From positions 1,178,001-1,242,000 of the forward strand of contig NZ_CP165628.1 of the NCBI RefSeq assembly GCF_041200025.1: 64,000 bases of DNA, given 5' to 3'. The position numbers were made by a program, and so were the translations under genes. The notes below the pieces were generated by a model. The model worked only from the letters and a program-made list of their open reading frames with translations, was not told the DNA's origin and did not search any database. Position 1 is the first letter of the stretch, and each line of letters begins with the position of its first letter. Source of the DNA: Rouxiella sp. WC2420 (GTDB lineage Bacteria > Pseudomonadota > Gammaproteobacteria > Enterobacterales > Enterobacteriaceae). This document shows positions 1-64,000 of the stretch, in pieces.

Positions 1-663
1 GCGGCCGATGGCGGCACACTATTTCTGGATGAAATCGGCGATATGCCTTTGTCATTGCAGGTAAAGTTGTTGCGCGTTTTGCAGGAACGCAAAGTGCGGC
101 CGCTGGGGAGTAATCACGACATTGATGTCAATGTGCGGATTATTTCCGCGACTCACCGCGATTTACCCAAGGCGATGGAGAAGGGCGAGTTTCGCGAAGA
201 TCTGTATTATCGACTGAACGTGGTGAATCTCAAACTGCCCGCGCTGCACGAGCGAGCAGAGGATATCCCGCTGCTTGCCAGTCATTTGCTGCGCGAAGCG
301 GCGATTCGCCATAAGCCGTTTGTGCGCAGTTTCTCGACCGATGCAATGAAACGCCTGATGGCTGCCAGCTGGCCCGGCAACGTGCGCCAGTTGGTCAATG
401 TGATTGAACAGTGCGTGGCGCTCACGTCTGCGCCGGTAATCAGTGAAGCTTTGGTTGAACAGGCCCTGGAAGGTGAAAATACGGCACTACCGACCTTTGT
501 CGAGGCAAGAAACACCTTTGAACTGCACTATTTACGCAAACTTTTGCAGATTACACGTGGCAATGTGACGCAGGCGGCGAGAATAGCCGGGCGCAACCGA
601 ACTGAGTTCTATAAGCTGCTTTCAAGGCATGAACTCGAGGCCAATGACTTTAAAGAGTCTTAA
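1..663 (+). CDS. glrR: Sigma-54-dependent response regulator GlrR, C-terminal part
   Basis: The reading frame is open from the first base, so this is the last 220 codons of a gene that starts before the window. It opens on the Walker B region of an AAA+ sigma-54 activator ([13 protein letters not shown]) and continues through the rest of the ATPase domain with the arginine-finger segment (YYRLNVVNL). It ends in a Fis-type helix-turn-helix ([20 protein letters not shown]). GlrR (QseF) is the partner of the sensor kinase GlrK and activates sigma-54 promoters such as glmY and rpoE in E. coli. Placement directly before glnB is the conserved enterobacterial order. The receiver domain and GAFTGA loop are outside the window. 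Confidence 0.93.
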
Positions 664-796
664 AAACGACTTCCTTGGCCCCCGCAGATTTTAAGGGGCA
701 TGAGGATATGATACTTTATGCGCCTGCCGGTGCCCTTGGCACCTTAAAGCTAAAAATTAAATCTTGCCGCTGTGGATAAAAAACATCGGTAAATGA

Positions 797-1153
<357 letters not shown>

Positions 1154-1499
1154 GCACTCTTTGCGGGCTGGAACTTCCGGCCCGCACCTAACCCCTGCAT
1201 CATCCCTCGTCTAATCCCTGCTGTTAATTTGCCTTAAAATTCCTTTTGTCGTTGCTCTGTAACGCGTTACCTTCAGTTGCGGGACAGCTCACAAAGCTGA
1301 AAGATTTGCATGCAAGAATGAAGAAAAGTCGCTTGAAACGGCTTTGCCTATAACAGATCAAAGCCTTGCCCCACGGGAAGCCAATCGTTTGCTTAAAAAC
1401 CTGTGCCTGAGACTATGCCAATGGGGTGGAAACAGTTTACACTGTGCGCCAGAACCCATCAGGGGCGTTTATTTAAGTTTGTCGAGTCAGGAGATGCAG
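1154..1499. other. glnB-glyA intergenic control region
   Basis: This 346-bp spacer has no credible gene. A frame open from 1344 runs into glyA without a stop, but its extra 52 residues have no similarity to GlyA. In E. coli glyA is controlled by MetR and PurR and is divergent from hmp. hmp is absent here. The only motif I can support is the PurR-like palindrome listed separately. Confidence 0.6.
1379..1394. promoter_or_regulatory. Putative PurR operator of glyA
   Basis: AGCCAATCGTTTGCTT matches the PurR consensus ACGCAAACGTTTGCGT at 12 of 16 positions, including the whole central CGTTTGC half. It lies about 105 bp before the glyA start. PurR repression of glyA is established in E. coli, so the placement fits. 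The match was made by eye. Confidence 0.55.
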
Positions 1500-2753
1500 A
1501 TGTTAAAGCGTGAAATGAACATTGCCGATTATGATGCCGAGCTGTGGCATGCAATGGAGCAGGAAGTCGTACGTCAGGAAGAGCATATCGAGCTGATTGC
1601 GTCAGAAAACTACACTAGCCCGCGCGTGATGCAGGCTCAGGGTTCTCAACTGACTAACAAATATGCCGAAGGCTATCCGGGCAAGCGTTACTACGGCGGC
1701 TGCGAATACGTTGACATCGTTGAGCAACTGGCGATTGACCGTGCAAAAGAGTTGTTCGGTGCAGATTACGCAAACGTTCAACCCCATTCTGGCTCACAGG
1801 CTAACTTCGCGGTTTACACTGCTTTGCTGCAACCGGGCGATACCATTCTGGGTATGAACCTGGCGCACGGCGGCCACCTGACTCATGGTTCTCCGGTTAA
1901 CCTGTCTGGCAAACTTTATAATGTCGTTCCTTACGGTATCGACGAAACTGGCAAAATCGATTACGAAGATTTGGCTCGTCAGGCTGAGAAACACAAGCCA
2001 AAAATGATCATCGGTGGCTTCTCCGCCTTCTCCGGTGTTGTTGACTGGGCAAAAATGCGTGAAATCGCAGACAGTATCGGTGCATGGTTCTTCGTGGACA
2101 TGGCTCACGTTGCTGGCCTGGTAGCCGCGGGCGTTTATCCTAACCCGGTTCCACACGCTCACATCGTTACCAGCACTACGCACAAAACCCTGGCGGGTCC
2201 ACGCGGTGGCCTGATCCTGGCTAAAGGCGGCGACGAGGATCTGTATAAAAAACTGAATTCTGCCGTGTTCCCTGGCGGTCAGGGCGGTCCATTGATGCAC
2301 GTGATTGCCGGTAAAGCGATTGCATTTAAAGAAGCAATGGAACCTGAGTTCAAAGTTTATCAACACCAGGTTGCTAAAAACGCTAAAGCCATGGTTGAAG
2401 TGGTACTTGAGCGCGGTTACAACGTGGTTTCTGGCGGAACTCACAATCACCTGTTCCTGATGGATCTGGTTGATAAAGGTCTGACCGGTAAAGAAGCTGA
2501 CGCTGCACTGGGTCGTGCCAACATCACTGTTAACAAAAACAGCGTACCAAACGATCCGAAAAGCCCGTTCGTGACTTCTGGTATCCGTATCGGTACTCCG
2601 GCAGTGACCCGTCGCGGCTTTAAAGAAGCTGACGTGCGTGAGCTGGCTGGCTGGATTTGTGACGTGCTCGATAATATCAACGACGAAGCAACTATTGAAC
2701 GCGTTAAGCAAAAAGTTCTGGATATCTGCGCACGTCATCCGGTATATGCATAA
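1500..2753 (+). CDS. glyA: Serine hydroxymethyltransferase
   Basis: A 417-residue protein, identical in length to E. coli GlyA and very close in sequence throughout. It converts serine and tetrahydrofolate to glycine and 5,10-methylene-THF and is the main one-carbon source. The PLP-lysine segment [12 protein letters not shown] is intact, as are the N-terminal [12 protein letters not shown] region and the C-terminal [10 protein letters not shown]. The frame is open 156 bp further upstream, but the start at MLKREMN is chosen because AGGAG ends 6 bases before it and GlyA homologues begin there. A strong terminator follows. Confidence 0.98.
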
Positions 2754-2800
2754 GGTAGACGCTTGGTAGCGGTTTTTGTCCGCCACCAGGAAGAACTAAA

Positions 2801-2828
2801 GCCATGTCTGTGGACATGGCTTTTTTTT
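2801..2828 (+). terminator. Rho-independent terminator of glyA
   Basis: A perfect 8-bp stem, GCCATGTC/GACATGGC, with a TGTG loop is followed directly by eight T residues. It lies 48 bp after the glyA stop. Confidence 0.92.
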
Positions 2829-2872
2829 GCTTCAATATTGATAGCTATTATTCACGCTTTGCAACCTTAAAG

Positions 2873-3320
2873 TTAAAAAAAAGACAGGAAGCCGCTGTTA
2901 ATTCCGTTATTTTGATTGGCAATCTGATTTTTTATTTCATCATTTAGATCCATATACCGAGAATACATGGAATTAAAATCGGAACGCTCTCTTCTATCGT
3001 CTATAACTGATTTTATTAAAAGATGAAGAGCCATTGGCGGCAGTATATTTCTCGACACAACCCTCGATATACTGCCTGTGTTCTGCTTTTAAGGTGATTG
3101 GAAGCGTTAATCTGGACTGTACATTGATCTGATTATCCAAATTTCCCAATTGGGTATTAGGTGTGGCCAATGGAGGTTGCAGGCTTTTGGGAAGTAAGGT
3201 GCTGTTAGAAGTGTTGGTCAGAGGTAGATGAGACGATGAAGACTGTTGAACAGGATCTTGCCGTGTTATCCCCGTTTGAGTATTTGTATATTGTGTCGAT
3301 AAGCCTTTTCCAGGCGGCAT
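2873..3320 (-). pseudogene. Unrecognised small gene, apparently split by a frameshift
   Basis: Two overlapping minus-strand frames look like halves of one gene. The first starts at 3320 behind a strong GGAGG and runs 108 residues to 2994. It is rich in Ser, Thr, Gln and Pro and ends HRQYIEGC plus a poor-looking tail. The second, from a GTG at 3058 to 2873, encodes 61 residues with a convincing helical composition (NILPPMALHLLIKS, then charged YMDLNDEIKNQ). Joining them near 3060-3085 would give a protein of about 150 residues with a disordered N-terminus and a helical C-terminus. I recognise no family. The region is AT-rich compared with its neighbours and lies 88 bp downstream of csiE on the same strand. 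A sequencing error or two independent short genes are alternatives. Confidence 0.4.
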
Positions 3321-3408
3321 TTTATTTATTCCTCCATGAGTGAAAAAACACTCTATGGAAAAATTAATGAATAGATATTAATCCAGATCATGGATTTGTA
3401 GGATGGGG

Positions 3409-4689
3409 TTAGCTGGCTTCCAGTAATGAGCGAATTCTTTTTCTTTCGTCTTTGGTTAGCGGCAGCTGAGTGTAAATCACTAGCGGATCGGCATCGGTGG
3501 TCAAGGTCGCGTAGGGTGTAACAATCATTGCCACGCCGCTGGGCGCACCGTGTCGGTGAAACTCTTCCAGAGTCTGATATTTAATATTCAACGGCATCAG
3601 AGTGGCTTCACGAATGTGGTGTTCTACGGCCTCCTCAAGTTTTGGGTCGGTATCCGTTAACAGTAAAATCTGTTTTTCCTGCAAGGCATTACCCTGCATC
3701 AGCCAGGCACCAAAAATTACCGCCACCAACCCCACTTCTTCCGGTGAGAATTCGATATCGTAGGCTTGCTTGAAGTCATGTAGCGCGTCGTGCGTTGTTC
3801 GCATTAGCCTCGGGTACATGCGATTGACTTCATCTTGCATCTGGCTATCAACCGCGATGGCAAAACGGCAGCGCTCTATGGCCGGCCCTAGATGGGCAAA
3901 AAGCTGGCTGATCAGCCCTTCATAGCTGCTGAAAGTCATGCCTGATACGTCCTGAAAATTGGCAACCAACTCTTCAATCTGCTTCATCAGCTTTTCATCT
4001 TCCGGCGTACCGGAGCTTTCGTAGCTGTAGTTTTTTATCAGTGTGAGCAGCAGAGCAATAAAGTCCCTTTCACAGTCGGCAATGTTGCTGGCACAAAGCG
4101 TTTGTAGTTTGTTGACGATCAATTCTGCCGCCGCGAACTCCGGTTTTTCATGCAGCCATTGGCGCTGACCGTCGCTAAATGCGATCTGAGTCGGGCTGAT
4201 ATCCTGCCACAGGCAAAACTGCAGATACAGATTCAGGAATTGCTCATCTCGAGGGCTGAACTCGCGACTGAGCAACTGTGAGATACGCTCAAGCAGCAGA
4301 GGAAACTGGCCATGATAGTGCGGGTTATCAAAATTGGCAGTGTTGCTTAGAGCCTGAGTTAAATTTGGCGAGAAGTGCTGACGGATAAAGTCAGGGCTGG
4401 TGCGTATCGCTCGGCGCAGGCCGTTAATCAAACATATTCTTTGATCGAGCAAATCGCCCTGTAGCCGATAAATCTGTTTCTCGGTCACGACAATTTCCAG
4501 CCGATGGAGGCGCTGAATTTCAGTGGAGAGCTGCGCAAGGTCTTTTTGCGTTGTCGCCAGGTCTACACCATTGATTTGACCAACCTTCTCCAATTGTATC
4601 GCCGCGAACGGCGCATACAGCATCAACAATAGATTGCAGCGACGTTGTTGAGCGGAGAGCTCAGGCACAGGGGAGGTGTCCAGGCTCAT
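3409..4689 (-). CDS. csiE: Stationary-phase inducible protein CsiE
   Basis: 426 residues, the same length as E. coli CsiE. Similarity is strongest in the C-terminal half (SGLVAVIFGAWLMQ-like segment, EKQILLLT, LPLNIKYQT, APSGVAMIVTPY). The protein belongs to the PRD/antiterminator-like regulators: an N-terminal winged-helix-like region and a PTS-regulation-domain-like region at about 150-320. Its function is unknown. In E. coli it is induced in stationary phase by sigma-S and CRP. The start at 4689 has AAGG five bases before it. It lies downstream of glyA as in E. coli, but hcaT is missing between them. Confidence 0.93.
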   Translation of the reverse strand: MSLDTSPVPELSAQQRRCNLLLMLYAPFAAIQLEKVGQINGVDLATTQKDLAQLSTEIQRLHRLEIVVTEKQIYRLQGDLLDQRICLINGLRRAIRTSPDFIRQHFSPNLTQALSNTANFDNPHYHGQFPLLLERISQLLSREFSPRDEQFLNLYLQFCLWQDISPTQIAFSDGQRQWLHEKPEFAAAELIVNKLQTLCASNIADCERDFIALLLTLIKNYSYESSGTPEDEKLMKQIEELVANFQDVSGMTFSSYEGLISQLFAHLGPAIERCRFAIAVDSQMQDEVNRMYPRLMRTTHDALHDFKQAYDIEFSPEEVGLVAVIFGAWLMQGNALQEKQILLLTDTDPKLEEAVEHHIREATLMPLNIKYQTLEEFHRHGAPSGVAMIVTPYATLTTDADPLVIYTQLPLTKDERKRIRSLLEAS

Positions 4690-4781
4690 ATTACCTTCTG
4701 TATTCGCTTTATTTAAAATTCTTCATTAGCATAGCAAATCATTGGCGATTCAAGGTGCTACTGGTCGCGGTTTTACACCGC

Positions 4782-4803
4782 CTTACAACCCAGATCACAG
4801 TTA
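4782..4803. promoter_or_regulatory. Possible CRP site upstream of csiE
   Basis: One CRP half-site is good (AGATCACA, with TCACA at 4795-4799), the other is poor. It lies about 100 bp before the csiE start, where CRP control is known in E. coli. It could equally belong to the divergent metal-transport pair. Weak evidence. Confidence 0.3.
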
Positions 4804-4839
4804 TTTTTTACTAAGCTTCTTAATTGATTTGTTTTAAGA

Positions 4840-4854
4840 TGTTACTTTATAACA
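4840..4854. promoter_or_regulatory. Putative Zur operator of the zevAB-like pair
   Basis: TGTTACTTTATAACA matches the 15-bp core of the enterobacterial Zur box (TGTTATAnTATAACA) at every defined position except two and is a near palindrome. It ends 20 bp before the first possible start codon of the DUF1007 gene, where a bound repressor would block transcription. This suggests the pair responds to zinc rather than nickel. Confidence 0.6.
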
Positions 4855-4874
4855 ATTAAAGCATTTAACTTGAT

Positions 4875-5567
4875 TTGGACCCTCTTTTGAAAATTTCACC
4901 ATTGCGCTTCAGGCAAAAATTTACGCCGCGTCAAAAACTTTGCCAATTAGCGGGTGTGATTATGATGATGGCTTGTGCTTTTCCGACTTTGGCTCACCCA
5001 CACAGTTTTATTGATATGCAGACCACTTTAGTGACCAGAGATAAAAGCCTGATTGGTCTCAAAATGGTATGGACGATGGATGAAATCACCTCCGCCGACT
5101 TGCTCTATGATGCAGGCAAAGCAGCCCCTGATTCCATCGTGTGGAAAAAGCTGGCGGCCGAGGTTATGGCGCGAGTAATGGCACAGCACTATTTCACCGA
5201 CGTATATCGCGATGGTAAACCGGTGAGATATATGCGCCTACCCAGTGAGTACCAACTATCACTTAACGGCGCCAAAGCTGTGCTGGAGTTTGTGATCCCG
5301 CTCGCCGAGCCTGCTCCGTTGGCGGGAAAGCCGTTGGTCATCTCGACTTATGATCCCAGCTATTTTGTTGATATGACGTATAAAGACGATCAAGCTTTAC
5401 ATCTATCTGCCGAAACTCAGCCCAGCTGCAAGTTGTCTCTTTTTACTCCGGCGCCGAATGCCTCCTTACAAGCTTACGCTCTGTCGCTGGATAAGGCCGA
5501 CGCACCGCCTGAAACCATGGATCTTGGTCAGCAATTTGCCCAGAAGGTGACCCTGCAATGTCAATAA
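4875..5567 (+). CDS. zevA: Periplasmic metal-binding DUF1007 protein, ZevA-like
   Basis: A 230-residue exported protein of the DUF1007 family. A hydrophobic segment (LCQLAGVIMMMACAFPTLA) is followed by a signal-peptidase site and a mature N-terminus beginning HPHSFID, the His-rich start typical of the family and a likely metal ligand. In Haemophilus influenzae, DUF1007 (ZevA) and NicO (ZevB) proteins form a zinc system. The same pair is seen here with the two genes overlapping by 10 bp. The start is uncertain: TTG at 4875 and TTG at 4887 are both possible and neither has a clear ribosome-binding site. The Zur-box-like palindrome just upstream supports a zinc role. Confidence 0.8.
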   Translation: MDPLLKISPLRFRQKFTPRQKLCQLAGVIMMMACAFPTLAHPHSFIDMQTTLVTRDKSLIGLKMVWTMDEITSADLLYDAGKAAPDSIVWKKLAAEVMARVMAQHYFTDVYRDGKPVRYMRLPSEYQLSLNGAKAVLEFVIPLAEPAPLAGKPLVISTYDPSYFVDMTYKDDQALHLSAETQPSCKLSLFTPAPNASLQAYALSLDKADAPPETMDLGQQFAQKVTLQCQ

Positions 5568-6625
5568 AAGAGCTGCCCCTGCTATCGACCAAGACTCCAA
5601 AGGGTCAAAATTCCAGCTCGAAAGGGGTAAAACTTTGGCCGCTGGCGCTGTTTGTAGCCTTGCTGGTATTCGCCTGTGCAGCGCTGTGGCATTTTTGGCC
5701 GCGCATTCTATTGAGCAGTATTATTTGGCAACGTGGCCTGCATCAACACCTTGCCGCCATTCTCCAGCAAGTAAGCGCTCACCCAGCGCAGGCGGGACTT
5801 AGCCTTACCTTACTAAGCCTGATTTATGGAGTTGTTCACGCTGTAGGGCCGGGCCATGGGAAAGTGGTGATCACTACTTATCTGGCCACTCATCCGTCTC
5901 GGCTTAAAAACAGTTTGCGGCTAACTTTTGCCTCTGCAGTCGTGCAAGGGCTGGTGGCTATTTTGCTGGTTACACTGGTGCTGGGCGTGTTTCAACTTTC
6001 ATCTCGTCAGCTCCATCAGAGCAGTTTTTGGCTGGAGAAGGGCAGTTATGTCTTGGTGATGCTATTGGGAACAATCCTTTGCTGGCGCGCGATTCGACGA
6101 GGCCTGACCCTGCTGAAAGCTGCATGGCGTGAGAATAAATCACAATCCCGGCCGATGAAGATCCAAACTATTCGCCTGGCCGACGATCATCAGCATGATG
6201 CCAACTGTGGTTGCGGGCATCAGCACGTTCCAAGCGATAGCCAGCTTCAATCAGATACTGATTGGCGCACACAGATAGCGGTGGTGCTGGCGATGGGGCT
6301 TAGACCCTGCTCGGGCGCTATTATGGTTTTACTGTTTTCCAAAGTCATCGGGGTTTACTGGTGGGGCGTATTGTCAGCGCTGGTAATGGCACTAGGCACC
6401 TCATTGACGGTGTCACTGGTAGGCTTTTTAGTATTTTATAGCCGAGAGTTAGCGGTGAAACTCAGCGTTAATCAAGCTCCCTCACTCGCAACCCGATTAA
6501 GCTGGTCGTTATTTTCACTTCTGGGTGGGCTAATTCTGATATTTGCAGGGATTTTACTCTACCAGGCCAGCGATTCGGTTTTTGGCGGTGGAATAGGGCC
6601 ATTCGGTCATTCGTCATCGCTATGA
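5558..6625 (+). CDS. zevB: NicO-family nickel/cobalt/zinc transporter, ZevB-like
   Basis: A 355-residue inner-membrane protein with about six or seven hydrophobic segments. It carries the NicO signature HAVGPGHGK (about residue 95) and the second motif GLRPCSGAI (about 248). Between them is a cytoplasmic loop rich in His and Cys (DDHQHDANCGCGHQH), a probable metal-binding site. Family members include RcnA exporters and NiCoT-like transporters. Coupling to a DUF1007 periplasmic protein, with overlapping reading frames, matches H. influenzae ZevAB. Direction of transport cannot be told from the sequence. A hairpin terminator follows. Confidence 0.85.
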   Translation: MSIKELPLLSTKTPKGQNSSSKGVKLWPLALFVALLVFACAALWHFWPRILLSSIIWQRGLHQHLAAILQQVSAHPAQAGLSLTLLSLIYGVVHAVGPGHGKVVITTYLATHPSRLKNSLRLTFASAVVQGLVAILLVTLVLGVFQLSSRQLHQSSFWLEKGSYVLVMLLGTILCWRAIRRGLTLLKAAWRENKSQSRPMKIQTIRLADDHQHDANCGCGHQHVPSDSQLQSDTDWRTQIAVVLAMGLRPCSGAIMVLLFSKVIGVYWWGVLSALVMALGTSLTVSLVGFLVFYSRELAVKLSVNQAPSLATRLSWSLFSLLGGLILIFAGILLYQASDSVFGGGIGPFGHSSSL

Positions 6626-6635
6626 TTTAATTAAT

Positions 6636-6671
6636 AAAGAGCCAAAAGATAATATTTGGTTCTTTATTTTT
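6636..6671 (+). terminator. Terminator after zevB
   Basis: An 11-bp stem with one G-T pair, AAAGAGCCAAA/TTTGGTTCTTT, is followed by ATTTTT. Confidence 0.75.
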
Positions 6672-6917
6672 CACGTCTTTGTCCCCTAAGATATTCATCT
6701 TGCTTCTCACGCAATATCTAGCCTATATTCAGCTCAGGAATACCTTTTACTCATAATAATGCCCACCGATTTATTAAATTAAAATCTTGTGCACCGCAGC
6801 TGTGCTGAAGTCAGGGATGATCTATTTTAATGGTATTTTAAAAAGTCGCCTAGTTCATTAGCCTACCTTAATAGTTAAGTTTGTATTACCTTTGAAACCA
6901 AAATAGCGTGAGAGGTA

Positions 6918-7991
6918 ATGAAATTGAAAACAAACGAGAATATACAATATCTCCGTGGAGTAGCGGCGTTAAGCGTTGTTTTCGCACATATCGCTTCAAG
7001 CTTTGCTGCATATAGAAACGTGGGTGGTTTAGGAAGTGTAGTCCTGCATAATATGGAGTTAGTTGGACAGGTTGGTGTTGGCGTGTTTTTTGTTATTAGC
7101 GGTTATATTATGTCGATGACCACCAATGACAAGGCAGGCGGTACCGCACACAGCAGGGCGTTTATCGTCAAGCGGGCAGTCAGAATTTATCCACTCTATT
7201 TTTTTTGGACTACGGTGTGTGTGGTTTTGTGGGAACTGCGAATGTTCAACAGCGCGCAGCATTATTCCCTTGGCAAGATAATAACTTCCTATCTGTTGAT
7301 CCCTTATGTTTCATTTAATGGCGATGTTATTGATCCTATCCTTCGGCAGGGTTGGACACTAATGTATGAGATTTTCTTTTATATTTCCTTTGCAGTGCTT
7401 ATTTTTTGCGGGCAACATCGGAAAAGCGGTATTTATATCTTGACGATATTATTTATCACATTGGGAATGTCGTCTGAATTAATGACTTCTGAAAATGCCA
7501 AGTCATTTTTTTCATTTCAAATATCTTATCTTTTTATTGTCGGCATGTTCATTTTTCATCATCAAGAAAAAATTCTTGGCTTGATAAGTTTTAAAATGGC
7601 TAGAGGAGGACTTTTAACACTTTTCGTGATATTAATGCTTGTTATCATTTTTAAATACAGCGAGTTAGGTGACAATGCAGTATATCTTCCCTATTTGAAT
7701 GCTATTGTTTTGTTTCTTTATCTGTTTACGGCTAAAAAAGTATCAGGCCCAGTGCTTGAAATCGGTAACTCTTCTTATTCACTCTATTTAACCCACACAT
7801 TTTTTACCACCGCCTATGCCATGCTGATCATTCGCAGCGGATTGAGTAATTTAACCTTGGGTCTGATAGGCATTGTGGTGTTCCTGGCGGCCGTTGTGTT
7901 TGGAGAGATAACCTACCGATTGATTGAAAAAAGGCTCATCTTCAAAACTGCGGCCGTGGCCCATATTCCGTCAAACTTAAAAAAATCCTGA
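6918..7991 (+). CDS. Membrane acyltransferase, acyltransferase-3 family
   Basis: A 357-residue integral membrane protein with about ten hydrophobic segments. The N-terminus (IQYLRGVAALSVVFAHI) is the acyltransferase-3 signature, with the conserved Arg and the catalytic-type His of the R-x10-H pattern. FFVISGYIM and a C-terminal SYSLYLTHTF segment are also family hallmarks. Such enzymes O-acetylate or succinylate surface polysaccharides (OafA, WecH, ExoZ). No sugar-biosynthesis genes are adjacent, so the substrate is unknown. The coding sequence is visibly AT-rich compared with the flanking genes and stands between a terminator on each side, suggesting a laterally acquired single-gene unit. 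Confidence 0.85.
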   Translation: MKLKTNENIQYLRGVAALSVVFAHIASSFAAYRNVGGLGSVVLHNMELVGQVGVGVFFVISGYIMSMTTNDKAGGTAHSRAFIVKRAVRIYPLYFFWTTVCVVLWELRMFNSAQHYSLGKIITSYLLIPYVSFNGDVIDPILRQGWTLMYEIFFYISFAVLIFCGQHRKSGIYILTILFITLGMSSELMTSENAKSFFSFQISYLFIVGMFIFHHQEKILGLISFKMARGGLLTLFVILMLVIIFKYSELGDNAVYLPYLNAIVLFLYLFTAKKVSGPVLEIGNSSYSLYLTHTFFTTAYAMLIIRSGLSNLTLGLIGIVVFLAAVVFGEITYRLIEKRLIFKTAAVAHIPSNLKKS

Positions 7992-8013
7992 AACAATGAC
8001 GGGGTTAAGCAGG

Positions 8014-8040
8014 CAAAAAAAAGGACGCCGAGGCGTCCTA
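8014..8040. terminator. Bidirectional terminator between acyltransferase gene and suhB
   Basis: Stem AGGACGCC/GGCGTCCT with eight A residues on the left and a short AT tail on the right. On the minus strand it gives a hairpin followed by a T run, so it serves mainly suhB. The two genes converge on it. Confidence 0.85.
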
Positions 8041-8058
8041 AAATTTCGCTGCTAACGA

Positions 8059-8862
8059 TTAACGCTTAAGCGCATCGTGCAGCTCATCACGCATTGCATT
8101 AAGGATACCCTTAACAACACGTGGGTTACCGGCAACAATGTTACCAGAAGAATAATGATTGTGGCCGCCAACGAAATCAGTCACTACGCCGCCTGATTCA
8201 CGAACCAGCAGCTCGCCACCGGCGAAATCCCAAGGCTTCAGGCCGATTTCGAAGAAACCGTCAACGCGGCCAGCAGCGACGTAAGCCAGATCCAGCGCGG
8301 CTGAACCGCTACGGCGGAAGTCTGCACATTCGGTGAACAGTTTGCCAACCACTTTCATATAGCTGGTTGCATGCTGTTTCAGTTTGAATGGGAAACCGGT
8401 AGCAAGAATGGTTCCGTCGAGGTCTTTAGCCGAGGTGCCGCGCAGACGATAGCCGTTCAGCTGTGCGCCCTGACCGCGGGTAGCAGTGAACAGTTCGTTA
8501 CGCATTGGGTCATAAACTACAGCCACTTCGGTGCGGCCTTTGATGCGCACAGCGATAGAAACTGCGAAATGAGGGAAACGTTTTACAAAGTTGGTAGTGC
8601 CATCCAGCGGGTCGATAATCCATTGTATGTCATTTTCTTCGCCAGCCAATTCACCGCACTCTTCGCCGATGATGGTGTGTTTTGGATACGACTTGCGAAT
8701 AACCTCGATGATCATGCTTTCTGCATCGCGATCTACGTTAGTGACAAAGTCGTTAGTGCCTTTCTGAGTTGCTTCTACAGAGTCTGGCATTTCGTAATGT
8801 TTGGCAATCAGGTTACCGGCCTTGCGCGCAGCGCGCACGGCGATGGTGAGCATCGGATGCAT
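8059..8862 (-). CDS. suhB: Inositol-1-monophosphatase / antitermination factor SuhB
   Basis: 267 residues, the same length as E. coli SuhB and about 80 percent similar by eye. The Mg-binding residues of the inositol-phosphatase family are present: Glu67 in GEECGE, Asp84 and Asp87 in DPLDGTTNF, and the Asp in KPWDFAGGEL. SuhB hydrolyses inositol 1-phosphate and also joins the NusA-containing rRNA antitermination complex. It is divergent from trmJ with a 172-bp shared promoter region, as in E. coli. Confidence 0.97.
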   Translation of the reverse strand: MHPMLTIAVRAARKAGNLIAKHYEMPDSVEATQKGTNDFVTNVDRDAESMIIEVIRKSYPKHTIIGEECGELAGEENDIQWIIDPLDGTTNFVKRFPHFAVSIAVRIKGRTEVAVVYDPMRNELFTATRGQGAQLNGYRLRGTSAKDLDGTILATGFPFKLKQHATSYMKVVGKLFTECADFRRSGSAALDLAYVAAGRVDGFFEIGLKPWDFAGGELLVRESGGVVTDFVGGHNHYSSGNIVAGNPRVVKGILNAMRDELHDALKR

Positions 8863-9034
8863 GGATATCTTCCAACTAGGATGTTAAAGAACGGGAAACG
8901 GCGCGCAGTATAGCAATAGTTATGCTAAACGCCAACGAATTTGCACCCTTTGTCTTATAAACCGCCTGCTAAACCATGACGCAGCGCCGGATTGTGATAA
9001 ACTGTTGCGATTTTCCGCAACGCTCAGAGTTTGT

Positions 9035-9772
9035 ATGCTACACAATATTCGCATTGTCCTGGTTGAAACCTCCCACACCGGGAATATGGGGTCCACCGCC
9101 CGCGCTATGAAAACCATGGGGTTGTCTAACCTTTATTTGGTCAACCCGCTCGTAAAACCTGATTCACAGGCAATCTCGATGTCCGCAGGGGCCAGCGACG
9201 TAATTGGCAATGCCACTATCGTCGAAACCCTGGATCAGGCTCTCGAAGGTTGCAGCCTGGTCATCGGTACCAGCGCACGTTCGCGCACCTTGCCATGGCC
9301 TATGCTGGAACCTCGCGAATGCGGCGAGCTCAGCGCTAAAACTTCAGTCAATTCTCCCGTTGCGCTGGTGTTTGGTCGTGAACGTGTAGGGTTAACCAAT
9401 GAAGAGCTGCAAAAGTGCAACTATCACGTTTGCATTCCCGCCAACCCGGAATATAGCTCGCTGAATCTGGCCATGGCAGTACAGCTTATTGCCTACGAAG
9501 TTCGCGTCGCCTGGTTAAGCCAATTGGAAGCTGAAAAGCCTCAGATTGAATACGAAGAGACACCTTATCCGCTGGTTGAAGACCTTGAACGATTCTATGT
9601 TCACCTTGAACAAGTCCTGCTAAAAGTAGGGTTTATTCGCAAGGCGCACCCAGGTCAGGTGATGAGCAGACTGCGTCGTTTATTCACCCGCGCGCGTCCA
9701 GAATCTCAAGAGCTAGCCATCCTGCGTGGCATTTTAAGCGCCGTAGATAAGCAAAGTATCGATAAGGAATAA
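9035..9772 (+). CDS. trmJ: tRNA (cytidine/uridine-2'-O-)-methyltransferase TrmJ
   Basis: A SPOUT-class methyltransferase of 245 residues (E. coli: 246) that 2'-O-methylates position 32 of several tRNAs with S-adenosylmethionine. Family motifs: [13 protein letters not shown] near the N-terminus, [15 protein letters not shown] and [13 protein letters not shown] forming the knotted SAM site. The frame is open 30 bp further, but the ATG at 9035 gives [11 protein letters not shown], matching homologues. Its position just before iscR is conserved. Confidence 0.96.
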
Positions 9773-9859
9773 GCTTTATTATTCTTTAATATAGTTATTT
9801 ATCAAAGTATTACATGCTGGTTTTTTATGGAAAAATTAACCATGGAAACTACGTATGTA

Positions 9860-9884
9860 ATACTTGAGTAAATTACTAGGTTAA
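9860..9884. promoter_or_regulatory. Putative IscR type 1 site, distal copy
   Basis: About 20 of 25 positions agree with the type 1 IscR consensus: it begins ATACTTGAGTAAATTACT and runs directly into the second site. Two adjacent sites before iscR are the known arrangement in E. coli. Confidence 0.5.
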
Positions 9885-9909
9885 ATAGTTGACTAAATTA
9901 GTCGGGAAT
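9885..9909. promoter_or_regulatory. Putative IscR type 1 site, proximal copy
   Basis: Begins ATAGTTGACTAAATTAGTC. By eye 24 of 25 positions fit the type 1 consensus for [2Fe-2S]-IscR. The TTGACT inside it can serve as a -35 box, so the bound repressor would cover the promoter, as at the E. coli isc promoter. Confidence 0.75.
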
Positions 9910-9974
9910 GTCAGACTCATTTTCATGTTGTCCCCCCTATGAATTTTTGACTTCTACTAACAGGTAAACATGTT

Positions 9975-10469
9975 ATGAGACTGACATCTAAAGGTCGTTA
10001 TGCTGTTACAGCTATGTTGGACGTAGCACTGCATTCCCAGGAAGGCCCAGTGCCTTTAGCTGACATCTCTGAACGTCAGGGCATCTCTCTGTCTTATCTG
10101 GAGCAGCTATTCTCCCGTCTGCGTAAACATGAACTGGTTGCCAGCGTTCGTGGTCCGGGCGGCGGTTATCTGTTAGGTCGTGAAGCCACCGAAATTTCCG
10201 TGGGTGCGGTGATTACTGCCGTTGACGAATCTATCGATGCGACCCGTTGCCAAGGTAAAGAAGGCTGCCAGGGTGGCGAACGCTGCCTGACCCATACTTT
10301 ATGGCGTGATCTGAGCGAGCGCATTAGCGGCTTCTTGAATGACATTACTATCGGCGAACTGGTTAATAACCAAGACGTGCTGGAAGTTGCCGATCGCCAG
10401 AATAACGATCTTCGCCGTATGCCGAACGGTCGTCCACAAGAAACGATTAATGTGAATTTGCGCGCCTAG
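9975..10469 (+). CDS. iscR: Fe-S cluster-sensing regulator IscR
   Basis: A 164-residue Rrf2-family repressor. The N-terminal winged helix ([31 protein letters not shown]) is nearly identical to E. coli IscR. The [2Fe-2S] ligands Cys92, Cys98, Cys104 and His107 are all present. IscR normally represses the iscRSUA-hscBA-fdx operon when loaded with a cluster and activates suf when apo. Both the sensor and its operator survive here although most of its target operon is gone. Confidence 0.97.
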
Positions 10470-10771
10470 CAATAGGTTACGCATTTTCTTAGACGCCAAA
10501 CATTTTGCTCTGCAATTTGGGCGTAATAAAAACCGGGTTGGATAAGCGCAACGACAATGTGTCATTGCAGACTTGTCGCCCGGTTTTTGTTTTATGAACT
10601 TTCTCATTAGAAGGCCGTCTTAATAAGCATATTCTGCTTTCCGACCCGCGTTTGGCATGATTTCCCTTTTACCCAGCAGTAAAGCCGTTTTAAACTAACC
10701 CGACAATGAACTCGCCTCGATAATAAATAGTCACGTTCGTTTGCGGACGCGCAGTACGGAGCATTTTTGCC
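10470..10771. other. iscR-iscS spacer with terminator-like structure
   Basis: A 302-bp spacer without a gene. Besides the long hairpin listed separately I see a weak -10-like GATAAT at 10719-10724 with no good -35. In E. coli this spacer is much shorter and is the target region for the RyhB small RNA. Confidence 0.5.
10528..10588 (+). terminator. Long hairpin with T tract between iscR and iscS
   Basis: Outer stem AAAAACCGGG (10528-10537) pairs perfectly with CCCGGTTTTT (10579-10588). A second stem, CGACAA (10552-10557) with TTGTCG (10573-10578), lies immediately inside the 3' arm. The sequence after it is GTTTTATG. It resembles an intrinsic terminator or attenuator placed after iscR. It could also be a processing or RyhB-dependent protective structure. 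Confidence 0.6.
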
Positions 10772-11938
10772 ATGAAATTACCGATTTATCTGGATTATTC
10801 GGCCACTACGCCGGTTGACCCACGCGTAGCCGAAAAGATGATGCAGTGTTTAACGCTGGACGGTACTTTCGGTAACCCGGCCTCTCGTTCCCATCGCTAT
10901 GGCTGGCAGGCTGAAGAGGCGGTGGATGTAGCGCGAAATAATATTGCCGAGCTTATCAACGCTGATCCGCGCGAAATAGTTTTCACCTCTGGCGCAACCG
11001 AATCGGACAATTTGGCAATCAAGGGTGCCGCGCTGGCCAATCAGCATAAAGGCCGCCACATCATTACTCTCACCACCGAACATAAAGCGGTGCTGGACAC
11101 CTGCGAGCAGCTCGAGCGTGAAGGTTTCGACGTCACCTATCTCAATCCGCAGGCCAATGGGCTGCTGAGTCTGCAACAGCTGGAACAGACGTTGCGCGAT
11201 GACACAATTTTAGTGTCAGTGATGCACGTCAACAATGAAATTGGCGTGATTCAAGATATCGCCGCCATCGGTGAAATCTGCCGTAGCCGCGAGATCCTGT
11301 TCCACGTCGATGCGACGCAAAGCGTAGGTAAGATCCCGGTCGATCTCGGCGAGCTTAAGGTCGATTTGATGTCGTTTTCTGCGCACAAAATTTATGGCCC
11401 GAAGGGCATCGGCGCACTGTTTGTCAGCCGAAAACCCAAGGTTCGGATTGAAGCCCAGATCCACGGTGGTGGACACGAGCGCGGTATGCGTTCCGGAACT
11501 TTGCCGGTTCACCAGATTGTTGGCATGGGCGAAGCCTATCGCATTGCCAGGCTTGAGATGACTGAAGAAGCCGTTCGTCTGGCGACATTGCGCGATCGAC
11601 TTTGGGCTGGTGTTCGCCAGAACAAAGATGTCTTCCTTAATGGAGCAGAAGGTCATACCGCTCCCAATATTCTCAACGTCAGCTTTGCCAACGTTGACGG
11701 CGAATCGCTGATCATGACCCTTAAAGATCTTGCGGTATCGTCTGGTTCTGCCTGTACCTCCGCCAGCCTTGAGCCTTCTTACGTATTAAAGGCTCTGGGG
11801 CTTAACGATGAGCTGGCGCACAGTTCCATTCGTTTTTCGGTAGGGCGTTTTACTACTGAAGAAGAGATCGATTACAGTATTTCGCTGATCGGTAAATCAA
11901 TAAGCCGTCTGCGCGAATTTTCGAACGCTAATCATTGA
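10772..11938 (+). CDS. iscS: Cysteine desulfurase IscS, C-terminally shortened
   Basis: Aligns without gaps to E. coli IscS from residue 1 to about 384, then stops at 388 instead of 404. The PLP lysine (SFSAHKIYG, Lys206) and the mobile-loop cysteine ([10 protein letters not shown], Cys328) are intact, so desulfurase activity is expected. The missing end corresponds to the E. coli segment PLWEMYKQG onward, which contacts the scaffold IscU in the known IscS-IscU complex. Here RLREFS is followed by NANH and a stop. The genes that normally follow (iscU, iscA, hscB, hscA, fdx, iscX) are absent, and pepB starts 27 bp later. The enzyme may now mainly feed tRNA thiolation through TusA and ThiI. The ribosome-binding site GGAG is about 10 bp upstream. 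Confidence 0.96.
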
Positions 11939-11965
11939 AGATTAAGAATAATCAGGAGTGTTGTA

Positions 11966-13288
11966 ATGACGACCGAAGCTACGACTAATGATGTAATGCC
12001 CGTCCTGCTGTCTTCACAACCGGCCGACGCACGTTGGGGTGAAAAAGCCCTGCTGAGCACGGATTCCAACGGCATCACTATTCATTTTTCTGCTGAAGAC
12101 ACACTGTCTTCTATTTCACGTGCGGCGCGTCGTATCGACGGTCAGGGCGTAAAAAAAGTTAAACTGGCAGGTGAAGGCTGGGATCTTGAAAACAGCTGGG
12201 CGTTCTGGCAAGGCTTCCGTGGCCCGAAAGGCACTCGCAGCGTTGATTGGGCGGAGCTGTCCACTGCCGATACTAAAACCCTGCAACAGCGTCTGAAGAT
12301 TATTGACTGGGTTCGCGATATCATCAACAAACCGGCTGAAGATCTTAGCCCGGAAAAACTGGCTCGCAGCGCCGTAGATTTGCTGTGTGAGTTTGGTGAC
12401 TCCATCAGCTATCGTATCCGCAAGGGCGAAGAGCTGCGCGAGAAAGAGTACAACGGGCTTTACACCGTGGGTCGCGGCTCTGACCGTCCACCGGTTCTGC
12501 TGTCTCTGGATTACAACCCGACCGGTAACCCGGACGCGCCAGTGTTTGCCTGTCTGGTAGGCAAAGGTATTACTTTTGATACCGGCGGTTATAGCTTAAA
12601 GCCAAGTGCGTCAATGGATTCAATGAAAGCCGACATGGGTGGCGCCGCCACGCTGACAGGTGCGCTGGCACTGGCAGCAGCGGGTGGTTTGGACAAACGT
12701 GTCAAACTTTACCTGTGCTGTGCCGACAACATGGTTAGCGGTAATGCGCTGAAGCTGGGCGACATCATTCATTATCGCAACGGCAAAACCGTTGAAGTGA
12801 TGAACACTGACGCCGAAGGCCGTCTGGTTCTGGCCGATGGCCTAATCGACGCTGCAAAACATAATCCAGCTATCCTGATTGATGCCGCAACGCTGACCGG
12901 TGCTGCGAAAACTGCGCTGGGCAACGATTATCATGCGCTGTTCAGCTTTGATGATGCGCTGGCCGCGGAGCTTCTTGAAAGTGCTGCTGCTGAACATGAA
13001 CCGTTCTGGCGTCTGCCGCTGGCCGAGTTCCATCGCAAACAGTTGCCGTCGAACTTTGCCGAATTGAACAATATCGGTGGCCCTGCCTATGGCGCGGGTG
13101 CCAGCACTGCCGCGGCTTTCCTGTCGCACTTCGTTGAAAACTATAAGAAAGGCTGGCTGCACATCGACTGTTCTGCTACCTATCGCAAAAGCGCTGCCGA
13201 CCAATGGTCTGCGGGCGCTACCGGTGTTGGCGTGCGTACGGTTGCCAATTTGCTGTTAGCAAAAGCCAACACTGGCAAAACCCAATAA
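11966..13288 (+). CDS. pepB: Aminopeptidase B, M17 family
   Basis: A 440-residue leucyl-aminopeptidase-family enzyme, slightly longer than E. coli PepB (427). The M17 signature [14 protein letters not shown] carries two metal ligands and the catalytic Arg. [11 protein letters not shown] and [14 protein letters not shown] supply further metal-binding and active-site residues. It releases N-terminal residues from cytoplasmic peptides. In E. coli it is the distal gene beyond iscX. Here it follows iscS directly behind a CAGGAG, so it is probably cotranscribed with iscS and sseB. Confidence 0.96.
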
Positions 13289-13307
13289 GCCGAGGGATTG
13301 AGACAAG

Positions 13308-14156
13308 ATGAGCGTCCCGCACGATATTCCTGCCGCAACTGCTACGGATGAAAACGAGCTTGAGCGTTTGCTCAGGCTTTCTGTGACTCAGGCAGCCTAT
13401 CGCCCGGCCTTTTATCAGCTATTGCTTGATTCAACGGTGTGGGTGTTAGGCGATGCAGGCCAGCAGGACGGCGACCTGGCGTCTGAAATTAACGCGGGCA
13501 GCGAGCTAAACTTGCTGCATTGGGAAAAGCAGGATGGCAGCTCGATCATTCCTTTCTTCTCTTCTGTTGAAGTGCTTGAGCGCGCTGCGGCAGGTGAAAG
13601 TGAAGACGAACAGTCTTTTGTCGCCTTACCGGCAAAGATCTTGTTTGAGATGACTCAGGGCGAGGAGCTGTTTCTCAATCCAAAATCGGAGTACGGCAAA
13701 GAGCTTTACCCGAGTGAGATAACCATGCTGCTCAATACTGGCGGGTTGTCGGTGCCGACAGAGCTGGTCCTCGACGCCGAAAGCCAGCTGTTAATCGGTC
13801 AGCCGGAGGAATATCCGTCGGCAATAGTCGATGCGTTGACCACCCTGTTTAGCCAGAAAAAACCGGTTCGCCGGGCATTTTTGGCGCTGATACACGATAA
13901 AACTGTCGATCCAGAACCCAATCTGCTGATTGGGATCGAGGCTGATGGATCCGAGGCTGAAGTTGACGCCTTGATCCGCGAGGCCGGAAATGTAGCTAGC
14001 GAAACGTCACCTGACGATAAGCCGGTTGATTTCTGCGTGGTGAATGAGAAGGAGAGGGGGCTGAGCCATTATCTGGTTAGCCATACTCAGCCTTTCTATC
14101 AGCGTAAATGGGGCAGTTGGTTACGCAATATTATTCCTTCATCGGGCAAAGCCTGA
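13308..14156 (+). CDS. sseB: Enhanced serine sensitivity protein SseB
   Basis: 282 residues against 258 in E. coli, with matching segments RPAFYQLLLDSTVWVLG, LHWEKQDGSSIIPFF and PNLLIGIEADG, and the C-terminal PFYQRKWGSWLR. Two SseB domains can be recognised, N-terminal (about 20-150) and C-terminal (about 155-275). The biochemical role is unknown; overexpression in E. coli gives serine sensitivity. It lies 19 bp after pepB, so is likely in the same transcript. A strong terminator follows, and sseA, its usual neighbour, is missing. Confidence 0.93.
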   Translation: MSVPHDIPAATATDENELERLLRLSVTQAAYRPAFYQLLLDSTVWVLGDAGQQDGDLASEINAGSELNLLHWEKQDGSSIIPFFSSVEVLERAAAGESEDEQSFVALPAKILFEMTQGEELFLNPKSEYGKELYPSEITMLLNTGGLSVPTELVLDAESQLLIGQPEEYPSAIVDALTTLFSQKKPVRRAFLALIHDKTVDPEPNLLIGIEADGSEAEVDALIREAGNVASETSPDDKPVDFCVVNEKERGLSHYLVSHTQPFYQRKWGSWLRNIIPSSGKA

Positions 14157-14205
14157 GTGAGTTTGGCGTCGGAATAATCGCCAGTACATTTCACTGAATA
14201 AAGTT

Positions 14206-14231
14206 AAGGCCGCAGATTGCGGCCTTTTTAC
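14206..14231 (+). terminator. Terminator after sseB
   Basis: Perfect 9-bp stem AAGGCCGCA/TGCGGCCTT with a 3-base loop, followed by TTT. The gene on the other strand ends 12 bp beyond, so it may act in both directions. Confidence 0.88.
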
Positions 14232-14242
14232 TGGCTGAAGAT

Positions 14243-15421
14243 TTACCATCCGTGGATTATTGGCCACAGCGCGTCAATCTTTTCACTGCTATCTCTGACG
14301 ACCGCAAATTCCTCGTGTTGGCTCACTGTCGCACAGGCGTGATTGGGTAAAATTCTCACCCGACTGCCGTAGGGTAACTCTGGAAGCGATTGTTGGCTGC
14401 CAGGTCGTAAAGACAGAATCCCGTGTTCCTGATTCACCCCGGTCATAATTAAATCTCCCAGCGGCTTACCGGACATATCGCAGACGATGCCATAGCCTTG
14501 ATCGACATCCTGCGATGCCGTGCCTCGGTCGCGAGACATTGCCATCCAGCCAGCATCCACCATGATCCAACCTTTTTGGCGCTGATGACCAATCACCGTA
14601 GCAACCACTGACAGGGCAATGTCTGAGGTCTGACAAACGCCCGCACCGGTCATGACTAGATCAAACAGGGTATAAACTCCCGCACGAACTTCAGTAACAC
14701 CGGTTAAATTCTGACTGAAATGGGCAGTTGGCGTCGAGCCTACGCTGACAACCGGGCTCGGTAATCCCGCTTCGCGCAGTGTTTCGGCACAGGCCACGGC
14801 GGCAGAGCGTTCTCTTTCCGCCATGGCCTGATGCTCCTGCAAACTCTTGCAGTGATAAGACTCACCGGCATGAGTGATAATGCCACGCAGTTCCGCCCCC
14901 TGGTTATGCAGTATTTTACCTATCTCGATAAGTAGAGCATCCCCTGGCACCACGCCGCTGCGATGGCCGTCGCTGTCAATTTCAATCAGCGCTGGAATTT
15001 TGACCGCGGACTGTCGGGAATAGTCTGCTACGACCTGCGCCTGCTCAATGCTGTCTAAAATCACGCTGATATCCGTGCCTGCTTTTAGCAAAGCGACGAC
15101 GCGAGCCAGCTTTTGCGGTGCAATACCCACGGCGTAAATCAGATTTTTGCAGCCTGCCGCTGAAAAGACTTCAGCTTCTTTTAACGTAGAAACTGTCGCC
15201 GGGCCATTACCGCCAGTGAGGATAAGCCTGGCTGCCTCAACTGATTTAACCGTTTTGAGATGCGGTCGCAAAGGGATGCCAAAACTGTCGGTGTGTTTGC
15301 GCAGTCGAGCAACATTACGTTCAAGCTGGTCGCGGTTTAGCAGCAGGAAAGGCGTTTCTCTGTCGTGAATGCTCTCCCCTTGAAATGGGGCAGTATCTTG
15401 AATATTGAGTTTGTCAGTCAT
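14243..15421 (-). CDS. D-threonine aldolase / D-serine dehydratase-family enzyme (hydroxyaspartate aldolase or dehydratase candidate)
   Basis: A 392-residue fold-type III PLP enzyme. An alanine-racemase-type N-terminal barrel carries the PLP lysine in RPHLKTVKS (Lys56), and the C-terminal domain has the metal pair His361/Cys363 in PNHACATV. The family includes D-threonine aldolase, the beta-hydroxyaspartate aldolase BhcC of Paracoccus (hydroxyaspartate to glycine and glyoxylate), eukaryotic-type D-serine dehydratase, and D-threo-3-hydroxyaspartate dehydratase of Delftia. The operon partners, a hydroxyaspartate-dehydratase-like and an ornithine-cyclodeaminase-like enzyme, make a hydroxyaspartate substrate the best guess. 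Aldolase and dehydratase activities cannot be told apart here. It is the last gene of a four-gene operon, 18 bp after the preceding one. Confidence 0.8.
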   Translation of the reverse strand: MTDKLNIQDTAPFQGESIHDRETPFLLLNRDQLERNVARLRKHTDSFGIPLRPHLKTVKSVEAARLILTGGNGPATVSTLKEAEVFSAAGCKNLIYAVGIAPQKLARVVALLKAGTDISVILDSIEQAQVVADYSRQSAVKIPALIEIDSDGHRSGVVPGDALLIEIGKILHNQGAELRGIITHAGESYHCKSLQEHQAMAERERSAAVACAETLREAGLPSPVVSVGSTPTAHFSQNLTGVTEVRAGVYTLFDLVMTGAGVCQTSDIALSVVATVIGHQRQKGWIMVDAGWMAMSRDRGTASQDVDQGYGIVCDMSGKPLGDLIMTGVNQEHGILSLRPGSQQSLPELPYGSRVRILPNHACATVSQHEEFAVVRDSSEKIDALWPIIHGW

Positions 15422-15439
15422 ATCGGTAGCCTGGAAAAA

Positions 15440-16384
15440 TTAAAAAGAATCCAACGCGTTAACAATCGCGGCGGCAATAAAGAGATCTTGCAGCGCGATG
15501 CCCGAGCTGTCAAAAACAGTGATTTCATCTCGATTGCTGCGACCCGGTGTTTTGCCAAGGATCACGTCACCCATGGCATTAACCGGGGTATCTTTAGCGG
15601 CAAACTGCGTGGCCAGATGTTGAAACTCGCCAATCGTTCGCGACTGTTCCGGCAGGTCGGCAAAAAGCCGTGCCTGATTAAATAGTTCTGCGGGCAGCTC
15701 TTGCTTACCCTGCGCATCTGACCCCATGCTTGCAACGTGCGTGCCGGGTTTCACCCATTCAGCCTGAAATAAAGGAGAGCGTGATCCGGTGGCGGTGACA
15801 ATAATATCAGCGGCTTTACAGGCCGTTTCCGCATCACTGAGTCTCGCATCAATGCCTTTATTCAGCAGATGCTGGCGTAAACTTTCGGCTCTGGTCTGGT
15901 CCCGATTGACGATATAAACGTGGGCAATCGGCAGAATTTCAAGCAGCGCGTCGACCTCATAAAATGCCTGATGACCGGCCCCAAAGATTGCCAGCCGTGT
16001 AGCATCGGGTCTGGCTAGATATTTTGCCGCTACCGCATCGGCAGCTGCGGTGCGGTAGGCGTTAACCTTGCCACCCTCGAGAACGGTTTCTAGTTCGCCG
16101 GTTTCATCGTTGAGCAACATGATGTACGAGTTATGATTCGGCAGACCTTTGGCGCTGTTGTTTGGCCAATAAGTGCCTATTTTTAAACCGGTTAAAGGGG
16201 TTGTCACAGACTGCGTTGCTGACTTGACGGTAAAACGCGAGCTGGTCTCTGACCCGTGGCCGATCAGTACGGGAAACAGCGTGCTTTGTGCTGAAGCGAC
16301 GGCAATAAACGCAGCTTCAACTGCCTCGAAAGCCAACGGGTGAGAGACCACGGTTAAACACTCTGCTGCTGAAATAAATCGCAT
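15440..16384 (-). CDS. Ornithine cyclodeaminase/mu-crystallin family dehydrogenase (iminosuccinate reductase-like, BhcD candidate)
   Basis: 314 residues, the normal length for the family. Features include Lys68 in LTGLKIGTYWP, Arg111 in NAYRTAAADAVAAKYLA, the NAD(P)-binding glycine motif IFGAGHQA (about 134-140), and VNRDQTRAESLR following beta strand two. Members include ornithine cyclodeaminase, alanine dehydrogenase, ketimine reductases, DauB, and BhcD, which reduces iminosuccinate to aspartate. The dehydratase encoded 4 bp upstream would produce iminosuccinate from hydroxyaspartate, so a BhcD role is the best-supported inference. Ketimine or dehydroamino-acid reduction in another pathway is possible. 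Confidence 0.8.
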   Translation of the reverse strand: MRFISAAECLTVVSHPLAFEAVEAAFIAVASAQSTLFPVLIGHGSETSSRFTVKSATQSVTTPLTGLKIGTYWPNNSAKGLPNHNSYIMLLNDETGELETVLEGGKVNAYRTAAADAVAAKYLARPDATRLAIFGAGHQAFYEVDALLEILPIAHVYIVNRDQTRAESLRQHLLNKGIDARLSDAETACKAADIIVTATGSRSPLFQAEWVKPGTHVASMGSDAQGKQELPAELFNQARLFADLPEQSRTIGEFQHLATQFAAKDTPVNAMGDVILGKTPGRSNRDEITVFDSSGIALQDLFIAAAIVNALDSF

Positions 16385-16388
16385 AATG

Positions 16389-17369
16389 TTAATCCTTCTG
16401 GCTGGCGAATTTGGCCAGCAAGCGGCTGTAATTGTCTAAATCAACGTTCCCACCGCTGATAATGATACCGATTCGTTTACCGCGCAGCGAATCGGTATTG
16501 GCACGAACTGCCGCCAGCCCCAGGCAACCCGTTGGTTCCACAATCAGCTTCATACGAGAAGCGAAAAAGGCCATGCTTTCAACCAGCTGTTCGTCCGTGG
16601 CAGTATAAATATCGCTGACATCGCGTTGAATAATAGAGAAGTTTATCTGGCCGAGAGAAGGCGTTTGCGCGCCGTCGGCTATAGTTTTCGGAGTGCTTAT
16701 TTTAACGATGGAACCCGAGCGGAAAGACTGTTGCCCGTCATTACCGGCTTGCGGTTCAACGCCATAAATCTTGCAGGCGGGTGACAGGGCGCGAGTGGCG
16801 AGGGCACAGCCAGCCAGCAGACCGCCACCGCCCAACGGAACAAACATGGCATCAAGCTCGCCGACTTCTTCGATAAGCTCTTTTGCCGCAGTGCCTTGCC
16901 CGACAATCACCGGGGCGTAGTCGTACGCTGGGACAATCGTATAGCCGAATTTGTCGGCAAGTTCCCGAGTAATGTCTTCACGACTCTGATTATAGCGATC
17001 ATATTCAACCACCTTTGCGCCGTAGCCTTCGGTAGCCGCACGTTTGGCTTTTGGCGCATCCAGTGGCATGACAATGGTCGCTGGAATGCCGAGCAAGGAG
17101 GCGGCCAGCGCAATGCCTTGTGCGTGGTTACCAGAGGAAAAGGCGATCACACCTCTTTTACGCTGTGATTCGTCGAGCAGGGACAGGGCATTAAACGCGC
17201 CACGGAATTTGAAGGCTCCCATACGCTGCAAGTTTTCACACTTGAAAAAAACTTCAGCGCCCAGCTCTCGATTAAGAATACTTGACTGCATCACCGGCGT
17301 TTTATGGGCATAGCCTTCGATTCTTCCGGCGGCAGCCACAACATCATCATAAGTAGGCAGTGTGATCAT
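16389..17369 (-). CDS. Threo-3-hydroxyaspartate ammonia-lyase-like PLP enzyme (BhcB candidate)
   Basis: A 326-residue fold-type II PLP enzyme of the serine racemase/threonine dehydratase group without a regulatory ACT domain. The PLP lysine is Lys54 in MGAFKFRGA; SSGNHAQG binds substrate, GGGGLLAG binds the PLP phosphate, and SGGN is near the C-terminus. IADGAQTPSLG is a pattern I associate with hydroxyaspartate dehydratases rather than IlvA or TdcB. It would convert L-threo- or erythro-3-hydroxyaspartate to iminosuccinate, which hydrolyses to oxaloacetate and ammonia or is reduced by the neighbouring enzyme. It is the first enzyme gene after the regulator, 46 bp downstream. Confidence 0.85.
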   Translation of the reverse strand: MITLPTYDDVVAAAGRIEGYAHKTPVMQSSILNRELGAEVFFKCENLQRMGAFKFRGAFNALSLLDESQRKRGVIAFSSGNHAQGIALAASLLGIPATIVMPLDAPKAKRAATEGYGAKVVEYDRYNQSREDITRELADKFGYTIVPAYDYAPVIVGQGTAAKELIEEVGELDAMFVPLGGGGLLAGCALATRALSPACKIYGVEPQAGNDGQQSFRSGSIVKISTPKTIADGAQTPSLGQINFSIIQRDVSDIYTATDEQLVESMAFFASRMKLIVEPTGCLGLAAVRANTDSLRGKRIGIIISGGNVDLDNYSRLLAKFASQKD

Positions 17370-17415
17370 TGTTCCCTCTTTGCTTGCTGTTTAACGACAT
17401 TGAATGCCAGATATT

Positions 17416-18054
17416 TTAAGGTTTTACATCGTTGTAAAGCGTGGCCCGTGACACTCCAATATGTTCGGCAATAATGCTCATCGCCTTGCGTATCTCAAGA
17501 TAGCCGCCGTCTTTCAGTTCATTTAATAGTTGGCGGCGTTCTGAGGCTTTTAGCGCTTGAGGGATCCGGGAGCGGCTGGTGGCAAATTTATCGATTTGCT
17601 CACGGATTGCTTCAGCATTGGCCGGGTCCAGCGTCTCTCTGATTTCCACATTACCGGTCTGGCAAAACTGCGCCAGCATGCTTTGCATTTGGCTGAAAAG
17701 GTTGAGATCAATATTCAGACACAGCGCTGCAACATAACGCCCTTGTGCATCTTTAATGCCAACTGAGGTACTTTTTGCTCGTCTTCCATCGGCAAAGCGG
17801 TTGGCGTAATTAGCTATGACCTGTGGGTATTCAGGATCGGCAATCCGTGCCAGGCCCAGCTCAGTGGCTGGCGCGCCGACTTCACGACCCGAGAGATTAT
17901 TATGGATCGACAAAATAGCGTGCTTAGGGTCAAGCAAGTCGTGGACCACCACCTCACAAAAAGGGGCAAATGTCTCACCAATCCCCTGAGCGATTTGATC
18001 CAGCTGACTTAGCAGCGCCTGATTGGCGTGATGTTCGGAAGTCTGTTTTTTCAT
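17416..18054 (-). CDS. YheO/DauR-type transcriptional regulator of the hydroxyaspartate-like operon
   Basis: 212 residues from the chosen start. The N-terminal YheO-like PAS domain (about 15-120) includes FAPFCEVVVHDL, SIHNNLSGREVG and STSVGIKDAQGRYVAALCLNID. The C-terminal DauR-type helix-turn-helix (about 165-210) ends IAEHIGVSRATLYNDVKP. DauR represses the D-arginine genes dauBA in Pseudomonas, where DauB is also an ornithine-cyclodeaminase relative. The frame stays open for 51 further codons upstream, but the ATG at 18054 gives MKKQTSEHH, where family members begin, and the added residues look non-coding. It is the first gene of its operon, so is probably autoregulated through the inverted repeat just upstream. 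Confidence 0.85.
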   Translation of the reverse strand: MKKQTSEHHANQALLSQLDQIAQGIGETFAPFCEVVVHDLLDPKHAILSIHNNLSGREVGAPATELGLARIADPEYPQVIANYANRFADGRRAKSTSVGIKDAQGRYVAALCLNIDLNLFSQMQSMLAQFCQTGNVEIRETLDPANAEAIREQIDKFATSRSRIPQALKASERRQLLNELKDGGYLEIRKAMSIIAEHIGVSRATLYNDVKP

Positions 18055-18092
18055 AATTGACAATTTATCTATAATTTTACAAATCGTCAATT
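18055..18092. promoter_or_regulatory. Inverted repeat, probable operator of the YheO-type regulator
   Basis: AATTGACAATTT (18055-18066) and AAATCGTCAATT (18081-18092) are inverted repeats agreeing at 11 of 12 positions, separated by 14 bp. They directly abut the regulator start codon. On the minus strand, TTGACG followed 17 bp later by TAAATT could be the promoter, so a bound repressor would cover it. Confidence 0.55.
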
Positions 18093-18298
18093 TGTTTGTT
18101 TTATAGACCGCGAGTCTCGAGCAGAGGTTTGCGAGCTGTCTCGCAACGTGATGGCAAAAAATGTCTTCTGATGTATCTTTGCGTCTCGCGGTAACGCAAT
18201 TTTTCAAAATATGTGGTTGTATTTGATTGTTGTCTGGCGCATGTTTAGCCGCGTTTGGGCAGCGTGAAGAATTGATCGATCATCAGGGAGATAGCGCA

Positions 18299-21200
18299 AT
18301 GGGCAAGTCTTTAGGTTCAGGATTATGCAGGGCAGTGAAACGTTGGCAGGTTTTAGCTGTCGGGTTAGCTCTGTTGAGTTTAAGTGCCTGTGATGATCCT
18401 AAACCTAAAGATCCACCGCCGCCGCCTTCAGAACAGATTGCCGAAAAAGTATCTGCCCAGAAAATCGCTTCTCCTTTGGCACAGAAGCTTGATAGCAATC
18501 AACGTGAGGCGCTGGCAAAAAAGAGTGCCGGACAGCCGCTTGCACTGCTTGATGCCTCCGAACTTCAGCTTGACGGCGCGAGTGCGCTGGTATTGACCTT
18601 TTCCGTTCCTCTCGATCCTGAACAGAATTTTGCATCGTTGGTGCATTTGGTCGATACCAAAAGTGGAAATCCAGATGGAGCCTGGGAGCTATCAGATAAT
18701 CTCACGGAGCTAAGATTCCGCCATCTATTACCCAACAGGAAACTGGTAGTCACTGTCGACGCAAATCTCAAAGCGCTTAACGGAGCAGGGTTGGGGGCCG
18801 AGCAGCAGAAGACTCTCGAGACTCGAAATATTGAACCTAGCGTAGGTTTTGCCAGTAAAGGCTCGCTGCTGCCAACTCGATGGGCCGAGGGTTTGCCTGT
18901 CATCGCGCTCAACGTGAATAATGTTGACGTTAATTTTTTCCGAATTAAAAGTGAATCGCTTCCAGAGTTTCTTGCCGATTGGCAATCACGCAGCGCGCTG
19001 TCTTCCTGGGAGTCCGAGACCCTGTTAAAGCGTGCCGATCTGGTTTATACCGGGCGTTTTGCACTTAATCCTCAGCTTAATACCCGCGAGCATCTGTTAC
19101 TACCTCTGGCAGGAATTGAAACGCTAAAGCAGCCGGGAGTCTATCTTGCGGTAATGCAACAGGCCGGGCGCTATAGCTACACTAATCCGGCGACCCTATT
19201 TACGCTTAGCGATATCGGCGTGTCATTACATAGTTATAGTCAACAGATTGACGTTTACACTCAAGGCCTTGAAGCCGGTATGCCGCTCGCCGATATCAAT
19301 CTGCAACTATTAGACGGGAAAGGGCACACGCTGTCGCAGGGCAAGACTGACAGTCAGGGCCACGCCAAATTTGCCAAAGATTCAAAGGCGGTGTTATTGC
19401 TTGCCCAGCATGACGGCGAAACTAGCCTGATTAATCTCAACCAATCGGCACTAGATCTGGCTGAGTTTGATATTGCCGGTCCGCAAGGCTATAGCAAAAC
19501 GCTGTTTGCCTTTGGGCCGAGAGATTTATATCGGCCAGGTGAAACCTTGCTTTTAAATGCTCTGCTGCGCGATGCCGACGGAAAACCAGTTTCTACACAG
19601 CCGATCAAAACTCAGCTGATTAAACCCGACGGTCAGGTTGCGCATACCTTTATGTGGCAGCCACAAAACGGTTTATATCAATATCAATACCCTATCCCAC
19701 AAGATGGGCCGACCGGTGAATGGAAAGTCAGTTTTAATCTTGGCGATAACCAGCTGCGTTATTATCCATTCAAGGTCGAGGATTTTCTTCCAGAACGTAT
19801 GGCGTTGGATCTCGGCAGCAGTAAGCAACCGCTGGCGATAGATGCTGAGGTCAAGTTTGATGTGACCGGGCGTTATCTCTATGGTGCACCGGCGGCGGGA
19901 AATCGCCTTCAAGGGCAGGTTTATTTACGGCCGTTGCGAGAGGCAGTTTCTGCCTTGCCTGATTACGAGTTTGGCGTAGTTAATGAAGAAAACCTTTCCA
20001 GAACGCTGAGCGATATTGACCAGACATTAGACGCCGAAGGTAAGGGCGAGGTTAGCATTGAGAACAGCTGGAACAGCGTGCATTCACCGCTGACGGTGAT
20101 TCTTCAGGCGAGCCTGCTGGAGTCGGGCGGTCGACCGATAACCCGTCGGGTCGATCAGGCGATATGGCCAGCCGAGGTGCTGCCAGGAATCCGCCCGCTA
20201 TTTAACAAGCAGGATATTTACGATTACCGTACCGATAAAACGGTGTCGCAGGCGGTAGTCAATGAAAACACTCAGGCTGATTTTGACATTGTTTCTGCCA
20301 ACGCCGAAGGTCAGAAGCTGGCGGCGAAGGGGCTTGAGGTTCGGTTGGTCCGCGAGCGTCGCGACTATTATTGGCAGTGGTCAGAGAGTGACGGCTGGCA
20401 ATCTTTATACGACAAAAAGGATTTGGTGCTGGCTCGTCAGCAGATAGATATTGCCGCCGATGGCTCGACCAAAGTCAGCTTCCCGGTCGAATGGGGTGCG
20501 TATCGTATCGAGGTTGAAGATCCGCAAACTCATCAGGTCAGCAGCCTGCGTTTCTGGGCCGGTTACAGTTGGCAGGACAATACCGATAGCACCGATGCTG
20601 TGCGTCCCGATCAGGTCAAATTAAAACTTGATAAACCGGCTTATCAACCGGGCGAGAGGGCAAAAATACACATTCAGGCTCCCGCGGCGGGTAAGGGCTA
20701 TCTGCTGGTGGAGTCAAGCGACGGACCGCTTTGGTGGCAGGAAATAAACGTACCTGAGGCCGGTATTGATGTCGACGTACCTATCAACAGCGAATGGCGG
20801 CGTCACGACCTTTATTTCAGCGCGCTGGTATTGCGTCCTGGCGATAAGAAGCAGCAGTCTACGCCCAAACGCGCCGTAGGATTATTGCATCTGCCGCTGG
20901 TTACTGAAGGCCGTAAGCTCAACCTGCAACTCCAGGCTCCGGCCAAGATTCGCCCTAACCAGCTGCAAACCGTGAAAGTTAAAGCCACGGTGGAAGGTAA
21001 AGCTGTGCCTCATCATATCAATCTGCTGCTCTCGGCGGTGGATGCCGGGGTGTTGTCGATAACTCGTTTTAAAACTCCCGATCCTTACGATGCATTTCTG
21101 GGTCGTAAACGTTATAGCGTTGATCAGTATGACGTTTATAGCCATTTGATTGAAGGCAAAGGCCGTATGGCTAGCCTGAGCTTCGGCGGTGATGGAGATG

Positions 21201-23314
21201 AAGACCCGTTATCAAGAGGGGGGCAGAAGCCGGTGACCGAAGTGACAATCGTGGCACAGCAGGCCATGCCGGTTACGCTTGATGATAATGGCGAAGGTGA
21301 GGTGCAAATTCCTATCCCTGACTTTAACGGCGAACTGCGTTTAATGGCTCAGGGTTGGAGTGATGAAGATTTTGGCAGCGCCGAGTCTAAAGTTGTGGTG
21401 GCCGCGCCGGTAATTGCCGATCTTGCAACTGCGCGCTTTATGGCCGATAACGATACCGCAGCATTGGCTCTGGATGTTACCAATCTTTCAGGCGCAGAGC
21501 AGACGCTTAGCCTCAGTGTGGCAACCAGCGGGTTAATAAGCCTGAATGGATCAATTTCTGATCAAAGCGTTGTGCTGGCGCAGGGGCAGCGTAAAACGAT
21601 TTCAATTCCCGTCAAGGCATTGGCTGGGTTTGGCAAAGGTCAGGTTAGCCTGACCGTTAGTGGTATGAATTTGCCCAATGAAAAACTACCTGATTATCAT
21701 CGTAGCTGGTCTATTGGCGTTCGACCTGCCTTCCCGGCGCTGACCCGTAATTTTGCCACCGTGCTGCATCCAGGGGAAACCTGGCAACTGCCGCCTGACG
21801 CCAATGCGCAACTGGAGCAAGATACGTTACAGGGGCGCTTGTTACTCAGCAGCAAACCGCCGCTGAATCTGGCTCGTTATATCAGCGAACTGCTGGCTTA
21901 TCCTTATGGTTGTCTTGAGCAAACTACCAGCGGTCTTTACCCTTCGCTGTACACCAGCCGTGCTCAATTAGCGGCCATGGGTATTAAAACCTCAACCGAT
22001 GATATTCGCCGTCATAATATCGATATTGGTATCGACAGGCTGTTCGGCATGCAGAAAGACAGCGGGGGCTTTGGCCTTTGGAGCAAAGATAGCCCGGAAG
22101 AGTTTTGGCTGACCGCCTACGCTACCGACTTCTTGGTACGCGCCTCACAGCAAGGGTACAGCGTTTCTACCGACGGATTAGACAAAGCAAACAAACGTTT
22201 GCAGCGTTATTTGCAGGACCCAAATCAGATTGACGTGCGCTACAGCACGCAGCCCGACAGCACGCGTTTTGCCGTTCAGGCCTACGCTGGGTTAGTTCTT
22301 GCCGGGCAGCAACAGGCACCGCTTGGTGCACTGCGCCAGCTTTATGAAAAACGCAGCGCGGCGCAGTCCGGTTTGCCACTGGTGCAACTGGGTATCGCCC
22401 TGAAGATGATGGGTGACATGCCGCGCGCCGAAACTGCCCTAGCAGAGGGCGTTGCTAAAGTTCGACCAGAGAAAAATTACTGGCTGGAAGATTATGGCAG
22501 CCCGCTGAGAGATAACGCGCTAATACTGTCCTTGCTCACTGAAAATAATTTGCTGCCGGAAGTGCGCGACCGTTTGCTGCTTTCTCTTTCAGAAAGCCTG
22601 AACGGCCAGCGCTGGTTGTCGACACAGGAAAGTAACGCACTGTTTATGGCCGGTCGTGGCCTGATTAACAGTGCCGAAGCACCGTGGCAGGTCAATCTCG
22701 GCGGTGATTTGCAAGCGATTGCTGGTACCGTGGCGGTCACCCGAGGTTTTGATGCGATTCATCTCAAGCAACCAGTGATTCTGAAAAATAGCGGAGACGC
22801 GGCGGTTTATACCCGTTTTGATGTTACTGGTTATCCTTTGCAGGCTCCGACCGAGAGCAGCAGCGTCCTGCACATTAAACGAAATTATCTGGGCATGGAC
22901 GGACAACCGCTTTCTTTGGCATCGCTAAAAAGCGGCGATTTAGTGGTAGTCCATCTTGACGTCTGGGCTGACTCCCACGTACCGGATGCGCTGGTGGTCG
23001 ATCTTCTGCCCGCAGGTCTGGAGCTTGAAAATCAGAATCTGGCTGACAGCAGTGCAAGTCTTGGAGACTCGGCCAGCAAACTCACTGAGTTGATGACTGA
23101 CATGCAACAGGCCGATATTAAACATCAGGAATACCGTGACGATCGCTATGTCGCCGCCATTGATGTTGACGGATATCGACACGTTGCACTGCTTTACCTG
23201 GCCCGTGCGGTGACTCCGGGAAGCTATGCCGTGCCTGCGCCACAGGTAGAATCTATGTATGTGCCAGCCTGGCGCGCGACAGGACAGACATCGGAAAAAA
23301 TGAATGTTCGCTAA
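18299..23314 (+). CDS. yfhM: Bacterial alpha-2-macroglobulin lipoprotein
   Basis: 1671 residues from the chosen start (E. coli YfhM: 1653). A lipoprotein signal ends in LSLSAC with lipidated Cys31, followed by a Pro-rich linker. The protein then runs through macroglobulin-like domains to the thioester site YPYGCLEQ (Cys1205, Gln1208). It traps invading proteases in the periplasm and covalently binds them through the thioester. Coupling to pbpC, 18 bp downstream, is conserved and suggests joint defence and cell-wall repair. The frame is open to 18227, but GGGAG lies before the ATG at 18299 and the signal sequence begins there. Confidence 0.96.
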   Translation: MGKSLGSGLCRAVKRWQVLAVGLALLSLSACDDPKPKDPPPPPSEQIAEKVSAQKIASPLAQKLDSNQREALAKKSAGQPLALLDASELQLDGASALVLTFSVPLDPEQNFASLVHLVDTKSGNPDGAWELSDNLTELRFRHLLPNRKLVVTVDANLKALNGAGLGAEQQKTLETRNIEPSVGFASKGSLLPTRWAEGLPVIALNVNNVDVNFFRIKSESLPEFLADWQSRSALSSWESETLLKRADLVYTGRFALNPQLNTREHLLLPLAGIETLKQPGVYLAVMQQAGRYSYTNPATLFTLSDIGVSLHSYSQQIDVYTQGLEAGMPLADINLQLLDGKGHTLSQGKTDSQGHAKFAKDSKAVLLLAQHDGETSLINLNQSALDLAEFDIAGPQGYSKTLFAFGPRDLYRPGETLLLNALLRDADGKPVSTQPIKTQLIKPDGQVAHTFMWQPQNGLYQYQYPIPQDGPTGEWKVSFNLGDNQLRYYPFKVEDFLPERMALDLGSSKQPLAIDAEVKFDVTGRYLYGAPAAGNRLQGQVYLRPLREAVSALPDYEFGVVNEENLSRTLSDIDQTLDAEGKGEVSIENSWNSVHSPLTVILQASLLESGGRPITRRVDQAIWPAEVLPGIRPLFNKQDIYDYRTDKTVSQAVVNENTQADFDIVSANAEGQKLAAKGLEVRLVRERRDYYWQWSESDGWQSLYDKKDLVLARQQIDIAADGSTKVSFPVEWGAYRIEVEDPQTHQVSSLRFWAGYSWQDNTDSTDAVRPDQVKLKLDKPAYQPGERAKIHIQAPAAGKGYLLVESSDGPLWWQEINVPEAGIDVDVPINSEWRRHDLYFSALVLRPGDKKQQSTPKRAVGLLHLPLVTEGRKLNLQLQAPAKIRPNQLQTVKVKATVEGKAVPHHINLLLSAVDAGVLSITRFKTPDPYDAFLGRKRYSVDQYDVYSHLIEGKGRMASLSFGGDGDEDPLSRGGQKPVTEVTIVAQQAMPVTLDDNGEGEVQIPIPDFNGELRLMAQGWSDEDFGSAESKVVVAAPVIADLATARFMADNDTAALALDVTNLSGAEQTLSLSVATSGLISLNGSISDQSVVLAQGQRKTISIPVKALAGFGKGQVSLTVSGMNLPNEKLPDYHRSWSIGVRPAFPALTRNFATVLHPGETWQLPPDANAQLEQDTLQGRLLLSSKPPLNLARYISELLAYPYGCLEQTTSGLYPSLYTSRAQLAAMGIKTSTDDIRRHNIDIGIDRLFGMQKDSGGFGLWSKDSPEEFWLTAYATDFLVRASQQGYSVSTDGLDKANKRLQRYLQDPNQIDVRYSTQPDSTRFAVQAYAGLVLAGQQQAPLGALRQLYEKRSAAQSGLPLVQLGIALKMMGDMPRAETALAEGVAKVRPEKNYWLEDYGSPLRDNALILSLLTENNLLPEVRDRLLLSLSESLNGQRWLSTQESNALFMAGRGLINSAEAPWQVNLGGDLQAIAGTVAVTRGFDAIHLKQPVILKNSGDAAVYTRFDVTGYPLQAPTESSSVLHIKRNYLGMDGQPLSLASLKSGDLVVVHLDVWADSHVPDALVVDLLPAGLELENQNLADSSASLGDSASKLTELMTDMQQADIKHQEYRDDRYVAAIDVDGYRHVALLYLARAVTPGSYAVPAPQVESMYVPAWRATGQTSEKMNVR

Positions 23315-23332
23315 TCCGAGGGGATAAAAGCA

Positions 23333-25678
23333 ATGAGCCAGGCAGAGGGCGTGCGAACCTTTTTTGGGTTCAGAGTCGTGCGATTCTTCCTGTTGCTGCT
23401 GGTAATGGGAGCCGCGCTGCTGTGGGCGGCAAACCGCATCTGGCCGCTTCCATTGCAGGAACTGCCGGTTGCGCGGGTCGTCACGGCAGAAGACGGCACG
23501 CCGCTTTGGCGCTATGCCGACGCTCAGGGGGTATGGCGCTATCCTGTGCGTCTTGAAGAGGTTTCGCCTTATTATTTACAGGCGCTGCTGACTTATGAAG
23601 ACCGCTGGTTTTGGGATCATCCCGGCATTAATCCCCTGTCGCTGCTGCGCGCCAGTTGGCAAAATATTCGCGACGGCGACATTGTTTCTGGCGGTAGTAC
23701 ATTATCGATGCAGGTGGCCCGACTTATCGATCCACATCCACGTACTTTCGCAGGTAAATTACGCCAGATTGCACGCACCTTTCAGCTGGAATGGATGCTA
23801 TCAAAACGGCAGATCCTCGAAATTTATCTTAACCGCGCACCTTATGGCGGGACTTTGCAGGGAATCGCCGCAGCGAGCTGGACCTATCTGGGCAAGCCAC
23901 CTTCAGAGCTGACACCGGGAGAGGCTGCGCTGCTGGCGGTATTACCGCAGGCGCCGAGCCGCTTACGTCCGGACCGTTTTCCAGAACGAGCCAGGGCTGC
24001 CCGAGACAAGGTACTCGCCCGATTGGCCGAGTATCACGTCTGGTCGCAGAAAAGGGTTGATGATATTCGACAGGAGTCAATCTGGCTGGCCCCGCGTCAG
24101 GTGCCGCAACTGGCTCCTTTGCTGGCAAGGCGGCTGACTAATCATAATCATCTCGACGTGATAACCACCACGATTGATGCCACCTTACAGCGACAACTTG
24201 AGGAGTTGGCGGCAGGCTGGAAGAACCAGCTGCCGTCGAAAACCTCCATAGGCGTGATCATTGTTGAAAGTTCTACCATGAAGGTAAAGGCTTATCTGGG
24301 GTCGGTGGATTTTAAAGACGACGGCCGCTTCGGTCAGGTCGATGCGGTCAGTGCCTGGCGTTCGCCGGGGTCAACCCTTAAACCGCTGCTTTATGGTCTG
24401 GCGCTGGATGATGGCCTTATTGCGGCAGAATCATTGCTTCAGGATGTCCCACGGCGTTTTGGCGATTATCGTCCCGGCAACTTTGACACCGGTTTTCACG
24501 GGCCGGTCAGTGCCAGTGAGGCGCTGGTCAGGTCGCTGAATCTCCCCGCGGTTCAATTACTCGATGCCTATGGGCCAAAGCGTTTTACCGCCAACTTACG
24601 CAATGCCGGGGTAGCACTGCGTTTTCCACCTAACAGTGACCCCAGTCTGGCAGTGATTTTAGGTGGTACCGGCGCGCGGCTCGACCAGCTTGTTGAGGCC
24701 TACAGCGCTTTTGCACGCGGTGGAAATGTAGCAAGATTACGTTTTGAACCTCGGCAGCCTTTAATCGAGCGCAGGCTTATGTCACCGGGTGCTGCGTGGA
24801 TTGTGCGACGAATTTTAGGCGGACAGGCTCAACCCCAGCCCGATGATACCTTGCCCGGCAGTGTTCAATTAGCCTGGAAAACCGGCACCAGTTATGGTTA
24901 TCGAGATGCCTGGGCGATGGGCGTCAATCCGGGTTATATCATCGGCGTTTGGGTAGGGCGACCCGACGCAACGCCGGTTGCAGGGCAGTTTGGCTATGCA
25001 ACAGCGGTGCCGGTACTCAATCAGGTGAACAACCTTCTCACAGGCTCGACGCGTTTTAATCAACGAATGTCGGTAGCCGATCCGCGCCCGAAATCCGTGG
25101 GTATCACCACGCTTTGCTGGCCCGGTGGTCAGCCGCTGCCTGCAGGGGATACCAACTGCCGACAGCAACGCAATAGCTGGATATTAGACGGCACTGTGCC
25201 GCCAACGCTCGCAGCACCCGGCCAGGAGTCGCAGGAAGGCAGTCTAATCACGTTGTGGATAAACTCGCACGGTAAGCAGGTTGCCGCCAACTGTCCCGAC
25301 TCTCACTCTTCGCAAATCGCCCTTTGGCCAACTCCGCTGGAACCGTGGCTGCCGCAAGAGGAGCATCGCAGTCAGCGGTTGCCAGCCCACGACGCTTTTT
25401 GTCCACCATTGGGTAAACCGGCCGTGCAGCCGCTGTTATTGCTTGGGATCCGGGATAACGCGATTCTCAGACCATTGCCCGGCAAGAACAGTATTGATTT
25501 GCGCATTGAGTCTCAGGGCGGATCAGGGCAGCGCTGGTGGTTTTTGAATGGCGAACAAATCGCGAGCGGGACGGACAATCGACATTTTCAGACAACCCTG
25601 AGTCAGCCCGGTAAGTACCAGCTCACGGTGCTTGATGAGGGCAGTCAGGTAAACACGCTGAATTTCACCCTTGATTAA
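23333..25678 (+). CDS. pbpC: Penicillin-binding protein 1C
   Basis: A 781-residue bifunctional peptidoglycan synthase. It has one N-terminal membrane anchor (about 16-34), a glycosyltransferase domain with the catalytic Glu in TYEDRWFWDH (Glu89), and a transpeptidase domain with SxxK at Ser347-Lys350 (GSTLKP), SLN at about 401-403 and KTGTS starting at Lys516. A C-terminal beta-sandwich domain typical of PBP1C closes the protein. It follows yfhM as in E. coli and most other enterobacteria. Confidence 0.97.
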   Translation: MSQAEGVRTFFGFRVVRFFLLLLVMGAALLWAANRIWPLPLQELPVARVVTAEDGTPLWRYADAQGVWRYPVRLEEVSPYYLQALLTYEDRWFWDHPGINPLSLLRASWQNIRDGDIVSGGSTLSMQVARLIDPHPRTFAGKLRQIARTFQLEWMLSKRQILEIYLNRAPYGGTLQGIAAASWTYLGKPPSELTPGEAALLAVLPQAPSRLRPDRFPERARAARDKVLARLAEYHVWSQKRVDDIRQESIWLAPRQVPQLAPLLARRLTNHNHLDVITTTIDATLQRQLEELAAGWKNQLPSKTSIGVIIVESSTMKVKAYLGSVDFKDDGRFGQVDAVSAWRSPGSTLKPLLYGLALDDGLIAAESLLQDVPRRFGDYRPGNFDTGFHGPVSASEALVRSLNLPAVQLLDAYGPKRFTANLRNAGVALRFPPNSDPSLAVILGGTGARLDQLVEAYSAFARGGNVARLRFEPRQPLIERRLMSPGAAWIVRRILGGQAQPQPDDTLPGSVQLAWKTGTSYGYRDAWAMGVNPGYIIGVWVGRPDATPVAGQFGYATAVPVLNQVNNLLTGSTRFNQRMSVADPRPKSVGITTLCWPGGQPLPAGDTNCRQQRNSWILDGTVPPTLAAPGQESQEGSLITLWINSHGKQVAANCPDSHSSQIALWPTPLEPWLPQEEHRSQRLPAHDAFCPPLGKPAVQPLLLLGIRDNAILRPLPGKNSIDLRIESQGGSGQRWWFLNGEQIASGTDNRHFQTTLSQPGKYQLTVLDEGSQVNTLNFTLD

Positions 25679-25761
25679 TGAAATTCTTTATGGAAAATGC
25701 GGCTTTTGCGCCAAAAAGTGAATCAGTGACATATATTTTTAATCAAATGTTGTTATTCCTG

Positions 25762-25790
25762 TAGGCAAGCGTTACTTCGCCCCCTATAAT
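25762..25790 (+). promoter_or_regulatory. Probable ndk promoter
   Basis: A perfect -10 TATAAT (25785-25790) with a 17-bp spacer to the poorer -35 TAGGCA. It lies 69 bp before the ndk start. Confidence 0.5.
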
Positions 25791-25859
25791 CGGCGCCATT
25801 TTCCGGCAGTGTTAACATTTAAATTAACCGGCCCCACCTTAAGTCAGACAGAGGTTTTT

Positions 25860-26285
25860 ATGACTATCGAACGTACTTTTTCTATCATCAAGCCAAACTC
25901 CGTTGCTAACAATGACATCGGTGCTATCACTGCTCGTTTCGAACGTGCTGGTTTCCAGATCATCGCTTCTAAAATGATCCGTCTGAGCAAAGAAAAAGCT
26001 GAAGGCTTCTACGCTGAGCACAAAGGCCGCCCATTCTTCGACGGTCTGGTAGAGTTCATGACCTCTGGTCCTGTTGTTGTTCAGGTTCTGGAAGGCGAAA
26101 ATGCCGTTCAGCGTAACCGTGACATCATGGGCGCAACCAACCCAGACAACGCTCTGGCTGGTACTCTGCGTGCTGATTTCGCTGACAGCTTCACTGCTAA
26201 CGCCGTTCACGGTTCTGACGCGGTTGAATCAGCACAGCGCGAAATCGCTTACTTCTTCGACGAAAGCGAAATCTGCGCTCGTTAA
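25860..26285 (+). CDS. ndk: Nucleoside diphosphate kinase
   Basis: 141 residues (E. coli: 143). It transfers phosphate from ATP to nucleoside diphosphates through a phospho-histidine, here His117 in NAVHGSDA, the family signature. The N-terminal [10 protein letters not shown] is also conserved. The frame is open 51 bp further, but the ATG at 25860 is preceded by AGAGG and matches homologues. Codon use is strongly biased, as expected for a highly expressed gene. Confidence 0.97.
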
Positions 26286-26391
26286 TAAGAAGTCAGGCAT
26301 GAGTAAGCCAGGATGGATTCACTCGCAGATACAATAATTTTGTATTGACGGGCTTTCATTCATAGCTACTCCGCCTTAAAATTTGTACAAT

Positions 26392-26432
26392 ACTGCGCCC
26401 CAAGAGTTACGCTTTTGGGGCGCAGTTTATTT
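26392..26432 (+). terminator. Terminator after ndk
   Basis: Perfect 12-bp stem ACTGCGCCCCAA/TTGGGGCGCAGT (26392-26403 and 26415-26426) followed by TTATTTTC. Confidence 0.85.
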
Positions 26433-26520
26433 TCTGGTGGTTTGAGCAACAAGCATTGGTGGGTTAACGCGACCCGCACTTCCTTCGAGCCATAACGTGT
26501 AACAACGAGGCCAATAAAGC

Positions 26521-27756
26521 ATGTCGAATACTATCGAATTAGATATCCCCGTTCTTAGTTCCAACGAGATCGACTCCCTGAACGTCATCCGTGCAGAAAA
26601 CGCAGCCATAGCCGAACTGGCTGAGAAATCTGCGGCACCGGTGAGCGCCAAAATTAATCTTCTGGACCTGAACCGCAAGCAAATGCGCGAGTTTTTCCTC
26701 AAAATGGGTGAAAAACCGTTTCGTGCCGATCAGGTTATGAAGTGGATGTACCATTACTGCAGCGATGATTTCGAGGATATGACCGATATCAATAAAACGC
26801 TGCGTGAAAAACTGGCACGCGTTGCCGAAATCCGCGCCCCTGAAGTTGCCGTGGAACAACGCTCTGCCGACGGCACCATCAAATGGGCTATTCAGGTTGG
26901 CAATCAGCAGGTTGAAACCGTTTATATTCCTGATGGCGATCGCGCCACGCTGTGTGTGTCTTCTCAGGTAGGCTGCGCGCTGGAATGTACTTTCTGTTCC
27001 ACCGCGCAGCAGGGCTTTAACCGCAATCTGCGTGTTTCAGAAATCATCGGCCAAGTGTGGCGCGCCGCTAAAATTATCGGTGCTGCAAAAATTGCCGGTA
27101 CTCGTCCAATCACCAACGTGGTGATGATGGGCATGGGTGAGCCACTGCTTAACCTCAACAACGTGGTTCCTGCAATGGAGATCATGCTGGATGACTTCGG
27201 TTTTGGTCTGTCTAAACGCCGTGTAACGCTTTCAACCTCCGGTGTGGTTCCTGCTCTTGATAAACTGGGCGATATGATCGACGTCGCGCTGGCAATCTCT
27301 CTGCATGCACCAAATGACACTATCCGTGATGAAATCGTGCCGATTAATCGTAAATACAACATCGATACCTTCCTGGCTTCGGTAAATCGCTATTTGGGTA
27401 AATCGAATGCGAATCAAGGACGCGTTACCGTTGAATACGTTATGCTTGATCATATCAACGACGGTACCGAGCACGCTCACGAGTTGGCCGAAAAGCTGAA
27501 AGATACTCCGTGCAAGATTAACCTGATCCCATGGAACCCCTTCCCGGGGGCTCCATACGGACGTAGCTCCAACAGCCGCATTGACCGTTTCTCTAAAGTA
27601 TTGATGGAATATGGTTTTACTGTCATTGTGCGTAAAACACGCGGTGATGACATCGATGCAGCCTGCGGTCAGTTGGCAGGTGAAGTCATTGACCGCACCA
27701 AGCGTACTTTGAAGAAAAAAATGGCTAACGACGCTATTATGATGAAATCCATGTAA
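26521..27756 (+). CDS. rlmN: 23S rRNA/tRNA adenine-C2 methyltransferase RlmN
   Basis: A radical-SAM enzyme of 411 residues that methylates A2503 of 23S rRNA and A37 of some tRNAs. The cluster ligands are Cys152, Cys156 and Cys159 in CALECTFC. It is about 27 residues longer at the N-terminus than the E. coli protein, which begins shortly before [10 protein letters not shown] start at 26521 is supported by CGAGG about 12 bases upstream, but no later ATG before KINLLDL exists in frame, so the extension seems real. It needs a [4Fe-4S] cluster, noteworthy beside the depleted isc locus. Confidence 0.95.
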
Positions 27757-27850
27757 TTAGGCTTCTTTTGTAGCTCAAACGACCTAATTTAGGGTTGCGA
27801 TTTTAAGCTTGCGTTTGTCTTCTAATCGGTAGCAGGTAAAAGGATTTAGA

Positions 27851-28618
27851 ATGGCGATAGTGCAGTGGCAGTCGAAGGGGTTTTTCGCCGCGAGTCTGGC
27901 AGTTTGCCTGCTGGCAGCCTGTTCCAGCTCAAAGCAGCCGCCGGTCGAGGCCGCCTCTGGCGCACCTCAGACGCAACTTCAGTTGGGAATGGATTACTTG
28001 AAGCAGGGCAATATTCCTGCTGCTAAAGTCAATTTGCAACAGGCTGTGGATTCATCGCCACAGGATTATCGCAACCAGTTGGGGATGGCGTTGTACGAGC
28101 AAAAAATCGGCAACAACGATGCTGCACAAAGCCGCTACCAGCAAGCCTTTAAGCTCGCTCCGCAAAATGGAACCGTCCTGAATAATTACGGTGCGTTTTT
28201 GTGTAGTTTAGGGCAGTATGTACCGTCACAACAGCAGTTTAGCATCGCTGCCAGCTTGCCTGATTCCGGTCCGGTAGCTGACAGCCTTGAAAATGCGGGC
28301 TACTGTTTTCTGAAGGCTAATCAGAATGATGAGGCAAAAATGTTACTGAGCCAGGCTTTGAAACACGATCCTGACAAAGGCGCACCGCTGATTACTGAAG
28401 CCAACAGGCAGTACAAGGAAGGTAATCGCGCCGACGCGCAACTTTTACTGGATGTTTATCAACATGTTCTGCCAGCCAGCGCTGACAGTCTTATGTTACA
28501 AATTCGTTTCGCGGCGTTAGCCGGCAATCCAGATAGCGTTCAACGTTATGGAAAGCAGCTTGCGCGGAATTTTCCACAATCCCAACAGTACCAGCACTTC
28601 TTAGCTAATGAATACTGA
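27851..28618 (+). CDS. pilW: Type IV pilus biogenesis/stability lipoprotein PilW
   Basis: 255 residues. A lipoprotein signal with lipobox LAAC (Cys24) is followed by TPR repeats ([22 protein letters not shown] and three further copies). In other bacteria PilW/PilF assists outer-membrane secretin assembly. In enterobacteria without type IV pili the role is unclear. It overlaps the start of rodZ by 11 bp, implying translational coupling; the order rlmN-pilW-rodZ-ispG is conserved. Confidence 0.92.
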
Positions 28619-29615
28619 AGCCACTCAAGATAAAAGTACTAAAGTGACAGCGGGCGAGCGCCTGCGTCAAGCTCGTGAGCAGTTGGGACTCAGCCATCAG
28701 GCTGTGGCGGAACGCCTTTGCCTGAAGCTTTCGACTATTCGACAAATCGAAGAGGGAACTACGCCGGCAGACTTGGCGCCGACTTTCCTGCGCGGTTACA
28801 TTCGCTCCTATGCAAAACTGGTCCACGTTCCTGAAGAGGAGTTGGCAACGTTAATTGGCAAGCAAGCGCCAATCAATGTGCCAAAAGTGGCGTCTATGCA
28901 GGGTGTTTCATTACGCAAGTCACGCAAAAAACGCGATGGCTGGCTGATGGGCTTTACCTGGCTTATTGTTTTCGTAGTCCTCGGCCTGACCGGTGCATGG
29001 TGGTGGCAAAATCATCAAGCGCAGCAGGAAGAGATTGCCAATATGGCAGATCAATCGACCGCGCAGCTTAACCAGGACAACGCTCAGGGGCAATCTATTC
29101 CTCTGAACAGTGGTGATACTTCTTCACAGAACACAGCAACGAACGCAGCTCAGCCAGCCGCTCCAGCCGATACCTCTACGGGTAATGCTGCTGCTCCACA
29201 GGCTCAGAACTCGATTCCGCTGAACACGACGCCAGGCTCTGCTACCAATGTGGGCACTGCACAGACTCAGCAACCTGCTGCGGATCAAACCAGCCAGCCA
29301 GCTCCGGCTGAGACCCCGTCTTCTACATTGCCTACTGGCGATGCTCAGGCCACTACTGCTGCAGCTGATGCAGACGCTGTGACCATGACCTTTAAATCAA
29401 ACTGCTGGTTGCAGATTGATGATGCCACTGGCAAATCATTGTTCAGCGGGATCAAGAAAGGGGGAGAAACTCTGAGTGTTAAAGGTAAAGCTCCTTACAA
29501 GTTGAAAATCGGTGCACCTGGTGCGGTTGATATTCAATACCAAGGTAAGCCGGTTGATCTAAGCCGTTTCGTTAAATCAAACCGTGTTGCTCGTCTGACT
29601 TTAGCTGCGCAGTAA
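28608..29615 (+). CDS. rodZ: Cytoskeleton protein RodZ
   Basis: 335 residues: a cytoplasmic Cro-like helix-turn-helix domain (about 14-80) that binds MreB, a basic juxtamembrane stretch ([10 protein letters not shown]), a single membrane span (about 112-133), a long low-complexity Ala/Gln/Thr/Pro periplasmic linker and a C-terminal beta domain (about 255-335). It links MreB filaments to the elongasome and maintains rod shape. Overlaps pilW. Confidence 0.95.
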
Positions 29616-29643
29616 TAATACTAAAGTGCTGGCAAGGTCATTG

Positions 29644-29736
29644 AAGCTACAGCAAGGCAACGAGTGAATGAATCCCGATGAGCTGACCTCGGTCAGTAAG
29701 TCGGGTGAATAAACGAAGACAACGCAGCTGTAGCTT
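29644..29736. repeat. Dispersed palindromic repeat, copy A (rodZ-ispG spacer)
   Basis: Ends are a perfect 10-bp inverted repeat, AAGCTACAGC and GCTGTAGCTT. The centre is a nested hairpin: CCCGA (29674-29678) with TCGGG (29701-29705), enclosing CTGACC with GGTCAG. The internal sequence (GCAAGGCAACGAGTGAAT, then AACGCAGCTGTAGC) resembles copy B at 34155-34257 in the opposite orientation. I recall similar intergenic repeats in Yersinia and Serratia genomes, but cannot name the family with certainty. It will be transcribed in the rodZ-ispG leader. Confidence 0.6.
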
Positions 29737-29777
29737 TATGTACCAAGGCAGATAGGCAACGATGGAGAAGAGTAAAA

Positions 29778-30899
29778 ATGCATAACCAAGCACCCATTAC
29801 CCGTCGCAAATCAACAAGGATTTACGTCGGCAAGGTGCCTGTCGGTGATGGTGCACCAATCGCGGTGCAATCAATGACCAACACCCGCACCACCGATGTC
29901 GAGGCAACCGTTGCTCAGATTAAATCTCTTGAGCGTGTTGGCGTCGATATTGTTCGTGTTTCTGTTCCAACCATGGACGCAGCTGAAGCCTTCAAGCTTA
30001 TCAAACAGCAGGTTAACGTTCCATTGGTTGCAGATATCCATTTCGACTACCGTATCGCGCTGAAAGTTGCCGAATACGGGGTTGACTGCCTGCGTATCAA
30101 TCCAGGCAATATCGGTAATGAATCGCGTATTCGCGCGGTTGTTGACTGCGCCCGCGACAAAAATATTCCTATCCGTATCGGTGTTAACGGCGGCTCGCTG
30201 GAAAAAGATCTGCAGGAAAAATTTGGCGAACCTACGCCTCAAGCCCTGTTTGAGTCCGCGATGCGTCACGTCGATATCCTCGACAGGCTTAACTTTGATC
30301 AGTTCAAGGTTAGCGTGAAGGCCTCAGACGTCTTTCTGGCCGTTGAGTCTTACCGCCTGCTTGCCAGGCAAATCGTTCAGCCTCTGCATCTTGGCATCAC
30401 TGAAGCTGGTGGTTTGCGCGCCGGTTCGGTTAAATCTGCCATTGGTCTTGGTCTGCTGCTGTCTGAAGGGATCGGCGATACGCTGCGTATCTCTCTGGCT
30501 GCCGATCCTGTCGAAGAAGTCAAAGTTGGATTCGACATCCTCAAGTCGCTGCGCATTCGATCGCGCGGGATCAACTTCATCGCCTGTCCAACCTGTTCGC
30601 GTCAGGAATTTGACGTGATCGGCACGGTTAACGCGCTGGAACAACGTCTCGAAGACATCATCACTCCAATGGATATTTCGATTATTGGCTGTGTAGTTAA
30701 CGGTCCGGGCGAAGCACTGGTGTCAACTATTGGCGTAACTGGCGGTCACAACAAAAGCGGTTTCTACGAAGACGGCGTTCGTCAGAGAGACAGATTCGAT
30801 AATGAGCAGATGATCGATCAGCTTGAAGCCAAGATCCGGGCTAAAGCGGCTCTGATGGATCAAAGTAAGCGCATTGTTATCAATCATCTCGAAAAGTAA
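29778..30899 (+). CDS. ispG: 4-hydroxy-3-methylbut-2-en-1-yl diphosphate synthase IspG
   Basis: 373 residues (E. coli: 372). It catalyses the reductive step of the MEP isoprenoid pathway that makes HMBPP, using a [4Fe-4S] cluster. The cluster ligands lie in ACPTCSRQE (two Cys) and [13 protein letters not shown] (third Cys plus catalytic Glu). The N-terminal [20 protein letters not shown] is the family start. An essential Fe-S enzyme in nearly all enterobacteria, so the organism must still build clusters by another route. Confidence 0.97.
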
Positions 30900-30984
30900 C
30901 CTTAGCACGTGCCGCAATGCCGGCACGCCTGCCCATTTGGGCTGAGTTAATCTGAACCCGATATGAAGTGTTGATGTATCCGCA

Positions 30985-31014
30985 TTGAACCTGAGGATGC
31001 AAAACACCTATAAT
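30985..31014 (+). promoter_or_regulatory. hisS promoter
   Basis: -35 TTGAAC (30985-30990), 18-bp spacer, -10 TATAAT (31009-31014), ending 35 bp before the hisS start. Confidence 0.7.
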
Positions 31015-31049
31015 CGGGTTCATTTTTATAAAAAAGATAGAGAACTGAC

Positions 31050-32324
31050 GTGGCAAAGAACATCCAGGCTATCCGCGGCATGAACGATTATCTGCCTGCC
31101 GACACCGCTTTATGGCAACGTATTGAAGGCACGCTCAAGCAGGTCCTTGGCACTTACGGCTATAGCGAAATCCGTATGCCGATTGTAGAGCAGACCCCGT
31201 TATTCAAACGCGCGATCGGTGAAGTTACCGACGTGGTTGAAAAAGAAATGTATACCTTCGAAGACCGCAACGGTGAAAGCCTCACTCTGCGTCCGGAAGG
31301 TACTGCTGGCTGCGTTCGCGCCGGTATCGAGCATGGTCTGCTGTACAATCAGGAACAGCGTATGTGGTACATCGGTCCGATGTTCCGCTACGAGCGTCCG
31401 CAGAAAGGTCGTTATCGTCAATTCAATCAGCTGGGTGTCGAAGTGTTTGGCCTTAACGGCCCTGACATCGATGCCGAGCTCATCATGCTTAGTGCTCGCT
31501 GGTGGCGTGCGCTGGGTATCGCGGAAAACGTATCTCTTGAACTGAATTCGATTGGTTCGCTGGAGGCTCGTGCCAACTATCGTGATGCTCTGGTTGCCTT
31601 CCTTGAACAGCATAAAGAACAGCTCGACGAAGACTGTAAACGTCGCATGTACACCAATCCGTTACGCGTTCTGGACTCTAAAAATCCAGAAGTTCAGGCT
31701 TTGCTGAACGGCGCGCCGGAGCTGGCAGACTATCTCGACCAAGAATCTCGTGAACACTTTGCCGGTCTGTGTGAACTTTTAAGCCTTGCAGGTATCCCAT
31801 ATACGATTAATCAGCGTCTGGTGCGCGGTTTGGACTACTACAACCGCACAGTGTTCGAGTGGGTGACGACCAGTCTTGGCGCGCAAGGTACCGTGTGTGC
31901 CGGTGGCCGTTACGACGGTTTGGTTGAACAACTTGGTGGACGCGCTACACCGGCAGTAGGTTTTGCAATGGGCCTTGAGCGTTTAGTTCTGTTGGTTCAA
32001 GCGGTTAACCCTGATTTTAAAGCGCCTGCCACGGTCGATGCCTATGTGATTTCTTCCGGTACGGGTACGCAAGGTGCGGCTATGCAGCTGGCTGAAAAGC
32101 TGCGTGATGTACTGCCAGAGCTGAAAGTCATGACTAACTACGGCGGCGGAAACTTTAAAAAACAGTTTGCCCGCGCCGACAAATGGGGGGCGCGTATCGC
32201 CCTGGTATTAGGTGAGGACGAAGTCGCGGCTCAGCAGGTAGTAGTTAAAAATCTGCAAAGTGGTGAGCAAGAAACGCTGGCGCAGAGCGATTTGGCTGTG
32301 CGTCTGGCCTCGATGTTAGGTTAA
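31050..32324 (+). CDS. hisS: Histidyl-tRNA synthetase
   Basis: 424 residues, the same as in E. coli. Class II synthetase motifs are present: motif 2 ([17 protein letters not shown]), the histidine-specific [15 protein letters not shown] and AGGRYDGL, and motif 3 (GFAMGLERL). The C-terminal anticodon-binding domain begins at about residue 330. It charges tRNA-His with histidine. The start is GTG at 31050 in this order: ACTGAC, then GTGGCAAAGAAC. Confidence 0.97.
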
Positions 32325-32337
32325 GGAGAAGGACCAC

Positions 32338-32958
32338 GTGGAAGTCTATACCACTGAAAATGAACAGGTTGATGCCGTCCGCCGCTTCTTTGCCGAAAAC
32401 GGTAAAGCGCTGGCCATTGGTGTCGTGCTGGGTATTGCTGCGTTAGGTGGATGGCGTTATTGGCAGTCTCATGAGAATACCGCTCTGACAGAAGCCTCAG
32501 CCTCATTCCAGCAAGCTACAACCGCATTGACGGATAACAAAGCCGACGGCGTTGCCAATTTAGAGAAGTTTGCCCAGAACAACAGCAACAGCTACGGCGT
32601 TTTTGCAGCTTTGCAATTAGCTGACCACTTCGTTCAGGCCAAAGACTTTACCAATGCTGAAAAGCAGCTGAACCAGGCGAGCCAGCTTTCCAAAGACGAA
32701 AATTTATTATCACTGGTTAACTACCGTCTGGCACGGATTCAGTTGCAGGAAAACAAACTGGATGACGCGCTGAAAACCCTCGACAATGTTAAGGGTGACG
32801 GCTGGATGGCGATGCAACAAGAGGTACGTGGTGATGTTCTTCTCGCGAAGGGCGACACCAAAGGTGCCAGGGATGCATACAGTAAAGGCCTTGATTCCAA
32901 GCCATCTCAAACGCTGCAAACTATGCTGCGTATGAAATTGAATAATTTATCCAGCTAA
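32338..32958 (+). CDS. yfgM: Ancillary SecYEG translocon subunit YfgM
   Basis: 206 residues with a GTG start preceded by AAGGAG. A short cytoplasmic N-terminus is followed by one membrane span (about 23-39) and a periplasmic TPR domain. In E. coli YfgM works with PpiD as a chaperone-like accessory of SecYEG and tunes RcsB stability. It sits 13 bp after hisS and 11 bp before bamB, a conserved operon. Confidence 0.94.
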   Translation: MEVYTTENEQVDAVRRFFAENGKALAIGVVLGIAALGGWRYWQSHENTALTEASASFQQATTALTDNKADGVANLEKFAQNNSNSYGVFAALQLADHFVQAKDFTNAEKQLNQASQLSKDENLLSLVNYRLARIQLQENKLDDALKTLDNVKGDGWMAMQQEVRGDVLLAKGDTKGARDAYSKGLDSKPSQTLQTMLRMKLNNLSS

Positions 32959-32969
32959 GGGGAACCCCG

Positions 32970-34151
32970 ATGCAATTGCGTAAAACTCTCCTGGTGGGAT
33001 TAGTTTCCGTCGCCTTCCTGAGCGGCTGTTCCCTGTTTAACAGCGAAGAAGACGTCGTTAAAATGTCTCCGCTGCCAAAGGTTGAGAATCAGTTCACACC
33101 AACAGAAGTGTGGAGCACTTCCGTGGGTGATGGCGTAGGCGAGTATTACTCTCACCTGCACCCGGCCTGGAAAGACAACACTATTTACGCTGCCGATCGT
33201 TTTGGTACCGTAAAAGCGCTGGATGCCAACAACGGTAAAGAGAAGTGGAAAGTTGATCTCTCTGAAAACCCTGGCTTCTTCTCCAGCAACATTTCCGCCG
33301 AGCTTTCTGGTGGTGTGACTGTTGACGGTTCCAACCTGTATATCGGCAGTGAAAAAGCTGTTGTTTACTCGTTGAATACGGCCGACGGTAAACTTGCCTG
33401 GAAAACCACGGTAGCAGGTGAAGCGATTTCACGCCCTGTTGTCAGCGACGGTCTGGTATTAATCCACACCGGTAACGGCATTCTGCAGGCATTGAACCAG
33501 AAAGACGGGACTGTTGCCTGGAGCGCCAACCTTGATATGCCAACCTTGTCCTTGCGCGGCGAATCTGCCCCTGCTACGGCATTTGGTGCGGCTATCGTCG
33601 GCGGCGACAACGGTCGTGTCAGCGCAGTGCTGATGAAAGAAGGCCAGATGATTTGGCAGCAACGTATCTCTGAGCCGAGCGGAGCGACTGAAATCGACCG
33701 CCTGAGCGATATCGATACCACGCCAGTTATCGCAAACGGCGTTATCTATACTGTTGCTTACAACGGTAATTTGGTTGCGATGGATCTGCGCTCAGGGCAA
33801 ATTGCCTGGAAACGTGAAGTTGGCTCGGTGAATAATATCGTTGTCGACGGCGACCGTATTTATATGGTTGACCAGAATGACCGCGTTATGGCCCTCAACA
33901 CTGAAGGCGGCGTGACTATCTGGACTCAGAGTGCGCTTCTACACCGCAACCTGACCGCGCCAGTGCTGTACAATGGCTTTATTGTGGTCGGCGATGCCGA
34001 GGGTTATCTGCATTGGATGAACACCAACGACGGACGCTTTGTCGCCCAGCAGAAAGTGGACTCATCTGGCCTGCTGAGCGCGCCAATTGTGGCAAGCGAC
34101 AAGCTGGTGGTGCAGGCCAAGGGCGGCGAGGTTTACTCCTTCAAACGCTAA
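32970..34151 (+). CDS. bamB: Outer membrane assembly lipoprotein BamB
   Basis: 393 residues (E. coli: 392). A lipoprotein signal with lipobox LSGC (Cys20) leads into an eight-bladed PQQ-like beta-propeller, seen as repeated blade signatures such as GTVKALDANNGKEKWKV, AVVYSLNTADGKLAWKT and GNLVAMDLRSGQIAWKR. It binds BamA POTRA domains in the beta-barrel assembly machine. Confidence 0.97.
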   Translation: MQLRKTLLVGLVSVAFLSGCSLFNSEEDVVKMSPLPKVENQFTPTEVWSTSVGDGVGEYYSHLHPAWKDNTIYAADRFGTVKALDANNGKEKWKVDLSENPGFFSSNISAELSGGVTVDGSNLYIGSEKAVVYSLNTADGKLAWKTTVAGEAISRPVVSDGLVLIHTGNGILQALNQKDGTVAWSANLDMPTLSLRGESAPATAFGAAIVGGDNGRVSAVLMKEGQMIWQQRISEPSGATEIDRLSDIDTTPVIANGVIYTVAYNGNLVAMDLRSGQIAWKREVGSVNNIVVDGDRIYMVDQNDRVMALNTEGGVTIWTQSALLHRNLTAPVLYNGFIVVGDAEGYLHWMNTNDGRFVAQQKVDSSGLLSAPIVASDKLVVQAKGGEVYSFKR

Positions 34152-34154
34152 TAT

Positions 34155-34257
34155 CCTTCGTAATTTTAGATGCAGCTTTGTTGGCTACGTTCGTTCACCC
34201 CAGTCACTTACTAATGTAAGCTTCTGGGGATTCGCTCTCTTGCCGCCTAACTGCCTC
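34155..34257. repeat. Dispersed palindromic repeat, copy B (bamB-der spacer)
   Basis: Central nested hairpin: CCCCAG (34198-34203) pairs with CTGGGG (34224-34229), enclosing CTTAC/GTAAG with a TAAT loop. Flanks read TGCAGCTTTGTTGGCTACG and TTCGCTCTCTTGCCGCC. Read on the minus strand it shares the pattern (GGCAAGAGAGCGAATCCC, hairpin, AACGTAGCCAACAAAGCTGC) with copy A. Confidence 0.65.
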
Positions 34258-34309
34258 GTCAATTACTTTGGGTATATATCCACATCATGGGTATAATAGC
34301 TCGGCCATT

Positions 34310-34340
34310 AAACGGCTCCTGAATTGCTCAGGGGCCGTTT
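34310..34340 (+). terminator. Probable terminator after bamB
   Basis: Imperfect 13-bp stem AAACGGCTCCTGA/TCAGGGGCCGTTT with one T-G pair. The following T tract is short, so termination may be partial. Confidence 0.6.
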
Positions 34341-34479
34341 CGTATTCTAAAAACAGCAAGAATGGTCATTCTTTTTGTTGTAAGAAATTGAATTTTAATG
34401 ATTTGCATTATGGCGATCGGTTGTTTAATTCCTTTGGGATTCGACACTTGTTGGCTGTAAAAAAATGAGGCTTCAAAAA

Positions 34480-35961
34480 ATGATACCTGTCGTCGCGCTA
34501 GTTGGGCGCCCGAATGTGGGTAAATCCACCTTATTTAACCGTTTGACCAAGACGCGTGATGCGTTGGTGGCGGATTTCCCCGGGCTAACGCGTGACCGCA
34601 AGTATGGTCGTGCCGAGATCGAGGGTAACGAATTTATTATTGTTGATACCGGTGGTATCGATGGTACCGAAGATGGCGTTGAAACCCGCATGGCGGGGCA
34701 ATCTTTGCTGGCAATTGAAGAAGCAGACATCGTGCTGTTTATGGTCGATGCCCGTGCAGGCGTGATGCCTGCCGATCAGGGCATTGCCCAGCATCTTCGC
34801 AGCCGTGAGAAAGCGACCTTCCTGGTAGCAAACAAAACCGACGGTCTCGATGCAGACAGCGCAACTGCCGATTTTTACTCCCTCGGTCTGGGCGAAGTTT
34901 ATGCTATCGCCGCTTCCCACGGTCGTGGCGTAACTCAGCTTATCGAGCACGTATTAATTCCATTCGTCGGTGAAAAGCCTGAAGAAGTTGAGCTGAGCGA
35001 AGAAGAGGCCAATGCGGCCTATTGGGCAGAGAAGCTTGGCGATGAAGACGCAATTCCGGAAGACGTTGAAGACGACTTCGACCCGACCACTTTGCCAATC
35101 AAGCTGGCGATTGTTGGGCGTCCTAACGTAGGTAAGTCAACACTAACCAACCGCATCCTCGGCGAAGACCGCGTTGTGGTTTATGACATGCCTGGCACCA
35201 CGCGTGACAGTATTTATATCCCGATGGTTCGTGATGAGCGCGAATACGTGCTGATTGATACCGCCGGTGTGCGTAAGCGCGGCAAAGTCACTGAAACCGT
35301 CGAGAAATTCTCGGTTATCAAAACCTTGCAAGCTATCGAAGATGCCAACGTAGTTATGTTGGTTATTGACGCACGCGAGGGTATTTCTGATCAGGATCTC
35401 TCTCTGCTCGGCTTTATCCTCAATAGTGGGCGCTCACTGGTCATCGTGGTGAATAAATGGGACGGCCTGTCTCAGGAAGCCCGCGATGCAGTGAAAGATA
35501 CCCTCGACATGCGTCTGGGCTTCATTGACTTTGCCCGTATCCACTTTATCTCCGCGCTGCACGGCAGCGGCGTAGGTAACCTGTTTGAATCAGTTAACGA
35601 AGCCTATAATTGCGCTACGAAGCGCGTTGGTACGTCTTTGCTGACTCGAATTATGCAGATGGCTGCAGAAGATCACCAGCCGCCTCTGGTTAACGGACGT
35701 CGCGTTAAGCTGAAATATGCTCACGCCGGGGGTTATAACCCGCCTATCGTGGTCATCCACGGTAATCAGGTAAAAGACTTGGCCGACTCCTACAAACGTT
35801 ATTTGATGAACTATTTCCGCCGTTCATTAGAAATCATGGGTACGCCAATCCGTATTCAATTCAAAGAGGGTGAAAACCCGTTTGAAGGTAAGCGCAACCC
35901 TCTGACGCCAAACCAGATGCGTAAACGTAAGCGTCTGATGTCGCACCTGAAAAAGAAATAA
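34480..35961 (+). CDS. der: Ribosome-assembly GTPase Der (EngA)
   Basis: 493 residues with two tandem GTPase domains. G1 motifs are [12 protein letters not shown] at the N-terminus and [12 protein letters not shown] near residue 210; DTGGID and DTAGVRK are the two G3 motifs and NKTD and NKWD the G4 motifs. A KH-like C-terminal domain follows. It is essential for 50S subunit maturation. The frame opens 15 bp earlier, but GAGG lies nine bases before the ATG at 34480, which gives the standard [12 protein letters not shown] start. Confidence 0.97.
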
Positions 35962-36029
35962 ACACCCTAAATTGATGCCGTTCTTTTCAGGGCGGTGTGA
36001 TGCTGGTTAAAGGCTAGTGCCTTGGTAAT

Positions 36030-36086
36030 AAACTGCATTTTGATTTTTGGACTCTGGTCTGAAACATCGAGATGCAGTTTTTTTTT
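36030..36086 (+). terminator. Probable terminator after der
   Basis: AAACTGCAT (36030-36038) pairs with ATGCAGTTT (36072-36080), followed by a run of T (nine in all, counting the stem end). The 33-bp loop can extend the stem with GAT/ATC. Confidence 0.6.
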
Positions 36087-36234
36087 ACTGATTTTTATCG
36101 CTAAGCCCCCGTTAGTTCGCAAGTTAACCCAGGCTCATCTCCCCGACCAAGGCTCTCCTAAAAGCACTAATGAGTATAGGAACTATAATTTCGCAGTAGT
36201 CCCTTTTTTAGTAAGTCTTTTAAGGAGAGTTTTA

Positions 36235-38493
36235 ATGTCGGACCACAAAGATAAAGCAGTAAGCAAACCAGGTGATGGTAATAACCAAGCTGCATCCGCT
36301 GAGCCACATCTTAACGATACCGCACCGCAGGGTGCTCCGCTAAAACCTCAGAACAGCATTAGTCCTCCTGGCGCAGAGCCTACCGCGGCAGGCTCAGACA
36401 AAAATCCGTCTACTACCAGTGAGAAACTCGAACAGCTCGACGCCTTCCGCGATGATCCACAGGGTCAGGCGTTACGCACCGATCAGGGTATCCGAATTTC
36501 CGATAACCAGAATTCCCTAAAAGCGGGTGTTCGCGGCTCTACCTTGCTTGAAGATTTTATGCTGCGGGAAAAAATCACCCATTTTGACCATGAACGTATT
36601 CCTGAAAGAGTAGTACATGCACGCGGCGCGGCGGCACACGGCTATTTTCAGGTTTATCAGTCTCTTGAGGCATTAACCAAAGCAGGTTTTCTGGCAGATC
36701 CCGGACTTGATACGCCAGTGTTTGTGCGCTTTTCAACCGTGCAGGGTTCAAAAGGCTCTGCTGATTCAGTAAGGGATATCCGCGGGTTTGCCACCAAATT
36801 TTACACCCAGGAAGGCAATTTCGACCTGGTCGGTAATAACACGCCGGTATTCTTTATTCAGGATGCGATTAAATTCCCGGATTTCGTTCACGCCGTGAAG
36901 CCTGAACCACACAATGAAATTCCGCAAGGCCAAAGCGCGCACGACACCTTCTGGGACTATATTTCGCTGCAGCCTGAAACCCTGCATAACGTGATGTGGG
37001 CAATGTCCGATCGCGGTATTCCGCGCAGTTATCGCATGATGGAAGGCTTCGGGATTCATAGCTACAAAATGATCAACGCGGAAGGTAAAAGTCATTTTGT
37101 GAGATTTCATTGGAAACCAACCTGCGGCGCGGCTTCACTGATTTGGGATGAAGCCCAGGTATTGACCGGCCGAGACCCTGATTTCCATCGGCGTGAGCTG
37201 TGGGAATCTATTGAAGCAGGCGACTTCCCGGAATATGAGCTGGGGCTGCAGATTATCCCGGAAGAGGACGAGGACAAGTTTGATTTCGATATTCTCGATG
37301 CCACCAAGCTGATCCCCGAGTCCCTGGTGCCAGTACAAATTGTTGGCAAGATGGTGCTGAACCGCAACCCTGACAACTATTTCAGCGAAACCGAACAGGT
37401 AGCATTCTGTCCGGGAAATATTGTCCCAGGTTTAGATTTCTCGGACGATCCCCTCTTACAGGGCCGTTTATTCTCTTATCTGGACACCCAGATCAGCCGT
37501 CTTGGTGGGCCTAACTTCCATGAGATCCCGATCAATAAACCCGTTTGTCCGTTCCACAATCACCAGCGTGATGGTATGCATCGGATGGGGATCTCTGGCG
37601 CAGCGAACTACGAGCCAAATTCAATTAACAACAACTGGCCGCGAGAAACGCCTCCGGCGAAAAAACATGGCGGTTTCGAGACTTCTCCACAGCCGCTGAA
37701 CGGTGAGAAGATCCGCCGTCGTAGCGATTCATTTGCGGATTACTATTCGCAGCCGCGACTGTTCTGGCTTAGCCAAACTCCTTACGAGCAGGATCATGTG
37801 GTAGGCGCTTTCAGCTTTGAATTAGGCAAGGTTGTGCGCCCGTGGATCCGTGAGCGCGTGGTCGATCAACTAAGCTATATTGATCATTCCCTGGCCACTC
37901 GGGTGGCAGAGAATCTTGGGATTGAGCTAAGTAAAGCACAGCAAGAGTACGCGTTGCCAAAAGCCGTAAACGGTCTAAGCAAAGATGATGCGCTGAGCCT
38001 GTACGGTAATCGTGAACATCCGGTTAAATCACGCCAGGTAGCGCTGCTGGTAGCCGACGGCGTATGTGGTGATTCTGTCGCGACGATTACTACTGAGCTT
38101 AATGCCCTGGGGATACACAGCAAAATCTTTGCGCCGCGACTGGGGAAAATTAAAACCCTGCAAGGTAAAGAGATTAATGCGGATGGTACGATTGAAGGCA
38201 ATCCATCGGTATTGGTTGACGGCGTTATTGTCCCTGCCGGTAAGGCTAGCACCGAGGTGCTGAAAAAAAATGGTAACGCCAAAAACTATATTTTACAGGC
38301 CTTTAAGCATCTTAAAGCCATCGGCTTGCAGGGTGAGGCGCTAAGTTTGTATGAAGCGCTGCCGTTGCCAACTCCTGATGAGGGCGTGCTTGTCGATAGT
38401 GATGCCAAACTGGTTACTGATAAATTTATCGAAGCCTTGAAAAAGCACCGAGTGTGGTCAAGAGAAACGGCTGCGGCAGAAGTGCCTGCTTAA
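36235..38493 (+). CDS. katE: Monofunctional catalase HPII
   Basis: 752 residues, one fewer than E. coli HPII. The distal catalytic His128 lies in [14 protein letters not shown] at the same number as in E. coli, and the distal Asn in [10 protein letters not shown] disordered N-terminal extension (about 1-75) and a C-terminal flavodoxin-like domain (about 600-752) mark the large-subunit clade. It decomposes hydrogen peroxide. The frame is open 213 bp earlier, but AAGGAGAG lies just before the ATG at 36235. Position between der and xseA is unlike E. coli, where katE is elsewhere on the chromosome. Confidence 0.97.
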
Positions 38494-38521
38494 GGATAAT
38501 TAATTACAGATGTTTTATAAT

Positions 38522-38540
38522 CTCCCTCATTACGAGGGAG
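38522..38540. terminator. Hairpin between the convergent katE and exported-protein genes
   Basis: Perfect 7-bp stem CTCCCTC/GAGGGAG with a 5-base loop. T runs are poor on both sides; a bidirectional terminator is probable from its position. Confidence 0.5.
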
Positions 38541-38549
38541 TGCTTTATA

Positions 38550-39002
38550 TCAATCTTTTATTTGTATTGTAAAAGTACAGTTTTCCGGAGCTGTTTTTTC
38601 GCAGGTAATATGTGTTAACCCTAAGCTGGATGTTTTATCTTGCCCGATGGTACCCGTGGTGGTAATTATCAGATGTTTTTGACTATCAATATTTAAACCC
38701 ATTTCAGAGGGCTTCTCATGTCCGGTTATTTTTTGGGTGCAATACTGAAATTGTGCAACCCCCGTTTTATTATCTTGAATAATAAGTGTCTGTGTAAATG
38801 GAATGACTGTTTTACTGTCAGGGTTTTTGCCCGGTAAAATACCTGACCATTCACCTGATTCGGCTGAGGCGCGAAATACACTATCTTGGGCATTGCCAAT
38901 ACTTGGTGTTGCAGGGCAAGCTTGCTTTTGGCTATGAGCGGCAGCCTGATGCGAGGCGATCGCCAATAAAACAGTTAGTAGAATATACTTAAATCTATTC
39001 AT
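38550..39002 (-). CDS. Exported protein of unknown function
   Basis: 150 residues with a clear signal peptide (MNRFKYILLTVLLAIAS, cleavage likely after QAAA). The mature protein of about 127 residues has four Cys (near 29, 88, 133 and 142), suitable for two disulfides, and alternating beta-strand-like segments (TVIPFTQTLIIQDNKTG, HLIITTTGTIG, CTFTIQIKD). I do not recognise the family; a DUF3757-like small periplasmic protein is a guess. Its coding region and upstream spacer are AT-rich. It is convergent with katE and has no operon partner. Confidence 0.75.
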   Translation of the reverse strand: MNRFKYILLTVLLAIASHQAAAHSQKQACPATPSIGNAQDSVFRASAESGEWSGILPGKNPDSKTVIPFTQTLIIQDNKTGVAQFQYCTQKITGHEKPSEMGLNIDSQKHLIITTTGTIGQDKTSSLGLTHITCEKTAPENCTFTIQIKD

Positions 39003-39392
39003 TTTTGAGGTTCCTAAAGTAATAAAATTATCTATGATATTGTTCGCTAATAATTAATCTGATTAATTTTGTTTTGTTGTTTTTTTGCTTGGTGGGTTAA
39101 CGGGAGCACTATACCACTAATATTATCTTGCGGGTTTTAAAAGGAGGAGGGATTTTTTAATGTTATGGGTTTGTTTACTGTAAAAATAATTAATAGACAA
39201 AGATATAATGTAATTTAATACTAATTACCTTATATTTAATTAGTTGGTTAATTGTGATGTGTTCAATATAAATTATTACATCGAAAAGGGCGCAAGGTCG
39301 AGAAAACATCAAGCGACATGCTTTATTGATGGTTTTCGCCGCGGGGATCTTTATTGACTAATACCTGAAATTACCGTCCCTTTCAGAACGCC
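39003..39392. other. AT-rich spacer upstream of the exported-protein gene
   Basis: 390 bp with no credible open frame, RNA gene or clear hairpin. It must hold the promoter of the exported-protein gene and the 3' end region of xseA. I see nothing else in it. Confidence 0.5.
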
Positions 39393-40796
39393 TTACTCGG
39401 TTTTTTTTGCCGCAGCCGCGCGTTTACGAGGCTTCTTCTCGGCAGGCTTTTCTTCCAGATGCAGACTTTTGACTTCGCTTTCTATCCAGCCATCGGCCAG
39501 TCGCGTTTTTAACATCTCTCCCGCCGCCGTCTGCGCGGTTTTCTTCAACAATGCGCCCTGAGGGGTCGTGGTGACGCTATAACCGCGAGCCAGCGTTGCC
39601 AGGGGGCTTACCGCCTCCAGTTGCGTCACAGCAGTACTAAAATTCTGACGATGTTCCCCAAGCTGCGCTGTCATTGACTGCTGCAGGCGATACTGCAGCT
39701 TTTGCACTCGCTGCTGCAACTGGTGGATGCGACGCTGTGGTTGATGCTGATTCAGGCGCTGCTGGAGATTCTGCGCACGGCGCAGCAGGCGACGCAGATG
39801 ATTTTGCATTGCCTCGTCCATGCGGCTACGCAGCTTGAACAGCGCGGTTTGCTGGCGCGCCAGACGCAAGTGAGGATGTTGCTGCTGAAGCCGATGATTT
39901 AAACGTGTAAAACGCTGGGTCATCTGAGCCAGATAGTAATCCATCGCCATTTCAAGTCGCTGCTGCTGTGACTGAATCTGACGCAGCAGTTCAAGCTGGT
40001 TACGGCTGATCAGTTCGGCAGCGGCAGAAGGCGTTGGCGCGCGCAGGTCGGCGACAAAATCGGCGATAGTGACGTCAGTTTCATGACCCACGGCGCTGAC
40101 AATCGGCAAGCGACTGTTATATATCGCTCGTGCAACGCGTTCGTCGTTAAAGCTCCATAAATCTTCCAGCGAACCACCGCCGCGCCCGACTATCAGCACG
40201 TCGCATTCCTGACGCTGGTTGGCCAAAGTAATAGCTTTAACAATTTGCAACGGCGCATCGACACCTTGCACCGCTGTCGGGTAAATCACCACCGGCAGAG
40301 AAGGATCGCGGCGTTTCAAAACCTGAAGAATATCGTGCAGGGCGGCACCGCTGGCCGAGGTAATGACCCCGACACATTTGGCCGGAGAGGGCAGCGGTTG
40401 CTTGTGCTCGATATCAAACAGACCTTCCGCAGACAAGGTTTGTTTCAACTGCTCAAACTGTTGCTGCAACAAGCCATCACCGGCAGGCTGCATGCTTTCG
40501 GCGATTAGCTGAAAGTCACCGCGTGGTTCGTACAGGGTGATGGAGGCGCGTACCAATACCTGCTGACCATTTTGCGGACGGAAAGTGGTGCGGCGATTGC
40601 TGTTGCGAAACATCGCGCATTTGACCTGGGCGCGCGCGTCTTTCAGCGTGAAATACCAGTGGCCGGAAGAAGGTTGGGAGAAGTTGGAAATTTCGCCGGA
40701 GAGCCAGACCTGACCCATTTCGTTTTCCAGCAACTCGCGAACCGTCTGATTTAGGCGGCTTACGGTAAAAATGGGTGGCGAAGAAGGTAGCGGCAT
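39393..40796 (-). CDS. xseA: Exodeoxyribonuclease VII large subunit
   Basis: 467 residues. An N-terminal OB-fold ([30 protein letters not shown]) is followed by the catalytic region with [12 protein letters not shown] and [25 protein letters not shown]. The C-terminal part is a long Gln-rich coiled coil (about 265-395), then a basic tail. With XseB it degrades single-stranded DNA from both ends. It is divergent from guaB, as in E. coli. Confidence 0.96.
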
Positions 40797-40897
40797 GTGA
40801 CCCAGATCAAATTCGAAAACAGAGACTTAATCAATCGATACTACAGCCGAAAATGAAGTATTCAAGAGTTTTTTTAAAATAATGTGAAATAGTACTA

Positions 40898-40924
40898 GAG
40901 CAAACGATTGAGTGCCTGTATACT
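40898..40924 (+). promoter_or_regulatory. guaB promoter region with putative PurR operator
   Basis: GAGCAAACGATTGAGT (40898-40913) matches the PurR consensus at 12 of 16 positions and lies just upstream of a -10 TATACT (40919-40924). PurR control of guaBA is known in E. coli. Confidence 0.55.
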
Positions 40925-40975
40925 CTCGCTGCAATATTTTATCTTTTCCGCATCCACCTTGGTGAGATATTGCCT

Positions 40976-42442
40976 ATGTTACGTTTAAAGAAAGAAGCAC
41001 TCACGTTTGACGACGTTCTCCTCATTCCAGCTCACTCCACAGTTCTGCCTAACACGGCCGATCTGAGCACGCAGCTGACTCAAAAAATCCGTCTAAATAT
41101 TCCTATGCTCTCTGCAGCAATGGATACCGTTACCGAAGCGAACCTGGCAATTGCCCTGGCTCAGGAAGGCGGGATGGGGTTCATTCACAAAAACATGTCC
41201 ATTGAACGTCAGGCCGAAGAAGTTCGCCGCGTTAAGAAACATGAAAGCGGCGTCGTTGCCGATCCAAAAACCGTAACACCTTCCACGACCCTGCGTCAGG
41301 TTAAAGAACTCACCGAAATCAACGGCTTTGCCGGTTATCCTGTTGTGACCGAAGGCAACGAACTGGTCGGTATTATTACCGGTCGTGACGTTCGCTTCGT
41401 GACCGATTTGGAGCAACCAGTCACCGCGGTTATGACGCCGAAAGAGCGTCTGGTTACCGTTAAAGAAGGCGAAGCGCGCGAAGTTGTTCTGCAGAAAATG
41501 CACGAAAAACGCGTCGAGAAAGCTTTGGTTGTCGATAGCCAGTTCCACCTGCTGGGTATGATCACCGTTAAAGATTTCCAGAAAGCAGAGCGTAAACCTA
41601 ACGCCTGTAAAGACGAAAACGGCAGCCTGCGCGTAGGCGCTGCGGTTGGCGCTGGTGCCGGTAACGAAGAGCGTATCGACGCCCTGGTTGCTGCTGGTGT
41701 TGACGTACTGCTTATCGATTCTTCCCATGGTCATTCCGAAGGCGTTCTCGGACGCATCCGCGCAACTCGCGAAAAATATCCTGATCTGCAAATCATCGGC
41801 GGCAACGTTGCAACCGGCGAAGGTGCTCTGGCACTGGCTCAGGCTGGCGTGAGTGCAGTTAAAGTGGGTATCGGCCCTGGTTCAATCTGTACGACTCGTA
41901 TGGTTACCGGCGTTGGCGTTCCACAGATCACTGCAGTTTCTGACGCGGTTGAAGCGCTGGAAGGCACCGGTATTCCGGTTATCGCTGACGGCGGCATTCG
42001 TTTCTCTGGCGACATCGCTAAAGCTATCGCTGCTGGCGCAAGCTGCGTGATGGTCGGCGGTATGCTGGCAGGCACCGAAGAGTCCCCGGGTGAAATCGAG
42101 CTGTACCAAGGCCGTTCATTCAAATCTTACCGCGGCATGGGTTCTCTGGGCGCGATGTCCAAAGGCTCTTCTGACCGTTACTTCCAGAGCGATAACGCCG
42201 CTGACAAACTGGTACCTGAAGGTATCGAAGGTCGCGTTGCCTATAAAGGCCGCCTGAAAGAGATCGTGCACCAGCAAATGGGCGGCCTGCGTTCGTGTAT
42301 GGGTCTGACCGGCTGTGCTACTATCCAGGATCTTCGCACCAAGGCTGAATTTGTTCGTATCAGCGGTGCCGGTATTCAGGAAAGTCACGTACACGATGTG
42401 ACGATTACCAAAGAGTCTCCGAACTACCGCATGGGCTCTTGA
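40976..42442 (+). CDS. guaB: Inosine-5'-monophosphate dehydrogenase
   Basis: 488 residues, equal to E. coli. It oxidises IMP to XMP with NAD. The catalytic loop Cys is in GPGSICTTR; a CBS pair occupies about 95-200 ([19 protein letters not shown]); the flap region is near residue 400. The ATG at 40976 gives [13 protein letters not shown] and is used rather than the upstream TTG. First gene of the purine operon with guaA. Confidence 0.98.
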
Positions 42443-42568
42443 TCTTCTTTCGGAGTTGCTGCGCGTTGGTGATACTGCGTTGAAACCGGACTTAAAATGC
42501 TCATTTACTTATGTAAACTGCGCTTTTTCGTCCGCTTCCGCCTTGTCTCACCTTAGCTCGCTGATTCC

Positions 42569-42622
42569 TTGATTGAGTTCATCGAGTTGATTGATTTGAT
42601 TGAGTTGGTCGAGTTGATTGAG
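42569..42622. repeat. Six tandem 9-bp units in the guaB-guaA spacer
   Basis: Consensus TTGATTGAG. The six units are TTGATTGAG, TTCATCGAG, TTGATTGAT, TTGATTGAG, TTGGTCGAG, TTGATTGAG, with no gaps: 54 bp in all. They can also be read as two 27-bp units. The array lies within the guaBA transcript, 82 bp before guaA. Confidence 0.85.
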
Positions 42623-42631
42623 TCCGTGTTA

Positions 42632-42651
42632 AACCCGGTTTAGGCCGGGTT
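42632..42651 (+). other. Hairpin before guaA
   Basis: Perfect 7-bp stem AACCCGG/CCGGGTT with a 6-base loop, 53 bp before the guaA start. It has no T run, so it is more likely an mRNA structure than a terminator. Confidence 0.45.
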
Positions 42652-42704
42652 ATCAGTTTCTTAGTTATTTCTTTAAAACTTTAACGCTCTGGAAAATCAC
42701 CCGC

Positions 42705-44282
42705 ATGAGTGAAAATATTCATAAGCATCGCATTCTTATCCTTGATTTCGGTTCCCAGTACACCCAACTGGTAGCACGCCGCGTTCGTGAACTCGGCGTG
42801 TATTGCGAACTCTGGGCCTGGGATGTGACTGAAGCTCAAATCCGTGAATTCAATCCGAACGGCATCATTCTGTCTGGCGGCCCGGAAAGCACCACTGAAC
42901 ATGGTAGCCCTCGCGCACCGGATTACGTATTCGAAGCTGGCGTCCCTGTTTTGGGCGTGTGCTACGGCATGCAGACTATGGCAATGCAGTTGGGTGGCCA
43001 CGTTGAAGGTTCAACCGAACGTGAATTTGGCTATGCACAAGTTGAAGTGCAGACCAACAGCGCCCTGGTTCGCGATATTGAAGACGCTCTGAGCGCCAAC
43101 AATAAGCCATTGCTTGATGTTTGGATGAGCCATGGCGATAAAGTCACTGCTATTCCTTCTGACTTTGTTACCGTTGCCAGCACCGATAACTGCCCGTTTG
43201 CCATTATGGCCAACGAAGAAAAACGCTTCTACGGCGTGCAGTTCCACCCTGAAGTGACGCACACCCGTCAGGGCCTGCGCATTCTGGAACGCTTCATCAT
43301 GGATATCTGTGAGTGTGAAGCGCTGTGGACCCCGGCAAAAATCATCGAAGACGCGATTGAACGTCTGAAAGTGCAGATTGGCGACGATCACGTAATCCTC
43401 GGCCTGTCCGGCGGCGTTGACTCTTCCGTTACCGCGATGCTGCTGCACCGTGCAATTGGCGATCGTTTGACCTGCGTGTTCGTTGATAACGGACTGCTGC
43501 GTTTGAACGAAGCCGACCAAGTGTTAGAAATGTTTGGTGACCGCTTTGGTCTGAACATCATCCACGTTGCCGCTGAAGATCGCTTCCTGTCTGCATTGGC
43601 TGGCGAAAATGATCCAGAAGCCAAACGCAAAATCATTGGCCGCGTGTTTGTAGAAGTCTTCGACGAAGAAGCCAGCAAGCGTGACGAGTTCAAATGGTTG
43701 GCCCAGGGCACTATCTATCCAGACGTTATCGAATCTGCCGCTTCGGCGACGGGTAAAGCACACGTTATCAAGTCTCACCATAACGTTGGCGGCCTGCCAA
43801 AAGAGATGAAGCTGGGTCTGGTTGAGCCGCTGAAAGAGCTGTTCAAAGACGAAGTGCGCAAGATCGGTCTGGAACTTGGCCTGCCATACGACATGCTTTA
43901 CCGTCACCCGTTCCCGGGGCCAGGTTTAGGCGTTCGCGTACTGGGCGAAGTGAAGAAAGAGTACTGTGACCTGCTGCGTCGCGCCGATGCTATCTTCATT
44001 GAAGAGCTGCACAAAGCTGACCTGTACAATAAAGTCAGCCAGGCATTCACCGTATTCTTGCCGGTTCGTTCTGTTGGCGTGATGGGTGATGGCCGTAAAT
44101 ACGATTGGGTTGTTTCACTGCGCGCAGTAGAAACCATCGACTTTATGACCGCACACTGGGCGCATTTGCCATACGATTTCCTTGGCCGCTGCTCTAACCG
44201 CATCATCAATGAAGTCGACGGTATTTCCCGCGTTGTCTACGATATCTCTGGTAAACCGCCAGCGACAATCGAGTGGGAATAA
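42705..44282 (+). CDS. guaA: GMP synthase (glutamine-hydrolysing)
   Basis: 525 residues, equal to E. coli. The class I glutamine amidotransferase domain has nucleophile Cys86 in GVCYGMQ and its His/Glu partners in [10 protein letters not shown]. The ATP-pyrophosphatase domain has the P-loop LSGGVDSSV, and the C-terminal dimerisation domain ends PATIEWE. It converts XMP to GMP. Separated from guaB by 262 bp, longer than the usual spacer. Confidence 0.98.
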
Positions 44283-44324
44283 ATCCCGCGATTTGTTAAC
44301 GGCTTAGACCGATAGCAAGATCAG

Positions 44325-44360
44325 AAGCCCTCTGCGAAAGCAGGGGGCTTTTTCTTTTTT
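44325..44360 (+). terminator. Terminator after guaA
   Basis: 11-bp stem AAGCCCTCTGC/GCAGGGGGCTT with one T-G pair and a GAAA tetraloop, followed by TTTCTTTTTT. Confidence 0.92.
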
Positions 44361-44461
44361 ACGACTGATAACGAATGCCGAGAGACTCATTTTCCTGACG
44401 GTTTAATTCACGGTATCAATATAAAAGTTTTACTCTCAGCTCATTGATACCGTCACCTGTT

Positions 44462-45241
44462 TTAATCCTTCAAATGTATTTTCAAGCCTTCTTTATCTGT
44501 GGCAAATTCTTCTTTGAGAGTGAGTGCAGGGATATTGTAATCGCCGCCGTTTTGCTGGCGGTAAGGGAGCGGCTGAGTTGTGAATAAATCATCCAGGCGG
44601 TGGCCGTACTCCTCACAAAGCTGGGCATAACGCAATTCATCGGTTCTACCGGTGCGGTAAAAAACTAACGGAGGCAGCACCGCAAATCCTGGATAATGCA
44701 AAACGCCGTGCTGAATCGGGAATAAAATATCGTCGAGAGAGCCATTAATGCCGCGCGGACTATAGTGGGATTCCCATCCACCGGTCGTCACTGCCAGCAT
44801 CGCGCGTTTGCCTGCCATATTTCCTTCACCGTAGCGGTCTCCCCAGTGAGTATCTGAATGCTCACCCACGCCGTAGGCAAATCCGTAAGCATATACCCGC
44901 TCAAACCAGCCTTTCATAATTGCTGGCATCGAGAACCACCAAAGAGGAAACTGAAAAATTACTGCATCGGCCTGGCGCAATTTTTGCTGTTCGGTGGCGA
45001 TATCCGCACTCTGAGTGCCATTCTCAAAGGCCTTTTTAGAATCCAGAGACGGGTTGAATGGCCGATCGCCGCTGTAGGCGCTGCTGTCGTCGGCATCAAT
45101 TTGTGCTTTCCAGTTCATGGCATAAAGGTCTGAGACCTGAACTGTATGACCCTGACTTTCAAGCCGCTGTACGGCAAAATCTTTAAGCGATCCGTTTAAT
45201 GACTGGGGTTCTGGATGGGCATAAACAATAAGAATATTCAT
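44462..45241 (-). CDS. NAD(P)H:quinone oxidoreductase, flavodoxin-2 family
   Basis: 259 residues of the NQO1/KefF/MdaB-type family. The FMN/FAD phosphate-binding start is MNILIVYAHPEPQSLNGSLKD; FQFPLWWFSMPAIMKGWFERV is the family signature; TTGGWESHYSPRGINGS is the catalytic segment with Tyr and His. It reduces quinones or aromatic electrophiles by two electrons. It is divergent from a LysR regulator with only 85 bp between starts, so that regulator probably controls it. Confidence 0.9.
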   Translation of the reverse strand: MNILIVYAHPEPQSLNGSLKDFAVQRLESQGHTVQVSDLYAMNWKAQIDADDSSAYSGDRPFNPSLDSKKAFENGTQSADIATEQQKLRQADAVIFQFPLWWFSMPAIMKGWFERVYAYGFAYGVGEHSDTHWGDRYGEGNMAGKRAMLAVTTGGWESHYSPRGINGSLDDILFPIQHGVLHYPGFAVLPPLVFYRTGRTDELRYAQLCEEYGHRLDDLFTTQPLPYRQQNGGDYNIPALTLKEEFATDKEGLKIHLKD

Positions 45242-45326
45242 AGCTAACTCTCCGTTAAGTGGTAGGCGCAGAGTAGGGGGGACTAAGGTATAGTAGAAAT
45301 GAATTTAAAATATAGTAGGTATAGTT
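45242..45326. promoter_or_regulatory. Shared promoter of the quinone reductase and LysR genes
   Basis: An 85-bp divergent spacer with repeated GGTATAGTAG and ATATAGTAGGTATAG, the kind of imperfect repeat bound by LysR-type regulators. Exact operator boundaries cannot be read by eye. Confidence 0.45.
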
Positions 45327-46220
45327 ATGAGCAATTTCGCCAATATGGACCTCAACCTTTTACTGACGCTCGATGCACTGCTCACCGAGCATAACGTGAC
45401 GCGCGCGGCGCAGCGTTTGCATCTGTCGCAGCCGTCGGTCAGTGTCCAGTTGGCAAAACTGCGGGATATTTTTAACGATCCTTTGCTGCTTCCGGGACCA
45501 AGGGGCATGCTGCCTACCGCCAGAGCCGATGAGCTGCGTCAGCCGTTGCGTGACGCCATCGAGCTGCTAAGGCTGGCGGTTTCCCCTGTTAGCCATTTCG
45601 ACCCGACTAAAAGTGATAAAACCTGGCGCGTCTCGGCGTCTGATTACGGCGAATCTGCAGTACTGCTCCCGGCTTTAAAGGGTTTTCGCATCGCCGCCCC
45701 TTTTGCTCGTTTAGCGATATTTGAAACTCAGCCTGCGAAGGTCGGCAGAAAGCTGGAGCTGGGGGAGATTGATTTGCTGTTTCATACGGGGGATGGCATA
45801 CCTGGCGGGCTGCGTCGTCGAAAACTGTTCGATGAAACCTACCGCTTAGTGAGCCGCGTTGGGCATCCGACGTTGAAAGAGAATCCTGGTCTGGATGAAT
45901 TTAATCAGCTTGAGCACGTAATGGTTTCACCCGACGGCGGTGGATTTTACGGCATCACCGATAAGGTACTGAGTGAGTGCGGGCTTAAGCGTAAGGTGGT
46001 GCTTTCGGTACCGCATTTCCTGTTTGTTCTCTCGGCGCTGGCCACTACTGATCTGGTCGCGATGTTGCCTGCACGGCTAATTGGCAACAATCCGGCATTA
46101 CAGATTTTTGAACCGCCGCTTGAAGTTCCGGGCTTTGAAATGGCGATGTTATGGCATGAGCGCTCACATCGCGATCCGGCTCATCAATGGCTAAGAGATT
46201 TCTTTGTCTCGGCATTGTGA
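45327..46220 (+). CDS. LysR-type transcriptional regulator
   Basis: 297 residues: N-terminal winged helix-turn-helix (DLNLLLTLDALLTEHNVTRAAQRLHLSQPSVSVQLAKLR, residues 7-45) and a C-terminal effector-binding domain (about 93-297). The NodD/PcpR-like branch is suggested by the FxxPxxSDKTWRVSASDYGE style of the linker. It is divergent from the flavodoxin-type quinone reductase and is probably its activator; the inducer is unknown. Confidence 0.9.
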   Translation: MSNFANMDLNLLLTLDALLTEHNVTRAAQRLHLSQPSVSVQLAKLRDIFNDPLLLPGPRGMLPTARADELRQPLRDAIELLRLAVSPVSHFDPTKSDKTWRVSASDYGESAVLLPALKGFRIAAPFARLAIFETQPAKVGRKLELGEIDLLFHTGDGIPGGLRRRKLFDETYRLVSRVGHPTLKENPGLDEFNQLEHVMVSPDGGGFYGITDKVLSECGLKRKVVLSVPHFLFVLSALATTDLVAMLPARLIGNNPALQIFEPPLEVPGFEMAMLWHERSHRDPAHQWLRDFFVSAL

Positions 46221-46558
46221 TAAAGGGTTAAAATAGGCGATCAGCATCATTAATTCACAGTAAAGCACAGCATTCACAGGATCGTGTTAATTCACGGCGG
46301 ATAAATATAGTGCATAAATGCACACTGATTCAATGCGATAGTCCTCTTGATTACCCTAATTAAACCCATTGGAACTGTGATAATCATCGTTTCAATGTGA
46401 ATCCCTATCCTTAATAATAGTGATACTTCATTAATCAAAGCTTGAAGCTGCCCAACTCTAAGAATTAAAAAAAGACCAGCGATAACCGAGTGCCGGAGAT
46501 TTATCCGTGCCAATAAATCGCTATGTCAAAATAAAAGCTATTTACAGGGGAAAACATC
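46221..46558. promoter_or_regulatory. Upstream region of the AEC transporter with TTCACA/TGTGAA repeats
   Basis: 338 bp without a credible gene (one antisense 73-residue frame is rejected). TTCACA occurs at 46254-46259 and 46273-46278, TTCACG at 46291-46296, TGTGAT at 46376-46381 and TGTGAA at 46396-46401. Two of these are within the longer shared word TTAATTCAC(A/G)G. The same hexamer recurs upstream of the next gene, so a common regulator is likely. Confidence 0.5.
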
Positions 46559-47473
46559 ATGTTTATGGATATATTCCAACGCGTGGCCTTTCTTATCGCC
46601 GTTTCTTTACTCGGCTGGTATGTCGGCAAGAAATTTAAAATCAGCAGCAAGGATATTTCTTCACTATTAATTTATATTTTCTCGCCCATCGTTAGCTTTG
46701 TCTTGATTCTGGATTCGCCTGCAAACGTGGGCTATGTGCTTTATTCTGTTCTATTTTATGTTGTCTCATGCATTGCGGCCGTGCTGGCATTATTTGTTGG
46801 ACAGCTAATTTGGAAGGATAACCGAGCCAATCTTTTTGCAGCCGCAGGCGGCCAGGGAAACGTCGGTTATTTTGTTTTACCGCTGGCAATTGGCCTGCTT
46901 CAGGGAAAAGAGGGCGGTGCAGCAGCGATTGGTATTATTGTGTTCTGTAAAGTTGCATCGACAATTTATGAATTTACAATGGCATTTTATTTAACTGCAC
47001 GTAGTCATTATTCAGCTAAAAAGAGCTTGCTGATGGTGATAAAAATGCCGACTCTGCATGCGACTATTTTGGCATTAATCGTAAAATATTTTGGCTTTCA
47101 TTTACCAGGATTTTTATCATCTGGCTTGAGCGGCTTTACTGGCGGCTACAGCATATTAGGTATGATGGTCATAGGACTTTCATTGGCAAGGTATGAGAAA
47201 TTAATTCCCGACTGGAAATTCACCGCCTATTCAATTATCTGGAAACAAGGTCTTTATACCGTTGTCATCATCTTTATCTTCACCTATTTCTTTAATCTCA
47301 CCTATGCCGAGAAAATTGTTCTGGTAATGCTGGCCTGCAACCCACTGGCGGGGAATATCGCTGCCGTTGCTGCGGCATTGGACGTTCATCCTGAGAAAGC
47401 CTCTTTTGCCATCATGGTGAGTACCATTTTGGCACTGATCACCGTACCGCTGACACTATCCTTTGTATTTTAA
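46559..47473 (+). CDS. AEC-family transporter
   Basis: A 304-residue membrane protein with about ten spans in two five-span halves. Family features are the N-terminal GWYVGKKFKIS and YIFSPIVSFVLILDSP segments, a polar break GGQGNVGYFVLPLAI in the middle, and NPLAGNIAAVAAALD near the C-terminus. Auxin-efflux-carrier-like (AEC) proteins move organic acids such as malate or malonate. The substrate is unknown. The start at 46559 is ATGTTTATGGAT; a second ATG two codons on is also possible. Confidence 0.88.
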   Translation: MFMDIFQRVAFLIAVSLLGWYVGKKFKISSKDISSLLIYIFSPIVSFVLILDSPANVGYVLYSVLFYVVSCIAAVLALFVGQLIWKDNRANLFAAAGGQGNVGYFVLPLAIGLLQGKEGGAAAIGIIVFCKVASTIYEFTMAFYLTARSHYSAKKSLLMVIKMPTLHATILALIVKYFGFHLPGFLSSGLSGFTGGYSILGMMVIGLSLARYEKLIPDWKFTAYSIIWKQGLYTVVIIFIFTYFFNLTYAEKIVLVMLACNPLAGNIAAVAAALDVHPEKASFAIMVSTILALITVPLTLSFVF

Positions 47474-47762
47474 AGGCTGTGAAGTTAAGTTAATTGTGAA
47501 ACGAATTTATGAGTTATCAGTAAACTCACAGTCCTGTGTGAATAAAAGTTAAAATGCCTGAATGTTTTTATATTAATAAATTCATTGATTTAAGTTAATT
47601 TTTACTTTTCTTGCTGACTGTGAAAAATGTGGCATCAGGCATGTTTTTGTGAATTATCGTTAAATATAATGTTAAACACACACTCATCTGACAGGTTAAA
47701 CCCACCTATGAACTCATAGGCAGACTTTACCGGGTGACCTGTAAATCACGAGATAAACAATA
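47474..47762. promoter_or_regulatory. Upstream region with five TGTGAA repeats
   Basis: TGTGAA is found at 47478-47483, 47495-47500, 47537-47542, 47619-47624 and 47648-47653, all in the same orientation, plus a close TCACAG at 47526-47531. By chance a given hexamer would be expected less than once in this 289-bp stretch. Probably operators for the DeoR-family protein encoded downstream, or CRP half-sites. Confidence 0.5.
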
Positions 47763-48461
47763 ATGAGTCAGTTAACGACAGTTCAGGTTATCAGTGCATT
47801 AGTGGTTCGTTCCCCTTTTGATGCGGGCATTCTTCCTGCCTGGGAAGAGCAGGGTAACGGCGTAGAAGTTAAATGGAATCCTACCACAGTGATTATGGAT
47901 AACATTCGCAGCGGTTATCGTACCGATGTCGCGATTGTCACCGTGGCAGCAATGGATGAGCTGATCGAGGCCGGTATTGTCGATGGCAGTACCCGGATCG
48001 AGCTGGTGGAATCACGCATTGGTCTGGCGGTCAAAGCGGGTGAACCACACCCGAATATCGCGGATACGGATGCGCTTGTTGAAACTCTGCGCAATGCGCG
48101 TTCTGTCGCTTACTCGCTTGGCGGTGCCAGCGGGATTTATTTTAAGACACTGATCGAGAAACTGGGTATTGCCGAGGAAGTTAATAGCAAGGCGAGTACG
48201 ATTCCCGAAGGTTTCACGGCAGAAAAATTGACCACTGGCGAAGCAAGTCTGGCGGTGCAGCAGATAAGCGAACTGCTGGTAGTTCCTGGTATTGAAGTGA
48301 TCGGTCCCCTGCCTGAAGCCGTACAAAAGGCGACATCTTTCTCGGCGGCGGTGTTTAAAGACGCGAAAAATCCTCAGCTGAGTCAGGCCTTCCTGAGTCA
48401 TTTACAATCAGCGGCTTCTGCCAGTGCTTACCAGGCTCAGGGGCTGGATCCACGTTTTTAA
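47763..48461 (+). CDS. Periplasmic-binding-protein-like domain protein without signal peptide
   Basis: 232 residues resembling ModA/molybdate-type or solute-binding proteins: beta strand VQVISALVV at the start, then AIVTVAAMDELIEAG, RIGLAVKAGEPHPNIADTDALVETL, and SLGGASGIYFKTLIEKLGI. There is no signal sequence: an in-frame TAA lies two codons before the ATG, so none can be added by an upstream start. The protein should therefore be cytoplasmic, perhaps a sensor or metabolite-binding protein. It lies 60 bp before the DeoR regulator gene in the same direction. Confidence 0.75.
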   Translation: MSQLTTVQVISALVVRSPFDAGILPAWEEQGNGVEVKWNPTTVIMDNIRSGYRTDVAIVTVAAMDELIEAGIVDGSTRIELVESRIGLAVKAGEPHPNIADTDALVETLRNARSVAYSLGGASGIYFKTLIEKLGIAEEVNSKASTIPEGFTAEKLTTGEASLAVQQISELLVVPGIEVIGPLPEAVQKATSFSAAVFKDAKNPQLSQAFLSHLQSAASASAYQAQGLDPRF

Positions 48462-48521
48462 TCGCCACACTTCAGGCCTGAAATTTACAAGCATTTTGAA
48501 AGGACATCATCGAGAGTGAAC

Positions 48522-49289
48522 ATGCTTCCTGTTGAACGACGAGACTATATTTTTCGCTATGTGCACGAAAACCAGGTGGCAGCAATCAATGTGCTTGCCA
48601 GCCTGATGAGTGTTTCGCACATGACTATCCGTCGTGACGTAGAAGAGCTGGAAAGAGAAGGGAAAATCACTCGGGTGAGCGGCGGCGTCAGGCTGAATGA
48701 AGCGCTACGGCAGGAGCTGGCATACATTGACAAGGCACAGCTTCATCATCGGCAGAAAATATTGCTGGGCAAATACGCCGCGAGCTGTGTTGAAGACGGG
48801 CTGGTGGTTTACCTCGATGCAGGAACCACGACTTTTGAAATTGCCCGCTGTCTGGCTGAGCGCTTTCATCTCACAGTGATCACCAACGATTTTTCAATAT
48901 CTCAATATTTGATGGACAAGCCCCAGGTCAATCTCTTTCACATCGGTGGCGAGGTGGATAAGCGCAATTACTCGACAGTGGGGATTTGCGCGGCCTCATT
49001 TCTAAAGTCGCTAAACATTGATATTGCGTTTATCAGCAGTTCATCCTGGGATTTGAAATACGGGGTGTCGACGCCTTATGAAGGCAAGGCTATCGTCAAA
49101 CAGGCGGTGCTCAGCGTTTCGCGCCGGAATATTCTGGTCAGCGATAGCAGTAAATACGGCAAGTATGGCAAATATAAAATCTTCCCGCTCGACGAAATAA
49201 AAGAAGTGATTACTGATTCACTATTACCGCTGCAAGAGCAAATCAGCATCAGGAACGAGGGGATACAGCTCCACGTTGTTCCGGTGTAA
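48522..49289 (+). CDS. DeoR-family transcriptional regulator, YgbI-like
   Basis: 255 residues from the ATG at 48522 (a GTG at 48516 is also in frame). N-terminal DeoR helix-turn-helix: LPVERRDYIFRYVHENQVAAINVLASLM and VSHMTIRRDVEELEREGKI. The C-terminal sugar-phosphate-isomerase-like sensor domain has VYLDAGTTTFEIARCL and ILVSDSSKYGKYG. Closest known type by pattern is E. coli YgbI, which is linked to the otn/ygb four-carbon acid-sugar genes. The next gene is an OtnC-like protein, consistent with that origin. Confidence 0.88.
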   Translation: MLPVERRDYIFRYVHENQVAAINVLASLMSVSHMTIRRDVEELEREGKITRVSGGVRLNEALRQELAYIDKAQLHHRQKILLGKYAASCVEDGLVVYLDAGTTTFEIARCLAERFHLTVITNDFSISQYLMDKPQVNLFHIGGEVDKRNYSTVGICAASFLKSLNIDIAFISSSSWDLKYGVSTPYEGKAIVKQAVLSVSRRNILVSDSSKYGKYGKYKIFPLDEIKEVITDSLLPLQEQISIRNEGIQLHVVPV

Positions 49290-49308
49290 TTTTAAAAAGG
49301 AAAAGATC

Positions 49309-49947
49309 ATGTCCCTTGAAAGCAAAATCCGTGAAGAAATTTGTCAGACAGGTGTAAGCCTGTACCAGCGGGGATACGTGGTGGGTAGCGCGGGAAATAT
49401 CAGTGCTCGTCTCGATGATGGTTGGCTGATTACCCCGACGGATGCCTGCCTCGGGCGGCTGGACCCGGCCGCCATTGCCAAGGTTGGCCGCAGCGGTGAA
49501 TGGCTGTCTGGTGATAAGCCTTCAAAAACTTTGCTGCTGCATCGCCAGGTTTACGACAACAACTCTCAAGTTGGCGCAGTATTGCACACCCATTCTACCG
49601 CGCTGGTGGCGTTAACGCTGGCAGGAGTGTGGAGTAAAGAGAGCATTCTGCCGCCGATCACCCCCTATCAAGTCATGAAGGTGGGCAAGATTCCGCTGAT
49701 TGATTACTGCCGTCCGGGGGCTCCGGAAGTCGCTGAGCAAGTTGCTGCGCTGGCGAATCAGGTGCGAGGTGTCATGCTGGAAAGGCTAGGGCCGGTTGTT
49801 TGGGAAAGCAGTGTTTCAAAAGCCTGTTTTGCCCTTGAGGAGCTAGAGGAAACAGCGCGCCTGTGGGCGATGCAGTTGAGTAAGCCATTGCCACTGTCAC
49901 AACACAGCCTTGACGAATTGGCTCAGGTTTTTGGGGCGCAGTGGTGA
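49309..49947 (+). CDS. Class II aldolase-family protein, OtnC-like, with catalytic residues replaced
   Basis: 212 residues of the FucA/AraD/OtnC fold. GYVVGSAGNISARL and TPTDACLGRLDP near the N-terminus, the metal-binding HTHS (His93, His95) and TPYQVMKVG are well conserved. However, the catalytic Glu of the family (GDKPSKE in OtnC) is Thr74 here (GDKPSKTLLLH). The third metal ligand, the His of the usual NHGPV, is Leu160 (ERLGPVV). The frame is intact, so this is substitution rather than a frameshift. It may be an inactive paralogue with a binding role, or a decaying gene. The ATG at 49309 is chosen behind AAAAAGGAAAAG; it lies 19 bp after the regulator. Confidence 0.82.
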   Translation: MSLESKIREEICQTGVSLYQRGYVVGSAGNISARLDDGWLITPTDACLGRLDPAAIAKVGRSGEWLSGDKPSKTLLLHRQVYDNNSQVGAVLHTHSTALVALTLAGVWSKESILPPITPYQVMKVGKIPLIDYCRPGAPEVAEQVAALANQVRGVMLERLGPVVWESSVSKACFALEELEETARLWAMQLSKPLPLSQHSLDELAQVFGAQW

Positions 49948-50029
49948 TAAAAAATCAAGCTGATTAAGGCAAAATCATGAAAAAAAAAGCTTTATTAACG
50001 AGGGGAAAGCACCTAATTATCAGTCTGAG

Positions 50030-50476
50030 TTATTTTTTACGCAGGACTTTATAGTGAAACAGATAGTATTCACCGGTTGAGCTTTCACCGCTGGAGATAA
50101 TTTCCCAACCGCGATGAAGATAAAAAGCCACCGCTGATTTATTTTGGGTCAGGCATTTTAATGCGCCAGTGCGGGTAAAATTCTTTTCAACTACGCCAAT
50201 CAGATAACTACCCACCCCTTGGCCCTGAGCTTCAGGGTCAATAAACAGGTTGTGCAGGAAATTCTCATACAGTTCTATCGAAGCAAATCCGACCACTTTC
50301 TCGTTTTGCTCGGCAACAATGATTTTTTCGCCAATCACCGCACGATCAAAATCCTCAAGCCTCCATTCGCTGCTGTCCAACCAGGTCCAGGCCGCTTTGC
50401 GAGAGGCGAGATATAGGGTGCGCAAAAAAGGACGATCGGCTTCTTGATAGGGGCGGACCCTGATAGACAAAGGCAA
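50030..50476 (-). CDS. GNAT-family N-acetyltransferase
   Basis: 148 residues with the acetyl-CoA-binding motif A LFIDPEAQGQGVGSYLIG (Q/RxxGxG/A) and the C-terminal AVAFYLHRGWEIISSGESSTGEYYLFHYK, which is typical of the subfamily of small-molecule acetyltransferases. The substrate is unknown. It is followed on the minus strand by nothing nearby and preceded by the terminator of the upstream porin gene. Confidence 0.85.
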   Translation of the reverse strand: MPLSIRVRPYQEADRPFLRTLYLASRKAAWTWLDSSEWRLEDFDRAVIGEKIIVAEQNEKVVGFASIELYENFLHNLFIDPEAQGQGVGSYLIGVVEKNFTRTGALKCLTQNKSAVAFYLHRGWEIISSGESSTGEYYLFHYKVLRKK

Positions 50477-50490
50477 CTCCTTGCAAATTG

Positions 50491-50519
50491 AAATCCCGGC
50501 GAATCGGTCGCCGGGATTT
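50491..50519 (-). terminator. Terminator of the promoter-distal porin
   Basis: Perfect 12-bp stem AAATCCCGGCGA/TCGCCGGGATTT. Read on the minus strand it follows the porin stop directly; part of the stem sequence is shared with the terminator of the other porin. Confidence 0.75.
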
Positions 50520-50528
50520 AACTACTAT

Positions 50529-51812
50529 TTAAAAATCATATTCTAAAGCTAAGTTGCTTTGCCAGAAGTTTCCAGCGGAATTTGAGGTAGTTTGCACACC
50601 GGCGTATTCGGTTATGCTTAGGCCTTTAAGCGTGCCGCCAAAGCTATAAGTACCATAAGCCAGATATTCTGACTGGTTAGTGCTGCTCGCACCGCTGCCT
50701 GGCGTCAGGTCCATAAAGGTATAGCGTGCGCCGACAGAAATATTTGAGGTGGCCGCCCAGTCTACTTCAGTGCCGTAAGCATTGCCGCTGCCCAGGTCCT
50801 GAGTACTGGTAAAGTAAGGTTGAGCGAAATACGTTCCAGATGAGACATTGTGCGAGTAAGGCGTGACCAGGGCTCCATCACCGTAGGCATTATTGCTGGC
50901 GGCAATGTGATCCCAACCCAGGGACCAAACCACCGACGGGGTGAAGTTCATTGTAAATTGCGCGCCGTAAGTGGTGCTGTTGACTTCGCCTGCAACGGCA
51001 TTGCCCGAGCTAAGACCACGAATCGCCTGCACACCAATTTTAGGCTGATATGGATTATCGGTCCACGACAGGAAGCTGTCCCCATAATACATTTTGGTAT
51101 AGTTATTATAGTCTTGATACCACAGCTGGCCGGTCAGTTTTTTGTTGTCAAAGTTGACTGCGCGGCCTCCGCCGATAGCCCACATACCGTTTGTTTTCAT
51201 GCCTTCATTCGTTCCGTCAGCATTGGTATATTCGGTGTCTCTGTGGAAACCTTGATCACCCCATGACTTGTAGCGGGTGACTTTAGTGGCGTGCAGGAAG
51301 TTGTCACTGTCACCGTAATTGGCGTCAACGGCACGATACAGCATCGGGGTGATACGCCAGTCGTAATCACCGAGGAATGGGATATTCAGCCGCTGGTCAC
51401 CGGCAGTAATACTGAAGTCTTTATAATGATATTTAATGTAGGCTTCGCCAACGCCGGTTTCATTTGGGCCAAGTTCTGCAACCAGGTGATCTTCATTGTG
51501 GTCGATACCACGCTGCAAGATGCCACCAAGTGCAAAGCTCAGGCCGTAATACTCGGCACTGGTGTATTTTAGTGTGCCGCCATAGCTAAAGGTATCTTGG
51601 CTGTAACCTTTTTCGAAATAGGCGTTATTCGTTGAGTAGTCAAGCGCACGCAGGCTGCCGTGTATCGTTCCGCAGGTAAACATTTGCGTCAGTGAGTCAG
51701 CAACACCCGCGCTACAGTCAGACGTAGCCGCCATCGCATGCCCCATAAACATTGCTTGCGTCACCCATAGCGCGCCTAGCTTCAAAGAGAAGCATAATTT
51801 TTGTCGTTTCAT
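50529..51812 (-). CDS. OprD-family outer membrane porin, copy 1
   Basis: 427 residues with a signal peptide (about 1-28, ending AMA). A mature beta-barrel has alternating strands and ends in Phe (LALEYDF), the signal for BAM insertion. The pattern GSLRALDYSTNNAYF, YGLSFALGGILQRG, AYIKYHYKDFSITAGDQRL is that of OprD-like 18-strand substrate-specific channels, which take up amino acids and small aromatic or heterocyclic acids. It is a tandem paralogue of the next gene (roughly 85 percent identical by eye). Conserved Cys pair CSAGVADSLTQMFTC near the mature N-terminus. Confidence 0.9.
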   Translation of the reverse strand: MKRQKLCFSLKLGALWVTQAMFMGHAMAATSDCSAGVADSLTQMFTCGTIHGSLRALDYSTNNAYFEKGYSQDTFSYGGTLKYTSAEYYGLSFALGGILQRGIDHNEDHLVAELGPNETGVGEAYIKYHYKDFSITAGDQRLNIPFLGDYDWRITPMLYRAVDANYGDSDNFLHATKVTRYKSWGDQGFHRDTEYTNADGTNEGMKTNGMWAIGGGRAVNFDNKKLTGQLWYQDYNNYTKMYYGDSFLSWTDNPYQPKIGVQAIRGLSSGNAVAGEVNSTTYGAQFTMNFTPSVVWSLGWDHIAASNNAYGDGALVTPYSHNVSSGTYFAQPYFTSTQDLGSGNAYGTEVDWAATSNISVGARYTFMDLTPGSGASSTNQSEYLAYGTYSFGGTLKGLSITEYAGVQTTSNSAGNFWQSNLALEYDF

Positions 51813-51885
51813 TCTTTTATCCTGTCGAAAGTAATGTCATTTGCGGGCTATAAAACGGCCTATTTGCTTTTGTCTCTCAAATTTT

Positions 51886-51901
51886 ACGCAAACGGTTGCC
51901 A
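51886..51901. promoter_or_regulatory. PurR/LacI-like operator before porin copy 1
   Basis: ACGCAAACGGTTGCCA matches the PurR consensus ACGCAAACGTTTGCGT at 13 of 16 positions. It lies downstream of the -10 box, where a repressor would block elongation. It is conserved to the last base in the other porin leader. Confidence 0.55.
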
Positions 51902-51925
51902 GCTCATTGAGCAAAGGGCGGGGGC

Positions 51926-51953
51926 ATAATAGATATTTTTATAGTTTGGTCAA
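51926..51953 (-). promoter_or_regulatory. Promoter of porin copy 1
   Basis: On the minus strand: -35 TTGACC (51953-51948), 16-bp spacer, -10 TATTAT (51931-51926). The arrangement is conserved in the second porin. Confidence 0.65.
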
Positions 51954-51974
51954 TAAGAACGGATCGTTATCATT
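51939..51974 (-). pseudogene. Remnant of the FAD-oxidase gene 3' end
   Basis: On the minus strand this encodes NDNDPFLLTKL and a stop, matching the C-terminus of the oxidase encoded at 53705-55111 (IDNDPLLLTER and stop). The nucleotide match continues into the porin leader on both sides of the duplication and fades upstream of about 51985. It is a leftover of a tandem duplication of oxidase tail plus porin. Confidence 0.8.
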
Positions 51975-52249
51975 TTAAACCGAATACATATTTAGGGTCT
52001 AAAAGCACGCTGGGTGTATGTAACTATTTGTTATTTATTTAAATTATTTAGGTGAGCTAATTTATGGATAAACGTTTCTTTATTTGTCGTGCTTGATTTT
52101 AAAACATCATAACTTGTTTGTTTTTACCGCGATGTTGCAAAATATCGGTATTATTTGTTTCATTATTTATTTGCTTAAATAATGTGCTTATTACAAGTTA
52201 CGTACCGTTATATTATCGTTGCTGCCGTACAGTAATTAATAAAATAAAT

Positions 52250-52270
52250 CCCGGCGAATTGAACGCCGGG
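52250..52270 (-). terminator. Terminator of porin copy 2
   Basis: Stem CCCGGCG/CGCCGGG (extendable with flanking AT pairs); on the minus strand it is followed by ATTTATTTTATT. Confidence 0.75.
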
Positions 52271-52283
52271 ATTGTAGACCTGG

Positions 52284-53576
52284 TTAGAAGTCGTATTCCA
52301 GACTGATTCGGTTTTGCCAGAAGTTTCCAGCTGAGTTAGAGGTGGTTTGCACGCCGGCAAAATCGGTCACGCTCAGGCCTTTCAGCACACCATCAAAGCT
52401 GTATGTGCCGTAAATCAGGTATTCCGACTGATTAGTGCTGCTCGCGCCAGAGCTAGGAGTCAGATCCATAAAGGTATAACGAGTACCAACAGAAATGCTG
52501 GAAGTTGCCGTCCAGTTCAGGTCGGTGCCGTAGGCATTGCCGCTGCCCAAGTCCTGAGTGCTGGTGAAGAACGGTTGTGCGAAATACGGGCCTGATGAAG
52601 CATTATGCGCATATGGCGTGACCAGTGCGCCGTCGCCGTAGGCATTATTGCTGGCGGCAATGTGATCCCAGTTCAGAGACCAGCGCAGAGACGGAGTAAA
52701 GTTCATCGCGAACTGTGCGCCGTAAGTGGTGCTGTTAACTTCGCCCGCGACGGCATTGCCCGAGCTAAGGCCGCGAATAACTTGCAGACCAATTTTTGGC
52801 TGGTAAGAGGTATCGGTCCACGACAGGTAGCTGTCGGCATAATACATTTTAGTATAATTATTATAGTCTTCGTACCACAGCTGGCCGGTCAGCTTTTTAT
52901 TATCAAAGTTGACTGCGCGACCGCCGCCGATGGCCCACATGCCGTTGGTTTTCATGCCTTCGTTAGTGCCATCTGCATTGGTATAGGCAGTGTCTCTGTG
53001 GAAACCTTGATCACCCCAGTTTTTAAAGCGGGTGACTTTAGTGGCGTGCAGGAAGTTATCGGCATCGCCGTAGTTGGCATCAACAGCGCGGTACAGCATT
53101 GGGGTGATACGCCAGTCATAATCACCGAGGAATGGAATGCTAAGGCGTTGATCACCGGCAGTAATACTGAAATCTTTATAATGATATTTGATGTAGGCCT
53201 CACCGACGCCGGTTTGATTTGAACCGAGCTCAGAGACCAAATGATCCTGATTGTGATCAATACCACGCTGGAAAATGCCACCGAGACCAAAGCTCAGGCC
53301 ATAATATTCTGCGGTGGTGTATTTTACGGTGCCGCCGTAGCTGAAGGTGTCTTGACTGTAACCTTTTGAAAAATATGCGTTATGTGTCGAGTAATCAAGC
53401 GCACGCAGGCTGCCGTGTACTGAACCGCAGGTGAACATTTGGGTCAGTGAGTCGGCAACGCCAGCGTCGCAGTCAGACGTCGCGGCTGTTGCCGCCGCCG
53501 CATGACCCATAAACAGTGCCTGTGAAACCAATAGCGCGCCCAGCTTCAATGAGAAGCTTAATTTTTGTTGTTTCAT
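52284..53576 (-). CDS. OprD-family outer membrane porin, copy 2
   Basis: 430 residues, signal peptide ending in HAAAA/TAA region (about 1-28), barrel with terminal Phe (SLEYDF). Very similar to copy 1 along its length; differences cluster in segments that should be loops. It is the first porin after the oxidase gene and, by the presence of the intact oxidase tail upstream, sits at the ancestral location. Probably the outer-membrane entry for the substrate handled by the ABC transporter encoded just upstream. Confidence 0.9.
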   Translation of the reverse strand: MKQQKLSFSLKLGALLVSQALFMGHAAAATAATSDCDAGVADSLTQMFTCGSVHGSLRALDYSTHNAYFSKGYSQDTFSYGGTVKYTTAEYYGLSFGLGGIFQRGIDHNQDHLVSELGSNQTGVGEAYIKYHYKDFSITAGDQRLSIPFLGDYDWRITPMLYRAVDANYGDADNFLHATKVTRFKNWGDQGFHRDTAYTNADGTNEGMKTNGMWAIGGGRAVNFDNKKLTGQLWYEDYNNYTKMYYADSYLSWTDTSYQPKIGLQVIRGLSSGNAVAGEVNSTTYGAQFAMNFTPSLRWSLNWDHIAASNNAYGDGALVTPYAHNASSGPYFAQPFFTSTQDLGSGNAYGTDLNWTATSSISVGTRYTFMDLTPSSGASSTNQSEYLIYGTYSFDGVLKGLSVTDFAGVQTTSNSAGNFWQNRISLEYDF

Positions 53577-53651
53577 TCATTTCATCCTGTCAAAAGTAAT
53601 GTCATTTGCGGGCCTTAAAAGCGGCCTATTTGTTTGTGTTTCTCAAATTTG

Positions 53652-53667
53652 ACGCAAACGGTTGCCA
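53652..53667. promoter_or_regulatory. PurR/LacI-like operator before porin copy 2
   Basis: Identical 16-mer to that at 51886-51901 (13 of 16 PurR consensus positions), 76 bp before the porin start. Confidence 0.55.
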
Positions 53668-53691
53668 CCTCGCTAAACAAAGGGCGGGGCG

Positions 53692-53719
53692 ATAATAGTT
53701 ATTTTTATCGTTCAGTCAA
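53692..53719 (-). promoter_or_regulatory. Promoter of porin copy 2, overlapping the oxidase gene end
   Basis: On the minus strand: -35 TTGACT (53719-53714), 16-bp spacer, -10 TATTAT (53697-53692). The -35 box falls inside the last codons of the oxidase gene (Leu-Thr of LLTER). Confidence 0.65.
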
Positions 53720-55111
53720 TAAGAGTGGATCATTATCAATTTCAAGCTGGTCACGTATTTCCCAGCCACGCAGCTTGCCGGGATTAAGTAATCCATTAGG
53801 ATCTAATGCATTTTTTACTGAAACTACCTCCGTGCGAACGACTCCTTGCTTACCATCTTCAATTTGAAAAACATGCGGATTGTTTATTTTTACCTCATTC
53901 TTGCGGAATATCTCCATTATTTCGTTCAATCGGTCATCGCTGGAATAACGTACTAATTGCAAACCGCTAGCGGTTATATTTCCATCGTTGTCACGGAGGA
54001 ATTCAATATGTGAAATCACTTCGTCACCGAAATATTCCGCCATGCTGATTATTTGTTCGCGATATTTGGAATAATCAAACGCCGTTTGCAAATAGGTTAA
54101 TGTGTTGTCTATTTTTAACGCATGCAGGGTAGTGTGATTCCAGCAATATTCCATCAATGAAGCATTCGCTTCGCGCGCATCTTCTGCCGTCTGGCGAATC
54201 GCCGCCTCGCCGTTAAATGTGGCCAGTATCCCGTCGCCGAGGCCTTCGCTTTCCTGTGCTACGACGCTGATTACCGCATGCTGGCTGGCCCGGTAATTCC
54301 CGTTTAAATGGCTGAAATAGCTCGGGATCGGTGCCGCGAATAGCGCAATCTGACGTTTTACCAGACCTGGAGATCGGGCCAGCGCATTGGCGTAATCCAG
54401 CGCGTCGATGAAATTGTCAAACACGTCCAACCTTTCAATCCAGCGATGCGCCGGTGCCAACGCCAGCTCGACTTCCAGCACAATGCCGTTACTGCCGTAG
54501 GCATGATGGAGCAGTAAGGCCTGTGGAGCCGGAACGGTTAACACTCGCGGTTCGGCTTCCATGGTCATGACTTTGATACCCAACACGTTGCCCGGTGCAC
54601 CCAGCGGACCATAGTTGATCGAGCCGATGCCGCCGAAACCGCCGCCGTAAAGTCCGCCGAGACTTGCCAGACGATAGGTAGAAGGCATGCAGCGCAGCTC
54701 CCAGCCGGAAGGCCGGGTCTGGGCTTCAATATCTGCCAGACGAATACCGGCCTGAGCGCGCACCGTGCCGTCGCCCAACTCGCAGACCTGATTAAAGCCG
54801 GTCATATCCACCAGAATTCCGCCCTCCAGCGGCACTAACTGACCGTAGTTGCCGGTCGCACCACCGCGCAGGATCAGCGGTAATTTATGTTCTACACAGG
54901 CGGCAACCAGCTGGCGCAGTTGCTCTTGATTGAGCGGTTTTACCACCGCGTCTGCCTGTTTATCTTCCAGCTGCCGTTTTAACACCGGGCTAAACCAGTG
55001 AAAATCGCGTGAAAGACGCTTAACCTTGGCTGACTGCAAGGTCCATTCGAGACTCGGTAGTGCCTGTTGTATCAGCGCCACCGCCTGCTTACGTTGTTCA
55101 CTTTCCATCAT
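53705..55111 (-). CDS. FAD-binding oxidoreductase, GlcD/VAO type
   Basis: 468 residues with a PCMH-type FAD-binding domain: PLNQEQLRQLVAACVEHKLPLILRGGATGNYGQ (pyrophosphate and FAD contact) and LGGLYGGGFGGIGSINYGPLG (second FAD segment) at about 155-175. A C-terminal cap domain closes with LDPNGLLNPGKLRGWE, the usual end of GlcD-like oxidases. Such enzymes oxidise 2-hydroxy acids or similar alcohols. It is the last enzyme gene of the eight-gene operon, 42 bp after the permease gene, and the porin promoter overlaps its end. Confidence 0.88.
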   Translation of the reverse strand: MMESEQRKQAVALIQQALPSLEWTLQSAKVKRLSRDFHWFSPVLKRQLEDKQADAVVKPLNQEQLRQLVAACVEHKLPLILRGGATGNYGQLVPLEGGILVDMTGFNQVCELGDGTVRAQAGIRLADIEAQTRPSGWELRCMPSTYRLASLGGLYGGGFGGIGSINYGPLGAPGNVLGIKVMTMEAEPRVLTVPAPQALLLHHAYGSNGIVLEVELALAPAHRWIERLDVFDNFIDALDYANALARSPGLVKRQIALFAAPIPSYFSHLNGNYRASQHAVISVVAQESEGLGDGILATFNGEAAIRQTAEDAREANASLMEYCWNHTTLHALKIDNTLTYLQTAFDYSKYREQIISMAEYFGDEVISHIEFLRDNDGNITASGLQLVRYSSDDRLNEIMEIFRKNEVKINNPHVFQIEDGKQGVVRTEVVSVKNALDPNGLLNPGKLRGWEIRDQLEIDNDPLLLTER

Positions 55112-55153
55112 TATCCTGCCTGCTAAAGTTATCGAAAAATTATCGGCGATCGA

Positions 55154-55969
55154 TTAATGCGACTGCACAACTTCGCTTTCATGCCAGGCGCTCAGCGCAC
55201 GGCGGGATATCCACGACATCACCCCAAACAGCGCGATACCGGTGAGAGAAATCAGCAGCAGGGCGGCAAACATCAGCGGAATATCCAGCTGGTAACCGGC
55301 CTGCAGGATTTGATAGGCCAGCCCGGTATTATTGCCACCGGTTCCGGCGACAAATTCCGCGACCACTGCGCCAATCAAAGACAGGCCGCTGGAAATACGC
55401 AGCGCACCAAAGAAATACGGCAGGGCAGAAGGAATACGCAGGCGGATAAGGATTTGCAGGCGGCTGGCGTGACTGAGCTGGAAATAGCTCAGCAGGCCCG
55501 GCGAAACGCTGCGCAGCCCCTGAGTGGTATTGGAAATAATCGGAAACACCGCCATCAGGGTCGAGCATACGACTAGCGACAGGGTGGTATCTTTGACCCA
55601 AATGATGATCAGGGGCGCAATCGCGACTATTGGCGTGACCTGTAAAAACACGATGTAAGGAAACAGCGCGGTTTCTACAAAACGGTTTTGCACCAGTACG
55701 AAGGCCACCAGCGAGCCGATAATGATCGACAGCAAAAATGAGATCAGCGTAATTTTTAGCGTGTAGAGCAGCGACATCATCAATGAGCCCAGATTAGTCC
55801 ACAGACTTTCGAGCATCGCCATCGGTGATGGCACGAGAAATTGCGGAATATTGAAATAGCTGACCCAGCCCTGCCACAGCAGGATCATGGCTATCGCAAC
55901 CAGTGTCGGATAGAGAATTTTGCGAAATTTCGGGCTGCTCATCAGCGGCGAACTGTTTGAAGTTTTCAT
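55154..55969 (-). CDS. ABC transporter permease, SsuC/TauC/NrtB-like
   Basis: 271 residues from the chosen start, with about six spans (ILYPTLVAIAMILLWQGWV, LMSLLYTLKITLISFLLSIIIGSLVAF and following). The EAA-type loop precedes the last spans (LQILIRLRIPSALPYFFGALRIS). The frame is open 96 bp upstream, but the ATG at 55969 gives MKTSNSSPL and lies 4 bp after the ATPase gene. It works with the ATPase and the NMT1-type binding protein of the same operon to import the substrate. Confidence 0.9.
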   Translation of the reverse strand: MKTSNSSPLMSSPKFRKILYPTLVAIAMILLWQGWVSYFNIPQFLVPSPMAMLESLWTNLGSLMMSLLYTLKITLISFLLSIIIGSLVAFVLVQNRFVETALFPYIVFLQVTPIVAIAPLIIIWVKDTTLSLVVCSTLMAVFPIISNTTQGLRSVSPGLLSYFQLSHASRLQILIRLRIPSALPYFFGALRISSGLSLIGAVVAEFVAGTGGNNTGLAYQILQAGYQLDIPLMFAALLLISLTGIALFGVMSWISRRALSAWHESEVVQSH

Positions 55970-55973
55970 GGCT

Positions 55974-56801
55974 TTACTCCATACCCGATTGGCTGGCTTG
56001 CAGCAGGCTATCTTGTAACTGCTTGGCATAGCGTGAAAAAGTGGGGCTGACGCGGAAATCGTCATCGCGCGGGAAAGGCTCGTTAATAGCGATATCTTCT
56101 ACTACCCGTCCCGGTCGAGCCGCCATCATTATCACCCGCTGTGAAAGGAAGACAGCCTCGTGGATCGAGTGAGTGACGAAAACAACCGTTAGCCCCTGTT
56201 CGCGCCATAATCGCAGCAGATCGCTGTCGAGTTTGTTACGGGTGATTTCATCCAATGCGCCGAAAGGCTCATCCATCAGCAGCAGTTTTGGCCGTGTCAC
56301 CAGCCCGCGAGCAATAGAAACGCGCATTTGCATACCGCCTGAAAGCTCTCGCGGCAAGACCTTGGCGAATTTGCCAAGCCCGACCAGCTCCAACGCTTCG
56401 CTGACTCGAGTATTGGCCTCTGCGCGCGGTACTCCGGCCAAATCCAGCGGCAGGCGGACATTGCTTTGCACGTTGCTCCACGGCATCAGTGTGGCTTCCT
56501 GAAACACAAATGACAGCGGGATTTGCGCCTTTTCGCGGCTGTCGCGTCGCCATAGCATCAGCTTGCCGTCGCTAGGCTCAATCAGCCCGGCAACCATTTT
56601 CAATAGCGTACTTTTGCCACAGCCGGAAGGGCCCAGCAGGGTGACAAACTCTCCCTGATTAATCGTCAGATTGACCGGCAGCAGTGCGCGAGTACCGTTG
56701 CTGTAAATTTTCTCGGCCGATAGCACCTCAATTGCCGGAGTCGCTGCGGCAGGTGCAGGGCTTTCTTCGCCAATCACCGTAAATTTGGGGGCTATGTTCA
56801 T
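55974..56801 (-). CDS. ABC transporter ATP-binding protein, SsuB/TauB/ThiZ-like
   Basis: 275 residues. Walker A GPSGCGKST (57-65), Q-loop FVFQEATLMPW, signature LSGGMQMR, Walker B LLLMDEPFGALDE and switch His in VTHSIHEA. The nitrate/sulfonate/taurine/HMP subfamily is indicated by this pattern and by partner proteins. It overlaps the binding-protein gene by 4 bp. Confidence 0.93.
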   Translation of the reverse strand: MNIAPKFTVIGEESPAPAAATPAIEVLSAEKIYSNGTRALLPVNLTINQGEFVTLLGPSGCGKSTLLKMVAGLIEPSDGKLMLWRRDSREKAQIPLSFVFQEATLMPWSNVQSNVRLPLDLAGVPRAEANTRVSEALELVGLGKFAKVLPRELSGGMQMRVSIARGLVTRPKLLLMDEPFGALDEITRNKLDSDLLRLWREQGLTVVFVTHSIHEAVFLSQRVIMMAARPGRVVEDIAINEPFPRDDDFRVSPTFSRYAKQLQDSLLQASQSGME

Positions 56802-57781
56802 GGCATGACCTTCGCGTCTTTAACCAGATCCAGGGTATAAGTCTGAACAAACGGTACCTTATTGGCATCAATCAGCTTGTTCTTGACCAGCATGTCCCAG
56901 GTTTCTTTCAGGCGAGGCTCGGTAATAATGCCGATACCGCCGGTCTGCGCGTCACCGCCGGTCACCAGCTGGTATTTTTTCATCTGCGCGATACCGAAGG
57001 CTATCTGGTCAGCGCCCATGCGAGGATTATCTTTGCGAATCAGCTCGTTGCCCGCAGTCGGATCTTGCAGATAGTCTTTCCATCCCTGCATCGAGGCTTT
57101 GATAAAGGCTGCCAGCACCGCAGGACGTTTCTGAACGGTATCTGCCATACAAATGATCGAATTACCGTAAGGCGGGTAACCCCAGTCGCTCAGTGGATAG
57201 ACGTAAAACGGCTTGCCGCCTTTCTGCACCGAGAACGGTTCTGAAGTCACGTAACCCTGTTGCACCAGATTGTTGTCGGCGAGGAAGGGCTGCACACTAA
57301 AGGTGTAAGGGCGAATCTTGGTATTGCCGTAACCTAGCGTGCTCTTGGCCCACGGCCAGAATGAGGTATAGGCTTCGGTAGCCAGCAGGAAGGTTTTATC
57401 CTTGAGCTCTTCAGGTTTAGTCACCTTATCGTGGCTGATAAACACCGTTGGCGAATGTTGGAATACTGTCGCGACGGTCATTGCATGCACGCCAGATTGC
57501 CACATTTCCAGCGCCTGTCCGTTGTCACCAATTGTGCAATCGGCCTGACCGGCAGCCAGCAACTGCATGACGTTGACCTGAGGGCCGCCCATTTTTATGG
57601 TCATATCCAGCCCGGCCTGCTTGTAGAGCCCTTTGGCCTGTGCCTCGTAAAAACCGCCGTGTTCGGCCTGCGCATACCAGTTAGTCAGCAGTGTAAACTT
57701 TTCCTCGGCATGACTGGCGGTAGATGTGCCAATCAACAGCAGGGCAAGCGCGGTATAGGTTGGGGTACGCAATGTTTTCAT
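56798..57781 (-). CDS. NMT1/THI5-type ABC transporter substrate-binding protein, copy 1
   Basis: 327 residues from the chosen start with a signal peptide of about 25 residues (ending TASHA, then EEKFTLL). NMT1/THI5 hallmarks: TNWYAQAEHGGFYEAQAKGLYKQAGLDMTIKMGG, then VNVMQLLAAGQADCTIGDNGQAL. The family binds pyrimidines such as HMP and formyl-aminopyrimidine, nitrate, taurine and other small ligands. The frame is open far upstream, but the ATG at 57781 has AAGGAA before it and starts the signal. A second, related binding protein is encoded at 62796. Confidence 0.92.
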   Translation of the reverse strand: MKTLRTPTYTALALLLIGTSTASHAEEKFTLLTNWYAQAEHGGFYEAQAKGLYKQAGLDMTIKMGGPQVNVMQLLAAGQADCTIGDNGQALEMWQSGVHAMTVATVFQHSPTVFISHDKVTKPEELKDKTFLLATEAYTSFWPWAKSTLGYGNTKIRPYTFSVQPFLADNNLVQQGYVTSEPFSVQKGGKPFYVYPLSDWGYPPYGNSIICMADTVQKRPAVLAAFIKASMQGWKDYLQDPTAGNELIRKDNPRMGADQIAFGIAQMKKYQLVTGGDAQTGGIGIITEPRLKETWDMLVKNKLIDANKVPFVQTYTLDLVKDAKVMP

Positions 57782-57794
57782 CACCAAAATTCCT

Positions 57795-58673
57795 TTATTC
57801 AGAGGCCAAAGAGGAAGGAGGAGTAAACGTAGATTGCACAAAACCGTTCCAATGGTGTTTGCCCCACGTCGGTTCGCTGCGCACCATCCATTCCATGTGA
57901 TGGATTTCAGTGATCGCCTGCGCCCAGCTAACGGCGAGCGAATCCAGAATGGCATGTCCCTGTTCGGCGGTGGCTTCAGTGGGGTCGCCAATTACGCCGC
58001 TCGGGCCAAAATCGTAAGAAGCCCAGGCCGCAGCAGGACGGCCGCTCGACAGGGTTGGGCACGGGAATTCCGGCGGATAGTTAGCGACGGCGTGCTCCAT
58101 CTTCACGCACTCCGGGGCCAGAGCCAGCATCACTGCAGTCTCGCTGTGACCAGCATGCATCGCCATTTTTTGCTCCTGCGCCGAGAGGTACTGATTTTCG
58201 ACATTCGGCACGCGAAACACGTCGTGGGGGATCATTATCATATCGCCGTGGCGCAGGCGCATTTCGCGCGAAGCCATCTGGAGCACCTGTGGTTGCCCGC
58301 CGTGGCCATTGATCATCAGTAATTTGCGGAAACCGGCGCGATACAGCGATTCGGCAATTTCCAGAATGGTTTGCAGCAGCGTGTCACCGGTCAGGGTCAG
58401 CGTGCCGGGGAAATTCAGGTGTTCGTCTGATTTACCATAAGTAATCGGCGCAATGGCGTAGGCCGGGATATCCGCGGGTAAACGGGCGAGGGCGTGCCCG
58501 GTAACGCCAGATGAAATCACGCTATCGACCGAGCACGGCAGGTGTGGGCCATGCTGTTCAATCGCGCCGGTTGGCAACACGATCACGGTGTTGGCCTTGT
58601 CTGGCATGGCCGCAATCGCCGTCCAGCTTAGAAAGGGAAGAAAGCGCGTGGCGGGAATATAACCGTTAATCAT
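57795..58673 (-). CDS. Creatininase-family amidohydrolase
   Basis: 292 residues. Metal-binding motifs of the creatininase family are complete: PTGAIEQHGPHLP (Glu39, His41), CSVDS (Asp50), INGHGGQ, and HAGHSETAVML (His and Glu). The family hydrolyses cyclic or formamide C-N bonds: creatininase itself, the archaeal ArfB formamidopyrimidine deformylase, and mycofactocin MftE. A start at 58673 (GAGG eight bases before) is preferred over the ATG at 58685. It lies between the transporter and Rid genes, so it probably opens or deformylates a nitrogen heterocycle. Confidence 0.9.
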   Translation of the reverse strand: MINGYIPATRFLPFLSWTAIAAMPDKANTVIVLPTGAIEQHGPHLPCSVDSVISSGVTGHALARLPADIPAYAIAPITYGKSDEHLNFPGTLTLTGDTLLQTILEIAESLYRAGFRKLLMINGHGGQPQVLQMASREMRLRHGDMIMIPHDVFRVPNVENQYLSAQEQKMAMHAGHSETAVMLALAPECVKMEHAVANYPPEFPCPTLSSGRPAAAWASYDFGPSGVIGDPTEATAEQGHAILDSLAVSWAQAITEIHHMEWMVRSEPTWGKHHWNGFVQSTFTPPSSLASE

Positions 58674-58697
58674 GTTGTGCCTCATCGTAAAAAAGAC

Positions 58698-59159
58698 TTA
58701 CCGGGATTGTGGGAGCCATGCTGTCGCTTCGACTTCAATCAACACCTCGGCGCTGGGCAGCATTTCACTGACCTGCACCACGGTAGAAACGGGCGGTTGG
58801 CCGGGATAAAACATTTTTCGTACCCGGCTGTAATACGGGAAGTGGTCGAGGTTGCGAAAATACTGCACCAGCTTGATTACGTCGCTCATCTGCCCACCGG
58901 CCTCTTCAATGGTGTGGCGGATACTCTCGAGCACGTACCAGCTTTGCGCCAGAATCGGCCCCTGTTTGGCATCGGTGGAGAATTCGCCGGTTTCACCCAG
59001 CAGCAGTCTTGCCTCGGCGGGAATATCCTGAAAGCCGCGCACGATGGTGGCCGTCTGCGGATTCACCGGAATAATGCCGGAAAGAAAGATGTAATCACCT
59101 GCACGACGCCAGGCGGCGTATTTGGCGAGCGGTTTGCCCGCACCGGCTTCAAGACTCAT
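58698..59159 (-). CDS. Rid-family protein without the catalytic Arg of RidA
   Basis: 153 residues of the RidA/YjgF/YER057c fold: SGIIPVNPQTA, VLESIRHTIEEAGGQMSDVIKLVQYF, and the C-terminal VSTVVQVSEMLPSAEVLIEVEATAW. At the position of E. coli Arg105 (ARSCVEVA) it has Ser, so it is not an archetypal 2-aminoacrylate deaminase and belongs to a different Rid subgroup. Rid proteins are frequent in purine, pyrimidine and amine catabolic operons. It overlaps the upstream amidohydrolase gene by 11 bp, implying coupled translation. Confidence 0.88.
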   Translation of the reverse strand: MSLEAGAGKPLAKYAAWRRAGDYIFLSGIIPVNPQTATIVRGFQDIPAEARLLLGETGEFSTDAKQGPILAQSWYVLESIRHTIEEAGGQMSDVIKLVQYFRNLDHFPYYSRVRKMFYPGQPPVSTVVQVSEMLPSAEVLIEVEATAWLPQSR

Positions 59160-60453
59160 GGCTTAACTCCTGCTTCCACGTCCGTTGATGAGTCAGCCTG
59201 CCGCGGTTAATGACCAGACGGGCAGCGCTGTTAAGAGGCCAGGTAACGCTGTCGCTACCGGGGAAAATTACCAGGCTGGCCGGACTGCCTGTTGCCAGCG
59301 GTGAAACTGCAGCAAGCTTGCCGGTCAGGGCCGAAAGGTCGCAAATTAGCCGTGAATGCTGGTCGAAAACGCTGTCCAGCTGGGCGGTAAATAGCATGCA
59401 GGTCAGAGTATCCAGCGGGTCATAGCTGCCTGCGGGGCAGAACGCGTCCTGCACGTTATCGCAGCCGATTAATACTGGAATGCCCGCCGTCCGGGCTTCT
59501 TTAATCAGGGTGATCCCACGCTGGCGCGGCGTGCGGCCGACCACTGCATCCTGCAATAGCAAATTGGTCATCGGCAGTGAGATAAGGGTAACCCGATGTT
59601 TTGCCAGCACTTCAAGCACCTGTCTTGACTGCTGCTCACTGCCGGAGGCCAGCGCACAGCCGTGGCTACAGCAGATATGACCGGGAAATGGGTGTTGGCT
59701 GAGATAGTCGGCTAGCCACATCAGACCATTAGCCAGCGGCGACAGCTCTTCATCAATGTGTAAATCGAGATTCAACTGCCAACGCGTTGCGCTGTGCAGC
59801 AAATTGCTCATCGCCGCAGGGTCCCAGTTTGAAGAATGGATAAATCCGCCAAGAAGACTGTGTTCACCGCTTTGTGCCACGGCCTGCGCTATAGCATTCG
59901 CGTTATCGGCGTCGGCAAACAGCCCGAGCGGAGCCAAGGCTACGCGCTCCAGCGTGATGCCCGGCTGTTGCAGGTTATTCATTTCCAGCCACGCAAGCGG
60001 CGGCGTTGCCGCAAACCAGTCGATATGAGTACGTAAATGGGTGACGCCATTGGCCGCCGCCCAGGTCAGACCTTTGGCCGCGCGCTGGCGGAGATCTTCT
60101 GCTGTCCAGTATTGACGGTCCTGATGCATTGCCTCGATGGCGGCCAGCAGGCCCGGCGCAGCTGGGCGGCTGCGGGTCAGTGTAAAGGTTTTATCCAGAT
60201 GAGCGTGTGGCTCAATCAGCGCAGGCAACGCCAGCGCGCCTTGCAGATCCCATAAATCACTGTGCTGCGAGCTGCGCGGCTTAAGTGACGCAATAAGCCC
60301 TTGATTAAAAAAGATATCGGCATTGACTGGCTCGCCGGCCTGCTGCGGCCAGTCGGCAGGCAGCGCCCATAGAGGCAGTCGCACATTGCTCAGGCCGTTG
60401 AGCCGTTTAGCGAATTTAGGGATGGGCGCAGTTTGGTTCGGCATCGTCATCAT
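59149..60453 (-). CDS. Amidohydrolase, cytosine-deaminase (CodA)-like
   Basis: 434 residues of the metal-dependent amidohydrolase superfamily. The HxH pair is His83 and His85 in EPHAHLDKTF; HLRTHIDW, DLHIDEELS, CSHGCALAS and GCDNVQDAFCPAG correspond in order to the CodA active-site segments, the last carrying the catalytic Asp. CodA-like enzymes deaminate cytosine, isoguanine or related heterocycles. The start at 60453 is chosen because its ATG overlaps the stop of the reductase gene (ATGA). Confidence 0.88.
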   Translation of the reverse strand: MMTMPNQTAPIPKFAKRLNGLSNVRLPLWALPADWPQQAGEPVNADIFFNQGLIASLKPRSSQHSDLWDLQGALALPALIEPHAHLDKTFTLTRSRPAAPGLLAAIEAMHQDRQYWTAEDLRQRAAKGLTWAAANGVTHLRTHIDWFAATPPLAWLEMNNLQQPGITLERVALAPLGLFADADNANAIAQAVAQSGEHSLLGGFIHSSNWDPAAMSNLLHSATRWQLNLDLHIDEELSPLANGLMWLADYLSQHPFPGHICCSHGCALASGSEQQSRQVLEVLAKHRVTLISLPMTNLLLQDAVVGRTPRQRGITLIKEARTAGIPVLIGCDNVQDAFCPAGSYDPLDTLTCMLFTAQLDSVFDQHSRLICDLSALTGKLAAVSPLATGSPASLVIFPGSDSVTWPLNSAARLVINRGRLTHQRTWKQELSHES

Positions 60454-61418
60454 AGATCCAGAACCAAAAGTGGGCTTTTCGAGCGCGAACAGCATACGGT
60501 AATTTGCGTATTTTCCTCGCGCTCCTCTTCGGTCAACACGCAGTCGCGATGATCGGGAATGCCGTCAATCACGTCGGTAATACAGGACCCACAAATACCC
60601 TGTTCACAGGACAGCATAATATCCGCACCGGCACTGAATAAAACTTCGGCGATAGTCTGACTCGGGCCAACTAAAAAACGCTGGCCGCTGGAATTCAGCT
60701 GGATATAAAATGATTGATTATCATTTTGATGACTTAATTTCGCATTGGTGAAACGCTCGAAAGATAATTGCGTCGGCTGCCAATGAAATTCTTGCATAAT
60801 ATCCTGCAGGCGTTGAATAAAACCCTCTGGCCCACAGGCGATAATGGCCGTGTCTTGATGAGGATTGCTTAAACAGCACGGGGTGTTACGACGCAGGGAA
60901 TCGTTTGCGTCGCTGTAATGCAGAAACAGATTATTGGCCAGCAAAGGGGCTGTGCAACGGCTGATATAGGCAGCTTCCTGTTGGCTGGAAACATAATAAT
61001 GAAGTTCAAAATCAATATCTTGACTGGCTATCTCTTCTGCCATGGCGAGCAGTGGAGTAATGCCAATACCCCCGGCAAACAGCAGGTAATGTTTAGCCTG
61101 CGGCAACGGGAAATGATTGCGCGGTGCTGAAATAGTTATTACGTCGCCCTGTTGCAGAGTTTGGTGAATATAGTGCGACCCGCCCGACGAAAGTGAAGCC
61201 AGTTTTACGCAGACCTCATAATATTTCCCATCGCTGCTTTCAGTGCATAGAGAATATTGCCGCGCACCGAGTTCGGGTATGAAAAGGTCAATATGAGCGC
61301 CTGCGGAATAAGTCGGTAAATATCCGCCATTTTGGGCGATAAGCTGTAATGAAATATTCCCTGAGCCGTTATTACTCAGCTTGTTAACAATAACCGGAAT
61401 CAATTCTAGATCTTTCAT
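60450..61418 (-). CDS. Ferredoxin:NAD(P)H reductase, phthalate/vanillate oxygenase reductase type
   Basis: 322 residues in the class IA order: FMN domain with RQYSL and PLPQ, NAD domain with FAGGIGITPLLAMA, and a C-terminal plant-type [2Fe-2S] domain with Cys271, Cys276, Cys279 and Cys309 (CEQGICGSC and C). VanB-type proteins supply electrons to a Rieske oxygenase. No oxygenase gene is visible in the window. First gene of the minus-strand operon, divergent from the LysR regulator gene. Confidence 0.9.
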   Translation of the reverse strand: MKDLELIPVIVNKLSNNGSGNISLQLIAQNGGYLPTYSAGAHIDLFIPELGARQYSLCTESSDGKYYEVCVKLASLSSGGSHYIHQTLQQGDVITISAPRNHFPLPQAKHYLLFAGGIGITPLLAMAEEIASQDIDFELHYYVSSQQEAAYISRCTAPLLANNLFLHYSDANDSLRRNTPCCLSNPHQDTAIIACGPEGFIQRLQDIMQEFHWQPTQLSFERFTNAKLSHQNDNQSFYIQLNSSGQRFLVGPSQTIAEVLFSAGADIMLSCEQGICGSCITDVIDGIPDHRDCVLTEEEREENTQITVCCSRSKSPLLVLDL

Positions 61419-61596
61419 TATCTTTTACCGTTTTCGCCAGCAGGGGCAGAATGATCCCGCTTAAGTTCACTGTGATTAATTTTTGGACATTGAAACGATT
61501 GTTCCCGCCGCACGAAAACTACGTTATTGTGATAAAACTGTTGCGTCCAGCGCTTTGATTCGCACAACCCGTTGCATAAAAGAGAGCACTCAGGAT
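61419..61596. promoter_or_regulatory. Divergent promoter region of the catabolic locus
   Basis: A 178-bp spacer between the reductase-led operon and the LysR gene. It must carry both promoters and the LysR operator. I cannot define either by eye with confidence. Confidence 0.4.
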
Positions 61597-62532
61597 ATGT
61601 TCGCATTCTCTCGGTTTCTGCTGTATTTCACCGAAGTGGCCCGCCAGGGATCATTTCGTAAAGCCTCTGAAACGCTGCACGTCGCGGCTTCTTCAATCGA
61701 TCGCCAAATTCTGCGCGTCGAGAAAGAGTTGGCGATGCCATTGTTTGAGCGTCATCCCACCGGTTTAAAGCTCACCGCAGCAGGAGAATTGCTGTTACAT
61801 GCTGCCAATAACTGGAAAAAAGATTTTTCAAGGGTGTGCGAGCAGCTTGACGATTTACGTGGTTTAAGGCGCGGGCACGTGCGCATCGCCACCATTGACG
61901 CGATAAATCGGCACTTCTTTTCGTCGATGCTCAAGAAGGTGCATCTCGAATATCCCAATATCTCATTTACTCTTACCACTATGAATAATATCGATATTCA
62001 GCAGGCGCTGATGTCGGGTGATGCCGACTTTGGCATTATGCTTAATCCGCAAACCTCGCGTGAGTTGCAGGTCAGGGCATTTGCCGAAATCAATTTGGGC
62101 ATCGTGGTTCCTAAAAATCATCCGCTGGCCGCAAGAAGCGGGGTGAGATTTAATCAGTGTCTGGAATATCCGTTTATTATTCCGTCTGCGCCGCTAATGC
62201 TGTCCGGTCCGGTCGAGGCGTTGCTGAATATTAACGGCGGGATGGTGAAAGAGGTCGCCGTTTCCAACAATATCCATATGATTCGTTCGTTGATTAAAGA
62301 GCAGATTGGCATCGGTATTCTCTGCTGGCTGGATATCATGGATGAAGTGATTAGCGGAGAGTTGGCGTTTATTCCCCTTACCGATCCACAACTTAAGACA
62401 TTTACCCTGTCGCTGTGTGTTGCCCCGGCGCGGCAGCTTTCTTTGGCTGCCTCGATGATGCTAAAGCAACTTGAGATGCTGTTTAGTCAGATTCAGACCC
62501 AGGGACTGAATGCTGGATCTTTTGCACCGTAA
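61597..62532 (+). CDS. LysR-type regulator of the catabolic locus
   Basis: 311 residues from the ATG at 61597 (the frame is open 114 bp earlier). Helix-turn-helix: FSRFLLYFTEVARQGSFRKASETLHVAASSIDRQILRVEKELAMPLFERH (residues 3-51); effector domain about 90-305. Unusually for LysR proteins, a Ser-Ser-Ile-Asp-Arg motif replaces the more frequent PSAVSRQI type. It is divergent from the eight-gene operon and co-directional with the second binding protein and amidohydrolase, so probably regulates both. Confidence 0.88.
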   Translation: MFAFSRFLLYFTEVARQGSFRKASETLHVAASSIDRQILRVEKELAMPLFERHPTGLKLTAAGELLLHAANNWKKDFSRVCEQLDDLRGLRRGHVRIATIDAINRHFFSSMLKKVHLEYPNISFTLTTMNNIDIQQALMSGDADFGIMLNPQTSRELQVRAFAEINLGIVVPKNHPLAARSGVRFNQCLEYPFIIPSAPLMLSGPVEALLNINGGMVKEVAVSNNIHMIRSLIKEQIGIGILCWLDIMDEVISGELAFIPLTDPQLKTFTLSLCVAPARQLSLAASMMLKQLEMLFSQIQTQGLNAGSFAP

Positions 62533-62795
62533 TGGTGCAACGTGCTCTGCTTTGAATCAAAGGTTGCAGAGTAAGGTGGCGATATTTTAGCCACTACTCA
62601 CCCATAAAGCGCATGGATGGGGCTTTCCACAAGTTGGCATCGTTTTTGTATAACTCACAGTGAGTAGAAGCGGTCAGTGCAGACAGCTGCATGGGACATT
62701 GCTCAGCAACCATTTCGCAATTCAAACTTTGCGCCGAATGGGAGGCTGAGCCGCATTTGCTTGCCCTCTCTTCGGCTTTGATAAGGAGAGGAGCA

Positions 62796-63785
62796 ATGAA
62801 ATTGAGTTTCGGGTTTCCCCTGTCGCGTTGTGCGTTAGGCACGCTGTTGCTGGGAAGTATTTCCCTGACCGCTCATGCCGATGAAAAAATCACTTTGTTG
62901 ACGTCTTGGTACGCGCAGGCTGAACAAGGGGGCTATTATCAGGCATTAGCCACGGGTATTTACAAACGTTACGGGCTGGATGTCACCATTCAATCCGGCG
63001 GGCCGCAGGTCAACGGCATGCAGTTGCTGCTGGCAAAACGCGCCGATGTGATAATCGGTTACGACCTGCAACTGCTTGACGCCGTTCAGCGCGGATTCCC
63101 GGCCAAAGCCATCGCCGCCCCGTTCCAATACGATCCGCAAGGCCTGTTGACGCACGCTTCAGTTACCTCACTTAATGGCCTGCAAGGCAAAACCATTCTG
63201 GTGTCCAGTTCCGGGCAATCTACCTGGTGGCCGTGGCTGAAAGAGCAATACCACCTCAGCGATTCACAGGCTCGCCCTTACACCTTCAATATCCAACCGT
63301 TTGTCGCCGATGACAATGTCGCTCAGCAGGCCTATGTCAGCTCCGAAGTGTTTCAGGCCAAAAAGGCCGGGGTCAAATCCAACTTTTTCCTGTTTTCGGA
63401 ACACGGCTATCCGCCCTATGGCGGCATCCTGATCACCCGCGATGACTTGATTGCCAGCCGCAAAGAGACAATGGCTAAATTCGTCAAGGCGTCGATGGAA
63501 GGTTGGGTCAGCTATCTTGATAATCCGGCACCGGGTAACGCGCTGATTAAAAAGGATAACCCCAAAATGGAAGACGATCTTTTGGCCTGGGCTGTTGCAC
63601 AAATCAAACAGCACCACCTGATTGACGGCGGAGATGCGACAGCGCAGGGCTGGGGCACGATGACCGATGCGCGCTGGCAGAAAACCCGCGATTTCATGGT
63701 TAACGCGAAATTGCTGAAAGCCGACACCGACTGGAAGCAGGCGTACACCACTGAATTCGTGAAGAATCTGCACGTCGAACCTTAA
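62796..63785 (+). CDS. NMT1/THI5-type ABC transporter substrate-binding protein, copy 2
   Basis: 329 residues with a signal peptide of 28 residues (ending LTAHA). The mature part follows the same plan as copy 1 (TSWYAQAEQGGYYQALATGIYKRYGLDVTI, HGYPPYGGILITRDD) at roughly 45-50 percent identity by eye, but has no ATPase or permease next to it in the window. It may use the transporter of the minus-strand operon. The ATG at 62796 follows AAGGAGAGGAG; the frame is open 105 bp earlier. Confidence 0.92.
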   Translation: MKLSFGFPLSRCALGTLLLGSISLTAHADEKITLLTSWYAQAEQGGYYQALATGIYKRYGLDVTIQSGGPQVNGMQLLLAKRADVIIGYDLQLLDAVQRGFPAKAIAAPFQYDPQGLLTHASVTSLNGLQGKTILVSSSGQSTWWPWLKEQYHLSDSQARPYTFNIQPFVADDNVAQQAYVSSEVFQAKKAGVKSNFFLFSEHGYPPYGGILITRDDLIASRKETMAKFVKASMEGWVSYLDNPAPGNALIKKDNPKMEDDLLAWAVAQIKQHHLIDGGDATAQGWGTMTDARWQKTRDFMVNAKLLKADTDWKQAYTTEFVKNLHVEP

Positions 63786-63795
63786 GGGGATTGCT

Positions 63796-64000
63796 ATGTC
63801 ACTGCTAATCAAAAATGCCCACGCCATCCTTACTGGTTTGCCCGGTGAGCAAGCACGCCGTGCAGGACCCGATATTCGTGTGCGCGACGGGGTAATCGAG
63901 GCCATCGGGCATCTTGCGCCGCTGGCCGATGAACGGTTGATCGACGCGCGCGATTGCGTGGTTTATCCGGCCTGGGTAAACACTCATCATCACCTTTTTC
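63796..64000 (+). CDS. 8-oxoguanine deaminase-like amidohydrolase, N-terminal part
   Basis: The first 68 codons of a gene cut by the window end. The start LLIKNAHAILTGLPG, then VRDGVIEAIGHL and the end VVYPAWVNTHHHLF, follow the TrzN/AtzB/8-oxoguanine-deaminase group, where the HxH-type NTHHH segment binds the metal. Annotation as 8-oxoguanine deaminase is by pattern only; isoxanthopterin and related pterin deaminases share it. It starts 10 bp after the second binding-protein gene. Confidence 0.75.
   Translation, partial: MSLLIKNAHAILTGLPGEQARRAGPDIRVRDGVIEAIGHLAPLADERLIDARDCVVYPAWVNTHHHLF

What the first reader, a model, noticed from the sequence alone, without database searches (positions are those of the whole stretch)
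9975..13288. isc operon missing iscU, iscA, hscB, hscA, fdx and iscX
Seen: iscR and iscS are followed, 27 bp after the iscS stop, by pepB. Known: in Enterobacterales iscU-iscA-hscB-hscA-fdx-iscX lie between iscS and pepB. Their loss leaves a cysteine desulfurase without its scaffold. Inference: Fe-S assembly must depend on SUF or on isc genes elsewhere, although essential Fe-S proteins (IspG, RlmN) are encoded in this same window.
Basis: partly seen in the sequence, partly recalled or inferred. Interest (0 to 1): 0.85.

Follow-up and report, generated by a model that had tools for sequence, protein, structure and literature searches.

The report
Sulfur enzyme outliving its iron-sulfur machine
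This bacterium has lost the standard iron-sulfur assembly genes and frataxin but kept their sulfur-supplying enzyme without its scaffold-binding tail, a change seen again and again among relatives of E. coli and in this group joined by decay of the iron switch on the backup system.

Summary
iscR and iscS run straight into pepB, with no iscUA-hscBA-fdx-iscX between. The genome (5.28 Mb, 2 contigs, 100% complete) shows no IscU, HscB, Fdx, IscX or frataxin and no true HscA or IscA, but a complete sufABCDSE.

It is neither an artefact nor a one-off. Three congeners share the junction. 92 of 295 genomes of the family lack the IscU family, at least 29 of them of 3.1-5.5 Mb. On an rpoBC tree, 31 large IscU-less genomes need 8-10 state changes.

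Signature in the losses examined:
- IscS is kept, but the C-terminal end that binds IscU is decayed (50 of 50 translated; 79 of 80 IscU+ genomes align to the end).
- Frataxin is gone (91 of 92).
- TusA-contact and catalytic residues stay invariant.
- TusA, ThiI, ErpA and NfuA are kept (20 of 20 tested).

The suf promoter keeps its IscR-like block, but the Fur-box core is eroded in this clade and, on average, weaker in other IscU-less genomes.

Best reading: IscS now serves tRNA and cofactor thiolation only. SUF has become the housekeeping Fe-S system, under IscR and less under Fur. Solitary iscS is known (M. tuberculosis). The recurrence, interface erosion, frataxin co-loss and promoter change were not found in nine library searches.

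The parts
9035..9772 (+). trmJ, upstream neighbour (ORF listed from 9005; the TrmJ model starts at residue 11)
   Evidence: NF011694 478 bits; a trmJ-like ORF also lies upstream of iscR in the Leclercia locus L007
9885..9909 (+). IscR type 1-like operator upstream of iscR (ATAGTTGACTAAATTAGTCGGGAAT)
   Evidence: 1 mismatch to the recalled type 1 consensus; only match in the window with up to 3 mismatches, and 0 of 100 shuffles hold one
9975..10469 (+). iscR, 164 aa, motif CX5CX5CX2H kept
10470..10771 (+). iscR-iscS gap of 302 bp (267-302 in the four genomes of this genus; 39-201 in the IscU+ Enterobacterales loci)
10772..11938 (+). iscS, 388 aa cysteine desulfurase; catalytic and TusA-contact residues intact; F89A, Y90N, K92H, K95R, K101T, R112E, R223K, R340K against the Leclercia reference; C-terminal IscU-binding tail missing
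11924..11938 (+). end of iscS: codons 385-388 (NANH) and stop, where E. coli has the 20-residue tail 385-404
11939..11965 (+). 27-bp iscS-pepB junction where iscU-iscA-hscB-hscA-fdx-iscX stand in IscU+ relatives
11966..13288 (+). pepB aminopeptidase
   Evidence: NF003450 736 bits
13308..14156 (+). sseB, downstream neighbour
   Evidence: NF008624 322 bits

Best explanation
The Fe-S half of the ISC system was deleted in an ancestor of this genus and two sister genera, and the sulfur half was kept. SHOWN: iscUA-hscBA-fdx-iscX and frataxin are absent from this genome; IscS and IscR are kept; IscS has lost the end that E. coli IscS needs to bind IscU, while its catalytic and TusA-contact residues are unchanged; sufABCDSE, TusA, ThiI, ErpA and NfuA are present; the suf promoter keeps the IscR-like block but its Fur-box core is degraded. 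INFERRED: IscS now passes persulfide to TusA (and onward to tRNA and molybdenum cofactor) and to ThiI (tRNA, thiamine) only; SufS-SufE-SufBCD build all Fe-S clusters and ErpA/NfuA carry them; IscR still senses cluster supply, represses its own operon when loaded and activates suf when empty; erosion of the Fur site lets SUF run in iron-rich cells as the housekeeping system. Other lineages of the order took the same route independently, with the promoter step strong in some of them and not in others.
For: Absence from a complete genome with working controls. Same junction in 3 of 3 congeners, and no iscU-fdx after iscS in 8 of 80 named loci, among them Pantoea, Erwinia and Lonsdalea. The intact order iscS-iscU...-pepB in Aeromonas, Vibrio and Photobacterium shows that loss, not gain, is the change. 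The tree needs 10, 9 or 8 changes (codon, positions 1+2, protein). Tail: 50 of 50 translated IscU- IscS decayed against 79 of 80 IscU+ genomes aligned to residue 404; independent pairs 9 of 9, p=0.0039. Frataxin absent in 91 of 92; 8.9 of 9 pairs on average. With one genome per loss, sites invariant in IscU+ are kept at 0.92 elsewhere, 0.45 in the IscU footprint (p=1e-11), 0.17 in the tail, 0.48 in the six Fdx/CyaY-side basic sites (p=2e-4), and 1.00 at the four TusA and five catalytic sites. SUF in 73 of 73 good-quality genomes of the 80 searched. TusA, ThiI, ErpA, NfuA in 20 of 20. Fur core: one E. coli strain 15/15, sister G048 15, this genus 9-10; over all, 20 IscU+ 12-15 and 20 IscU- 9-13. 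E. coli IscS lacking 376-404 does not bind IscU (PMC2854127, passages).
Against: No expression, binding or tRNA data. Decay of the tail shows lost constraint, not that IscS avoids all Fe-S work. The ThiI side is not untouched: F89, R116 and R223, whose mutation lowers ThiI binding to a lesser extent in E. coli, and R340, whose mutation lowers it strongly, are changed in part of the IscU- proteins, R340K here. R220, needed for Fdx/CyaY, is kept in all 31, so the Fdx/CyaY site is only partly eroded. Fur core: 7 of 20 IscU+ score only 12, 7 of 20 IscU- score 12 or 13, the pair G141/G236 ties, and the p-value is not corrected for kinship. Genome-wide absence of HscBA, Fdx and IscX was tested only in G000 and three congeners; elsewhere only next to iscS. 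Two named loci (L071, L073) have no iscU after iscS and yet an intact tail, though they keep iscA and hscA. Outside the family only two IscU- genomes have a close IscS (67-74% identity): G596 ends at 382, but G455, a 290-contig assembly, keeps all 404 residues. G224 has a weak frataxin hit.
Confidence: 0.85

Rival explanations
1. IscS still feeds Fe-S assembly, handing sulfur to SufBCD or to ErpA/NfuA without IscU, as a second sulfur donor beside SufS.
For: M. tuberculosis IscS, also without isc neighbours, contributes to Fe-S enzyme activities (PMC10848736, passages). A-type and Nfu carriers are kept. Part of the Fdx/CyaY site (R220) is kept.
Against: The genome has its own SufS-SufE next to SufBCD. 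The most eroded parts of IscS are those that bind IscU, while the TusA site is invariant.
Confidence: 0.13
2. ISC genes are present but relocated or too diverged to be detected.
For: Congener G115 has a NifU, so a related scaffold can sit elsewhere.
Against: 0 hits of the PF01592 profile at E<=0.1 and no HscB, Fdx or IscX in a complete genome. G115's hit is NifU inside a nif cluster. Absence of frataxin and of the IscS tail fits true absence.
Confidence: 0.01
3. Assembly error or strain-level deletion.
Against: Same arrangement in G115, G219 and G291 with different spacers, in two sister genera, and in named species of other genera.
Confidence: 0.005
4. The IscS tail changed first for another reason, and the isc block was lost afterwards because IscU could no longer dock.
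For: The order of events is not dated; some tails are only partly decayed (G064, G141).
Against: No IscU+ genome with a decayed tail among 80 (79 reach residue 404, one split), while decay ranges from partial to complete in IscU- genomes.
Confidence: 0.06

Closest known systems
Mycobacterium tuberculosis IscS (ISC operon truncated to iscS, complete SUF)
   Same: Solitary iscS beside a complete SUF system; tRNA thiolation named among its possible roles (PMC10848736, passages)
   Different: Mtb iscS stands in an operon with trmU; here iscS stays in its ancestral place with iscR and pepB, the loss recurs within one order, and intact relatives allow comparison residue by residue
E. coli ISC plus SUF (two systems, IscR/Fur control)
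   Same: Same iscR, iscS, pepB neighbourhood, same sufABCDSE, IscR type 1-like site before iscR, IscR-like block before sufA
   Different: No iscUA-hscBA-fdx-iscX, no cyaY, no IscS tail, degraded Fur core in the suf promoter
Candidatus Moranella endobia (mealybug symbiont with iscS and suf)
   Same: iscS retained with a complete suf operon (PMC3620526, passages)
   Different: A reduced symbiont; described there as possible metabolic complementation; the passages seen say nothing of the tail, frataxin or promoter
SUF-only bacteria in general (e.g. Staphylococcus aureus)
   Same: One Fe-S system, SUF (PMC11559095, passages)
   Different: Here SUF-only is a derived state from a two-system ancestor, with IscR kept

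Membership tests
ISC Fe-S assembly system | IscU scaffold | tested here: not met
   PF01592 0 hits in the genome
ISC Fe-S assembly system | HscB, HscA, Fdx, IscX, IscA | tested here: not met
   Only Hsp70-like, SufA, ErpA-like and NfuA-like matches
ISC Fe-S assembly system | Frataxin CyaY as IscS-IscU modulator | tested here: not met
   PF01491 no hit in G000 at E<=0.01
IscS cysteine desulfurase | Score over family cut-off, PLP lysine 206 (label recalled), catalytic Cys328 | tested here: met
   TIGR02006 676 against 643; co-linear with PDB 1p3w to residue 384; residues
IscS cysteine desulfurase | IscU-binding C-terminal helix (379-391; deletion 376-404 abolishes binding) | tested here: not met
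   Residues 385-404 absent; requirement from PMC2854127. Binding itself not tested
IscS cysteine desulfurase | TusA contact residues W45, E49, D52, D65 | tested here: met
   All kept in the window protein and in 31 of 31 large IscU- genomes
IscS cysteine desulfurase | Residues that affect ThiI binding (F89, R116, R220, R223, R237, M239, R340) | tested here: inconclusive
   R116, R220, R237, M239 kept here; F89A, R223K, R340K changed
SUF Fe-S assembly system | sufABCDSE in one operon | tested here: met
   L115 4473-10179, G000:C1 about 3424972-3430678; genes named from sequence order and reading, SufB/D by PF01458
IscR regulator | Cluster ligands C92, C98, C104, H107 (labels recalled) and autoregulatory type 1 site | tested here: met
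   Motif CX5CX5CX2H; site at 9885-9909
Fur-repressed suf promoter | Fur box core TGATAATCATTATCA (recalled consensus) between the -35-like and -10-like hexamers | tested here: not met
   10 of 15 here against 15 of 15 in one E. coli strain and in sister G048; Fur binding itself not testable
Housekeeping SUF | SUF essential and expressed in iron-rich cells | not testable with these tools
   needs expression and deletion data

The most novel reading that the evidence does not exclude
In the Enterobacterales a whole functional module - IscU, IscA, HscBA, Fdx, IscX, frataxin and the IscU-docking end of IscS - has been discarded as one unit many times independently, and in several lineages the SUF promoter lost its Fur switch while keeping IscR. 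If so, frataxin has no selected role there outside IscU-based assembly, and turning a stress Fe-S system into the housekeeping one follows a repeatable regulatory path.
Probability: 0.55. Interest if true: 0.82.

Novelty: new variant of a known kind. Interest (0 to 1): 0.7.

Why it matters
Textbook enterobacterial Fe-S biology rests on E. coli, where ISC is the housekeeping system and SUF the stress system. Here relatives with full-size genomes have SUF alone. They are natural separation-of-function experiments: which IscS residues serve Fe-S partners and which serve tRNA thiolation, what frataxin is for, and how a stress operon becomes the only one. The comparison maps IscS interfaces by evolution and agrees in its main lines with the E. 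coli crystal and mutant map: TusA site frozen, IscU-binding end gone, and the Fdx-side residue R112 lost in all 11 loss lineages represented. It also warns annotators that an IscS scoring over the family cut-off does not imply an ISC system.

Tried and rejected
Assembly error: rejected. Isc genes elsewhere: rejected. The PF01592 hit of congener G115 looked like an exception but is NifU in a nif cluster. G141's only hit is of the same strength (1.1e-46) and was read as NifU without fetching it; its iscS locus has no iscU within 1.5 kb. Horizontal replacement of iscS: not pursued, since it stays in place and is about 80% identical to the nearest other IscS found. The IscR type 2 consensus score barely rose above shuffles in the 12 sequences, so the block is called IscR-like on conservation and position. 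The iscR-iscS gap holds no terminator-like site in the scan; the two reported lie inside iscR. The class-level test is weak because most IscU-less genomes there carry only distant desulfurases. A paper search for CyaY/Pantoea/IscU returned nothing. The Garcia phylogenomic dataset cited by PMC11559095 could not be read, so presence/absence tables there may already list some of these losses.

Rows dropped before counts: 14 of the 92 IscU-less handles (12 of 2 Mb or less, and G292, G293 of unknown size) were left out because of the limit of 80; G115 and G141 were added. Loci were fetched for 50 of the 65 genomes with IscS. The tree holds 31 IscU-less genomes of at least 3.1 Mb and 49 IscU+ picked mainly one per genus. 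G040 was lost from the IscS site analysis (38 of 39 IscU+). One search tested 20 of the 31. The suf promoter set holds 20 of the 31 IscU- and 20 of the 24 IscU+ searched (4 have no SUF). The 30 IscU+ controls were picked among strong PF01592 hits.
Full report
WHAT IS THERE. The window reads trmJ, iscR (9975-10469), iscS (10772-11938), pepB (11966-13288), sseB. Between the iscS stop and the pepB start are 27 bp. In IscU+ loci with pepB downstream, iscU, iscA, hscB, hscA, fdx and iscX stand here and the pepB match begins about 3.6-4.3 kb after iscS; the same order up to pepB is seen in Aeromonas, Vibrio and Photobacterium. So the full operon is ancestral and the window state is a loss.

The genome is complete (5,283,909 bp, 2 contigs, 100% complete). 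PF01592 gives 0 hits at E<=0.1, with the control ringing in 12 of 14 named genomes. A strung query of the six missing proteins finds Hsp70-like matches to HscA (best 43%, two weaker places), SufA (47%), an ErpA-like (38%) and an NfuA-like (27%) match, and nothing for IscU, HscB, Fdx or IscX. sufABCDSE is complete at G000:C1 about 3424972-3430678 on the minus strand.

NOT AN ARTEFACT. Congeners G291, G219 and G115 carry the same iscS-pepB junction with different spacer sequences. G115 has one PF01592 protein, but it is NifU, inside a nif cluster.

HOW WIDESPREAD. In 295 genomes drawn evenly from the GTDB family (which, as recalled, covers most of NCBI's order Enterobacterales), 203 have a PF01592 match and 92 have none. 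Many of the 92 are small, symbiont-like genomes, but 31 genomes of 3.1-5.6 Mb lack IscU (29 of the 92, plus G115 and, by inference, G141, which have only NifU-type hits; sizes). Named loci without iscU-fdx after iscS are Pantoea anthophila, P. stewartii, Pantoea spp. IMH and Eser, Erwinia persicina, an Erwinia MAG, Lonsdalea quercina and an unclassified MAG (8 of 80 loci; their whole genomes were not searched under these names). Mixta sp. and another Erwinia sp. keep iscU to fdx.

On an rpoB+rpoC tree of 80 genomes the IscU state needs 10 changes with codon DNA (at least 9 forced by starred branches; shuffled mean 24.8), 9 with positions 1+2 and 8 with protein. The window's genus forms one IscU-less clade with two other genera (10 genomes, SH-aLRT 100), whose sister G048 is IscU+. 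Within genus g141 one species (G141) lacks IscU and another (G236) has an intact isc operon up to pepB. The count is a state count: if all changes are losses, I read the codon tree as 11.

THE SIGNATURE ON IscS. IscS is kept in 65 of 80 genomes at E<=1e-120; the 15 without it are all 0.6 Mb or smaller. In all 50 that I translated, the conserved C-terminus (LSPLWEMFKxGVDxxxIEWxHH in E. coli-like IscS) is truncated or scrambled, with many different endings. Among 80 IscU+ genomes, 79 align to residue 404 and one is split. With the tail state coded from those calls, independent pairs agree 9 of 9 (p=0.0039), 7 of 7 (p=0.016) and 6 of 6 (p=0.031) on the three trees.

E. coli IscS contacts IscU with residues 309-316, 347 and 379-391, and deletions of 376-404 or 374-404 abolish binding (PMC2854127, passages). 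With one genome per loss (11 genomes), of 277 sites invariant in 38 IscU+ sequences the IscU footprint (24 sites) is kept at 0.45 and its tail part (11 sites) at 0.17, against 0.92 for 232 other sites. The four TusA residues W45, E49, D52, D65 and five catalytic residues (labels partly recalled) are kept at 1.00, and six sites shared by ThiI and CyaY/IscX at 0.95. Six basic sites on the Fdx/CyaY side are kept at 0.48, with R112 lost in all 11. In the window R112 is E; the E. coli double mutant R112E/R116E binds Fdx more weakly (PMC3750173, section 21).

Two things do not fit neatly. K101, lost in most, did not matter for Fdx in that study, and R220, part of the triple mutant that does not bind, is kept in 31 of 31. 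F89, R116 and R223, which touch ThiI binding to a lesser extent in E. coli, are eroded too, so the ThiI side is not fully frozen.

FRATAXIN. PF01491 is absent in 91 of the 92 IscU-less genomes. The one match, in G224, has E=4.9e-4; one of the 187 matches lies under the cut-off, presumably this one. 186 of the 203 PF01592+ genomes have it; G115 and G141 are among the 17 that do not, as are several small genomes and G022. In the 80-genome tree the two traits disagree only in G022, and independent pairs agree in 8.9 of 9, 6.8 of 7 and 5.9 of 6 on average. cyaY is not in the isc operon in E. coli (recalled), so this is not one deletion.

WHAT STAYS. SUF (PF01458): 77 of the 80 genomes, 73 of 73 of good quality; the three without are 0.2-Mb genomes. 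TusA, ThiI, ErpA and NfuA: 20 of 20 tested. IscR with its CX5CX5CX2H motif lies next to iscS in 28 of the 30 loci. In the window an IscR type 1-like site stands before iscR (1 mismatch, 0 of 100 shuffles). A transposon study lists iscS and erpA among ancestrally essential Enterobacteriaceae genes (PMC11481867, passage).

THE suf PROMOTER. Upstream of sufA a block ATACCCTCTTAAAACAAGAGGTTGAA is followed by a Fur core TGATAATCATTATCA (recalled consensus) and a -10-like hexamer. One E. coli strain has the perfect core at the same place. The E. coli suf promoter carries an IscR type 2 site and a Fur site (PMC12594620, passages). In the window's clade (8 of its 10 genomes sampled) the IscR-like block equals that of the IscU+ sister G048 letter for letter in 7 of 8 (one difference in G219). 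The core drops from 15 matches (G048) to 10, 10, 10, 9 in this genus and 11-12 in the two sister genera. The -10-like hexamer reads TAAAAT or TAGAAT here against TAAGAT in G048 and TAACAT in many other IscU+ genomes. The scan finds TTGAAG-16-TAAAAT, but about two such matches are expected by chance in that stretch.

Over all, 20 IscU+ score 12-15 (median 13) and 20 IscU- 9-13 (median 11), Mann-Whitney p=1.4e-6 without correction for kinship. Seven IscU+ score only 12, the pair G141/G236 shows no difference, and G020 keeps 13. So the erosion is clear in this clade and probable, not universal, elsewhere.

HOW IT WORKS, MOST LIKELY. SufS/SufE/SufBCD make the clusters; ErpA and NfuA deliver them; IscR reads the supply; IscS serves TusA and ThiI. 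In E. coli IscU and TusA compete for IscS (PMC2854127 passages; PMC11302665 abstract), so removing IscU also removes a competitor. All functional steps after gene content are inference.

BEYOND THE FAMILY. In 370 genomes of the class 321 have PF01592. Of 48 without it (besides G000), 23 have a desulfurase at E<=1e-70, mostly distant. Of the two close ones, G596 stops at 382 and G455 reaches 404. All 30 IscU+ controls reach 402-404, one of them in two pieces. This neither extends nor breaks the rule.

NOVELTY. Searches of the open library found solitary iscS in M. tuberculosis (PMC10848736, passages), iscS plus suf in Moranella (PMC3620526, passages), and statements that most bacteria have one system (PMC11559095, passages). 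In the listings and passages seen I found no account of repeated ISC loss in Enterobacterales with full-size genomes, of the IscS tail, or of the promoter. PMC8593673 (passages) says that IscR is conserved among species with an ISC machinery; here it outlives ISC.

Noticed in passing
window 14243-18207 (-): Directly after sseB stands a set resembling hydroxyaspartate genes: BhcC-like aldolase, BhcD-like reductase (both under the family cut-offs), threo-3-hydroxyaspartate ammonia-lyase (over cut-off), and next to them an ORF that reads like a transcription regulator (the regulator was not searched).
   Followed up: no
G126, G014, G070, G098: Four of 24 IscU+ genomes have no SufB/SufD match, so ISC-only members of the family exist as well as SUF-only ones.
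   Followed up: no
L092 (G119): An iscX match survives about 100 bp after iscS, before pepB, though iscU-fdx are gone: a partial remnant of the operon.
   Followed up: partly
L215 (G174): An IscA match lies near iscS in a 2.2-Mb IscU-less genome, another possible remnant.
   Followed up: no
L071 and L073: Two gammaproteobacterial MAG loci have iscS followed directly by iscA and then hscA, with no iscU in between, and an intact IscS tail.
   Followed up: no
L255 (congener G115): A nif cluster with its own NifU and NifS in a genome that lacks IscU.
   Followed up: partly
L108, L110 (G069, G191): IscU-less genomes whose iscS has neither iscR nor pepB within the 1.5-kb flanks fetched.
   Followed up: no
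L115 about 10595-10620: A Fur-box-like palindrome (AATGATAACTATTATCATAATT) farther upstream of sufA, beside a divergent 136-aa ORF.
   Followed up: no
window 18227-23314 (+): A 1695-aa ORF with no NCBIfam match at 1e-60.
   Followed up: no
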